Origin: Clavelina lepadiformis
Taxonomy: Eukaryota; Chordata; Ascidiacea; Aplousobranchia; Clavelinidae
Assembly: GCF_947623445.1 (NCBI RefSeq)
Contig: NC_135246.1
Span: 15,483,856 to 15,547,855 of the forward strand
DNA: 64,000 nucleotides
Direction: 5' to 3'
In this document: positions 1-64,000 of the stretch, in pieces
How positions within the stretch are numbered: the first letter of the stretch is position 1
Layout of the letters: each line of letters starts with the position of its first letter
Made by a program: the position numbers and the translations under genes
Notes under the pieces: generated by a model
Seen by the model: the letters and a program-made list of their open reading frames with translations, nothing else
Told to the model about the DNA's origin: nothing
Database searches by the model: none

Positions 1-491
1 ATAAAATAACTGATTCATCCCTATTGTTTCTTTTATTGCGACGTAATAAGAACCGCCATCCTCGTCATTAGTAAGCAATGAATTTGTGTATTTTGCTGCT
101 TATGGCAATAACTGCTTCATGACTGCATATTGTTACAAATCCTTTCACCAGTATATTTACTGACAACTGCTCTCTGATTTAAGGCTAGCATGTTTTAGAA
201 CTTGCCCCTAACTCACACTTATATTTGATACCTTGATAGAGCACTGTTCCTAAATCCCCCGCCATCACTGCATGTGATCTGAAAAGTATTAAATTGAAGA
301 AGAGTTTGTCGTCTAAAAGAAGCAATTTGCAGGTATAATGTAACTCATTTTGCAAGTTCTTTAGCAATTTGTTGTAAAGTGCAATGCTTATGGTGTATAT
401 GCAATTTATGCATATTAATCTTGTTTTGGGTTGTTGCTTTGTGCTTGCTTATCTACTGTATCAAATATAACAAAGATCTTCTGTTTTGTAG

Positions 492-1519
492 CAATCATCG
501 CAGCTTGTTACACTGAAGGACCTGCAGAATATACAGCTTAAACGAAGACAACCTAGTCACGTTGGAGACAATGAACAACACATTCTTAAAACACCAAAAT
601 TATCTCATGTAAAACCTCATCTTTGTGGTGACATTTCGTTTTTGTCAACTTGCAAATGGTTGTGATAAGTATCTTAATGGCTTATTTATGATAACCAACA
701 ACTTATATTATTGTTACACTTCATAAAGAAACTGAAGAAAACAAATGTTGTGCGTAGTCCTGGAGGCACTCCACTAGTCAAGCGAGATCTAGAGCACACC
801 ACTGGAGATGGTTTAACTCCTGCTTTTACGCAGGCACTCAGGAAAAAATTTAAGGTTGGTGATTCCTGCATATACACACAATAGCAAGGAATAAATTGTT
901 GTATGCTCTTCATTCACGCAGTAAAAGCTGCTCTTAACTCTACTCTGTTGTGTCCAAATTTTTATGACATTAAGTAACTTTATTTCTGACAATCATTCTT
1001 AGGTTAAACCTCATTAGCTCAAGGTACATTATAACGAACATGAATGGAACAGTCAGAAGATATTTATCTTCTATTAACAAGATGTATATATTTACCAGAG
1101 CTATCATACATGTAAATAGGTTTTCATGCTTAAGTAGCAGAGTGGTGTTAACAAACTGTTAAAATATTGGCCAGTCTCGTTTTAACAAATATTTGCTGCT
1201 AATTTTCTTCATGCAATACCACAACTAGCTCATCTATTGGGGCCACTGACTTTCAATATATATATAAGAATGAGTTTTATTCTATTATTGTGATCAATTC
1301 TAATATGTTGAGCAATGATTGGCTGAGAAAAGACAGTTACATATTGGGTATCCAAAAATGATTAAGTTTACTAAGGTCTGTCAGTACTATTAATCCCTAT
1401 TGCTATTAATATTAGTAAATAATTAGTCTATTTATTGATATAACTAGTTTCATATTTGACAGGCATTTCAGGCCAATTCCCCTGTAAAAGAAGCAAGTCC
1501 AGGCTGCTGGAGGTGTTAA
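492..1519 (+). CDS. Mitochondrial fission regulator (MTFR1/MTFR2-like), 3' end of gene
   Basis: Three exons join in phase 0: 492-608, 729-854 and 1463-1519 (TAA). They encode a basic C-terminus with QLVTLKDLQNIQLKR, then VVRSPGGTPLVKRD, then TPAFTQALRKKFKAFQ and SPVKEASPGCWRC. From family knowledge, MTFR proteins end with a leucine-rich 'VLKDLNSVKLR' helix, an 'RSPGGTP' motif and an 'ALKxKFxFQ' motif, in this order. The amino part, including the coiled coil and proline-rich region, is not seen and probably lies left of the window. MTFR proteins act at the mitochondrion and promote fission. Donors GTAAAA and GTTGGT and acceptors TAG, AAG and CAG support the joins. The family call rests on short motifs, and I cannot choose between MTFR1, MTFR1L and MTFR2. 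Confidence 0.6.
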
Positions 1520-2762
1520 TGTAGACTTAAAGAAGGTACTATTACTTTCTGTCGTGACTAGCTGACTGCTCTAATGTAGTATTAATTACTTCTTATGCTT
1601 CTGCAGTTTCCTCGCCACATCATTTTACAGAAATAACATGATGTTAGATGTATCAAATAGTGCAAATATTTAATATTGTTTATATTTCACATTTGCCTTG
1701 ACTTTTAAGCCGATTTATTCTCACATCATTAATTGTTTTCATCTACTGAATGTCATTTCTTTCCAAAAACGATCAAGTAACTCGTTCTTTTATTTCTTTT
1801 CATCAGCTGGACTTTTAGCTTAACTCATTTAATAAGTTTGTTATCTTACCTTGTTATTTCTATTTTGTTTAACTTTGATGTTTACTGCAAGCTGCCACGT
1901 ATAGTGCACACTACTGCGCATGTGTTTACTTTTTATATTTTTATGCTGACCAACTGGGACTAGCATATTTGCGCATATATTATGCAGTATGGTAGGCTAT
2001 GTGGCATACTTCAAATCCAAAGTTTTCTTTGTGAAGTTAATTAATGATGTTACTCAGGATTTGGCCATATTTTGTACAATGCCATACGTTTATGTTGATT
2101 AAACCGCCAGCATTCTATTGCACAAACACAATATGAACTTTATTTGGCCATACCATGATGGTTGTTGGAGGTTTTGTTTCGTGCGGGTTATGTGCTGCCG
2201 GCCTTTATTGCAATCCTGTCATTTATTTTGTTTTGCTTTTTTACTATTTTCACTCCAAACATCAGCATTGCTACTATTACTTGCTTTTTGTCTTCTATTG
2301 TTTTGTGAATATTATTGTTTTTACTTATCTTAGTTATTTGTGGTGTATGACATGTTTGTTTAACATTCTGACATTTATGAAGCCACTTAGCTAATTTGCA
2401 GTTATACACAGAAAAAAAGCAGTAAATAAAACCTTGATATTTGAAGAAATGTCATTGGCAATATGCATGAAATGACAGCTGCTGCGTTTTGACAATAAAA
2501 GTAAACAGATTTTCTATGCTTTGTTCCATTTTTGGGCCATTTTGCTATAAATTGATTCGCATTGATTAATTTAGTAAAAAATATACTAGGCACAGCATAC
2601 AAGAAATTAGCTAACCAAAAGTGAGGGGCTAGTGCTATTACAAGTAGACTTCATAACAAAGAAAACTTTTCAAGTTTTCAGTAAGCACACTGAACTAGAC
2701 CTTTTCTGAAGTAGTTGGCAAAGCATTGATCGCCAAGCATGTTGGTTATATGTCGTAACGTC
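1520..2762. other. Intergenic stretch, no gene recognised
   Basis: The stretch is AT-rich, with only short scattered open frames of low-complexity hydrophobic composition. No splice-consistent exon or repeat family was recognised. It presumably holds the 3' UTR of the MTFR-like gene at its left end. Confidence 0.5.
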
Positions 2763-3189
2763 CAGAGGTGGACAGTCGGTACTTTAAAAGCAACGTTGGT
2801 AACGGTACCGGTATTTGGTAAAAATTATACTGACGGTTCCGGTATTCGGGACTATTTTAATAATGTAGTTCGGTACCGGTACTTTTTGTGTAAAAGATAC
2901 TGCCGCAAGTGCAATGTTTGCCGCTATTATGCTCCCGGTAAAGGTTATTCCAGGTCAAAACATATGTGACGTTACTCGTTTGAAACTTTACTTGTCATTT
3001 CTGGATTAATAAAGATCAACAGATGCTAAAATTGGTATTAAGGATTAATTAACATGTATTTTTAAAAACTTAATTGTGAAAATTTTGAAATAATCACGTG
3101 AAAAGTACCGAGTACCGGGACCGACGGAAATTTCTTGAAAAAAGTAATTCGGTACTAGGCTATAGTAGCGCCGTACTGCCCACCTACTG
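2763..3189. mobile_element. Non-autonomous hAT-like element rich in GGTACCGGTA
   Basis: The left end CAGAGGTGGACAGTCGGTAC pairs with the inverted right end CAGTAGGTGGGCAGTACGGC. GTAACGTC lies directly left of the element (2755-2762) and recurs at 3194-3201, four bases beyond the apparent right end. The interior holds repeated GGTACCGGTA-type blocks near both ends and no transposase. CAG...CTG ends with a roughly 8-bp duplication are the hAT signature. The exact right boundary is uncertain (3189 or 3193). Confidence 0.7.
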
Positions 3190-3504
3190 TATGGTAACGT
3201 CATAAGCAAACGCGTCATACAAGTGGTAAATTTGCAAAAGAACTTCTGGCAAAAATTGCTTTGCTTGTAGATATAATTGAAGCGAGCACTAGAAAGGGCG
3301 TTTGTTTGCCGAAAAAAAACTTCATGTGATTTTCATCACAATTCGTGTTTCAAAATAGTGGTCGCTTTATTAGACGTAGGCTTACTTCGTAGACTAGAGT
3401 CTCCCAGACGCTCTTTACAGACGTTTCTCCACACCAAATAAAAATAACCTGTTAACTAGTCACGATATGAACTGTTTTGTAACAAAAAATGTTCTATATA
3501 CAAG

Positions 3505-4237
3505 TAGGCATACCATATTTTTGTGATTGAAAAGTGGGACGCTTCAGAACAACGAACCCTATCAGATAAATGTGGTTCATATTTTACTAGGAGTATGCAA
3601 CTATTTTGGATTCGTATCGTCAGGGACAACTAAAGTAGTAAGACACCAAGAAAAACTAAAATAATTCATTTTACTAAGAAACAAAACAATGTTCAAGCAT
3701 TTGTAAATTTACATAATCGTCCAATCATACTTTTCTGTAGAAAATACTTTCTTCAAGAAGTCTTTATTCGACTTTATTTTCTCATACAAATCACAGCAGG
3801 AAAAGTCAGTGTTAATTTTGCAGGTGGTAAGGGCTTTCACATTCAAATGGTTTTTGCAGAAGGAAATGCAAACAAGTACCGGAACGAGATAAGTTCTTGC
3901 CATAACCTAACTGCAAAAAGATCACCTTCTACTAGCCTACTATTACTGAACTAGCGAATGCGCTAACAATAAACTCACTACTGGACCAATTACCCGTTAC
4001 AATGACGTAACAATTACTTTCACATTTAACACCACGAAACAAGAACACGCATCGAGCATCACTCTTCAGCAAGTTGGCTAAGCAGACCTATCACAGCATG
4101 CTAATATTCGTGTAGTGTGGGGCAATGTTGGCTGACTAAATGCCAAAGCGGGACTTTGGGTTGACTGAGCGGGACGCCGAGACAAAGCCTTAAAAAGAGG
4201 GACTTTCCCGGCTAAAACGGGACGTATGGTAAGCCTA
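3505..4237. mobile_element. Non-autonomous hAT-like element with target duplication TATACAAG
   Basis: The ends TAGGCATACCAT and (inverted) TAGGCTTACCAT are flanked by identical 8-bp repeats TATACAAG at 3497-3504 and 4238-4245. The right half carries several GGGAC motifs leading to the terminal ACGGGACGTATGGTAAGCCTA. A 64-codon minus-strand ORF inside (3709-3903) has no recognisable similarity. The 8-bp duplication fits hAT; the TAGG rather than CAGG terminus is slightly atypical. Confidence 0.65.
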
Positions 4238-4408
4238 TATACAAGCAAACAAGTACACCACAGCGTAAACATTGCAGGAGAGAATATGGGAACGAATTTG
4301 ACATGTGGAAGTACAAATTCGGATCTTTTGGCAAACCACAAAAGAAAAAGGATTATATAATCCGTATCTAGGTTTGCAAAAAATCACATCCAATCTGATT
4401 GTCTGATC

Positions 4409-4560
4409 TGTAGCCGAGCGGACAAAGCTCGTGAGGTGGGGTTCGCAATAATGAGTGCTTCGTGTTCGATACCCAGTGGCGCTAACATTCTAACGCCCAA
4501 GGGCAAGGCATTAAGGAAGCTTGCTCCTGTTCAGGTTAACAGTTCTAAATTCGGGCAATA
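4409..4560 (+). repeat. tRNA-derived SINE copy
   Basis: The start has an A-box-like TAGCCGAGCGG and a B-box-like GTGTTCGATACC about 55 bases later, so the head is a tRNA-like RNA polymerase III promoter. The body, CCCAAGGGCAAGGCATTAA then GCTTGCTCCTGTTCAG, is shared with copies near 18251 (+) and 60375 (-). A tRNA head with a shared unrelated body is the definition of a SINE. The 3' boundary is not clear and could extend to about 4640. Confidence 0.6.
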
Positions 4561-5478
4561 CGATATAAAAAATCTGTGGCAATCTGAACTTGTACAAAGT
4601 TTAACTCGATATCCGGAACTCGAGCGATGAGGAATCATCGCCAGGTTTTAATTTGTGCAAAAACCTTCTTCAGTCCGAGGATAAAGATTATCATCAAACC
4701 ATACCATTCGGATCCAAAATTATTTTACAAATGGATGGAGGACTGGACTAAGGTAATCTGGTTTCTGTAAAAAATACTGTTGTGATTCATTTGTATTTCA
4801 CCATTTTGGCGTTAACTTAATAGCAACACTGAAGTGAATTGATCTCGCTTACAGTTCACCTCATTTCATCTTTGACCACAGTTCACGCTGTTAGAAATCG
4901 TTTTAGGTGTTTCCCCAACGCATTTAAAATTTACTTCATAAAATCTTCAACCACTTATTCGTGAAGGTCAAATACGGAAACGTTTTGTTAGAACTTTGTT
5001 AGACACTTTTTCATCTCCAAAACGATTTTTCATTAAAAAAACGAACATTTTTTCATTGGAAAATGAAACCTTCGAGACTATTTTCAAATAAATTATCCCA
5101 TATTTCATAGCAGTCAATTTCTTTATTTTACTTTACGCGATATGAAAAGATTTTCGTTTGGTCCTTGCAGGACGAATGGTGTGGTGCCAAAACCTGTTCT
5201 CTTATTTTTGAGTTAGTAGCATATTCTAACAGTGGCAAGAAACAAGTCAGACAGTTGAATAGTTAACGTAAAAACAGCAGATTTGGAACAGTGGAACATT
5301 ACATGTTGCAATTGTCTACAAATGTGACAAAATTTGAACGTTTTTGCCTGCGAAAAATTCGAACCCAACGTTTTACGTTGGGTTGATTTAAAGTGATAGT
5401 ATTTGAACAGTGGGATGTCAACTTTTTACAGTATTTGCAAATGTATGTTTTAACAGATCATTGGAAATAGAATTTAAA
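4561..5478. other. Upstream region of the HACD gene
   Basis: AT-rich, with no recognised coding sequence. It should contain the HACD promoter and 5' UTR; no TATA box or other element stands out. An imperfect small repeat, CCCAACGTTTTACGTTGGG (5364-5382), forms a hairpin. Confidence 0.4.
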
Positions 5479-7871
5479 ATGTCATCTAATGCTAAAAAAA
5501 CTAACCCAGTGGCCCAAGCTTGGTTAATCTTGTATAATGTTGCAATGACTGCAGGGTAAGTGAAATATTATACAAACAGAGTTTTACCCACACTCAATAC
5601 AAAAGGAGCATTTCTCTCTCTCTCTCTCTATGGCATATATTATGGCTGCTATTGATTATTGCTTCTTCGGCTTATCTTATAACCCAATTGCATTTGTATG
5701 TTGTGATGTTGGACTTCTTTCAAACTTTAATTGCTTGTCAATGTTAATGAAATTTCGTTAGTTGGCGTCGTTTACTGATACTTTTATGTTTTTGTTGTAA
5801 TGTTTTCATTAATTAACTCGAATACCAATAACTAGTATGAAGCAGTTTACTAGTTAATAGTAAATTGTCTAATGAATGTTTCGATTTACGCAATTTGTAT
5901 GCATTTGAACGTATGCATTGTGTATTGAATAAAACATACATGTGTGAATGCATTGTTTTGGCTTCTAAGGTTTGTTTTAAATGTGCATGTCAATTTTGAA
6001 ATTTAGTTTTGTTGAGGTGTTTGTTTTACATCGATTACAGCTGCAGTACTCTGTTTGATCAAATGGTGTCTAGCTCGAATAGTTACATATACTTGACATT
6101 TAATGCAGGTGGTCTGTCATTGGTATTGGAATTGTCAATCATTTCATTAAACATGGTACAAACAAGGGGTTATATCATCAAGTGGAAAGACAGCTTTTGT
6201 TCTTTCAAACTTCTGCTATATTGGAGGTAGAATGCCACAGTGCATTGCAATATTTTTTATTTATTAAAATTTTCTCTTATTTCAATTAAAAACTTTTTCT
6301 GCAGATCTTGCATGCTATTGTGGGGTTAGTAAGATCAAATGCCATCTTCACTTTTCTGCAAGTCTTTTCAAGAGTCGGTATCGTATGGGCAGTTATTTGG
6401 CCTGTAGTGGAGGTAACATACACGCTGATAGACTTAGCATATTGCAATTTGTATTTTCCTATGTAGATTCTTTGCCCTTTATGGCATAAATTATATTTGT
6501 ATGATGTGATCCCACAGGCCGATACATGAGAATATACAGTTAGAATGTATTTAACATTTAGGTTCAAGATAACATTGGTGTTCCAATGCTGCTTATTGCT
6601 TGGACTATTACTGAGATCATTCGATATTTGTTCTACACGTTCATTCTTTTAGGAATCACACCCAGGTTTATTCTTTGGTTGAGGTAGATGCCCTTCTATT
6701 TTTTGGTACATTGAAAGTTTGCGTTATTACTTGTTATGTACAGTATTGCTTAAACTTTCTTATATTTTTAGGCATTGAATAAACTGAACAATTTAGCTTT
6801 AAGTTTCTATTATAATTTGCAAAAAATGCATTCCTTTCATTCCCTGGGATGTGAGGTTTTTACCTTAACATTATGTTGTCGCAATATTTTTTGCTGACGA
6901 AACCTTTCCGGGATTGATTTAAAAAATTAATTTTCAAAGTTATTTCTGTTGAAACTTTGCAGATATACTCTTTTCATCATCCTTTATCCCCTTGGAGTAA
7001 CGGTAGGGACAGAATTTTTAATTTCTATCATTGATAATTTTAATTTAACGGCTTGGTATTGCTGACTTTCGTGTTAATATCTTAAAAGCAATTAAGCTAG
7101 ATTTACGAATCCTCCTTATTCATATATAACTTGGAGCCTACACTTAATGTTTTTAATAGGGTGAAACGTTGACAATTTACAACAGCTTGGAACCAGTCCG
7201 CGAAAGTGGATTGTATTCAATCAGACTACCTAATGTGTTTAACTTTGCTGTGGATTATCATATTGTTTTAATGTGCACCTTTCCTATCTACCTAATATGT
7301 AAGTTGTAACTTACGCATTGAATATTTGAAATAGCATTATAATCAGAGTTGCCATTGGTCTCAACTCAAAAATAAGCACGACTAGGAAGCGAAAGATGAA
7401 TACCACCTTAAACAGTGCACAACAAGAGAAAGCAACCAATGTTCCTCAAAAATGTTCTTAATTTTGGTATCTCTGTGATACAAAATGGTATACTGAAGGT
7501 GTCAAAATGCCCAAAATACGAACCTCTGCCCTAAAAATAAGAACGAAAATAAGGAAGCAAGTGAAAATAAGGACATTTCTTAGAAAAAAAAGGACAATCA
7601 TACTTTCTAAGACACGTACCTTTAAAATAAGGACGGTATGGCAACCCTGATTATAATAGAAACTTTTCAATGATGATTGATTTTTTCATATATATGTCTA
7701 ACATTGTACCCAGTATTAACGCAACTTACTCAAAGCATAACTCTCAGTGTTAATTGTAAATAATATTTAATTTGCTTTCGAACAGTTTTCCCCCAGCTTT
7801 ATTGCCACATGTTCGCCCAGAGAAAGAAGGCACTCAAGGGTGATTCTTCAAGTGAAAAGAAAAGCAATTGA
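5479..7871 (+). CDS. HACD2: Very-long-chain 3-hydroxyacyl-CoA dehydratase (HACD1/2)
   Basis: Exons 5479-5555, 6109-6226, 6305-6412, 6562-6683, 6963-7002, 7160-7298 and 7786-7871 give 229 aa. The protein is the third enzyme of the ER fatty-acid elongation cycle and dehydrates 3-hydroxyacyl-CoA to trans-2-enoyl-CoA. It is polytopic. Diagnostic stretches are LILYNVAMTAGWSVIG near the start, then HAIVGLVRSN, TEIIRYLFYTF, and YTLFIILYPLGVTGETLTIY. That last stretch holds the catalytic Tyr and Glu (Y-P-L-G-V-T-G-E) of the PTPLA/Phs1 family. LPNVFNFAVDYH and FPQLYCHMFAQRKKAL close it. The short amino end matches HACD2 or HACD1 but does not separate them. All exon phases agree. A hAT MITE sits in intron 6. 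Confidence 0.93.
5614..5628. repeat. Short TC microsatellite in HACD intron 1
   Basis: An uninterrupted TC dinucleotide run of about seven units. Confidence 0.8.
7344..7649. mobile_element. hAT MITE in HACD intron 6, target duplication ATTATAAT
   Basis: The ends CAGAGTTGCCATTGGTC and (inverted) CAGGGTTGCCATACCGTCC are flanked by identical ATTATAAT at 7336-7343 and 7650-7657. It is 306 bp with no coding capacity. The perfect 8-bp duplication and CAG ends fit a non-autonomous hAT element. Confidence 0.85.
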
Positions 7872-8213
7872 GCAATTTTAATTCATCTGATTGGAAAGTA
7901 GGCTTTTAACATTTGACAACTGCACCTTCATAATTGTGATTTCTACAATGCTGCAAATTTGCTTGAAGTTGAAAAAGATTTGTGCTACAAGCATAGTTAT
8001 TTATGCAATTCTTTTTAAACAAATCATGCGTTATGTGAAATAAGTGAAGCGTTGTAACTTAAATACTGTGTGCAAAGAATGCGTTGTTACGACATGAGTT
8101 TTTGTTAATTTCTTACGAGTCATGTTAATAATACTGAACTTTAAGTATGTTAAGACAGCTGACTTCACCAATTGCAGGAAAAGATGTGATTTTGATGTGT
8201 TATCATCTGCTTC

Positions 8214-8219
8214 AATAAA
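8214..8219 (+). terminator. Polyadenylation signal AATAAA of HACD
   Basis: AATAAA lies about 345 bases after the HACD stop and is the first canonical signal on this strand. Confidence 0.6.
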
Positions 8220-8334
8220 AATTTAATGCACTGTTGATTTTACACCAATATATAAAACGTTTGCTTTGAATGGCAGTAAACAGCACTATATGCTACGCCT
8301 GGGATATGTTTTTGTTTGGGGAAAGATACGTGTT

Positions 8335-8340
8335 TTTATT
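8335..8340 (-). terminator. Polyadenylation signal of FOXRED2
   Basis: TTTATT on the plus strand reads AATAAA on the minus strand, about 235 bases beyond the FOXRED2 stop. It is only about 115 bases from the HACD signal, so the two convergent genes have closely spaced 3' ends. Confidence 0.55.
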
Positions 8341-8573
8341 TTTCTCAACAATATTTCAAAATATACGTAATTCCAGCTGTTACTGCAGAAAGTACAAACA
8401 TTAAATTAAACTGAGCAAAAATTTTGACAAAAACATACAAAAGTAAGCTACACCAATTTTTAAATTTTGATCTTCAATTTTGCGGCCTCACACGTTCATG
8501 CCCACTTTAAAAAAACCAAGTTAGCGGAAGATTCCTGAACTGAACCTCAAATTATCAAATACGCAATATCGAT

Positions 8574-11500
8574 CTACCCGTCTGAAGGGAACACACGGAG
8601 TGGAAGAAAATGCGGCGGCATCTTATCCAGATGAGCCCTCAGAGAGGGATTCGTGGCCACCAACTGTGACGAAGGTTGTTTCACTTGTGGGCGACAACCC
8701 AACGGCAGGGACGTGGTGGTCAGGGCAAGCATAAAGCATTGCTCGGCGAAGAAAAAACGTAAATCTTGTCCGGTGTTCATTTCTATAAAACGCCTAACTC
8801 CGAGGATGTGAGTTTCGTGTCCATCAAACTTGGTCGTGAAGTCCTCCAGTACGTGGTGGATCCGATCCGGAACTGGGAGGATCCACTTTTTGGGCCTTGT
8901 GACTTGGTCTGCTATCGTTATTCGCCGATCGTAGTGATACAAAATAGGATGAAGGAAATTGCTCCTGTGAGCTTCTGATGGAATAGATGTAACCCTTTCC
9001 TCGTTAAACGGATCTTTTCCGGGACCGGAGAAATTTTTACCATACTCAAGAGCGATCATCATAAAAGCATGATCTGCTTCATGTCCAGAAGTTGTTTTGA
9101 TTTTGGGAGCAAGTGAACAAGGAAACGCTTCCAAATATGTCGCCTCAGTTTTGTTTTTGTTATAAAGCACAACATCACACAACACTCCAAACATTTGATA
9201 AATATCCGACCCCTGTGTATAACATATATGTATCTTATAACCAAAGTTTTTCTGTGTGTTTATTTACAAGTGTTATTTGCAGTAGCTCATTATGCCATAA
9301 GAAGTGGAAAGTAAAAAAATTCCAGTACGGAATTTTTGTTGTCTTTACAGTCATCGTATTAACACTGCTGACAGTACTGCTGTACACTACATGTCTAACC
9401 TCGCTCATTCGTTTAATGATGTGTGGTGTCAGATCTTGAAGGTTAGTAAAATGTACGTGGGGCCACTTTATCCCGTGGTTTACCCATTCCAGAATCCGGT
9501 GCAGCGTGCGTGCTGTATATCTGTAGCCATGGATGAATGCACCAGCTGATTTCCTCAGGTCCAAAGAGTGGGTGTTGGTACCTAGAAACCCATTTTTAAA
9601 ACCTTTCAGGCATTTTCTTAAATGGTGTGACGGACAGCTTGTAAACTAGGTCAGCTACGATACCGGCAAAATACAAGTTTGGATAATCGGTTGATCCATA
9701 GAAATGGGATATTTTAGGATATTTTTTTCGCCTTCCTTTCCCTGCTCTGCTAATTGTAAAATTTGGATGAAAGATCGAGTCGTCAAAGTTGAAACCGAGG
9801 CACCGAATTATGCGGTCATATCCTTCTCTTGTTGCGTCATTATCCAAATCTAACAGTAGAAAAGCATTAAAAATTGTTTATCTTTGTTGTACTAAAATCT
9901 TTTTACAGAGGGTTACGATCCCCCCCCCACCTTACAAGAGTTATTTTACCAGAGTTTTCTTTTACACAAACCTTCAAGATTTTTTCCACCGGGTATGATA
10001 TCGGCATCACCCGGTTGGTCAATATAAAGTCTTCCGTCTAAATCACTTCGTCGAACAGGTAGGTCTTCTACATCACCTGTTAAATGAAAAGTCCCGTTTT
10101 AGGAACATCCGTTGCGTACACATTCGCTATATGTTTGTATGCAGTCATATACGAGTAAAAACCTGATGTATAATAAAAAATGATGAAAGAACAAATGCGC
10201 AGTTACACGTAATTCGAAATCGCATATATGTTGCAGATATAGACAGTTGTATGAAGTAGAGTAGGCCTATGTTGATTTTGCAAATATGGTAGAAATTTTA
10301 GCGTTTAATTGTTTACAAAACAAATCTGATTTTCGTTGCAAGCTTATACCTTCGAAAATACCATCAAGTGACTTGAGTTGATAAGTGTCCAGCAAACCGT
10401 TATTCACTGCCCTTAGATCACCTACATAATGCGTTGCCCACGCCAACTTAACTCGCGACCTGGCCAGCATGTGAATAACATTCGTCGATGGCATTATGTG
10501 CTGGGCAACTTCAAACGCTGAGTTCCCTCTTCCAAGTATAAGGACGCTCTGACCTTCATATTCATCGAGATCGAGCGAGAGATCTTCGTATCCCTGCACC
10601 AGTTCAGAACCTGAAAATAGTTTTTTGAAGTAAAATCAAAAAATCAAAAAACGTTTCTTTTTTTGTAATTTATTAGCCTACAATTTCTGTTTGTTTTATT
10701 TCTTATTAACTCATTTTACAGATTAAGACTAAAAATATCTTTATGAAGTACGTAGCTTAAAGCGCCAGTGTGAGGTTACATTTCACAACACCGTGCAAAC
10801 GAAATAGTTAGCAATGATGGCATATAAATCTAAATTTCTTATCTGGAATGGTTCCATTTCGCGTTCGTCACGGTGCTGAGAATATATTTGAAGGCTGTGC
10901 AATGTGTCTTACTACGACAAGCCCAGAACTATTTTTCTGGTAAGCGTCCCGTAGTCAAATCAGTTACCTTCAAATTTAGGAATGTTTGGCTTTGAAATTC
11001 CAGTTGCAATTATCAAGTATTTGCAAATGTACTGGTTGCTCAACTGGTCCGACATGTGAAACAAGGTACCGTTGGATATCTTTTTAATCCCACCAACAGC
11101 CGTGTTGTACTGTACGTTAAGTTTGAGTTTTGTAGCGAAGTCGTTAAGATACTTGACAAGAACGTCTGCATCGGGAAAAAATTCCTAAAACATCAAGGCA
11201 ATTTAGCTATTACAAAAACAATAAAACTTGTAAGAATGTAACAACAAAACATGTGGCAATATTCGCTGCAATATAAGATAAGACAACTTGCAAACATATT
11301 TAGGATGTCTAGTCAAGAAAAGGTAGTTCGTGCTTACTTTGGAATATTTTGTAAACTTCAGAGATTCATCATCACTGATCAAAGAATTCCAATCGTGCCT
11401 TAAATTAAATTCTTTGTTGGTTTTTCCAGTAAATCTTTTATTTATGCTGATCAGCTTGCGGTGAATCGGGTATTTCTTGTAAAACGTTCCTGCACTTGAC

Positions 11501-11797
11501 CCTAAATTCAAACAATGAAAAATATTTCTATTAAGTAACAGTTTTTGAGTAATTTGATGAACATAATTAAGTAACTAGTAGACCATGATGAATAATAATT
11601 AAAGAGCATAGGTTACCTTTCTCGTAAATGACGTAATCCCTTGACGCTCGTTCAAGAAAGTAACCCATTTGCAAGCCAGCGGGCCCAGCACCAATCACGC
11701 AATACTCGTGATTCTTCGTGTTTACTGTGCCGTCGCTTAGGCTGCCATTACACGCCAAGATGTAGCACAACATACTTATGAGATGTGCTATGTACAT
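8574..11797 (-). CDS. FOXRED2: FAD-dependent oxidoreductase domain protein 2 (ERFAD)
   Basis: Eight exons in transcript order: 11797-11617, 11501-11338, 11184-10968, 10610-10350, 10076-9972, 9849-9664, 9581-9400 and 9212-8574. They give 644 aa, close to vertebrate FOXRED2. Motifs in order: signal peptide ([18 protein letters not shown]), FAD site [59 protein letters not shown], the second dinucleotide site [64 protein letters not shown] and [22 protein letters not shown]2 is an ER-lumen flavoprotein that helps ER-associated degradation, binding OS-9/SEL1L and ERdj5. An ATG 39 nt upstream (11836) would add 13 residues before the signal peptide. The C-terminus (LRVFPSDG) lacks a KDEL-type retrieval signal, so the end may be incomplete. 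Confidence 0.93.
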
Positions 11798-12089
11798 TTT
11801 TTCACCAGACATGTCTAACAATAAAACGTTGTCCATTCGTATAAGAAAGAAATAAGTTATGATTTCGCTGTGTTCATGCAAATAAGCTATTGTAAAGAAA
11901 CAATGAAAATCGCTTTTGCTAAGGAAATTTCGAAATGAAACTCAATGTTCTTCCTTCTTTCACTATTAGTCCATTATTACAGTGGTAGAGGCAAAAACTT
12001 TTGCTAAACTTCCCGGAGGTCATTTTGAAGATCATATAGCTTAGCTTATATGGATTCAGTTACCTTTACTTCTAGTCTTAAACTAACAC

Positions 12090-12587
12090 TCAACGTCTGC
12101 AAGGTCTTCGATACAACAGACCGAGCGAAAAAGTAAATATAATAACAATGAAAGTTAAAACGAAAATGGCCGAAAAATAAACCTCTTTCATTTTAACCTC
12201 GTCGAGCATTTGAGCAAACATTTGACATGTCTCCTTTCTCTTTTTGTGTGTAAGCTCTGACTCGACTATAAACACTAAAAGTTTTACCTTCCCAATTCCA
12301 ATTGCTGCTTGCTGTTTTCTGACCATATTGAACCACGCATTTCAACATGCTTGTACAGCAAAGTGAGGTAGCTTGCTCGAGAGCAGCAGCACTTCCGGCA
12401 AAGATTTGTGATACGCAAAATCAGTTTGCGTGTGGCCCTTCAGCACTGTTCTTCGGCATGGGATAAAAAAGTAGCCAAAACTGTACTGCTTTGGAAACGC
12501 TATTGTTGCGTGGTTTGTATTGGAGACTTCCTTACTTGAATTACCGGAAGCAACTCTGTTGAAGTATAACTTCGTATTTTCCAACAT
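12090..12587 (-). CDS. Candidate small tail-anchored membrane protein (two exons)
   Basis: Exon 12587-12536 (ATG, donor GTAAGG) joins exon 12265-12090 (acceptor TATAG) in matching phase 1, giving 75 aa. The amino half is hydrophilic and basic (SELTHKKRKETCQMF). The C-terminal third is one strong hydrophobic helix, VYFSAIFVLTFIVIIFTFSL, followed by LLYRRPCRR, the layout of a tail-anchored or type II single-pass protein. It lies between FOXRED2 and the KLHL gene on the same strand. I do not recognise the sequence. Alternatively these are two unspliced small ORFs (81 and 78 codons, 15 bases apart), or part of a 5' UTR of FOXRED2. Confidence 0.3.
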
Positions 12588-13241
12588 TAACTGTTAGTTT
12601 TATGGTCACTGTAGAAACGGTTTCGTCGTAATTTGCATCACCTCCATTTAAATTACCATACTCTGGTTTAGGATCTAGTCTAGTGTTTCGGAGACCTTTC
12701 TAAATTCTTCCACTTCGTTGTGTCTAACTTTCAGCTTTCATAATCGGCAATACGATCGCAAAGATAGCATATGGCCTTGTATTGCAATTTAAATGCACTT
12801 CGATACAAACGCATCCGTTTCGCACAGCGAATGTAATAGTTTGACAGCGGAATGAAAAACGAGCTAAGAGCCATACGAAGCAAACACAAATTTCCAAGTG
12901 AACAGACTGCGTATTAGAGACAAAAAAGAATTGCCATAGAACACAATGAAACTATTTACAACGAGATAACATAATTCGATCGTAAAAAAGTGAGAACTCG
13001 AACGTGCCCGAAGCGATAATAAACATCGTTTGCAGTTGCAGGGTGACAAAGTAAAACTATATGAAGACGAACACCGTTTCCACATGCGGGTGAAAAACAG
13101 AACTTGTGTTTACGTGATGGTACAGCAATTAGAAGAATGGAAACGAAGTTGGAAGCGAAACTCACAAGTGAATAAAAACATCCAAGCAGCAAGCCGCACT
13201 AACTTGGGTGGTACTGACTACAGACGAAGATCATCAATAGC
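12588..13241. other. Spacer between KLHL gene and small ORF
   Basis: It holds the presumed KLHL 3' UTR on the minus strand. No canonical AATAAA on that strand was spotted and no other gene is recognised. Confidence 0.4.
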
Positions 13242-16200
13242 CTATAGCAGGTTGCGCACATGGACTACAACGGCTCCAGCTCTTCCCGTGTTGAGAGGTG
13301 CGACCTTCGTCCATTCGTTTGATTGCGGGTCGTAGGATTCACACGTTGATAAGTAGGACTGCCCTGAAATAAAAATGTGGCTTGGAAACTTAAAAAAAGA
13401 CGGTTGCAAAATGTAAATAATCTAAAATACTACAGTATTGTTATACACTCCTTAGTGCTTTGCACATGTTAGTTACTCACCATCGTAGCCACCACAAGCA
13501 TACAGGTGTCCACCAAGGACGCAAATACCAACTGCATCCCTTGGGACACTCATGGAAGCCACAATGGTCCACTGGTCAGTCTTGGGACTGTATCTAGAAA
13601 AGAAATTCCGTCGTTATTATTTATCACCACCTATCGATATTGAGCAAAGCTATACTATAGGGCATAGGCATTTACAGTGCCATTAGTAAACTGTAAACAG
13701 AGATATATGGTCCTTACCGTTCCACACTCTCAGACAACTTAGACATCTGGTTACTGGCAGGTGCGTCATGGCCCCCAATTGCATAGAGATGAGCGCCACA
13801 TACACCAACACCGACCCCGCCCCTGCGCTTTGACATGGGGGCACAGTTTGTCCACTTGTTTGTGTGGGGGTCAAAACACTCCACAGAGCGCAGACAGGAA
13901 CTGCCGTCTCTACCACCGACTGCATAAAGCCTACAAAGAGAAAAGATATGTGAACATAAGTATTATTTCAAGGTGTTTATGAAAACTGGTTGAAATTTAA
14001 GATAAGAAAAACGACTGCTCGTTGAACACGTTTGGGGTTGAGAAATAAAAGCAATCGCTCATTGAGTACTGATGTAACGTACCCTTCCATAAACATTCTT
14101 ACTTGTCAAACAAAACTGCGACGCCAACCGTGCTTCTAGATACGGACATGGGTGCAACATAGTTCCACGCTCTTGCTTGCGGGTCCCATCTCTCAACGGT
14201 GTTGAGATAGCTCCAGCCATCATGACCTCCTACGGCATACATGGGGCCACTCAAAACTGCAACTCCTGTAGATTTCAATGGAAGACTTTCAGTCATTTTA
14301 TCATTGCAACATAACTATTGACAAAACCTATTGAAAACTATGTGTACAGACAGCATTAGTTGTCTCAAATTATCACACTGTTTTCAATGTCATTCAAGAA
14401 GCTGCTGATACGAATGTTAAACGTTGCTTGGTAGAACTTGAAACCTGCTGCTCACCCAACCCGTGTCGATGTGTTGCTACAGGAGGCATAACACTCCAGG
14501 TCTTTGTTCTGGAGTTAAAACATTCAACCGAGTTCAGAGTTTTGAGACCATCTCTGCCACCGACAACATATAGCTTGTCTTCCAGAACCGCTACTCCGAA
14601 CTGCAGTCGTCTGCCAGTCATTTGGGCGATCTGGGTCCACTGATTGATGCGGACATCATAACGTTCAATGCTGGTCGCACCTGTGTTTTTAAATTGACTT
14701 TATTATTGCACTGTAAAGCTAAAACTTGGTGATGATTTAGAATAGCTGAACTGTAATGTTTTAGTCCTTTTCAAACATCTGTCGTGAATTTAGCTATGTC
14801 TAAATGATAAGCTATTACTATTAACTTATTAGCACAATTTTGAGTACAACTGTGATGCTTGTTAAACACAATGGAAACTCTCAATTCAATGCGGTTGAAT
14901 CATAATTCATAACCTAAGCGGTGATAATTAAACCTCAGTGAGTTAGTGAACCCATGTGAAAACTGTGACTCAAAGTAGTCTAAGTCTAAGTAGTCCAAGT
15001 ACTAATGCTTAGCACATAGTGGTAACAAGTAGTTCTATGTTGTCGTTAATTTTTTGAAAAAAAACCTTAAGTACACAACATATCCGATTACACTTTGATC
15101 AAACAAAATCATTAAAACATTATATATATAATATATACATCGTTTTAAACCAACATGCTAAGCATTAAACTGTATTTAATGTCATATCTGTAAACTACTA
15201 TTCCAGTGTATTTACCAATTACACAACATGGTGATAAATTTTACCAGGTTTACATTAAATCTGAGCAGGCACACCTTTAGACAGAAACAAATTAAGCAAA
15301 GATACATTTTGATCCCTAAGACAAAAACGGGACATAGTACTTAGGAAAACGATTAGCAAGTGCAATGTGGTCACACACACACATAAATATGTTATCTCCA
15401 TCTACAACATCACGTTCAAATGAACTGTGAACAATATATCAAAGTTTCCTTTAAATGAAGCAGTAATTTCTGTGTTATATGACTCATAACAGAACACTGT
15501 AATACTAATGAACGAAAACAGCTGCACGGCATGCAGTCAGGTTCAGGTTGGTGACATGCTCCATCCACTTGTCACACATACAAACACTTACATGAGAATC
15601 CAGCTGGTGGTGCAAAAAGCAATTAGTTAATCAACAAGGCTAAAATGTAGAAAGAAACAGCAGCAGCAAGACCTGTTCTCCAGCTGAATACCAATAAATT
15701 ATTTTACTGTGTTGCTTTACACAGGTCAAGAAGCCAAGTTTAGTCTGATATGAACAATGAACAAAGTGAAACAAACACATGGGAAGGAAAGGTAATAAGT
15801 GCCAAGCAACCTAGGGATGAAGATTCTCGCATTGCCATCGAAAGACTTCCATTTAGTCAGATAGTTTAACTTACATCGCTGATAATTTCATTAAAACTAA
15901 ATACATAAAACAAAAACCATACTGTCAGACATAATGAACCATCAGTATAAATTTTAAACAACCAAATCAATTCTAATGAGATTGGAAAAGATGCTGTGGT
16001 TAAATAGGGGAAGCTTTGCAAAAGGGCGATGTATGAAATTGAAACCTTGCCCTGCACATCGACATCCACTGCACTATCATAGTAAGTAAATGATCGTTTT
16101 TTAATCAAAAATAATGAAAAAAAATTTTTAATTACCTTTTGAATTAAGCTATTGGGTATACCCTTTGGATTTCTTTATTATCTTGAAAGATAATGCACAA

Positions 16201-17972
16201 TTACAGTATATACCTTTGGAATTGTCCATACCACCAATGGCATATAGATGACCCATCGTTGATTTTCTTGGTGGTTTTAAACAAGGACGCCTCGCAGGAA
16301 GCATATGGTAACTCATTGCAGCAATAATCTGGTGTTCACATGGTAAGTTCTGGTTAATTAGGGAATTTGTCTGTACTCTATCAGCAAGAAACTGCAACAG
16401 AAAAAAAAAACAGAAACTAAGCAGAAGTTGCAGTACACACCAACCATGCAGAAACATTCTCTGGGCATATAATACTCTAGCAAGATCCTTTTTACGTCTG
16501 AAATGGGAAAAAGCCATAAAAATACTGTTTAATGACCGCATGACTCACTTCTTTGCTCATGTGAGTTAGTCGAATGTGTGACAGCAACTCAGGCATGTGC
16601 TGTTTTCGCTCTGCTTCTGAATGCTTCACCCAGATAAGTAAGGCTTCAAATAGAGTCATTTCGCTTGGAACATTAACATCATCGCTTCCCACTAACTCAC
16701 ATACCTGGACATCAGTAAAACAGCATTATGCAATGTTTATCCAGATGAAGTCATTATATTATATTCTACAGACATTAAACATTGACCACCATGACAGAAT
16801 AAATTCATTACTGGTAACTAACAACGACGATAATGGAAAGTCGTGCACCTGATTAAAGTGAAGCATAACAAACTCCTGATTTCGCATGACATCAGTGAAA
16901 TGCTCCTAAAATGTTGAAATAAAATACTGCAAATCATAGATCATAAACATTATGCCTAGAGTAGTCTATATACAGAGTCTAAAAATCACATCTTGTTTAA
17001 TGTAGAGTAAACATCTGGATAAAAAGTTTTGTCTGGTTGCATGGAACACAAATGATAAAGAACTACAAACCATGGTATACACGTGAGCTTCTTTGTAAAG
17101 GCGATGACAGCTTTGTAGATCTGCAAATGCTCGTATCCCAAGACAGTTTGACGGATGAAGTTGTTTCATCAAAAAGTTACAGCCAGCATCAACAACTGGA
17201 TGCAGTTGCAACATATTGGCAGTTGATAGAACTCTCTCCACATTTTCTTCACTCATTTCCAGTCTTCCTGATTCAGGAAAAAAAGCAAAAAAATAATTCA
17301 AGTAAAATATACAAGGTATTTGTTTATCTTCGCACTTGGCTCCAAGAAAATGTCTAAAAATACTAATTCTGTTTACCGCATTCTACCTGTGTACATATAT
17401 GAAATGATCTTTTCAAGAGCATCTGCATCAACATCACTGATTGTCACTTCTTCTTCATGAGACTCTCGCACATCATTGTTGAACATTGCCTTAAAGTAGT
17501 CGGATACCGATGACAAAACCAAGCGATGTGCAGGTATCCGCTTTGGCCCAGCTGCATAAAATAAAGATGTGATACACCGATTTATCCACTCCATTGCCTT
17601 AAGCTACTCAGTGAAACTGATATGCATTGCATCATGAAAAAGTAATTTGCCATAAGTTAGAAAAATCAGAAGTGCTCAGACATTCCTGTTTCAAAATAAG
17701 TTTAATTTTGGCAGTTTCAATAATGCAATGAAAACACAACCCAATACTCGCTTGTAAAAACATCATACCTAAATACCTAATAACATTTCCTAAACATGCT
17801 TACAAATACACAACTTGGAAACACGTAAACAACACTTGGCTTGAAGTGTGTATCCACCTTTAAACTTACCAATAATGACAACATCACATAGTTGCTGGTT
17901 TTGCAAATGTTCTTGTATTTTTTTCATTGTGCATGACGCATGATTGAGATAAATAAAATCACTGCCATCCAT
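13242..17972 (-). CDS. KLHL5: Kelch-like BTB-BACK-Kelch protein of the KLHL1/4/5 group
   Basis: Eleven exons in transcript order: 17972-17870, 17551-17387, 17267-17071, 16905-16849, 16704-16549, 16391-16214, 14680-14456, 14265-14103, 13930-13718, 13593-13481 and 13363-13242. They give 563 aa. The BTB domain (about residues 15-130) has QLCDVVI and [20 protein letters not shown]. The BACK domain has [21 protein letters not shown] and [20 protein letters not shown]. Six Kelch repeats follow, including [20 protein letters not shown] and [20 protein letters not shown]. The repeats match KLHL5, KLHL4 and KLHL1 far better than other KLHLs. Such proteins are CUL3 ubiquitin-ligase substrate adaptors, often actin-associated. 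The model starts just before BTB at an ATG with an upstream in-frame stop, so the long variable N-terminus of vertebrate members is absent or in unseen 5' exons. The 1.5-kb intron 6 is the longest. Confidence 0.93.
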
Positions 17973-18250
17973 TTCCAATAACGTCTACTCCGTTAACAGA
18001 TTAGAACATAAGCAGAAAGAACATCAGCCAATATCTGACATAAATAGACCATTTCAATGGCACCAGTGCAGTTCACATACTGGGATTAACAACCTTTAAC
18101 CGACAAAACAATATATTTTAACAAAAAGATATTCTGTACAAACATAACAAATTTAATTTGACAAACTAATACACAATACATGGAAATTTACAATCCCAGA
18201 TTAAGATTATGTGACATAGTTTAAATCTTATGATAAGATTCACAGATGCT

Positions 18251-18395
18251 CCAACTGGCTCGGTGTGGTTGGTGTGCCTGACTCGTAAATTTGTGAGCCA
18301 GGTTAAATTCCCAGTTGTGCTACCATTGCAATACCCTTAAGCAAGGTACGACTGACGCTTGCTTCTGTTCAGCGGTCCAAGTGAACAGCTCCAAA
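18251..18395 (+). repeat. tRNA-derived SINE copy
   Basis: It has a tRNA-like head with an A-box-like CGGTGTGGTTGG and a B-box-like GGTTAAATTCC (18301). The body, CCCTTAAGCAAGGTACGACT then GCTTGCTTCTGTTCAG, aligns with the body of the copy at 4409. The ends are approximate. Confidence 0.6.
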
Positions 18396-18659
18396 TTCTC
18401 CAAATTTTCGCCAAAAGCGCGGTGGAGACAAAAAATCAAGTCAGTTGTTACTAACACGGGTAAATGAACAGGAAAAAGTGACAAAACCGAAAAGGCTGAA
18501 ACTAAAGCATGCTCAAGAGAAATAACTTTGACATTTGCTGGTAACAACTAGCACGACTACTAAACCTATAATTAGTTAAATCCATAAAACATTAATTTGA
18601 AAAAGCGAAAATTAAGCAGACAAGCAGGTCGTGTGTTCAAGCAGCTGATGAATGAAAAT

Positions 18660-18800
18660 TGTTTCAGTGCTGTACATCAATGGATGGGAAAAGCAACCCA
18701 TCGTAGCAGAAACCCCATCCTGGGCAAGAGCCCGGTTTCTGGTGGCCATAGCACTAAGGAAGGGCGTTGTTGATTAGCCCGAGTTTGTACAGCAAGAATG
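18660..18800. repeat. GC-richer interspersed-repeat fragment bounded by GCTGTACA / TGTACAGC
   Basis: GCTGTACA near 18670 and its inverse TGTACAGC near 18788 frame about 120 bases that are markedly GC-richer than the surroundings (CAACCCATCGTAGCAGAAAC, GGGCAAGAGCCCGG). Base composition and inverted ends suggest a repeat or SINE body downstream of the tRNA-like copy at 18251. The family is not recognised. Confidence 0.35.
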
Positions 18801-18925
18801 CACACCAATGCTAATCTTAGGAAGATGTAATCGACTTCTGTTTCCAGTTGCTGAATCATACAACCGTAACCTGCAGGTTTTACTGATGGGTTTATAATTC
18901 TCGTTTTACACAGGGGAAGAAAGCA

Positions 18926-18998
18926 ATGTGGTTGCGTAGTGGTTAATGATGGGGCTCGTATGTTGGAGACTTCTGGTTTAAATCTTGCTATTGTTTGA
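18926..18998 (+). repeat. tRNA-like SINE head
   Basis: TGTGGTTGCGTAGTGGTTAA resembles an A box, and GGTTTAAATCT about 50 bases on resembles a B box. A T-rich tract follows. It looks like a second, decayed tRNA-derived insertion 0.6 kb from the one at 18251. No anticodon stem could be verified, so it is not called as a tRNA gene. Confidence 0.45.
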
Positions 18999-20238
18999 TT
19001 TTTTTTGTCCGAATTTATTTTTGATCTAATTTAGTCTTGAGAGGTGAGAGTTTGGTCAAGAGGGGATTAGCTTTAAATTAATTAAGACTTTGGAAAAAAC
19101 AATGTAATTTTAAGTTGAAAAATAGCATTTATTTCAATTTGCAGCTAGTAATTTGCAGTAATTTGTATAATGCAGTCTAGCTTAGTAATTTAATTATAAA
19201 AAGTGAGAGTTTGGTTCAGAAGGGATTAGTTTTTAGCTAATTTACAATTTAGAAAAATTAGTAGGTTGTTTTAAGTTCAAAATTAGCATACATTTTAATC
19301 CACTGACTATAGCTTAATTGTTGTTTATTGTGTTCATATTTTCCTACTTTGGTAAACGACAGCCAGTAAAATAAGTGTCTACTTCACTGGCTGCCATTTA
19401 GCATGGTAAGAAAATATCAACTGTGTACCCGGCTAGCCGTTCACCAAATTAGCTTTTTCCAAATTCGGTAACAATTTGTCTTGATATACTGTATACAATA
19501 TATAGCCTATTAATTTTTATTATTGTCTGAGGGAGAACAAAAAATAAAATGCTAACCACTATAGTATGATGAAATAACAAAACGACAAGCAAACAATGAG
19601 TGGGAAAAAGCAGTAAAACCCAAGGGCTTAAACATACAAGGTACCAAAATGATAAAAATGAATAATGGTTAGCACAACCACCAAATCCAAGAAAACTTTC
19701 GGAGATATTATCATAACTTACATTATAAAAATTTAGAGAAATACACCTCAAACATACAATTCGTAACTACAATGTATTACTGCATGTCTGCATCTGCATC
19801 AGAAATACATGTCTGCATGATACAAAAATTTTGCATAAGATAAACGAGTAAGATTATGAAGATTCCTTAAATTAAGCCTGGCAGCCAATTTGAAGTTTAA
19901 GTCAAATTTAATTTTTATCATGGCAAATTTTTTGCCATCATAAATCAGATGAAATAAACTAATGCTTGGAAAAGCTAGCTTCAGTTATTAAAAGTTAACT
20001 CTGATTGCTTTTTCTTTTTATACTGCGTAACCCGATTGAAATTAAAATGACTGTATTGATGTTTTTCAGTACAGTACCTCTCGATTCCTAAGGTCCCATT
20101 TGTTTACCTATTGGATTCTTGTTGAAGACGTATTTTCATTGTTGAAATTTAGTGTTCAAACGTTGCATTGGTCCAACCGTAGAGTGAGAAAAACGAAAAT
20201 GGTTCAACATAGGGCAACAAACTGTTTAACATTTTCTT

Positions 20239-20430
20239 TTATAATCGAGATATAGTTGGTTCATGTTGAACTCCAGCTGGTGTTATGTCTATGACCGAAC
20301 GGGGTTTGATTATGGCGAATCTTCTGGGGTCTGATAGGAAGTATCGATCGTTATCTTTCTTGTCTAATCCCGCCAAACACAAAGGTTTCAATTCGTCACA
20401 TGTCATGTGCGGATGTGACCCATACTTCAA
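20239..20430 (-). CDS. Unassigned possible exon
   Basis: An open frame of about 60 codons on the minus strand follows an AG (TTTTTGAAG) and ends in TAA. It encodes HPHMTCDELKPLCLAGLD, then DNDRYFLSDPRRFAIIKPRS and VIDITPAGVQHEPTISRL. The composition is protein-like (balanced, few low-complexity runs), unlike most open frames here. It has no ATG at its start, so it would be a terminal exon. No partner exon was found upstream and the family is not recognised. Confidence 0.25.
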   Translation of the reverse strand: MKYGSHPHMTCDELKPLCLAGLDKKDNDRYFLSDPRRFAIIKPRSVIDITPAGVQHEPTISRL

Positions 20431-21980
20431 AAATTAAGTAAAATGTTTGATTTGATCTGGTATTTTGCGTCGCCATAATCACAAGTGCGTTTCATTAAAA
20501 CTGTTTTCTACGCCGATCACGCGCAGAGTGACGTAGCAATTTGTCATCACATCACGTGAATTTTATTTCTAGTGATTGTATGCTTGGTTGATCAATAATG
20601 TTTATTTTCCGTACGAAACAGTTAGGCCTAGTTGCGAAAAGTTGGTCTGGTGGGGTGTCTTGTACTTTTGTACCGATTTGAAGGCCGAATGGAAAGGAGT
20701 TCTGAGATAATAGAAAAGAAATTATTACGTAGTAACCCTCAGTACTCGATCCTGATATTTGAGAGTAAAACTAAAAAAGACCATCAGGCTGGTGGCTAGG
20801 CCTGCTGGTTAGTTCATCTTCAACTGAGAGTGCATGAGCGTACCTTCGGCTCTATCACATTTGTCGGTGTGCTAACTTAAGCTTTAATGGTTCTTTAGTT
20901 TCAGTTAGGTAACTTCCTGTTTGCTGTGCTACACAGAATATTATTTTATTAACAAAGTTTCCCCCGGAAGAAATGGTATGTCAGTATAAGTTTTATCTAT
21001 CACATTTTCATAGTAAACCTCATAAAGCAAGCTGATGTCGAGTTAATAAAAGTTAACCCTTAGAATGCTATCGTTTTGATACAAGATACAGTATATTCTG
21101 CTTTTTTAGTTAAAACCTTTTAGTTACAGCGTTTATTTGTGAAAAATATGTGGTCTGTTTTTGCACTTCCATATATCCAGATTGAGTATTTAGAAATTAT
21201 TACAAGTGCAGGATTACAATGAACCCGGAATATGGAAGCTATATTAAACATACATCTGATATCTTAGGTGTGTATGTATTCACTTTTTTGACCTTCAAAA
21301 TGTCGGGGTAAATTGCCATGACAATTTATGTTGGACTGACAAGTTTTTACACTATTCCAGTATAGGCTCATAGTGGAAGTGTGGCACAACCACGTATTAC
21401 ACTCAACTTATACACTTACTTATACTTGTAAACTACCTGCACACCAAACTGTTACACCCTCCTCATACCAATTTATAGAAGGCAAGCCAGGCAAAATCGG
21501 TTGTTTGTTCACCAATTTAAAATAAGTAAACAGAGAACTGAAGCTTCATTGCATGCCCTATTAGAAAGTTTGCATTTAGTCCATCTGGTATATTCGCTAA
21601 TAAATTTGCCACCAAAGTTTGTGCCACACCAACATCTACAAGTTTAAAAATATGAACAAAATGCTGATTCTATTGGCACATACGCCAACTTGTTGTGTAG
21701 AAGACATTCGACACATCATACCAACTTTCCTGTAGGGAGTGCATGCCATTGCACCAAAATATGAGTCTTTGCACCCATGTTTTCTCGTTGAAAACTGCAT
21801 GACTTAGCAGTCGGGGTATAGGTTACAAGCAGAATTAAAAATTAGCAATTTGGGAATGGCCCATAAGCTGACCTGTGTTCTGTCATTGTGCATGTTTTGC
21901 ATCTTCAAGGAATTGGCAGCTTTTGTTATCCAGTTAGTCCAGGCAGTTGGTTATCCATTAAATGTAATTTTGCTTCTCAG
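20431..21980. other. Intergenic, no gene recognised
   Basis: AT-rich with short open frames only. No exon with consistent splice sites was found on either strand. Confidence 0.4.
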
Positions 21981-22342
21981 CATAGCTGGGCAACGCTCTT
22001 TTCAAAAGAGCGTTGCTCCTGTTCCTTGCCAAAAATAAGAGTGTTACTCCTCGCTAAGAAAAGAGCGCTCTTTTTGCCACTCCCGCTCTTTTTAGCAAAT
22101 CAAAGGTATGTGCCCTATTATCACCATCTTCACGTCAGGTGGTTACATGTAAATTGCCTTAAGTTAGTCTCAAAAATGTCTTCCTTTATTCACAGCTTAA
22201 AATTAGTCTCACAGCAGTCAAAAAATATTTAGATTTCCAATTTAATTTCATTTTTTATGAAACTTCCAAAGTGTTGTTTGTGAAAAAGAAAGAGCGGCAA
22301 TCGGATAGTCGTAAAATAGGAGCACGTTCGTGCCCATCTCTG
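21981..22342. mobile_element. hAT MITE with internal palindrome
   Basis: The ends CATAGCTGGGCAACG and (inverted) CAGAGATGGGCACGAACG are flanked by CTTCTCAG (21973-21980) and CTTATCAG (22343-22350), an 8-bp duplication with one mismatch. The interior has several GCTCTTTT blocks and the perfect palindrome at 21990-22016. A related end (CAGAGATGCACGA...) occurs at 45506. Confidence 0.7.
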
Positions 22343-22642
22343 CTTATCAGTAATGGTAGTTCTGCAGTTAATAAGCAAAACATAGCCTAAATGAAGTCTT
22401 ATTTGTGTTATAACATGCAAGTTATTAGCATAGTGGTATTGTTGGGTTTATTAAAGTTGCACTGTCAGTGTCTTTTGTACTTGACATTAACCTTAAGGCT
22501 TGCAGCTTGAATTATGCAGTATAAATTTATAGTGCTAGTTCTTTCTTCAAGCACATTTACACTTTTTTGATTTCTGTTATCAAGTCGAAAGAAAATTCCT
22601 TGTAAATCTTTTTGTGTTATAATTTGTTTTCACTGCTTCAAA

Positions 22643-24301
22643 ATGGATCGCATTTTTGGAAGATCAAAAGCGAAACAACCACCTCCTAATCTTACAGATT
22701 GTATTTCTGGTGTAAGTTATTAAATAATATTTTACAGACTGCGTGTGGATATTTTCTTGAAATTTGTTTTTTATTGGTAATATTCACTGATTTTATTGGC
22801 AGATTGATGATAGAACTGACTCTGTTGAGAAGAAAGTCGCAAAACTTGATGCAGATCTTCTTAAATACAAGAATCAGATGAAGAAAATGCGTAACGGTCC
22901 CGCCAAAAATGCAGTGAAGCAGAAAGCTCTTATGGTTCTGCGACAGAAGAAGAGGCAAGCTCAGGCCTTTGAATTATCTCTAATCTAGATTTTATAGATA
23001 ACATTCAAATTTAGCATTTAGGTGTAAATATTGTACTTCATGAAATGGAATAAGATTAATGGGATAATAACTTACTTGCAAGTTGTTAATGTCTTGAAAA
23101 CATTAAGGTATGAGTCGCAAAGGGACAACATGATGCAACAGAGTTTCAACATGGAACAAACTAACTACTCCATACAAACAATGAAAGATACTCAGACTAC
23201 AGTGGCTGCTATGAAGACGGGTCTTAAACAGATGAAGAAAGAACATAAGAAAATTGATATTAATAAAATTGAAGTATGATTACCATGAAACATGTAACTA
23301 GTGAATTGTAATAGTTTGAATTCAAGTGTGTGTATCTGTAAACTAAATAGCCTTGTTCTAAACAACTAAATATATAAACAACCAAACCATGTTCCTTATT
23401 TGCATAGCGTTTTGTTATTAGCTGAGCGTTGAAAACTACAACTCCATGAAATTGTATTTTGGAGTAATTAAATCTCATAAGTGATATCCTATTTCAAATA
23501 AATATGATGTGTTGGTAGTAGATCACTTTGCTTCGTTTCAGGACTTGCAAGATGATATGGAAGATATGCTGGAGATGGCAGACGAAGTACAAGATGCACT
23601 TGGTAGATCATATGGGATGCCAGATCTTGATGAAGCTGATCTTGATGCTGGTGAGTTGTCACTGTATGGGAAGATTTTATGTTGCTTTGTAGCGACCTGC
23701 TATACGTTGGAGAACCTCACATAATGACAAATAACTTGCAGCATTTGAATGTATAATATTTCCCAAATAGACAGAGATAAATTGTGTATGCTAATCATAA
23801 TAACCTTAACAGTAGATTAACCAACCTTCGCAAGTAACCTTACGGAGTGCTTTTCTTCATTTTTAAGGAACTTATAGTTGTCAGGATTTTTGTCAGTGAC
23901 TTTTAATGTGCATAAAGTTATTGGTTTGGGCAGTCAACAGGGTTGATATGGCCAATGTGTATTTTGCACTGATTTTGTTTAGAAACATTTAAGTTTCCAC
24001 TCAATATACAAAGGTTGTCATTTTTTCAGAATTGGATGCTCTTGGTGATGATATGTTTGAAGATTCAATGCTTGATGATGAAGTTGCTGCTCCTAACGCT
24101 CCATCCAATGAACTTGGGGAATCCCTTCCTGCCAACCAGGTTCAACCAAATTCAAAATTAATTGCTAAAAGTACCAAATGCCAACAGCCCAACCCTTTCT
24201 CAGTGAGGCTGTGATTTTTAAGCTGTATGTTTCATTAATGATTTTGCTTTTAGGAAGGAGTGGCGGTTGATGAATTTGGGTTACCACAACTTCCTGCATG
24301 A
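22643..24301 (+). CDS. CHMP5: Charged multivesicular body protein 5 (ESCRT-III)
   Basis: Exons 22643-22711, 22803-22954, 23108-23273, 23542-23650, 24030-24139 and 24254-24301 give 217 aa (human CHMP5 is 219). It begins [20 protein letters not shown], like vertebrate CHMP5. Coiled-coil helices follow: [60 protein letters not shown]. An acidic tail ([17 protein letters not shown]) ends in [15 protein letters not shown]5 is the Snf7-family subunit that binds LIP5/VTA1 and regulates VPS4 at late endosomes. The intron after exon 2 has a GC donor (AAGAG|GCAAGC) with a normal AG acceptor; no GT nearby restores the conserved [10 protein letters not shown] junction. Confidence 0.96.
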
Positions 24302-24522
24302 GAGACACAAAGGAAAATTTTCCCGCAGAAATTACTTTTTTTCTTTCAAATGTGCAACATCCCACCTGAAACACCCACTGCACTTTGTTTTCTTTTACAA
24401 TCTGATAAACAATGACAAGTATTTCTGCAGTCTAAAATCAGTTGGCTTGTTTTCTAAGTTGTCAGAAGGAGCAAGCATTTTTACCTGATTGAACAAACTT
24501 TTTAGGTTTTGTATGTTATATT

Positions 24523-24528
24523 AATAAA
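24523..24528 (+). terminator. Polyadenylation signal AATAAA of CHMP5
   Basis: Canonical signal about 220 bases after the CHMP5 stop. Confidence 0.65.
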
Positions 24529-27500
24529 CACCTTATTTGAAACCTGTGAAGTTATTCTTACCGGAGTTCTTTACCAGAAGACGGAAGCACTAAATCTGCT
24601 AAAGAATATGAACTTCGTTTAAATTTGTTAGATCCACGTTTTAGAAATTGTTCTTGTCATTTCTGCTTTAGCAATATTTAAATGATTATAGTGTGTAATG
24701 TACTATGGCTTTCAACAAAGCTTTTGAGATGTATTGTTCTTGTAATAAAACTTTCTCAATTATAGTTGCTTATTAGAAGTCACAGATTAACATTGCTGTA
24801 TTGGCAGCGTTGACACTGCAGGAAAGACGAAGTTAATCTGAGAAATAATAATCCTTAAAATAATTTAGGAATATTTTGGTTACTTGTACTTAATCGACTC
24901 TTGAGCCTTAATAATTGATTTGGAAACAGAGACAGAGTTTGATGTTCTTTTGAAACCATTTTTCAGGTTTTATTAGAAAATTTTGCTTCATAGCGCTACC
25001 GAGTTGAATAGTAATTAATTTTGAGTGCCGCAAGGTAGCAGTAAAAGGCGAATTACAGTATGTTTCCAAAGTACCAATTGCCCACACAATTTTTGAAGCG
25101 TGAATTTCAAACCTATTTAACGTTGTGCTGGTGGCATATTGGTATGCCTATATAGCCCATGCAAGTAGACATATGTAGGAACTTAGGAAGGACAAGAAGC
25201 TATAGGCATGTGCAACAATGTTGCATGAAAGAGATGCAACAACGCTGCTGCCAACTAAAATGCTCAAAAAGAAGAAGCCGACACCTGCTATATGCAGATT
25301 GCAGACTTGGTATAAACTTTACTATGATGCAAGGTTTATTGGTTGATAACCCGGTCGGATATAGCCCTATTAAAGTTTATGGACTTTAATGATGTAGTTG
25401 AAATATGCTTATTCTAGGTTTAGCCTGTTAGCACTGTACAGTAGCCTACAGTATACTAGGCTATATAGATGACGATACAGATAGCCTATGTATAGCCCGC
25501 GCCTGCGGGGCCTAGTTTACAAGTACACAGCCACAGGATGCCTTTGTATACTAGCTACTCAAATAGTCACGTCATCTGGTTACAGTGCACTTCTGCACTA
25601 GGCTAGATCCCGCCTGCGTTTAGATATTGTTTGGAAATCGAGTTTACAGGCTATATAAATATACAGTACGGTATGAGTGCTGTAAGTTTCTTTCCCACAT
25701 GGCTTATGGCATGGCATTAGAATATTTATCCTGTTATCTGCAGGGTGAGGAGTTCTTTTGCACTACTTGAAGCAATGTCTCCTCCTCTTGCGTTGTTCAT
25801 TATAAATTTGTTCTATTTTTTAGTTTTTTACAGCCTTGCTCGAATTTGGAACTGTTTACAACGTTTACTAAACAGAAGCAAGTGACATGACTATTATGAT
25901 AAAAGAGTTCAAGATGCCTTATTCTGGTTTAAAGCTGTACTCTATCAGCCTTGTACTTTAATGAAATGCAGCCTACATACAATATATATAGGCGCAGATA
26001 GCTAATAGGTGTTTAACTGGCATTTTTGTAGTGTAAGGCGGAGTGTGTGATAATGACTTCAGTCGACTTTAACGACTTGAAATACATTTTTTGAATGAAA
26101 TGTCTCTGATGATGTTTCTTCATCTGAGCCCTACTACAGAGTTTGGCATAGGCCCACTCAATACTGCGTTTCATGAGCTTCAGTTCTACAGTACACTCAA
26201 GGTGTGTTATTTTGCACTTAATGACTTTGGCAGAATTTCTGTGCACTCAATTTTCAATTAATGTAAAGATTGGGTAAGTCAAACTGTGTACATTAATGTG
26301 TAATTGTGTCTAAGCATTTTTGTGCACTGTACTTTTCGTTGCTGTTAGCACAACATGAATTAGAAGGTAAAATTTTTCAGCATTTAGAACAGTTACGATT
26401 GTACCTTGATTTCTTTGAAGTGGGTTGTACTTTCGAATTTGATACAGGCACAGTACTTTAGGTAGCCTACTCTCTAAATATGTAGTCCTTTTGAGACTGC
26501 ATTGATTCCAGAATATCACCAAATTGAAGTTTCTGAATTGTGTTCATGGAATTCCATTATTGATAGTTGATACCAAGGGAAGATTTTTTAAATTAGTGAA
26601 GGTAAATGAATATGTCATACATTGTATGTGGCATTTAAGATTTATTATTATTTTAATGGTACTGTAAAGGCTTGGCGATAAATTTACTAATTTATTTAAG
26701 GATAGAAAAAAATCTCTCTTAAACAGTTTGCTGTTTGAAAATATTATCCAGCTAACTTGTTGCTTTCTGGGCTGGTAAGATTTGTTTATTCAAAGGGGTA
26801 TTTATTTGATAAAAAAAAGAGTTAATTTTCATTTCACAAGTGAAACCTTTAATTTGATAACAAGTGCAGTACTGTACATGGAACTCATGACAGCGTAAGT
26901 TATTTATCAAATACGAATTTTGCCAAACTATAGTTTTAGTCACAGTAATTTTTAATTTAGTGATGTACGAATATTAACATACATGCAATCTTAGATATAT
27001 TTGCAACTTGTCGACTACCACTATAATTCCAAAGTAAACTTTCCAAACCGTCCCTCTTCCACCTACGTATGAATGATTTATTCCAGAAACTCCTACAAAC
27101 AATGTTATTTTCTCCTAACAGTGGAACAAAACTAACCCTGTCTGAAAAAACGCGCCGATATTGATGACACACTTCGTCCTACATGGAGGTTACAGGCTTG
27201 GCGCTCACAATAAAACCTTTCCGCAAAAGGTTTCATCGCTGAATTTGCAAACATGAGATTACGTCATACCGATTGTAAATGTTTCAAAACGTGGTTGAGT
27301 CGTTGAGAAGAAGTTTTTCGGTAGGTTCGTATCTTAATTCATAGAAAAGGTTTATGTCGCGAAATACAGCGCGGCAGTTCCTTAGCATTGTTAGGGCTCA
27401 GTAATAATAACAAAAATTTTAAAAAATGGCGTTTGAAAAAATCATATACGCGGACTTAACATTGTTTTGATTTTACATGTTCAGAAATTAGTAGTGTACA

Positions 27501-30093
27501 TTCAAGTCCATAGTTTTTATGAATTGCGTTGTCAGTTGGGTATAAAAAGGGAGATGATGATAGTTTTCATTACAAGTATGTGCGAAGGGTCGTGTAGCCG
27601 ACTTTCACCACTCCATGATGAATTTAGTTCCGTTCTCCGACACGAATATGGCAAGTGTATGGTAAGCGAGCAAAACAGGTTTTCTGGTTCTTATTTTTAC
27701 TAGGTTAGGTACAGCTGGTTCGGTTTGCCGAGGGCGTTATTGAGAGCGCTGTAACAAAATACTGGGTTAAATTACGACCAACTAACTATCAAGTGTATAT
27801 TTGCGTAGTTTCTGCAGTCATTAACTGCTAATAAACTAACTTTTATCGTTTCTGAACCCCCGTAGGTTTGACAACCGGTATCATTTATGACGATTGATGA
27901 ATGTTGAAGTCCTGCCATTTTTGTCACTCAAAGCCAAGCAGGGGGTTTTCTCGTGTAGTACGTCTTTTTATCGACAAATATCAAAAGTGAAAACAAGATC
28001 TGTGACGCTGTCATCATTTAAAGAGGTTTGAATAAACCTTCTCGAAACAGAGATTCAACGAGTAAGCACGACAATTATCCGACCACTTGAACTCGTTGTC
28101 GCGACACTAACAACAACTCTGACTCAAGTATTTGGCAACGATTTTGCAATGATTACGTCATTTGACAAACAGTCAAATGCGATTCTCGTAAAAACTTTCT
28201 TTAGCTTGCTGCTCTGAAATCATTTTTAGTAAACATTACTGCCCTATTTTGGACAAAATTGTGCCGTTTGCATTCTTGGCATAGTTAACCTATTGTTACA
28301 GTGCACTCGAAGCGTCTGCCGTGTGTGACTTAAAACATTACGTCAATCACACAGCTATGTTGTCATGATCAAGACAGAGTAGAAATTTCTGCTCGAACGG
28401 TGATGCGGAATTACACGGTCTGCATTCAATTCAATGATGTCTCAGCTATTTCCATGAGAAACTCGGTGCAATGATGCATCGTTGTTAGCATGCTAGCTTA
28501 TAGGTTGCATTATAGCACTAATATATCTTACAGTTTACTTTTGAGTTTTTGCCGAAGACGTCTTTGAGCAGAAAATTCATACCAATTGTTTAAGTAAATA
28601 GCTAGTAGTTTTGGGTAATTCAACGTGGTATTGTCGTTTAAGTTAACAATGTCATCATTTACATTACCACTTCCGCAACCGTTAGATAACCTTATAAAAG
28701 GAAAGCGAAACCACAACGCTTTTGTTTGCATATTACGCGCCGTGTGCTGGAGAATTAATCTTTATAAAAGATAGTAATAAACAAGTGAACATTCGTGAAA
28801 CGTTGCGGTTGTAGCAATTAACCCTATCGTGCATCCAGTCAAAATTGCGGTGGAAGCAAATTTATTTGTGTATGCAACGTGAACTAGTTAAAAGAAGGTA
28901 ATTTGCCCGCATTGCGATAGGCGTATTCTCTGCAGATAGTTTGCATTCAGTTTCGTGTTTGTTAGTTGTTACGAAAGATATATCTGTTGGAGGCAAATCT
29001 GTGAAGTTATTTTCGTGGTTACAACATTGTAAGTTTGATGTTATATCTTGATACGCTCACTAAGACAATTGTCGCGGCTTATACAGTAAATTTCGATGCG
29101 TAGGGGTTTAGTTATATCATGGCCAAATAGACTACACATCGACAACTAATGCAATCGCAGTTTAATTGGTTTTAGCTGTTGGTCTGATATGATAGCAGGG
29201 CTTCAGAAAATATGTATAGCATTTTCAAAGTAATCATTTGGATGACGGATATCACAAAGTCCATTAAACGAAAGTCGTGTCGCTGCCTAACTTAACATGG
29301 GCGTTTTGAGAAAGTTGTTGGCAGTTCGTCAAATTGTTGATTGTGCTTCGGGCTATGCCGATATTTTGCCGACTTGCCGTACCTTGTTATAGGACTACCT
29401 CATTATCTTAAACAATTGAACGTCGGGGCCTCACTGCTCGTAATAAAACGATAATTTCTTTAAATGAAGATGTCATTAAAGGCACGTTCAAGATTAGCAA
29501 GGCGTGGGCCGTTGACACAAGATCACTGATTATTATACTCCGCTAATATTGCGTGATGTAAAACTGTATAAATAACTTGGAGAAAAAATATTCGTCATGT
29601 GTGAAACGATTTATTTGGATATTTTACGTTGGCTGATTTATTTAATGAAGTCTGCTAGTTAACTTGTTTTTTCTACATATTTAAAGTGGTCGTTGTTTAG
29701 CACTAGACGGTCTGACCTGTAGCTGTAGCCTATTTAAAACCAGACGCATTGCCAGTAGATTGGATTATAGTGTAAAGGGTTTGGTTTTATAAGTTTTATA
29801 GTAAAGGTCAAATGAAATTAATCACAGCCACAGTTAAATGTGGCATATAAGTAAAATATTTGTCATGTTATGTTATGTAATTTTCAGAGCCTAGGTCAAT
29901 GTAAATGAATAGGATTTTATACAATGCTGTGAGTGCATTAGTTTATTGTATTTTTTTGTAAATGAAAATCCTGGTCAGATGCTCTGAAACAGCTTGATTG
30001 CAAAAAGCCATTTATTGCTAACTTTATTCTGGAAGTCATCAATGCACAGAAGAAAAATCAGTTAAAAGGATTTAATTTATTTAAAAAAGCAAG
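24529..30093. other. Long intergenic region upstream of FMNL
   Basis: 5.5 kb without a recognised gene. It contains a MITE (25508-25610) and short open frames, none with family similarity. A 67-codon minus-strand ORF (28528-28731) has an ATG but no supporting exon or motif. The region should include FMNL promoter and 5' UTR sequence. The stretch 27.0-29.5 kb is somewhat less AT-rich and less repetitive, so regulatory DNA is plausible, but no specific site can be named. Confidence 0.4.
25508..25610. mobile_element. MITE copy 1 (GGGTCTAG family), target duplication CGCCTGCG
   Basis: It is about 103 bp and shares GCCACAGGAT, CTAGCTACTCAAATAGT and GTCATCTGGTT, in order, with the copy at 57727-57828. 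The ends are GGGCCTAG and (inverted) GGATCTAG. CGCCTGCG flanks both sides (25500-25507 and 25611-25618), a perfect 8-bp duplication. Confidence 0.75.
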
Positions 30094-33000
30094 ATGGGAA
30101 ATGCTGAAAGTGGAAGAATCAACGATTACAGATCTCGAAATGTCCCACTTAGGCTCCCTATGCCAGATACAAATGAGCTTGATGAGAGATTTGAAAAAGT
30201 TCTGGTGAGTGGGTTAAGTTTTTCATTTTTCAAAACAAACATGTAAGCATCGTATGCATATGTACTTCATTAGTTATTTAAAAACGATCTTTTATAAAGT
30301 TAGTCAGTAACCATTTATATTTATGCAGGCCTCCATGAACCTACCTCCAGATAAAGTTAAAGTCTTGAACAAATATGATAACACAAAGAAATGGGAGTTG
30401 ATTTGTGACCAAGTAAGTGTCTGATTTATTTTAATCTCTTCACCACTTTTTTACATCGTCTTAGCTAAAACTCATCCCACTGGCCAAAACAAAACCTTAG
30501 GTTGGACAAATTTTATGGCATTTTAATGTGTTTTTTATGCATCAATCATACACCCAAAATTTTGAGTGGTTCCACATTTTACTTTATTGTTCATATCTCT
30601 TAAACCTGCAAAACTTAATATTGCTAAAACTGTTGTAGGTTGATATAAGCATTATATGAGGGTTTAACATTTCTCAAATAAAGCTGCTAGATTAACTTAC
30701 TAGCAATTGTACTGGACAACTGGTATTTTTGTCTTATGTTGCCCAGTTATGTACATGATATACAGTACATAAGTAACAAATTTATAGCAGCTTGCTTCAA
30801 TCGTTGTTGCTACTCTGTTCTCATTGCAACTACAAACTTGATTATCTAGTGATTGTTTCATGAATTGTAACTTAAAATGGTAAAATTGGCACAAAGAAAA
30901 AGGCAGGTTACTTTCATATATGCATATGAAATGTTTTATTTACAGCAGCAACAGATGTCATGCTGGTTGCAAGGTTTTGCTATTTATTTATTTATGAAAC
31001 AAGTGTTTTAAACAACTGGTGTGTCGTTACTATATGTATGTACACAAACACGCATTTAGAAGCAGTGCTTGTGGCAGTTATTGTTTTTGTTCTGGTTGGC
31101 TGTAAGCCTGTATGTCATTTTGTTAGTTGTTGCATTTTGTATTTTATACTCTATATTGGGCAAGGTTCTCAGACAATTTCACTGTGTTTAATATGTAGGC
31201 CTATTTAGTATTTACTATATCATATCATAGATATAGTACACATACAATATATGATTATACTATATATATATAAATAAAATTATAAAATTTATATTGAAAG
31301 CTTAGCATTTAAGTAATTTTGATGTCAAAATTTTGAACATTGTTGTTTTTTAGAGTGCATTCAAGGTTTATGTCTATCAATATCATTATGCTGACAGATA
31401 TGTTTTTTGACCTGCAAAGCATGTTAGCCCAATTGTATAATTAAGTAGAATGAAACATCAAATGTCATGGCATTTCGTGGTGTGCTAGCATTTCTGGAAA
31501 ATTTGTTACTGGGTTCTTATAAGGTTAGGTCATAAACCCAGAAATGGTTTTGAATTAAAGTTGTGGTATATTTTGAGGAGTTAGTTGTAAAAAATGGTTG
31601 ATCTTTTAAAAGTATTTCTATATTTTTGAAGAGTGGTCATCTAATCACAGTGGCTACAGTTACCAGTGTATATAGCATTATAAATGTTTCATGAATAGAT
31701 TTAACAGTGATGTGTATTATTATTTAAGAAGATTTATAAATGCAGCAAAGATGAAATGCATTTATTCCATATGTTTTATCCCACGTCACGATTTATCCCA
31801 CGTCACGATTCCACGTAATTTGATCCTTCCCAATAAACACATATGTGCGATTAGCAATTACCCTAATTACACATGCTAGGAATGATGTGGACACTGCTAA
31901 TACTGCACTCGTTAATGGCTGATTGCAAGGAAATAAATGTTGTGCCATGTATATATATCTATAATTTATTAATGCATTGATTTCAAATGTTCATCAGTAC
32001 CTGTACATACCTGTACAGTTATTAATTTTATGTATTATTGGGTTTATTGTTGACTTGTACATAACAACTGTCCTTTTTAATTTTTTTTTTGCTTTTTTAT
32101 TGCAGGATAAAGTGGAAGTAAAGCATCCTCCATCACACTACATTGATGCTCTCCAAAGCTACCTTGATCCAACTCTCAGAAGAAAAAGATTTAGGAAAAG
32201 GATTGCCCAATCAACAAAAACCCTTCGTGATCTGGAAATTTCATTACGGACAAATCATATAGGGTACTATTGATCAATATTTCGTTTATACGTGTGGAAT
32301 CTTCTACCGTGTGTTGACAACATAGTTAAGCATACACACAAACGTGCTTGTAGTTTGTACGTTTCCAAGTGGTCACTGACTTCTTGTCAGTGCAGAGTCA
32401 ATTGTAGATTACATCGGGCTTTGTTTGACAACTTGTAGGGAATGAGATTGTAGGTTTTTTATCATAAAGCTGTATCACATTCAACCAACCTTGCGCAAAC
32501 AATAGAGATCATGTTACTTTTCATGTCAATAGGCGATCTGTTATCTTAGATTTTTTATCCCTACTTTTATGTACGTTGTATGTTCTAGTCACTGCAGGAT
32601 TTACTTTAAAAGCTTTTTTAGATCATAATCTCTTTGCTTACTTAATCCCTTCTTGAGCAGTAGTCGTAGTACTGTGTGCATTTAATAGCTCCCCCCATGA
32701 ATATTCAATTACTTGCAAATCAGTAAAATGCATTATGCAAACGTTAATGGTTGAAATGCAGTGTATAAATAATGAGTTTGTCTTGTGAAAAGCTGATTTT
32801 CCCATTCCCAGAGTAGGGAATATCCTTAAACTTCTTAAGTGGACACCCACTGGTACCCAAGCTCTTGAAAGCTGAGTGCCCCCTGAAAAATTTTTTATGC
32901 CCAATGTGTGAAACTATTGGACTGTGAAATTGCAGTTAACAACAACTCGCTATTTGTGTGAAAACTAACTATCACAACTGATAATGCAGACATACTACAT

Positions 33001-36000
33001 AGTTCCAATTTCGAAGGGATCTTTTAAAAAGATTTTTAATTCTTGTATTTCTGCCTTTTTTGTTTTAATTCCTTCTGTTTTGTTCCTGGTATTTAGAAGT
33101 TATGTAATGGCAACAATCAGACTGTGTCACATGCTATTGTTTTGTAGTTTAAATGAAGTGACTTGTGTTTGATGTGACTACACGGGCCACTGGGTGCCCA
33201 GTGACAATCCATTCAGCTGAAATTGGATTTCGGGCACCCTAAAATCATACACCACTAAATGGTTTTCATACCTTTAGATGCATTCTTTACAATGCATATG
33301 AATAGGATACTCCTGTATTTTAATATGTTAACCAATATTATCTATATTCATTAGATGGGTACGAGAGTTTTTAAACGAAGACAACAAAGGGCTTGACGTG
33401 TTGGTTGACTACCTTGCCTTTGCACAGTATGCAATGGTGTAAGTATCATTTATATTGCAATTTCCAAAGTAGCTGGTACCACATTCTTTAAAATTTACCT
33501 TTGACTGGCATACCTTTTTAGCATCTGATCGTTTGTGCAAATTAAGTGAAGAAAACCTTATACTCGATACTCAAAAGTTTGTTATTTTTCTCAACAATGT
33601 TGCACAATTTTAAGGTATGGTCGTGACTCAACTTCTTCTTCGTCATCACCAAACAAGTCACTGAATCTTGGGAGCACCGGTGACTTAAGTATCAGCACAA
33701 TGAGCTTAAGAGGCAGTTCAGGGGTGTCGTCAGTCTCACGAGCTCAAACCTTGCCCAACCGCAGAACACTCAAAAATTCAAGAACAATCATAGACAGGTA
33801 AATTTAACCAAGGATATAATTAAACTGGTGAATTACCTGAATTTTCTATTCTTAGCAAGCTACCTTACACTTATATTGTAACTTTTTATTTCAGACAGAC
33901 AAGCCAATGATAGCTAGTAATTAAATGAAGTAAATGACAGCAATTAAATTTTTGTTTTTTGCATATTCTTTCACTTTCTGCAGAGATGATGTGCATGTTT
34001 GCATAACATGCTTGCGAGCGATCATGAACTACCAGTACGGCTTTAATCTTGTCATGGCACATCCGCAATGCATCAATGAGATTGCCCTCAGCCTCAACAA
34101 CCGAAGTTTGAGGTTGAACTTACATGAACTCTTTGTAAAATATTGAATACCTTTTGTTATAATGTATTGCTAGAACATTCTAAAATGTTAGTGCATAATT
34201 TGCATAATTGCTGCATAATTTTAAAATGCAAATTGTTGCGAAATCTTTTAGGACCAAGTCACTTGTGCTGGAACTATTAGCCGCTGTTTGTTTGGTGCGT
34301 GGTGGACATGACATCATTCTACGAGCGTTTGATTATTTTAAGGCAATCTGCACTGAACCGCGGCGGTTCACTCGCCTTATGTTTTACTTTAAAACAGAGG
34401 CAGACAACATCGATTTTATGGTGAGCTCTTCTTGACTAATGATGAGTAATTAAAGTAGTTTAGCTGAGCATACGGTTTTGTTGTCCACGAATCTTTTAGT
34501 GTTTGCTGCACAATTTGTAACATACTTTGCTGAACACAAGTTTGACTTTGACCGGTATTTTTTGGATGGCACTTTGATGCATAGCAATGTGTTGGCAGTG
34601 ATGCGTCATTTCTTTCTATCAACTATATCGGTATCCTGCTTCCTTTTTGGTTACCATTTTAATTAAACATATTTTCAGGTTTCATGTATGCAGTTCATAA
34701 ATATTGTTGTACATTCCGTTGAAGATATGAATTTTCGTGTTCACCTACAACATGAATTCACTTTGCTTGGACTTGACATGTTTCTTGAGGTTGGTGACCA
34801 GCTTTTATCCACTCTATCATAAACGATCTATTGCCAAGTTGAAAGGTAGATGCTTGGTTACCACTTCCCAAAATTTCACAGGACTTAAGAAATACGGAAA
34901 GCGACAGGTTAAAGGTTCAAATCCAGGCTTACCTCGACAACATGTTTGACGTTTCAACACTTCTTGAAGATTCTGAGATGAAAGTCACTGCTTTGGAAAG
35001 AGTCGAGCACCTTGAGGAACAACTCTTAGATGTAACTATGAACTTTTAATGACCCCAAGCACAAAATCGAGGACGTTGTGTGTCAAAAAGCAAACTGTTT
35101 AAACAATTTTCTATGAATCAAAATCAGTCTTTGGTCCTTACAGGGATTATGTTAATTTTAAAAAGCAAAGGTTTCTTTGTAATGTCAATTTTTTGTTCTC
35201 ATTAGTTAAACGAAAAGTTTCAAGAACAAGAATATGAGAATATGACAAAAATCGTTCAACTGGAAAAGCAACTTTCATCGAACATGAGTGAACTCACTGC
35301 TATAAAGGTATTCCCTTGAGTAACTGAAAACCTAATGTAAAGCATAATGCCACAGTGATGTAATATTGATTTGCCATTGGGGTACTTATGCAAAATTTCC
35401 ATCTGACATATTTATGACTACTGCTACTAAGTTTCCCTGAATGTGAACAGATTTGATTTTGTCCTGACATTGCAAATGTTTATGGCATAAAACAGTAATT
35501 TTTTCTTTTTAATAGTTTTAAAAAGTCAATTGGATGGTCATTGCACATACAAGTATTTTTATTTTTGTCAGCCTATTACTATCTTTAAAGGAGATATTTT
35601 CCAAAAGCTGTTTATTATTTAATGAAAACCTTATAAGTATGGAAATGCTAAAGTTATTTATTTGTAATGTATGATTGTTATAGAAAACAGGCTACATTCC
35701 CGCTGGTGGTTTTTCACAAGTAAGTTTGACCAAAAAACTGCTGCATGATTTTAGGGGCTTTAAGTTGAAAGTTTTAAGCAATTGCACCTTGCACCCAAGT
35801 GTGAACATTTGTAAATCCATATTGATTGAATGAACTAGCTTAGCTGACCCTGGTGGCTTTTGGCTGATTTGTTTATATGGTGTGTAATAGTATACTTTTA
35901 GATGTTGCTATAAAGACTTTGCTTGTACAATTTTTCTTTTGAAATCAGTACTATAACAACTAAGTACCACTTGCACTATGCTGTACACTGGGTTGTACTT

Positions 36001-39000
36001 TCAACAAATGTGATCTTGTTTGTTTTATTCATTTGATGCAAACTGTTGTGTTGATGAAATGTTTTGATTAATGCTTACGTGGACTAGCCTGGAGATGAAA
36101 ACGATCCGACTGAAGAATCGGCTGATTTTGGTGACCCCGTGAGTATGTGGAATTTTACTCATTTTATGGAGTCTGATCCTATCAGACATTTTAAGCATTT
36201 TTATCAGGCTGGTGAATGGCAAAAAAATAATCGGCTTTCATCATCATCATCACTTGCATCGTTCACGATAAGCGCCCACAGCAGTGGTGAAGTTTCATCT
36301 GATAATGTGTTTCTCTGGGAGCCACCATTTAATGCAAATAAGAATGGAAGCTATAAAACGCAGTTGAGATCTGGAGGTGCTCCTGATCCACAGATGTTCT
36401 TGGAAGATCGAACTGATTTTACAGTTAAAGACCCCTTTCTCAGAATCGACAATTCATTTTTGATTGATCCGGATTTCAGCTTCCTCCACGGCCTTCCAGC
36501 CGTCTTAAAAGATGATGACCTGAAACCTGACTTCCCTCCTCCACCTTGGGCCATCACAGAAAAGATTGACAATGATTCAAATCTCCTTCTTTCTTCAAAT
36601 AAATCTTCCGATCAATGTGTCTATCAGGGCACTTCACAGAGTAGTGAGGTATCCTCTGCATCCAACAGTAGCAAGCTTACTGCAACAAAATTTGCGGTTC
36701 TTCCTAACATAGGGGATAGTGTTGTGACAAGGGCTCATGCTAATGTGAAAAAACCAGCAGCTGCAGAACTCTCTGAAAAACTGCAGCAAGATATGACAGA
36801 TAAACTGAGTAAAGTAGTAAATGATGTTGAGGAAAGTTGGTTTGGTGTCTCCCCCCTATCAGATCAATGGCAAAACAGCCATCTGGTTTTACCACCAATT
36901 GGTCAAAGCAATGCAGTGATGAAGTGTAACTCTTTCTCTGATACATCACTGAAAGAGAAATTAATTTCCGATCTTCCAACTATTTGGGAAGATGAGCTGT
37001 GCGACTCTCAGGTTGCATTTTGTTTTCTGTTGCATGTCATCTTTTTTGTCGTTACTTGGTATTGTCCGTTGTGTTTTGCATCTGGTTTCATGGATCGTCA
37101 AAGACAAAATTGTCCAAGCTGTACTTCCCATCTTTTGTTTGAAACAGTGCAACTCAGTATTGTTGTTTGGTGGATATTGGCAGACTTCCTAAATCTATTC
37201 AATCCAACCTTAAAGCTGTAAAGTTTACCATCCTTTGCTTTGAAAGCATGTCCTTACTTGAAAAGCTTTTAATAAGGCTTTCGGCTGTTCTTTGTGGATA
37301 TCAGGGTCAATGCTTGACTGTAACAGTGCATTATGCAGATAATTAAATTCAGTGGCTTTTGGTGCGTAAATTGTTTTTTCCCAAAAACATTTTGGTGTGG
37401 TGACCCTGCAATGTGCTTGCGCTTGTTGTTTTCTTATATCATTGTTATTTTGCACACAGTAATTGTAATATTAATGGCTTGCGATAAATGGTCTATTTTA
37501 CGTACCATAAAATGATTAAGACGTTTTAAAAAAGCACGATGAGCTACAATCAGGTTTGTGGAAAGGACTAAAATGTTTCTACTTTTAATTTAGGCAGCAT
37601 TTGATGCAAGCAACAAGCAATTGCTACAACAACGCAATCATCTGGGCAATGCACCCGCTCTGGGTGACAAAACACCTTTGAAGGGGCTTCCCCCAATGCC
37701 AGGGCTGCCTGGTAATGAACCACCTGATAATGTAGGAGGAATAAAAGTGAAAACAAAAGTAAGCTGTTGTCAACAAAAAATAACTTTAATAATTAATAAA
37801 TAACAAATCGTTTTAAATAAGCTTAGTATGAAAAAAGTTGGTTTGTTTATACTTTTTCAGCAACTTGTTTAAAAAATATTATTTGTTGTGCTATCACTTT
37901 CATTTTTTTTATTCATTTCATGCACTCAGGACGCCATACAAAGTTCCGGTAAAATGCCATCCATTCCCACCCCGCCTCCTCTCATTGGTGGCGGCACCAG
38001 CGGTGGAGGTGGAGATTTATCCCTTGGAGGACCTTCTCCTCCACCTCCTCCGCCACCACCACCACCTGGAGTACCCCCTCCACCCCCAGTGGGAGGTGAG
38101 AAAATATTTAGTTGGTGTGCACCCAGCAGTGCTAATAAAATAGCTGTTAAATTCATTTAATTTTGTTTTAAAAAATTTTAATTACTTGCTGATAGTTTAT
38201 TTGTTTGGACGATTGTGAGTTTTTTTCATTGGCACGTTCTTCTAATTATATGTAATTCATTTTTGAGTTCAAGTTTTATGTTCATTTATTTTCATCATCA
38301 TGCACTTGATTCAGGAAAGAAAGAAAACACACGTAAGCACAGATGTGTGGTTGTGCGGATTCTAGCATGACTTATTGTTTTTTGTCCACATGTCTTAATT
38401 CCATTTTATGAAATTCATTTTTATACAATGGTCTCAGTTGCATCTTGTGTTTTATTTTGCATGCCCTCTTAGTCCAATGTTAAAAAGTTGTTTTTTTGTG
38501 CAAAATCGTCGATTACCCAGCAAAGTTAGATACTATTTAAGATCAAATGCGCTGTCGTATCTTCTGCATGCGGTCACCTCATAATATGTGCATGTCACGT
38601 CACATGTGCAATTATATAACATGCCAACACAAAGTTCTGTTTCAGTTTATCAATTAGCAGTATTAAAATTTTCTTCTGTATTTCTATACCCGAACATTTT
38701 TTGTGAATATACTGTTCCAAACATGATAAGCCGATTTCATAATTAGCACCTTCTCAAAATTTAACTTTTTTTTTTAAATTCAGGCGTGCCAGGTGTGCCC
38801 AACTTTCCTGGGAATCTTCCAGGCGGTCTTAAAGCGAAGCAACGACATCATACAAAGTATCGCTTGCCCGTGCTTAACTGGAGTGCCCTTAAACCAAACC
38901 AAGTTGCCGGGACAATATTTAACGACTTGGATGATGATTCTGTTCTCAACGAGGTTGGAAATTTGTTTGAATAAGTGAAAATCTTCTACAGGATTTGTGG

Positions 39001-42000
39001 TTAATTTAAACTCAACAAAATGCATTTCTTCTTGTAGTTTTCATTTTTTGTTTTGCTAACGGCAGTAATTTGGTACAACAAGTCTGTTTCAAATACCCCA
39101 AGTTATCATTTTTTTTTCTTCACTGCGCTTAAGAGTTGAACTTTTCTCCTGCTTTATAACAGCTTGATTTGGGAGCGTTTGAGGAGATGTTTAAAACGAG
39201 AGCTCAGGATACGGAAGCGGATCGTGCCAGATTGCTGAAGATCGCTGAAGCTCAGCAGAGGAGAGGAGCATCCATTATTGACGTGAACAGAGCCAGAAAT
39301 CTTTGTAAGTCTTTGTTGCTATTTTCTAAACTTTCAAGAGTAGGCGTTTTAAAAACATCATCAAATAAATAAATTTTCATTGCGAGTAAATCAGTCACTT
39401 GCACTGATAACAAAAAAACTATTAGTAATGCGTTCTGAAAAGTGTAAACAACCAAAATAAAGAAAAATTATGCACGAATAACTTAAATAATACTCGTTGC
39501 CTTAAGAATTGAATTAACTTGAGTGACTGTTTTAGCCTGCACTGCCCTGAGGTCAACGCAAAATGTAGTCCATATAAGCTATTGTATTATTAATTTTGTG
39601 ATATATTGCTTATTTTCAAATGAAATCTGATTAGATTTTAGACTTATTTTGGCTTTTAGTCTTTTTTATGGCGTAACCAGCTAGCCCCTTCCCCGAAATA
39701 CATTTTTTTTCAATATTAAATTCCTGGCTGAATTCATACTCCCAACCATGAGCATTGCATAGATTCAAGATTTTTGTGGGATTCGTGGCTTTCGGGATAA
39801 GGTCATGCAGGATATTATCATTCATGGAAATTGTTTTTCGGGAAAATGCTATAGACTCATTGTCATTTTGCCTCCCTGTTGAATCAACATCTGAATATTT
39901 GTGCTTCCCATGCCTTTGAAATGGCACACCAGACCTTTCACTTTACTCTTTCTGTTTAAGTACGTTTATCTGGTACTTACATCGGTACCTCCTATGGTTG
40001 CCACTATAATAAAGTACTGTTAAGCTATAATTCAAAACTATACCTGTAACGTGTTACATTTAATTTTATCACCGTCTTTGATTTCTAGCCATTACCCTTC
40101 GCAAGATCGGCTCAAGTACAGACGAAATCTGCCGCTCCGTGTATAGTTACGACCTCTCCACCTTGCCCCTCGAATATGTTGAAATGTTGCCGCGGTTCAT
40201 CCCAAACGAGATGGAGTTAAAAGCTTTTAAAGATTATGAAAAATCAGGAAAGTCATTTGACGCCCTCGCAGCAGAAGACAAGTTTATGTGGCTGGTAAAT
40301 TGTTAATGGTCTTACAATGTTTGTTGTTCAATGTACGACTAATTTTACAAAATTGCACATACACATATTTTTAGCATTGTACGTGTATATTTAGTCCTAC
40401 AAAACAATTTTTGCATGTTTTAAGACACTGTTCTTACCATCAATGAACGCAAATAGTGTTCGGAAATAATCAGCGTTTTTCTTCACAATTTATCTTCGTC
40501 CAACGCGCTTGATTTGAACAATTTATTATTAGCTGTTATTGTTTAGTTTGGCCGAGTCGAGAGATTACAACAGCGACTTAACATCATGATTTTCCTTGGA
40601 AATTTCAACGACAGCGTCATGACTTTGACACCACAAATTGCGGCAGTTATCGCGGCGTCCATGTCCATCAAATCCTCGTCAAATTTGAAGAGAGTTCTCG
40701 AGATAATTCTTGCTGTTGGCAACTACATGAACAGCGCCAAAAGAGGTGCCGTGTATGGGTTCAAGCTTCAAAGTCTCGACGCCGTACGTGCTTAGTATGA
40801 ATATTTCTTTTTTGGTATTAACTACTGTAGTTTTGCAAAAGCATAATTTGTAATATAATTAATGCACAGTCTAATTTTTACTTTGGTAGCTGTAATTCTT
40901 GTAAAATATTTTTCATCGTTTGTTTGGGAAGCATTTTGCGTATACCTTTGTATTGTAGAAACACTTTTAACTTGGTCATTGAACGCTTTCCGTTTTAGTT
41001 GATTGACACCAAATCTACGGACAAAAAGCAAACCCTTCTGCATTACATTGTGAACGTGATTGAAACTTATTACCCTGATATAAAGCACTTCTATAATGAA
41101 CTAAGATACGTCGATAGAGCTTGCAAAGGTGAGAAAAAACTTGTCTCAAGTTCATAGTTTTGTGCATTACCAAGCTGACTCAGTTTGCAAACATCAAAGA
41201 GTTTCCAACATATTATGTATTTACCATTTAGCTAATTTTTCTGTAAATGTAATGAGTAGACCGTACTAGTCCCCTTCAAATGTGTGTATGAAGTAGCCTT
41301 GGGAATTTAGCTGGTTTTCGTTACCGTTAGCTGGCGCTTTGCTGCCGTAATCATCAATTGTCAATCGCATTGTTAATTTGATGTAAAACTTGTTTATTCT
41401 TAATAATCGAGATGAAATTAATTACATTGGCAAATTATATCAAGCTAGACTCTTAAGTTCGTTGGGAAAATAATGAGCATTAAATGGCTTTCAGAGCAAC
41501 GGGTTGATGGATTACAAAAAATTTTTCCTCAAATTTTCTTCATGTTCTTCAAATTTTTATTTCGGTTAACGATTAACAAGTCTTTTATTCACTTGATGCC
41601 GCTAAGCGGTTATTAGCTGAATAAATTTTCCCCTATTTTATTTGCTTACCAACTTTTGCTTTACTTTGCTTACCACGTTTCATTGCTTTTGTAGTTTCAC
41701 TGGACAACATTGTCACAGACGTCAATTCCATTAAAAATGGGATGAACTTAACGAGGAATGAATACGAGACCCATCAACATCCAGTCTTGGAAGGGTTCAT
41801 TGAATCATCACAAGAAAAAGTGACTAAAGTAAGAAATACGGTGCTACATTGACCAGGAACAATCCTGGTGATATAATCTCTAATTCTTATCTTAACCTGC
41901 CTATACTGGGCCTTGGTATTTATTCATTTATCTTGCGCTAAATTTCGTTTTTCATATTCATATTTCAATTCATCTTTCAATTCATTCAATTCATATTTCT

Positions 42001-42902
42001 ATACATAACCTTACTTTTCAGGTTCTCCAAGATGCCGAAACAGCCAAGGAAGCTTACAAGAATGTTGTCGAGTACTTTGGGGAAACCCCTAAGACGATGC
42101 CTCCCGAAACCTTCTTCCCGATGGTGGATAGATTCATTAAAGCTTATCAGAAGGCTGAAAAGGATTTGGACGATTGGAGGATTGCTGATGTAAGATTGAA
42201 GTTATTCCACCTTCTGATAAGTTCTTCATGAAACACCCTCCTGAAATTTGGGATGAACCAACGGGAGTGGGGATGGCATCATCTTGTCTCATTCTTTGCA
42301 GGAGAAACGAGCCGAAAAGGAACGAAGAGCTATGGAGCAGCAGGAGTTAAAGCAGAAGAAGAAGTCGAAGAGGCAAGACGACGAAAAGAAGATGAAGAGC
42401 GGAGAGCAGAATCTAATCAACGAACTTCGTCACAAACAGAGGAAGGATCGAGGAGCGATAGAGAGCAAAGACGGAGCAATCGAAGATAATATTAACTGTA
42501 AGTCGACGAACATGTAGAAACATTCAACTTTATTATTATTATAGTAATAAGCATTGAGATAAGGTATTTTGGATGCTTTAACTCTTAAGAAATTTTGAAA
42601 TCCACACGATAAGATAAAGTTCTGTCACCATTTATGCTTCGTATTTTGACAGTTTAGCTGAACAATTATATTAACTTGCGGCTCTTTGATGAAATTAAAC
42701 ACGTAGGCTATGGTTGAAAGCTATAGATAGTTACTGTGGAACAATCACGCAGCATCGCGGTTGTCTTATTCCTATCTATGCTTTTAACTCCTTAGTTTTA
42801 AAATCTGAGCCATATCGTCGTGGGGACACTGTCCACCGCAGCTTTCGAAAGAAAACCCGGCCAGAGGCAACACGCGTCGCTGCAATGTCCACCATGCTGT
42901 GA
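30094..42902 (+). CDS. FMNL2: Formin-like protein (FMNL) with long insert exon
   Basis: Twenty-four exons: 30094-30204, 30329-30412, 32106-32263, 33355-33438, 33615-33797, 33984-34112, 34252-34420, 34679-34789, 34882-35031, 35206-35307, 35684-35719, 36088-37011 (or 36138), 37594-37758, 37930-38095, 38315-38332, 38784-38953, 39163-39304, 40089-40294, 40547-40783, 40999-41128, 41695-41828, 42022-42189, 42302-42497 and 42796-42902. They give 1359 aa. It is a diaphanous-related formin that nucleates and elongates actin. MGNAESGR is an N-myristoylation start. The GBD/FH3 part has [37 protein letters not shown] and ALSLNNRS. A coiled coil follows, then FH1 (ten prolines, then five), then FH2 with [28 protein letters not shown] and [18 protein letters not shown]. 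The DAD is [20 protein letters not shown], most like FMNL2/3. All phases agree. Confidence 0.95.
36139..37011 (+). other. Alternative in-frame extension of FMNL exon 12
   Basis: After the usable donor CCC|GTGAGT at 36139 the reading frame stays open for 291 more codons, to a second phase-0 donor (CAG|GTTGCA at 37012). The next exon begins at 37594 in phase 0, so either donor keeps the frame. The added protein (about residues 457-747) is Ser/Asp rich, with [23 protein letters not shown], an FPPPP motif (36532-36546) and WEDEL. Codon use and lack of stops in AT-rich surroundings argue for real coding. No counterpart is known to me in vertebrate FMNLs. Confidence 0.65.
38315..38332 (+). other. 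18-nt symmetric FMNL microexon in the FH1 region
   Basis: GATTCAG|GAAAGAAAGAAAACACAC|GTAAGC: good acceptor and donor around 18 bases encoding about GKKENT, phase 1 on both sides. Skipping it keeps the frame, so it is likely a cassette exon between the polyproline tract and FH2. Confidence 0.55.
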
Positions 42903-44298
42903 CGAAAGCAACGCTGGTCCCTGCGTCATCAAGCGGTAACGTCACGCGTCCAAGTAAGTCGTTCCGACATATGATATTGCCGGTGGGGACAAGAGAAGAA
43001 ACATTTCAATCTTAGACCAAGGCAAGAACAAAGTCCTACCGCGCAGCTGTATAAGAAGCCCCGAGTAGTGTTATACCAATTTCGTAACAAATTGTACTGA
43101 AAGCGGTGTGTTTTAGTTATTATTTGGACCGTTGCTCTTGTCGCTGCCATAGTGATCGTCTCGCTTCTGTAGTGTTGCCAGTTACATCTAACCTTAAGTA
43201 TGAAGCTTACACTTACTTTTGCTTGTTGTCATTGCAAGTGCCGCTAACCCATCTACTAATATTGTATTTTACGGTGCATTTTTATAACTACATTTCGTTG
43301 ACTTTAAAAAGTAAACCCTTTTTTCATTGTTGGACTTTTTTGTTTGATTGTTGTTCATATAAAATGCTTTAGAGTGTTACGTTTTTCTGTATTGAACTTG
43401 TCATGACTAATTAGCGACGAGTGTTCCGGTACGTTCTACTGGTGCGTGAGATTGGCTGGTTATTTTCTGGTTCATTAAATATCAGGCACTTGCCCAAAAA
43501 TTAAATCAACGTTATGTTGCCAAAAGTACTAAAAACTCTCCGGATTTTAGTTTCTGTTAAACAGTCCGCTAACCGAGGAATCAGACTAAAATGGTGGTCA
43601 CTGTCAAATAACTAACTAACTAAGTTAATAAATAAATAACTTCACAATAGGCAGCCAGCTTCACGCAGTTATTAACCAAACATAAATGTTGCACGAAAAC
43701 TATTAAGCGTGTTGTAAGTTTCTGTTCTCTTGTGCCTTTCTTACCGCCTTATATTTCAATGACGTCACCGCGCTCTGACGTAACAGCTCAGTGACGTCAC
43801 TTTTGTATGTTATATCAATAGCAATTTACCTATTTAACTTTTGGCTTGTTCGTATTTCTTTTTCGAAATTGTAGAGCAATATTAAGTGTTTCCATGTTTG
43901 ACTACATTACTTGAAGTTTCACAGTTCTAATTTGCAATTGATCTCGGTACAATGTATTGCAAAGGTTACGTGTTGCTGGACTGTTGGTACCATCCATACA
44001 TTAATTATCTGATGCCGAGAATTTTATAAAGCCATCTGTTGCAGTATGTCATACCATGCAAGCTGTTTATTGTTTTCAGAGCACTTTAAATGTCCATGTT
44101 GTTCAGATTGTCGGTGAAAAATAAATTATTTTCTCCCATGAATCTTATGGTCTTTTTTCTATTTAAAATCATGTTAGTCTGCTGCCATTTATTACCATGC
44201 CCCTTTACACCGGATGTAAAATGTTTAAAAATTTACAGACGACAAATCACAAAGATTGCGCTGTAAAAGTCTCCGCCGATTTTCCATATATACAAAGA
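42903..44298. other. FMNL 3' UTR and intergenic region
   Basis: No further gene recognised. The FMNL transcript probably ends after the AATAAA at 44120-44125. Short repeats of TGACGTCA-like motifs (near 43760-43800: GACGTCACCGCG, GTGACGTCAC) resemble CRE half-sites but have no clear gene to serve. Confidence 0.4.
44120..44125 (+). terminator. Polyadenylation signal AATAAA, probably FMNL
   Basis: Canonical signal 1.2 kb after the FMNL stop and about 175 bases from the convergent signal of the next gene. Confidence 0.5.
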
Positions 44299-44304
44299 TT
44301 TATT
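44299..44304 (-). terminator. Polyadenylation signal of the cysteine-rich gene
   Basis: TTTATT on the plus strand reads AATAAA on the minus strand, about 45 bases after the stop codon at 44350. Confidence 0.65.
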
Positions 44305-44349
44305 TCACCTCAGTCTGCATAGCGACAACATACACTTCATTAAATTTTT

Positions 44350-45996
44350 TCACTTTGACATGTGGTCAAACACTTGCAGGAAATCGTCAGATTCTTTGAA
44401 GTCTCGATCCATCAGGGTTATGACGTACGGTTCCTTGTTTTGTGACGTACTTGACATGTCATCTGCAATGACGTCAGCATCCGGCGCAATATCTACAAGA
44501 GTTATCTTGTTTTCGTTTTGGTTTGCGTCGCTTTGAAGATCATCTGATGTATTTTCTTCGTCTTCATTGTCATCATCACTCTTTGAATTCATTTCATCGG
44601 GGACGTCATTCATCAGTTCCATGGTAACCACGAAAGGCTTGTCGCCATTTTCTGAAATTTCGACAATCTCAATAGTTTCGCCTGGAGTCGTTTCGTTCAG
44701 CTTGCCGATTTCGGAATCGAGAATCTTCTCCAAGATGGCCATTTCTTCCAGGATGAAATCTGGCATCAGCTCATCCACCACCTGATCATGTTCGGTCCGA
44801 TTCTCAGCCTTCTCCGGATTCTTTTTTAGCGAAAATAATTTTTCCAACATCCCAGGCACAGGGTCAACCTCTTCTGGTTTGTCATGCCGCGGTGATTGAC
44901 AAGTTGGTTGCTCCCATGGACAGAAGCCCGGTTGACATTCCAGACCTTCCCTGCACGTTCCAGCACTCTCACCACAGGTTTGACCGAGATCACGCGAGTT
45001 AAATTGTTCTACTGTTACGCACACGCCTGCAAATGCAAGATATGCGGGCGTCTGAAAACCTATATATGCTTTTTATCACAGATATTTCTTTTTAACATAG
45101 TTTTCACTTTTCAATCAACGCAAATCATTTCTGGTCGGTAGGGTGAAATGTGATTGAATAAAGCAATCCACAATCGCCAATACCTGACTCTCCACCAGTG
45201 AAGAAAGCGAAAGGGTCAGAATCAACCCGGCACTTGAGGTCGTTAGCGCACTGGCCGTCGAAGGAGCCGCATTTTTCTCCTTCCTCGCGAGAATTGAAAT
45301 CTGCCTCCAAAACACACTTTCCAGTGCAAGCAAAAACAGATCCGTAATTACACAACAATCCGTCTCCGCACTTTCCAAGCCAATCTCCGCATTCTTCTTC
45401 CGGCCCAAGAAGACAAGATGCACATACGTCATCATCTGTAGCACAATTAGTTGCAATTGAGACTAAACAAAATCATATACTGTGCTTTCTTGAAGAGTCT
45501 ACATGCAGAGATGCACGAGTACGAGCGCGCGCTCTTTTTTTAGGAGCGGCCTCTCTTTTTTCAATGTAAAAGGACTTGTCCCACGAGCGCACTCCTTTTA
45601 AGGGGTATTCGCTTGTCGCCCTTTTTTCACACAAAAACCGGAACGCGCAAAATGTAAACAAATGGTTGGTTAAAATTTTAAGGTTTTTATATTGTCTAAG
45701 ACTATAGGACATTTTATGTAGTGAATAAGAAGGTGACTGTAGGTCTACTTACCTCCGTCGTCACTTCCGAACTGGCATCCACTGACATCTGGGCATTCCT
45801 CTACCCACCTTTCCGACTTCTTGTCAAATTTCAAATTTGGCTGTTCGCAATCGTCTCCGATAAACAAATTGAGAAAATCCCCCAAGTTGAACGAATTTGG
45901 TGACGTCATTAAGGTGCATGCTTCAGTTGATGCCGTAAATGTAACAAAAAGTGCTAAAAATATTGCAAAGGCGACAGTTCCTCTACCGAGTAACAT
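44350..45996 (-). CDS. Secreted cysteine-rich acidic protein, IGFBP-like modules
   Basis: Exons 45996-45753, 45435-45184 and 45026-44350 give 390 aa, joined in phase 1. A signal peptide (VAFAIFLALFVTFTASTEA) starts it. Three short cysteine modules share the pattern G/E-x-x-C-G-x(3,4)-G-x-C-x-x-x-L-x-C: EEECGDWLGKCGDGLLC, GEKCGSFDGQCANDLKC and GQTCGESAGTCREGLEC. The pattern resembles the N-terminal half-domain of IGF-binding and single-insulin-binding proteins. The last ~180 residues have almost no cysteine and are very acidic (SKSDDDNEDEENTSDDLQSD), with repeated hydrophobic-acidic motifs such as PFVVTMELM and PYVITLMDRD. The role is unknown; an extracellular ligand-binding or calcium-binding protein is plausible. 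It is convergent with FMNL. No named orthologue is recognised. Confidence 0.8.
45506..45625. repeat. Partial hAT-like end in intron 1 of the cysteine-rich gene
   Basis: CAGAGATGCACGAGTACGAG followed by GCTCTTTTTTTAGGAGCGG resembles the inverted right end and interior of the MITE at 21981-22342 (CAGAGATGGGCACGAACG, GCTCTTTT). No matching right end or target duplication was found, so it looks truncated. Confidence 0.4.
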
Positions 45997-47262
45997 TTTT
46001 GTTGAAAGTTACACTGGCTTACAAAACTTTTACTCAGTGATACCTTATTATTTGCTGCCTTTTAATAAAAAATACCATAATAAAGTCATATATAAGATGC
46101 AAGGTCATCAAACCATTACGCAATCTGAAACAGAACTATTATTTATACCGTATTAAGGTTAATAATATAACGGAAGCCTAATAAAGCAAGCCTGCAAACT
46201 CGGATGCATTGTTTCAAGTAAGCCAAGCAGATTGAACCTTGATTGCCTACCACGACTAATGGTACCAGATTTGTCACAACATGATTATTTATAGAGTTTG
46301 GAAAGGCGGATCTAAGTTACTTTAGTTATCGATCCCGGAGAGTATTCTGCGTCACAAACCTCTTGTTGCAAAACAAGTGCTGTAGCAAATCCTATTCTGG
46401 GGGGTAATTATATGACGTATAGCGAAGTACCCCAGCACTTCAAAGCAACTTTAGCACTTTCTGGAATCGACCGTAACTATTTTTATTTCACGACTTGATA
46501 TATTTCCCTGTTGTGACTGTATTTTTTTTTATTCGAGTATTTGCTCAAATGCTTCTATCAGCAGTTAATGACGCAATGGAGTCGCACAACTACTGGTAAT
46601 TTCCATCAGTAACTGGGCTGACGTAAAGTGTACAGTAATAAACTATAATGACCTATTATCGAACCTAAAATACATTTTCACATTTCACTCTTGAGGGAAG
46701 TGTTGATGTAATGTTTTATTCATTTCGACTTTTAACGAGGTACGGCTACAGTGAGTCCGTTTAGTCGCTTGCCCCAGCTGCCACTACGTTATCAAGATCA
46801 AAAAATCTAAATCCAAAGCGTTTCTTCAGGTTTTGCACATGTTCACTGTGTTTTTAAAATATCAGTTTTCTTACTGTTTAAGATTTCAAATTGTATGAGT
46901 TTTACAAGTCAATTTTCCATGGATGTCATCATCTGCATCGCACGTGATTCTTTCAAACGACCAGCCGACATGTGATGAGTGACGTAGACTTATACTGTTG
47001 GTTTACGTGTACAGCTGCTATTGGTATTTCTTTTTCAGTGAAAAGTATAAAAATTTGATGTAGTTTTTTACTCTAATTTTCTTTGGAAAATTTGTATTCG
47101 AGGCCATAATAACCTATGCTTTTAAGTACAAAATTATATTTAGTACTTGTATTTTGTAGCATAAAAAGTAGATTGTAGCGGTTGTAGCTGTAGTAATTTG
47201 TCGATAGCGCGATGTCGATGCGTTAGCAAATCTCTTTTGGATTTTGCTTTCAGATTAGATTA
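45997..47262. other. Intergenic, no gene recognised
   Basis: AT-rich. It contains the presumed promoter of the cysteine-rich gene at its left edge. No exon or repeat family was recognised. Confidence 0.4.
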
Positions 47263-47772
47263 CAGGGGTGTCAAACTCAATCGCACCAGGGGCCAAAACT
47301 CAAAACTTATTTAACGCCTCGGGCCGTAAGGATAAAATTTGATTGAACGTTTCGTGACACGAGTACATGATTTGGAACAGGCAGCGAAACAATACCAACG
47401 AAATAAAGTTTTGATTTTTGTGACGATTTTTGACTGGGCTATTTTTAATTAAGTTATTCTTCTCTTACATCATTATGTTTCATTCATCTTCTTGCAAAAG
47501 CATTAAAGAACTAACAAACAATAAAGAAAAAAGCAGTCCAGATTACGAGCGTTAGAATAAATCGATTTTTTCTATCGTATGATGGGGCAACTGTTGTGCT
47601 GCTGCATTGTGCGATTTGTTATAATCTTGTTTCTTGCATAAAAAAAGTAAGTTATACTGTACAATGATCTCGCGGGCCGGAAATAGTTCAATGTATAAAA
47701 TAGCATTGCGGGCCAAGTTTTATTGTAAAGCGGCCCGGATGTGGCCCGCGTGCCGGGAGTTTGACAAGCATG
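47263..47772. mobile_element. Non-autonomous hAT element (CAGGGGTGTCAAACTC ends)
   Basis: The left end CAGGGGTGTCAAACTC pairs with the inverted right end CATGCTTGTCAAACTC. GGGCC/GGCCC-rich segments lie inside both ends (GGGCCGTAAGG, CGGCCCGGATGTGGCCCGCG), as in many animal hAT MITEs. Flanks are GATTAGAT (two bases off the left end) and GATTAGAA on the right, so the 8-bp duplication is imperfect. It is 510 bp with no transposase frame. Confidence 0.7.
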
Positions 47773-47777
47773 GATTA

Positions 47778-47993
47778 GAAGATCTCCGATCTCACTTGAA
47801 AGTTGAAACTATTATAAATAGGCCCCACTGGAAAGTTTGCACGATGCGCCGGATTTCTCCGGAGCCGAAAGTTGCCCTCTGCGCCAGTAATTAATCATCC
47901 AGCCCACTGAAAGCAAACTTTCCGGTATAGGGCATTAGGAACTCCAGTACTCCACTGGTCAGAGATCGAAATAAATGAACACCGGAGATCTTC
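47778..47993. repeat. Foldback repeat with nested inverted arms
   Basis: GAAGATCTCCG (47778-47788) is exactly inverted as CGGAGATCTTC (47983-47993). Inside it, GGAAAGTTTGC is inverted as GCAAACTTTCC, and TCTCCGGA is itself palindromic. The segment is GC-richer than its surroundings and directly adjoins the hAT element at 47263. It could be a small foldback transposon or an RNA-structure-forming unit. Confidence 0.45.
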
Positions 47994-49462
47994 CCGTCGT
48001 GCTGAACTAGCCTATGTCGGCTCCGTAACCGACTGGTTCGAAAGTTGGCTTTGAATTAAATACAGTTCGTGTTCCATGTTCGTTACGGCCCTACTGTACT
48101 GGCAGACTGGAAAATTTCTATGATACAGAAATTGGGTTCTGTCTCAATTTTCTGGTACAAAACCCGTTTTGCTCTATATTTTATATTATAGGTATTTCAT
48201 TACGTATTATAGATACGGCAACACAATACCCAGTCAGCCAGTTCCGCAATATCGCTGTAGTGCCTTTGACCTGGCCTGTTAGGACAACTTGTATGATGCA
48301 CTGGAGATATCTGACGTGGCCAATGAGCAAATGTCGTTATGCCACTGGCATAGATATCATATTGGTATTAGCTTTAGCTTTTCTCTTTTTCTGGCGTGGT
48401 GTCATGAAATTTTGTCAGAAGAAAAGAAACATGTTTACACAGTTGCAAGTGGAAGACAACGCCTTTCCAATCGGCTCCATTCATTAAACTAAGAATAAGG
48501 CTGGCAATCGGAACTTGCACAGAGTCTATTTCAGTAACCGGGGTTGAGTTATGCAAAGACTTTTTTCAGTTCAAGAATAAAGATCATTATGCCATGCTTG
48601 TGTAACTTTGAACGAGGTTGATTTAAAGTTCTGCATTATACTCGATTGTGCATACGTTGTGTGTCCCGAAATTCAGTGGATAAAATCAAGTTAATTGAAG
48701 TTGTATAGGTTACGTATATTTTTCCTTTTAATTTCTTGCAGAGTACAGACTGGTGACTTTAGTCATTGAAATTCAATGTATTAATAAATTGTTCCTGGGC
48801 CTACTCTTTTAAATGAACATATAACAAAGTTACTATTATTTCACCGATTATTGTCATTTTGAATTTTCTGAGAGAGGCCTTATTTACCTTGTAATTTAAA
48901 GTTTGTATAGGCAGAAAGCCAAGTTGACTCCCCAATTTTAAAATACAACCCAAATTGCTAATAGTTCAATTTTGCTGGGTTTCATTTTAACTTTTGGCTG
49001 TAGTTAAGAAACGAGTCGTTTTGATATTTGAAATGAGGCAATGAAATTGCTTGTAGGTAAGATCGTCATTGCTGGTAATTAATTCTTCAATTATCCCAAG
49101 AACTAGTAAAAGGTGGAGAAAAAACACTTTAAAAACAAACTTAATTTTTTGCCAATTAAATGGATGCAGCCAGCAAAAAAGAGTTCATGTAGCAATGTAC
49201 GTTGTCCAGTTAAAATTTAAGCCTGTTACATGTATGATTTCTCATTGAAAACTCTTGTTGTTGTCTGTTTTCCAATCTGACTGATATGGCAGTATGAGCA
49301 TATGGGCCAAGTAACAAAGATTTTTCATCGTATATATATAGTTTTATTGAAATTTATTCAATTTTTGTTCATTATCAACTAGAAACTTGATTAGTTATTA
49401 TATCAGTATATATATATATATATGTTGTTGACTGTTTGAATCCCTCACCTCAAGCTGACAAC
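47994..49462. other. Upstream region of ERLIN with a weak ORF
   Basis: The stretch 48260-48487 (+) has an open frame ending in IILVLALAFLFFWRGV, KFCQKKRNMFTQLQVEDNAF and a stop. This is a possible membrane segment with a cytoplasmic tail, and an AATAAA follows at 48576-48581. The amino part is not convincing, so it is not called a gene. A TA microsatellite lies at about 49408-49422. The rest is plain AT-rich DNA. Confidence 0.35.
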
Positions 49463-52042
49463 ATGCCAAACGTTGCTGCTCTTGTAGCAATATCTATTGC
49501 TGGGTTTGGAATCATGGTCAATTTTGCTTTGCACAAGGTCGATGAAGGTATGTGTATTATAGCTGGTTATCCTAATTAATTCTTTGATATAGTACGTATT
49601 GGGCTGCTGCTTGTAATTAAAAAATTTTAATCTTAGCAGTCTAAAATATATTTTGCTGTGTAGGACACATTGCAGTTTACTACCGGGTAAGTGATTAGTA
49701 AATATTAGTGTTTGCAATTGTTGCCTACCTGTATATGCATAATGTAAATATAGGTCTGTACTACAAAATAGTTATGCTCAGTTTTATATTTCAGTTTATG
49801 AAGTATATATAGTCCTTCACTATAAATGATTTTAGGGTGGTGCTCTTTTACAAACTACTGCTGGACCAGGCTATCACCTGATGTTGCCTTTTATCACATC
49901 GTTCCGTACCGTGCAAACTACACTGCAAACTGATAGAGTCAAAAATGTTCCATGTGGTACCAGGTACATATAAATTGTAGTGCTGTATATCTTGGAACTT
50001 TCATACAATTTTCTGTGTTAGCAGCTTTCATATAGTTTTGTAGTCATTTTTGGTTTATGTGTTTTTTGCAGTGGAGGTGTTATGATTTACTTCGATCAAA
50101 TTGAAGTTGTGAATATTTTATCAAGTGCTGCTGTGTATGAAATTGTTCACAATTACACAGCAGATTATGACAGAACTCTAATCTTCAACAAAGTTCATCA
50201 TGAGCTTAACCAATTTTGTTCGGTTCATACTTTGCAAGAAGTTTATATCGCAAAGTTTGGTGAGTTTTCTAATTCTGGTATTCTTTGTTTGAGCATCAAT
50301 TTCGAATTTGTCATTTTTGAATATGCAGTAGAAACGTATTAACTCAAAGTTGAAGAACCACTCTGGGTTATCCAATATCCAAAGCTCAGAGCGAGTGATA
50401 GCATCTACCTTCGTGATCAGTAAACCATCATATTTATTGTATAGCTTTTCTGATAAATTTAATTTCACTTAGTTAAAGAGGCGCGCCATTAAATTATGTT
50501 CACATTCAAGTTTTTTCATCTAATCGGTGAAGAAATCACTTGTCAAAATTAACGTATCAACAAAGCTGATCATGATGTTAATTACGTTACAATAACAAAG
50601 TGGGCATTTGGGACATTTTTTGATATTGGGTGCCATTATGCCGTGGAGATCAGAAAAACATTTTTGAGTAATCTGACGTTTTGACTTAAGTCAAGTTGAG
50701 TTACGCATTTTCACTTCATGTATTGAACTGTTATAGCTATAGCATTGTCCAATGTGATATCTAAATCTAATTCGTTTTTATAAACTTGCAGATCGAATAG
50801 ATGAGAATTTGAAGAAGGCACTTCAAGTTGATTTAACAGAAATGGCTCCAGGACTCTTTGTTCAAGCCGTTCGTGTCACAAAGCCTAAGATTCCAGAGAT
50901 GATTCGAAAGAATTATGAACTTATGTGTGTGCTAAAGAACACTCTACGCATTACAGTATCAGTAGTCAATAGTCAGTATACTGATTTGTCAGTGAAGCTA
51001 GTTACCTATTTGCCGTCAACTTTCTGTAGATATGTGTTTCCGATACTAATACTTAACAATGTATTAAATGAATGCTTAATTGAATTTGCAAATTTTTGTG
51101 ATTTGTCACAAATTAACACAAGTTGTGCAAAGACTTTCTTTAGATGGTATGTAAAGTTTTATATTTAACTATCATTTACATTTTGATGATTTTTAGGGAA
51201 GCTGAGAAAACAAGATTACTGATTGTCAACGAAAAGCAAAAAGTTGTTGAAAAAGAAGCAGAAACTGAAAGAAAGAAAGCAGTCATTGGTAAATTTTTAC
51301 TTTCATTTCCGACATTTTCTGAGAAGTCGGACATGTCTTTCTTCTACATTTATGTTTATTTTTTCCAGAGGCGGAAAAAGTAGCCCAAGTTGCCAAAATT
51401 CAGTATGAGCAAAAAGTCATGGAAAAAGAAACCCAAAAACGAATTTCTGAAATTGAAGGTTTTCTTACTTTGGCTATAGAAGTTTTAGATTCAGCTTTGT
51501 CCAAACTTGTTTAACGGTCATCATATAAGCAACCTTTTACAGATACTTCTCATCTTGCCCGAATGAAGGCCAGAACAGATGCAGACTGTTACAAAGCTTC
51601 TAAAGAAGCTGAAGCGAATGCTGTGTGTTTACATAATATCAACATTCATTTGTATTACTGCAATTTTATTTGATGTTTTTTTTTTTGAAAAATGGATCAT
51701 CGTCCTTTTGTGGCATTTCAATTTGGGAAATTACTGAATATTTTCTGTTCACATCATCTTCAGATCAAGCTAACACCGCAGTATCTGGAACTTCGACGAA
51801 TTGAGTCCCTTGGTCAAACGGCAAAAATATACTACGGACCTAACATTCCTCAGATGTTCTTGGATACGTTTAAAGTCGATCCTAAAGACACTGTCACACA
51901 ATCTGCGAATGCACAGCAGTCAGATAAAATGTCGTTCAAGCTGGTAAATACAATCCTTTCGCTTTAGTATCTTTTGATATTATCATTTTTAAGAATTAAC
52001 TCTGTATTTATATTTTTTATCTAGGATGGTATCGAATTATGA
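49463..52042 (+). CDS. ERLIN2: Erlin (ER lipid-raft SPFH protein)
   Basis: Ten exons: 49463-49547, 49664-49686, 49836-49963, 50072-50259, 50792-50924, 51197-51288, 51369-51458, 51543-51622, 51764-51943 and 52025-52042. They give 338 aa (human ERLIN2 is 339). One N-terminal membrane anchor ([20 protein letters not shown]) leads to an SPFH/prohibitin domain: [60 protein letters not shown] and [18 protein letters not shown] coiled coil ([18 protein letters not shown]) and the assembly region ([15 protein letters not shown]) follow. Erlins form megadalton rings in the ER membrane and direct activated IP3 receptors to ERAD through RNF170. Exon 2 is only 23 nt. ERLIN1 and ERLIN2 are not separable here. 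Confidence 0.95.
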
Positions 52043-53558
52043 AAATTAACAGATGAGAAGCTGTGTTAATTCTAGCTAAAGTTTAGTTTATTGAAATCAG
52101 AGCATTATCCTGTTTGAAACCAAACCAATATTAAATATTACGTATCGTCTCGGCTATACTTGAAGTAAAAACCTTTCTACTATTTCTGTTTTATGGTGCT
52201 TTAGCAACCTATTATATAATTTTGCTGGCTACAGTATACAGTATATCTAAATAATACTATATTTGTACGACTGATTAATGATTTACATCAGTAACTATTA
52301 CATAAAAGTTTGATTTACTGATAAGTAGAAGATAGAATTAGATATCTAAGTCTTTTGAATTTAAGTTTTTCGTTGCCATGTGTATTTTCCAATATGATAT
52401 TAATATGGACGATTTTTTCAAAATACACCATTTTCAAATTTTAAAATATAAATTGCACGTATGTATTGTGGAGTTTGTTAAAAGTACTTGATATTCATTT
52501 CTCTGTTTCATGTTGCTTTTTTGCTTGAAACTCTTCTGTGATGAAATTCATTGAACATTATGTTGACCAATGGCTGTATAATATCATTCTATTGCTGTCT
52601 TACTCTTGTAGCTTTTTTAAACCATTGTTAAGACCAATTAGATTTTGTAATACTTATGCAAGCCACTGAGATTGTGAGTAATTTGTATTTCAGGCAACCT
52701 CTTACTGCGCAACATCATTTCATATTAATATGAGCCAGTTAAATTTTGAGTTTGCCGTATGTTAATTTTATTTAAATTTGGTTAACTTAGTTCTACAATC
52801 AGTAGCTGTATTTTATTAATATCATTGCTTGGATAAGTTACCCTGATAGCATTTAATGTTTTGTGTAAGAATTTTGTAAAGCCGTACCGCATTTATTGTC
52901 ACTTGCGATGTTCATGCAATCTTCATATTATGTTCCTTACTGGAGATGATATGTTTGTCTGCCACAAGTAAATATGTGCAGTTCTTGTGAAAACCTCGTC
53001 GGCTGTGTGTTAGTTTTCCAATGATAACGACAATTAAACTTAAGCTAATGTCTTCCCATGTAGAGAACAGGTAAATATAACTACACCAAAATAACCTCAC
53101 CGTAAGAGACAGCAGATTAAAGACAAACGTTTGTCTACAATTCAGTAATTTTCAGTCAATTTTAAGAGTTTAGATTAGTCTTAATTATACTGTAGAGGCG
53201 AAGTATTGCACAAATATTTCAATTTGGATTCTTATTACGGAGTTTTAATTATTTTGCCTATGATTATTTGAGCAATAAGGTTTTATTCTACCGTACATTA
53301 TAAATGTCGGCCGGAAAATAAAAATTTTCAAATAGGCTGACTACAGCACTTTGCCTAACCAATCACAAACTATATACCTATACGAAAAGATGTAGCAATC
53401 ACGCAAAAAACTTTCCTGATTCAACCACTGATGTCAATTGCAATGCAACCCCCGTTACAACCAACAGCTTTGTCTTTTAAAACTGGCCTATCCCACTAAT
53501 CTGAGATAAAAACGTATGCGATGTGGTCATTATACACAAATTATGTCTGCTTGAATTA
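52043..53558. other. ERLIN 3' UTR and intergenic sequence
   Basis: AT-rich, with no gene recognised on either strand. The ERLIN polyadenylation site is not obvious; an ATTAAA variant lies about 90 bases after the stop. Confidence 0.4.
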
Positions 53559-53564
53559 TTTATT
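53559..53564 (-). terminator. Polyadenylation signal overlapping the stop codon
   Basis: On the minus strand the sequence reads ATG TAATAAATAA: the stop codon TAA (53565-53563) shares bases with the AATAAA hexamer (53564-53559). If this hexamer is used the 3' UTR would be only a few tens of bases. Confidence 0.45.
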
Positions 53565-56500
53565 ACATGAACCACTTAGCGATATTCCGTTTCTTCGGAC
53601 ATTTTCCTCCGCATGCATTTCCGTAAAATCTCCCATGTTGAGAAGTTTTCAGTTTTTCTGCTTCCTTACTGGATGATGGAACAAGAAGACTCTCCTCCAC
53701 CACTTCTAGGAGTGTCTTGCGAAGAACTCGAGATGCACGATAGGACTATGCAAAAAAAATTAGTTTGAGAAGGCTATTTCTAGAAAAAGCGTAGGCTGCG
53801 TTTAGACTGGTTATGACGTGTACACAAATTTTAATTTTTCGTTTGAAAGACCGATATGAATTTGGTTACCGGCTTTTGAATTTGTTCAGTTACTTATTCA
53901 AAACTTTAGGCTTTAGTTACCGGTTTTGTGGTTACTTATATTTAGTTACAGAGCTACTTATTAACAGTTCAAGTGAACCACCTGTTAAATTCCTTGCATC
54001 CTGTTGTAAAAATCATGATTCAAAAATGTGTAAAAGGATTAAGAATTTTTAATTGAACTAATTTCTATTTAGGCTACTTTATAAAAAAATAAAGTAAATT
54101 TATATAAGTTTAAAAATATAATAAAAATTTTAACAAATTCGTCTTTTTATTTTTTATATGCTTGAATGAAGTTTCTTGTTTAGGCTTACTAAATAACGTG
54201 TAACCTATTTGCTGTCAATAGAAATTATTATCAAAATTAGACAAAGGTTAAAAGCTACGGAAAAAGCGTTTGTAACTAATGCTTTACCTCTTCCACTGAC
54301 ATAATAACCTCGTGACATTCTGACGTCATTGCTGTAAAGGCACCAACATTAATTTCGCATAAGCAGTGGTCTTCATCCTTTCCCCAAGCTTGCTTTGGCA
54401 TTCGCATGCTGAAACAAAATTACCAAAGAGATTTGACAGGGAACGAACCGTGTTTGCAAATGACGCACAACACACGATCTCGTATGTACAAGTCGTCTTA
54501 CTTTGCTTGGTTTCCTTCGGCAATTTTTGGCTGTTTCATTAGGGCAACTTCCGATTTCACTGTCGGTACAGCAATTGTTTCCGCTGTGGGACGCTGCACT
54601 CAAACATTTAATAAGTTATTACAAACCCGGCAATTTAAACAGGGAAAATTTATTAGTATCGCTCTATAGCGAGCCTCTATAGTCTAACTTATACTCTATA
54701 GCAGTGTTTCTCAACCTTTTTGGCCCACGGACTATTTTCCCATTAGCACAAGTATTCGCGGACTCAGGTAATAAGAATAAAAAATAAGTTAGTTGAAGTT
54801 GGTTCCGGCACTTGGTTTTAAGCATAGCTAAAGTTGAAAATCCTGCTTCACACAAGTAGGCTATGTAGTCGGAAAACGCAAAAAGAGCTATTGCTGCTTA
54901 TTTGTAGAGGTCAGAAAGGTTAGGTTCCTTTGATAGAACATTCGCCCAAAATTTAGTCAGAGAAACAGTTTTCAACTTGTCTCTCCACATCTGTCGACCT
55001 TGCAGTTCAATCAACTGTTCAGAAATGCAGTCTATTTCTGAATGCACCTCTAATGCTGACACCTCAAAAGGACTTCGTACCCAGTTAAATATCTTGTTTT
55101 AATTTAGGTAAGGAATATATCAGTCCAGCTCAAAAACAAATGTATTGAGGTGCTCCAGAAACATTCGACAAATACCGCGCAACTCAATATTTTTCTCCTC
55201 AAAAAATAAGTTCAACGCTGGAAAAGCAGTCATCTTCCCACTTTCCATTCGATGTATCCACAATTTTATTTTAACTTTAAACGCATCAATGCTTTCTCTT
55301 ACATCTAAAATAGTTTTGTCTTTTCCATGCATAGAGCCATTCCATTGGTTCACAAGGATGAAAAAATTAACAAAGAAAAGCAATTTGGCAATCCATTTGT
55401 CATCGCTAAAGCGATCAACAAGTTCATGTTTCTGTTCTTTCAAAAAGTGGCCATGCGCAGGCGAAATTGCATTGCGAGAGAAGGAAAGAAACAAAAAAAG
55501 CTCTGACATTTGGGAACTCCTTTTAAAAAAGAGAAAAAAGGAAGTGATTTGCTCGCCAGGAGTTGGAAGAAGGAGAATAGAACAAAAGAATTAAGGAATT
55601 GGATTGCCACTAGCGTAACATAAGAAATAAGCAAGGCTCTTAATCAGACTATTTTAAATTACCAACAAATGGATGTCGTAATTACCAAAATTATCCAACA
55701 CGCCAAGGTATCTCTTGCGACACCTACTTTTTGAGGCGAAGAACCGTCGCGAAAATTATGACCTATGCCTAATTATATAGGCCTACGGTAAATTAATGGG
55801 CTTGCGGACTCACAAAAACCTTACGCGGACTCAAATGAGTCCGCGAACTCGCGGTTGAGAAACACTGCTCTATAGCAAGGCGATTGCATAAATTTTTGCA
55901 ATATGTATCAATAACTCAACATCTTAGCAAAAAGCTTATTACAGTATTTAAGCTCATTTGTGGTTTCGATGACCAGTAGTGTGAAACAGAAAAATACCTG
56001 AGGTCTAGCGCTCTTTGCACGCTGTTGTGTCTTGTGACGGGGCTGACTTGGCCTTCTTCGTTCTTCTTTTGTACAGTTAGCTTTGTACAGACCTGGTCTG
56101 CTTGACACGTATTGAAACATGTGTTGCTATAATACCGTACATCATTGGAAAAGAAATCATTCGCCTTTTCAAAGCTTGTTTAAAGATCAGTAATTTGGTA
56201 TCTGACGCAAAGTGTGAAAATTAAATCGCTTACGTAATCTTTTCGACGTTGCATATCCTCCATGTCATCTCGATACTTCATTGATGCCGCGATGATGTCC
56301 GGAAACATATTCAATATGCGAGATCGTTCTAGTATGGTATATGTGATTTGCTTTTGTATGATGGCAAGTTTCTGAAAAAAAAGATTGAAAACTTTACTGT
56401 GTCAGCAACTTGTCGACCAGTAAACCTCATTTTGTACCTGGAGCTCTTCTCGCACCAAACTGTACTGATTTCTAAGATTTCTTTGCGCGTGTAACATTTG

Positions 56501-56963
56501 TTTTCTATCCATTCGCACGACGTCGTCATTTCGCTCTCGGAACGACGCCAAAGTCTCACGCATTCTGTTTTTTACAAATCGTGGACGCTTTATCATGGCA
56601 TCTGTGCGTTTGGAGCTCAATTCATTGTTTATGTCGTGAAGGCATCTTGCTATTCCTTTTTTTATCTACATAATATAAGAGTTTAAAAATGTATCTAGCC
56701 AAAGATATTTGACACGAAAATCTTACCTTGGTTAGTAATTTGATTTCTTTATTGATAAGGTCCGCCTTTTCATGTAGAGTTATAACAACAACCCGTAATT
56801 GCCTCATGTGTGAATGTACTTTTGATAAACTTACACCAGCTTTAGGGTTAGCATAACATGAATCTTTTTTTGCTGTAATCCAAGCCGCAGTTTTTGGAGT
56901 ATATCCCACCGCTAATGAGGTGGACCAGTTGGTTGATGGCGGACAAATTCCAGGTTTAGCCAT
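53563..56963 (-). CDS. Coiled-coil protein, possibly tektin-like (TEKTL1/CCDC105-like)
   Basis: Seven exons in transcript order: 56963-56727, 56665-56438, 56371-56234, 56126-55998, 54593-54502, 54408-54288 and 53745-53563. They give 375 aa with consistent phases. Helical, charged stretches dominate: HMRQLRVVVITLHEKADLIN, RMRETLASFRERNDDVVRMD, AQRNLRNQYSLVREELQ. SRPGLYKANC recalls the tektin RPNxxLC motif, and the start (TNWSTSLAVGYTPKTAAWI) and SYRASRVLRKTLLEVV fit a ciliary microtubule-lumen protein. The tektin relation is a guess from a few motifs; the exon structure itself is well supported. The intron between exons 4 and 5 contains a whole hAT-derived element. The first ATG is used because the frame upstream lacks another. 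Confidence 0.7.
54702..55867 (-). mobile_element. Internally deleted hAT element with transposase remnants
   Basis: The ends CAGTGTTTCTCAACC and its exact inverse GGTTGAGAAACACTG are flanked by perfect CTCTATAG duplications (54694-54701 and 55868-55875). On the minus strand, 55120-55509 encodes HFLKEQKHELVDRFSDDKWI, VNQWNGSMHGKDKTILDV and AFKVKIKLWIHRMESGKM. These match hAT transposases of the ZBED5/SCAND3 kind (the 'LxxLNxxLQGKxxxxxDL...FxxKLxLW' region). Near 54800, CEAGFSTLAMLKTKCRNQL is the C-terminal hAT dimerisation motif. At 1166 bp it is far shorter than a 3-4 kb autonomous element and the zinc finger and most of the catalytic core are missing. It sits in an intron of the coiled-coil gene. 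Confidence 0.9.
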
Positions 56964-57726
56964 TATGAAAAATCTCTTAAAGTAATAAAAAAAGCACGCC
57001 CTAATATTGTGCAAATATAAATGTTTTTTCTAAATTAATATTTTAAAAAATACTATCTTGAAAAAACTTATTTATTTGGTCAAAAGAGACTATGACGACA
57101 CATTGACATGCCGGGTCACGTGACTCAACACGCACGAGTAATGTAGAAACCCATGTTTCGCCTTAAGTAATTTACTCGTAGCCACGTGCTAGGACACTTT
57201 TTGTTAGTTTTTTAAACTTCAACGTCGCGAACCATTGTGTTAATAAGAAACAACCTAGTTTTCATATTTTACTTTACGCCAAGTGTACAAAAACATAAGC
57301 TTGGTGAGGAACAGTATTTATGCAGGAAATATAATTTGTTCTTGGCCAAAGCATTGTCAGACACGGTTTTTTGCTATAGCCTGCTGACTAACTGATGTAT
57401 GGTAGCCATAAGGCTACGAATCTGCATGACAAAGGCAAGAAGTTAGACTAGTTGCTATCCTTGTCATGAAAGCATGATTTTTATGCGATTAATTATTTTG
57501 CACAAGGTACCGCTAGCTTGGTTATAATTTATTGAATATAAGGACTAGTTAGCCTAGGATAGAATCGAAAACGCTACCTCGAAGGCCTAGGCAACAATGG
57601 AATGTGTGGCACTTGCACTAATAAAATTCATTGACGTGAGTATGCCAAACTTTTTAATCTTCACACCAAGTTCTTATGAATAAAAAACAATTGAAGCGTT
57701 ACTGAACGCTGTCAGGCTAAAATCTG
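56964..57726. other. Upstream region of the coiled-coil gene
   Basis: No gene recognised. An ATG at 57597 starts 13 codons ending at a good donor (GAC|GTGAGT), but no downstream exon could be joined to it. Confidence 0.35.
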
Positions 57727-57828
57727 GGGTCTAGTATACAAGTGCACGGCCACAGGATATCTCTATATACTAAATGCCAGCTACTCAAATAGTGATGTCA
57801 TCTGGTTGTGCACTTGTATACTAGACCC
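57727..57828. mobile_element. MITE copy 2 (GGGTCTAG family) with perfect 21-bp inverted ends
   Basis: The element is 102 bp. Its 21-bp termini, which begin GGGTCTAGTATACAAG, are exact inverse copies. The flanks AAAATCTG (57719-57726) and AAAATTTG (57829-57836) match at 7 of 8 bases, consistent with an 8-bp target duplication. The interior is shared with 25508-25610. Confidence 0.8.
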
Positions 57829-58051
57829 AAAATTTGTATATTTCTGTCTTTGTACTCTTCATTTCTTTTCCAAAAATGCCAAACTTTCCAGTTATAGATT
57901 TGTAGGGATGGGCCAATCGCAAAGTAGAATGGTGGGATTTTTTTATAGTCTGTTGCTTTAGGCTAGAATCATTTCCAGATTAACTTTAAAACTATATATA
58001 GGCCTAGTGTATATTCAGTTAATTTCATAGTTTTATCAGTTAGTGCTAAAG

Positions 58052-58523
58052 CAGGGGTGGGCAAACTTTTTGTACTGAGGGCCGCATTAGAAAAAATTTT
58101 GCAGCCGGCGGGCCGCACACTCTCATTACAAAGTAGGAAAATTTACCCGGTGTGTAAATAAACGCATATTCATATTAAACACAATTTTTGCATTTCATAC
58201 TCAGTTACGTTTAAAGCTACGCAATCTTCATCACAAAGGCCTACGGTAGCCGCTACCGTATTTGTATTTTATGATCAAACAATTGAATCAAACAAAGCGT
58301 GAGAAGTGTACGGCTAGTTGCTGAAAGCATGTTGCAATACATGCGCGACTGACGTGTGTGTGATTACGCACTGAAAGTGAAGAGAAAAACACACTTGTAA
58401 AGGGAATAATATTTTGTCATCTAATTCTAACCTGTTTAATTAAAACAATAAGTGATGAGTAGGAGTTTCTGCAAGTGCCGGCGGGCCGCATGCGGCCCGC
58501 GGGCCGTAGTTTGCCCACCCCTG
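58052..58523. mobile_element. hAT MITE, target duplication TGCTAAAG
   Basis: The left end CAGGGGTGGGCAAACT and its exact inverse AGTTTGCCCACCCCTG are flanked by perfect TGCTAAAG copies (58044-58051 and 58524-58531). GGGCCGCA/TGCGGCCC segments lie inside each end. It is 472 bp with no transposase. Confidence 0.92.
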
Positions 58524-60190
58524 TGCTAAAGCATTTAATTTTGGAGCTTGTTCTTGTAGACCTACGCTTTCACATGATATATTCATACATCTGGCTTTGT
58601 TGATGACCATAATGATGTTACTCAATAAGATGTATGATAACAAACTGCATACCTAACATCTAAGCTAGAGATGATACATTGTCGAATACTTACATACTTA
58701 CCTGTTGCAAATATTTTAGAATTGCTTTATACAAATGCAAAATTTCAAATTTTATACTACAGTAAAATAACTTTAAAACCAAAGAAATCATGCTCTAAAT
58801 CAGAATTTTCCACATGCCGCTAAAGTGCTTTACTTAACATAATAAATGTTCACTTGTAAAACAACCACATTCTAAGTGCCTAACACATGTTTGCACTTAT
58901 ATGACTTGAAGTACAGAGTCTACATGCATTTCATGTACTGAAAACAACAAAAATGACTGATTAAGATGCTAATGAAAACAATGGCTTTAAAAACAAAATT
59001 AGTGTAGCAGTTTTTCACAAAAAGTTATGCATGCATAGGTGCAAATTTTGGAGTAGCACCTTTCCCTCATTCTATTTAGATGTTGACAAGGAGAGTGTCT
59101 TTGGTTGGTAAAATTAAGAAAAAGATAGTTTCAATAAGCTTGTCAGGGTATGTTTGAAATCACTTGAACATACCATATTGGCTCAATTGTAATCTGGCAT
59201 CGATTCTAAGCCGCATTAATATACTGTGCTAAAAAGTTAATATAAGCTGCCCTTGTTTGTAAGCCGACTTCAAACCCTTGTTTATAAGCCATTCTTCAAC
59301 AGTGAATACCCTTAACTGTATTTAGCGAATGTAATTGGGTGTCTATGTAAAAATGAATACTCTTCAAAAAATTTCAAATTTTTTTTAAGTCTAACATTTC
59401 ATAAAACCTCTTTCTTTCCAATGGTCTGGTCACAATTGCTTGATTTGTTTCCAAATACATCTCTTAATACAATCTTTTCATGCTGTGTGTGGAGAATAGC
59501 CTGGCACAGATCACACCATAAACAATGGCATTATCCAAACATCAGTCACATTGGCAACCTCATTGTGCACTGAAGACCCATCCCTAAAAATTAATGGGTG
59601 CCTAGTGGGCATGCATTGAGCTCAATATTGGATGCATAATCCAAAATTTGGTTGCCATGACACTAAGACACCCACTAAAATCCAACACTATTGAACATAA
59701 GGTAAGCCTCAGCAACCGAGAGAACCTATGCGCATATTCACCATAATCAACTGGTATTACACCTCGATCTTTCATGTGTTGATCTATTTTGTGATAAAGG
59801 CAAAGTGCTTCTGATACAGAAAAGATAAAAGAGATATGTTGATAAAGTGTGCAATAATCAACAAAATAGTGCCAGATAAAAATATTAGCAGCCCTCAATT
59901 GCAAGCTGCAATAATTATGATACAAAATAGCTCACAATCAAGTAAATAAGGAAACTATTTTTTATATTGCCCTCTGGTGTTCAGAATTGGCGCTTGAACA
60001 ATCATACTTGCCTGGTTTGTTGCCAGCTTGACTCCACCCACACAAGACTCACTAACGTTCATGTCCAACGTTTATACGTTCACGCCAAATTACAATTGTT
60101 TATTGTGATTTAGTGTGAATGTGGAAAAATTTGGCAAGGATGTTCCTGGGGAAATGTTTTGTCTAGGAAAAATTGCTGGTTTTATCTGTT

Positions 60191-60238
60191 TTATTTAACG
60201 TTTAAGCACTTTATCCTAGGTGCTTAAACGTTAAATAA
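60191..60238. repeat. Perfect 19-bp hairpin
   Basis: TTATTTAACGTTTAAGCAC (60191-60209) and its exact inverse (60220-60238) are separated by 10 bases. No T-tract or gene end follows, so it is not a terminator. Confidence 0.75.
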
Positions 60239-60374
60239 ATACAGCCACCACCACATAAAAGTACAGCCTGGGTTACCACTTTAATTTGGTCATTTAGAAT
60301 TCAAATTTATAATAATCTGTTTGTTTTTGTACAATATGGTATCATGATCATGATTTTTTATATTGTCTTGCTCG

Positions 60375-60523
60375 AATTTGAGAATTTTTATCAGAATCAA
60401 TTAACAGTCTGAGCAACTGTCGTTATTGCTTTGACCAAGAGCATTACAATGATATTGCCCTGGTTATCGAACACGGGTCACATTATTGCGATCTCAGTTC
60501 TCTAACCACTTGGCTACCGAAAC
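60375..60523 (-). repeat. tRNA-derived SINE copy, minus strand
   Basis: Read on the minus strand it starts GTTTCGGTAGCCAAGTGG (A box), has CGTGTTCGATAACC (B box) and a body with GCTCTTGGTCAAAGCAATAA and AGTTGCTCAGACTGTTAA. These align with the copy at 4409, including the shared CGCAATAATG between the boxes. Confidence 0.6.
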
Positions 60524-61306
60524 AAATGATTCTGTTTTTTCTTACTGCACCTAGGTAAACCCACAATATGCAGTGGTGCTTTGCATTAAAGTTATGTCCA
60601 GTCATTGTGCTATTTTTGCGGTAATAGTATTGGTATTTACCTTGTTAACAACTAACTGAATACTGAGATATGTAATATGTACCAACAACAAGTAATAGAT
60701 CAGTTCGTCTAGGTCGTTTGTATTGCGTTGAAAACGAGTTCCGTATAAACTCGAAATGTTTACAGTTTATAAACAAATTGCTTATTTCTTGGCTCTTGTA
60801 TTTATTCTTTGAATAGATAATCTGCAGTTCCCAATATTTTATTCCTAACATTATATATACTACATCTTACAGTGCAGTTAGTATGATTCATTGCTGGTGC
60901 TGAACTCAAGAGTGTGACAAATGCACAATGAAGTAGTTTTATTGTTGACACAACACTCCTATTCCAATGCTAGCCATTCTCATATCTTATGTTGTACACA
61001 ATCCACATCATGTGTTTTCATGCATAAAAAGTGTCATAATCTCCTGGCACTTGTTCTACAAAGTGGACTCAAAACCATGTCTTGGTGCTTGCCTTGCTAC
61101 TGAAGTTTTTCTTGGGACCAATCAATCTTTTTAATAATTGTATGCATTTTAGTTTTTACAGAAACTTAAGTGGTAGGCTGGAGGACTTGCTATTGTCTTA
61201 AATTTTGAGAAACACTTGCACCTCCCATATCTCTAATTTTGTTTAAAAAACTAGTCAAGTTGATAGAGCTTTGTAAAGAAGAAGGCTAGACAATTATTTA
61301 ACAATC

Positions 61307-63660
61307 ATGTCCAAGGTGGACAAGCCAGAAGAAGCAGTTGTGAAAGATCCTGAATCGAAGTCAACTGAAGATCAAACCGTGACTGATATAAATGAAAACA
61401 AAAGTGTAGTCGCGATAAAAGATGTCGACTGTGTGGAGCAAATTAAGGTTCCAGACCCCACAGAAGATCTTGCGCAATACATAAAGCACCCCCTACAACA
61501 CAAGTGAGAATAAATGTGCTTTACCACCAGGCATATGTATAGCAATGAAAACGCTTTCCTTTTTAACTAGTAAACAAACTAGTGTAACTGTTAAACGCTT
61601 GTTAACTAAAAGTTTCTTTTTTCACAGGCTCAAGCATTGCAGTACTATATTTATACTTAATGCATAATTGTTTTGTAGGTGGGCACTTTGGTTTTTCAAG
61701 AATGATCGAACCAAAAAATGGGAAGACAACCTTCGACTTGTAACTAAATTTGACACAGTCGAAGATTTCTGGGCGTATGTTTTTGTAACAAAATATTTAG
61801 GAAATATTATTATGTGAACTTTTGCAAATAATTATGTACTGTCTATACCAGGGGTGGGCAAATTTGTTCAATGAAAGAGTCACTTGCGGAAAAATATAAA
61901 CACCAGCGAGCCGCAAAATCAGTAATGATTGTCAATTTGGTTATTATACTATTAGTAGTCATTTTGGGATATTACTTTTTAACTAAAAGACCCATAAAAA
62001 CATGTTGGTGAGGTGCATTTTGACAACCTTTGCCATAGAGTATAGAATCTATACCTGAAAACAATGTCGGAATCGATGTCTAGTGTTACGTCATAAACGA
62101 AATGCTGGCCTAAATAAAGAAAAATTACACAGAAACTTTCATAAACGGTACTCTTGGTAGCCTTTACATTTTTTGGAATTTTACGATTCGACTAGAAGAG
62201 CCACAAAAAACATGCCGGAGAGCCGCATGCGGCTCGCGAGCCGCAGTTTGCCCACGTCTGGTCTATACTTTAATATTTACAAATGTACAGTTTTACATAA
62301 TACCAACACAAGTATCAATATTTATTATGTTTTAAGATCGTGGATGAAAGTAAATTAACTGGTTACATGGCTTATTTGATACAAAGTTGCTATTTGTAAG
62401 CTTTTAAACTAATTGTTAATCATAGATTGGATGAAAGTTACTGTATAAAGGCGTTTATCACTAACTGTAATTGTTTTTGAAATTTTAAAGGTTATACAAC
62501 CACATACAACTATCAAGCAAGTTACAGACCGGCTGCGATTATAATCTTTTTAAGGTGATGTCTTTAGAGTCTGCAATTTTCACCATCTATAATAATATAA
62601 AAACAAATCGTGTGTTTGATATGTATGGTTCGATTCAAGCTCGTGTTGTGACAGTGTATCGCTAATATATGTTAACGTAGCACTTAAACATGCAATATAT
62701 CCATGCAGGATGGTATTCAACCAATGTGGGAAGACCCGGCAAACCGAAAGGGTGGGAGATGGATGTTGCAATTGAATCGTCAACAGAGAACTAGCGAGCT
62801 TGATAAAATATGGTTGGAAACAGTAAGTGATTATTGGAAAACTTTAAGTAACCTTTTAAAATTGGTTTGAGGGAAACAGCAGATATTTTAATCTTTAACT
62901 GTATGTTTTCTACTACAACTATAGCTTGCAGCAATACAAACTTATTTTATTTAAATCTGTTGTGATGCTTGTGAAAGAGCCAAAAACTTATAAATTTCCG
63001 ATGTATTCTATCAGTTACTTTGTTTAATCGGGGAAGGATTTGGTGAAGACTCAGATTATGTTAACGGTGGTGTCGTGCAAATAAGAAACAAAGGAGATAA
63101 GGCGGCAATATGGACATCGGATTATAAAAGCAAAAATAGCATTATTAATATTGGGTGAGTTTTGCTGTGTTTTAGTTACGATAACACTAAAATATTGCTA
63201 CAGATAAGAAAATATTAAACATGTCTCACCGGTCCCAGCATTTATAGTAGTATTTTATTGTATGGTTATGTGTGCAGTTATACCAAGTTTTAAAATTGTA
63301 ATTTTAATTTTCAGGGACATTTACAAAAAGCGATTAACGTTGCCAAAGAAATTGACAATAGGATTTCAGGTGCGTACAGGGTACTGTACAATTTGTAAAT
63401 TCTGTAAATTAAACTTCTGCTGCACAGTACATGTGCGTTTGAATGTAAAAACATACTGTAGCGTAAACTCCGACTTGAAACATGACTTACATTCCATTAA
63501 CACAAAATGCCATGCAGGTGTTAGTTGTTTTAAACTTAAACTTAAATTCAACTTTTGCCATAAGGAATATTTTAGTTTAAGTTCTTAAATCTTTCTTCAG
63601 GCCCATGAAGACACAATAAGCAAAACTGGATCAACAGTTAAAAATCGCTTCGTTGTATGA
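61307..63660 (+). CDS. EIF4E: Translation initiation factor 4E (mRNA cap-binding)
   Basis: Seven exons: 61307-61503, 61679-61774, 62491-62554, 62709-62822, 63015-63154, 63315-63369 and 63601-63660. They give 241 aa; human eIF4E has 217, and the extra length is the acidic variable N-terminus. The core reads YIKHPLQHKWALWFFKND, FDTVEDFWALYNHIQLSS, PMWEDPANRKGGRWMLQLN, LLCLIGEGFGE, AAIWTSDYKS and STVKNRFVV. The cap-sandwich tryptophans (in KWALWFF and PMWE), the Glu after the second, and the third (IWT) are present. So are the TVEDFW and LLCLIGE surfaces for eIF4G and 4E-BP. It binds the m7G cap and recruits eIF4G to start translation. Class I family member. A hAT MITE lies in intron 2. Confidence 0.96.
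61849..62260. mobile_element. hAT MITE in eIF4E intron 2, target duplication GTCTATAC
   Basis: The left end CAGGGGTGGGCAAATTTG and inverted right end CAGACGTGGGCAAACTGCGG are flanked by perfect GTCTATAC (61841-61848 and 62261-62268). The right end contains GAGCCGCATGCGGCTC. It is related to the element at 58052 by its CAGGGGTGGGCAAA terminus. It is 412 bp and non-coding. Confidence 0.9.
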
Positions 63661-64000
63661 TACTTGGACTGTTCTGTTGGAATCAACGACCGAATGAAAG
63701 AACAATTTTAAATTTATTAATGTTGGGACCAGATTTACGTGTTACCCTGTTATTGGCAATTCTATTCAAAGTCTTAAAGCAATAACTGTACATAGTGTAT
63801 CTGCATTATTCAACTTGCAATCCATGTTATGCCTAACCCACCATGCAAACACTTGTTTCCTAGTGGTACTGAAAGTTGTACAGCAAATTAGCAACGAATT
63901 GCGTTGTTTTTATGATGATAATTATCTTTTGGGATGCTTCTTTTGGATACAAAAGTTAATTTTTTGAAGGAAAACCTGGAAGTAATACACTCACTTAATA
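63661..64000. other. eIF4E 3' UTR
   Basis: Sequence following the eIF4E stop. No canonical AATAAA is seen before the window ends, so the transcript probably continues beyond it. Confidence 0.4.

Follow-up and report, generated by a model that had tools for sequence, protein, structure and literature searches.

A gene of the ascidian Clavelina lepadiformis that we assign to the FMNL formins contains a long coding insert between the coiled coil and FH1, and this insert carries FPPPP, a plausible docking motif for EVH1 domains. The explanation that we prefer overall, by a narrow balance, is a separate exon encoding a linker arm for EVH1 docking. More specifically, a 69-nt intron would divide exon 12 (36088-36138, 51 nt) from a distinct, phase-symmetric exon of 804 nt (36208-37011), and the latter would add 268 residues to the linker that connects the dimerising coiled coil with FH1. 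With one FPPPP and no recognised domain, this linker may behave as a flexible arm, holding a weak docking site for the resident Ena/VASP EVH1 domain away from the profilin-binding FH1. An Ena/VASP tetramer may thus sit near the barbed end bound by FMNL, with a presumed effect on actin. The explanation builds on four observations, namely the identity of the gene, the coding nature of the insert, the motif and an Ena/VASP-type EVH1 domain encoded in the genome.

Features of the FMNL gene and of the region around its linker insert (positions are those of the window, the whole 64-kb stretch of DNA analysed here, except for the window itself)
Feature	Position	Strand	Remarks
Window	G000:C7:15483856-15547855		64 kb; Clavelina lepadiformis chromosome 7; 209-Mb genome
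FMNL formin gene	30094..42490	+	22-exon working model, from ATG to DAD-like region; GBD, FH3, FH1, FH2
Exon 12	36088..36138	+	51 nt; phase 0-0; weak acceptor (-1.08)
Probable intron	36139..36207	+	69 nt; GTGAGT...TTTTTATCAG; open in frame; taken as coding in an earlier reading of the sequence
Exon 12b	36208..37011	+	804 nt; phase 0-0; 268 codons for the linker insert, which follows the coiled coil and precedes FH1
FPPPP, EVH1 class I core motif	36532..36546	+	motif definitions from excerpts of PMC8789275 and PMC9581539
Intron after insert	37012..37593	+	codon score falls at its start
Next exon	37594..37758	+	holds LPPMP, the second broad EVH1 core match
FH1 exon, poly-proline	37930..38095	+	no [FWYL]PxPhiP match

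The assignment to FMNL follows from domain and structure matches. Because the predicted protein matches GBD (PF06371, E 3.4e-28), FH3 (PF06367, E 7e-37) and FH2 (PF02181, E 1.1e-97) in Pfam, and because its best PDB matches are FMNL2 (E 3.7e-155) and FMNL1 for the N-terminal part and FMNL3 for the FH2 part (E 5e-132, against 1.9e-58 for DAAM1), we regard the gene as an FMNL formin. The Pfam matches were obtained with a version of 1,293 residues, from which the 69-nt piece had been removed; the full chain of 22 exons translates to 1,316 residues with no stop. An earlier reading made without database searches (hereafter the sequence-only reading) had already called the gene FMNL and had placed the insert between the coiled coil and FH1, and both statements hold in our model.

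The model begins with MGNAESG, so that an N-terminal glycine is present; myristoylation of FMNL2/3 is reportedly the topic of one study, judging by the title of a reference. No homologue supports exon 11, exon 12 or the insert, and exon 11 is a microexon of 36 nt. Because exons 8 to 13 (34679-37758) are in phase 0 at both ends, skipping any one of these would preserve the frame. At the other end of the gene (42490-44350), the DAD-like KDGAIEDN is followed by ACT/GTAAGT (the slash marks the exon boundary) and read-through would stop soon beyond; the 3' end of the model is a working one. Exon matches from an FH2 search of the genome were grouped by eye into ten other places with formins. The question of a second FMNL was addressed for the formin on chromosome contig C2, which is closest to DAAM1.

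The insert codes for protein, as indicated by an open frame far beyond chance, exon-like codon use and frame-specific composition. The frame that starts at 36088 remains open to 37221 (377 codons); no other stop-to-stop frame in the window is as long, the runner-up having 240 codons. Between the GTs after 36138 and 37011 lie 873 nt, or 291 codons, without a stop, as the sequence-only reading had described. Computed from second-order composition, the probability of 291 stop-free codons is 8.5e-9 for intron-like composition, 2.0e-8 for the composition of the insert itself and 3.5e-6 for exon-like composition. When a codon score was trained to separate the remaining FMNL exons from FMNL introns, 36208-37011 obtained +0.12 per codon, inside the range of FMNL exons (-0.12 to +0.65, not left-one-out). 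Among 39 overlapping intron windows the highest value is -0.18, and the score drops to -0.67 in the window starting at 37012. Codon-position nucleotide composition puts frame 0 of the insert ahead of the next frame by 22.3 nats, compared with best-frame margins of 1.7-14.1 nats in the six introns of at least 500 nt. One result counts against our explanation: in the last third of the insert (36751-37011), the codon score slightly favours frame 2 (0.123) over frame 0 (0.052).

The encoded protein is rich in Ser and Asp, and it returned no Pfam match at E up to 0.1 and no PDB match at E up to 1. A search for relatives elsewhere in its own genome recovered only the insert itself; there were none in viral contigs, and ten pattern matches in prokaryote contigs, of which none was confirmed. 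Within the insert, 36823-36849 encodes DVEESWFGV, which resembles what we take to be the LC3-interacting motif.

FPPPP conforms to the class I EVH1 core [FWYL]PxPhiP and is the sole broad core of this kind in the insert. Elsewhere in the model of 1,316 residues, LPPMP alone gives a broad match, 191 residues after FPPPP, and FH1 contains none. An aspartate directly precedes FPPPP, which is followed by W, A and I, and the next acid is a glutamate at the fifth position (WAITE). The motif consequently departs from the full class I consensus, given in an excerpt of PMC9581539 as [D/E]FPPPPx[D/E][D/E], by the absence of the downstream acids at +2 and +3. FPPPP flanked by acids on both sides, as the sequence-only reading had it, is correct for the motif and for the preceding acid, the first acid that follows being the glutamate at the fifth position.

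The core [FWYL]PxPhiP binds weakly and occurs 4,994 times in the human proteome, according to excerpts of PMC8789275, which also report that flanking acids and prolines raise the affinity of EVH1 ligands. When the residues of the insert were shuffled (20,000 trials), a broad match appeared in 7.8% of trials and exact FPPPP in 0.02% (0.0002), a figure that flatters the motif because real proline runs cluster. It is an evenly balanced question whether the exon is real and FPPPP is incidental, either a mere proline run or a site for WW, SH3 or profilin, with the insert acting as a spacer. This alternative concerns function and is compatible with any exon layout. The commonness of FP4-type cores, the frequency of broad matches among shuffles and the missing downstream acids all speak for it; the rarity of exact FPPPP in shuffles, the acid immediately upstream and the ligand-binding aromatics that the resident EVH1 domain retains, as judged by eye, speak against it. 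We hypothesize that FPPPP binds EVH1, while regarding such binding as rather doubtful; recruitment of an EVH1 protein is possible, given one five-residue match with a partial flanking consensus.

The Clavelina genome encodes an Ena/VASP-type EVH1 domain, as assigned by its closest structural matches. A WH1 search of the genome returned six exon matches at three places. On C6, a pair of exons joined by hand encodes 103 residues, which in the PDB match ENAH best, followed by VASP and EVL (E about 1e-29); Spred (1.8e-10) and Homer lie far behind. Against the EVH1 domain of ENAH, 101 residues align with one single-residue gap (E 3.3e-37). By eye, this alignment retains the Tyr, Trp and Phe of the aromatic triad, which an excerpt of PMC10340426 names for VASP.

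Ascidians belong to the sister group of vertebrates, and the Clavelina protein has GBD, FH3, coiled coil, FH1 and FH2 in the same order as vertebrate FMNL1, FMNL2 and FMNL3. It differs from them by the 268-residue coding exon between the coiled coil and FH1; we know of no such linker exon in vertebrate FMNLs, and the matched PDB chains do not span the linker. Listeria ActA, zyxin and lamellipodin contain FP4 ligands in several copies, with acids soon after each. Clavelina FMNL is like them in having an FPPPP core with an acid before it, and unlike them in having one FPPPP and one LPPMP, with no acids at +2 and +3 after FPPPP. FMNL3 filopodia and Ena/VASP were reportedly studied together by Young and colleagues in 2018.

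The coupling of formins to Ena/VASP proteins through EVH1 is already published. According to excerpts, Drosophila Ena EVH1 binds the FH1 of Dia directly with a Kd of 13.3 uM and inhibits nucleation (PMC3992947), and VASP EVH1 pulls down mDia1, with competition by an inhibitor of the FPPPP-binding site (PMC9581539). Dia is thus bound at FH1, whereas the Clavelina FPPPP lies outside FH1 and is a candidate proposed from sequence; mDia1 belongs to another formin subfamily, and the excerpted text of PMC9581539 mentions no insert of the Clavelina FMNL kind. Within the limited literature searched, some of it in excerpt, we found no FMNL linker with FPPPP or an EVH1 site, and for this subfamily a copy of FPPPP located off FH1 may be new. 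Both FMNL formins and proteins of the Ena/VASP type act in filopodia, and their coupling is still open in the literature at hand. If the docking site is real, an EVH1 site off FH1 would allow tethering apart from the inhibition by FH1 binding described for Dia in the excerpt of PMC3992947, and an ascidian would offer a natural test case. If the motif is incidental, a large linker exon remains, which is ordinary.

We then consider how the insert is joined to exon 12, which turns on the 69-nt piece between them. The donor after 36138, CCC/GTGAGT, leaves phase 0; its intronic half is good and its exonic half poor, giving a total score of 5.31. The gene accepts C at -1 elsewhere (GCC/GTACGT at 40783). 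Because scores of at least 5.31 are also reached by four GTs within other FMNL exons, however, the score of the 36138 donor proves nothing by itself. Before 36208, 69 nt past this donor, stands an acceptor, AGCATTTTTATCAG/G, that is absent from the list in the sequence-only reading. Its score of 7.62 is the best among the AGs listed in 36100-37300 and exceeds those of 16 of the 21 acceptors of the FMNL model; two further AGs inside the 69-nt piece score 4.70 and 5.77.

The composition of the piece resembles that of introns. Its GC content (0.319) is close to that of the introns (0.322), compared with 0.422 in the rest of the insert and 0.443 in the other exons. Its codon score is -0.188. None of the 246 windows taken from the remainder of the insert is that low, and 11 of the 549 windows from the other exons (left-one-out) are; of 6748 intron windows, 2179 score at least this high. 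These windows overlap and are not independent. Across 3,024 nt of other FMNL exons, GTRAGT does not occur, no AG attains 7.62, and nothing resembles a mini-intron, defined as a pair formed by a GT of at least 4.5 and an AG of at least 6 spaced 50-130 nt apart. By comparison, 27 GTs reach 5.31 and 7 AGs reach 7.62 in 7,867 nt of FMNL introns.

The length of the piece was at first taken as too short for an intron here, as the minimum is 92 nt among the 21 introns of the FMNL model and 82 nt among 35 estimates for myosin introns. This objection is weakened by a DAAM-like formin on the minus strand of C2 (L020), which has introns of 68 nt (116942-116875) and 56 nt (116766-116711) and whose spliced protein aligns without gaps to human DAAM1 over both junctions. 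A third small formin gap was seen on C1 (L021). The main point against a 69-nt intron is that the piece is open and has a length that is a multiple of three. A stop-free stretch of 23 codons has a chance of 0.23-0.37, and the chance that an intron is both open and a multiple of three is roughly 0.08 (0.23 x one third).

The piece therefore has GT...AG sites, an intron-like composition and a length of a class present in the genome. Because of this composition, the strong acceptor, the absence of any such pair in exons and the 68- and 56-nt introns, we consider 36139-36207 to be, with fair probability, an ordinary intron. Since the piece is intron-like and has its own acceptor, GTGAGT probably acts as an ordinary donor, and the part with FPPPP probably forms a separate exon.

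A single constitutive exon of 924 nt (36088-37011), in which GTGAGT would be an unused decoy, is unlikely but the better of the two competing layouts. It would account for the continuous open frame, it agrees with sampled FMNL and myosin introns that are all longer than 69 nt, and non-donor GTs of equal or higher score do occur in other exons of the gene. It is difficult to reconcile with other FMNL exons that lack both GTRAGT and an acceptor as good as that at 36208, with 69 nt that score below every window of the remaining insert, and with introns of similar length elsewhere in the genome.

The far end of the insert is delimited by CAG/GTTGCA, a donor after 37011 that leaves phase 0 and scores 4.49; in a leave-one-out comparison, the remaining 20 donors in the FMNL model range from -0.61 to 10.46. 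Three of these 20 are likewise GTTG donors, after 34112, 34789 and 38953 (exons 6, 8 and 15), and all three junctions are fixed by gap-free protein alignment to FMNL1, 2 or 3. Outside this gene, T at +3 is found at the DAAM-like intron (CAG/GTTTGT, C2:116942) and in 3 of the 13 myosin junctions resolved by the automatic finder, which have GTT donors, one of them poorly scoring. Because GTTG donors are fixed by homology here and GTT donors occur in other genes, the T at +3 is no objection in this genome, and a donor at 37011 is plausible. T at +3 is frequent among the donors examined and was seen together with GAG or CAG, a strong exonic half.

In the sequence-only reading, one exon ended alternatively at 36138 (short) or at 37011 (long), such that splicing would toggle the linker with FPPPP. 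We confirm its observation that both GT sites leave phase 0; their scores are alike and within the range of other donors, and the whole stretch is open. The scheme itself is not supported, as it offers no reason for the intron-like character of the first 69 nt or for the strong acceptor at their end, and it probably rests on a missed short intron. Such a two-donor switch is one of several possibilities and not the likeliest, and we rate it as quite improbable. The last alternative, that the region is an intron with a frame open by chance, would fit the absence of Pfam and PDB domain matches and is rejected as highly improbable, given a probability of about 1e-8 for the open frame and a GC content, codon score and frame-specific composition that are all exon-like.

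Returning to the layout with a separate exon, skipping of 36208-37011 would keep the frame, as both sides are in phase 0. A tunicate FMNL might thus have evolved an optional exon as an EVH1 dock outside FH1, with splicing deciding whether Ena/VASP travels along and the profilin sites left unblocked; we regard this scenario as a long shot. Poly(A) RNA-seq data for Clavelina are named under accession ERR10908613 in an excerpt of PMC10884593.

Two further observations concern other genes. Upstream of FMNL, on the minus strand of the window (14099-18500), open frames resemble a BTB-kelch gene, as read from their translations. On C3, two myosin genes in opposite orientation (C3:6843615-6847160 and C3:6861184-6864705) show matching exon matches with near-equal scores and are apparently an inverted duplication.
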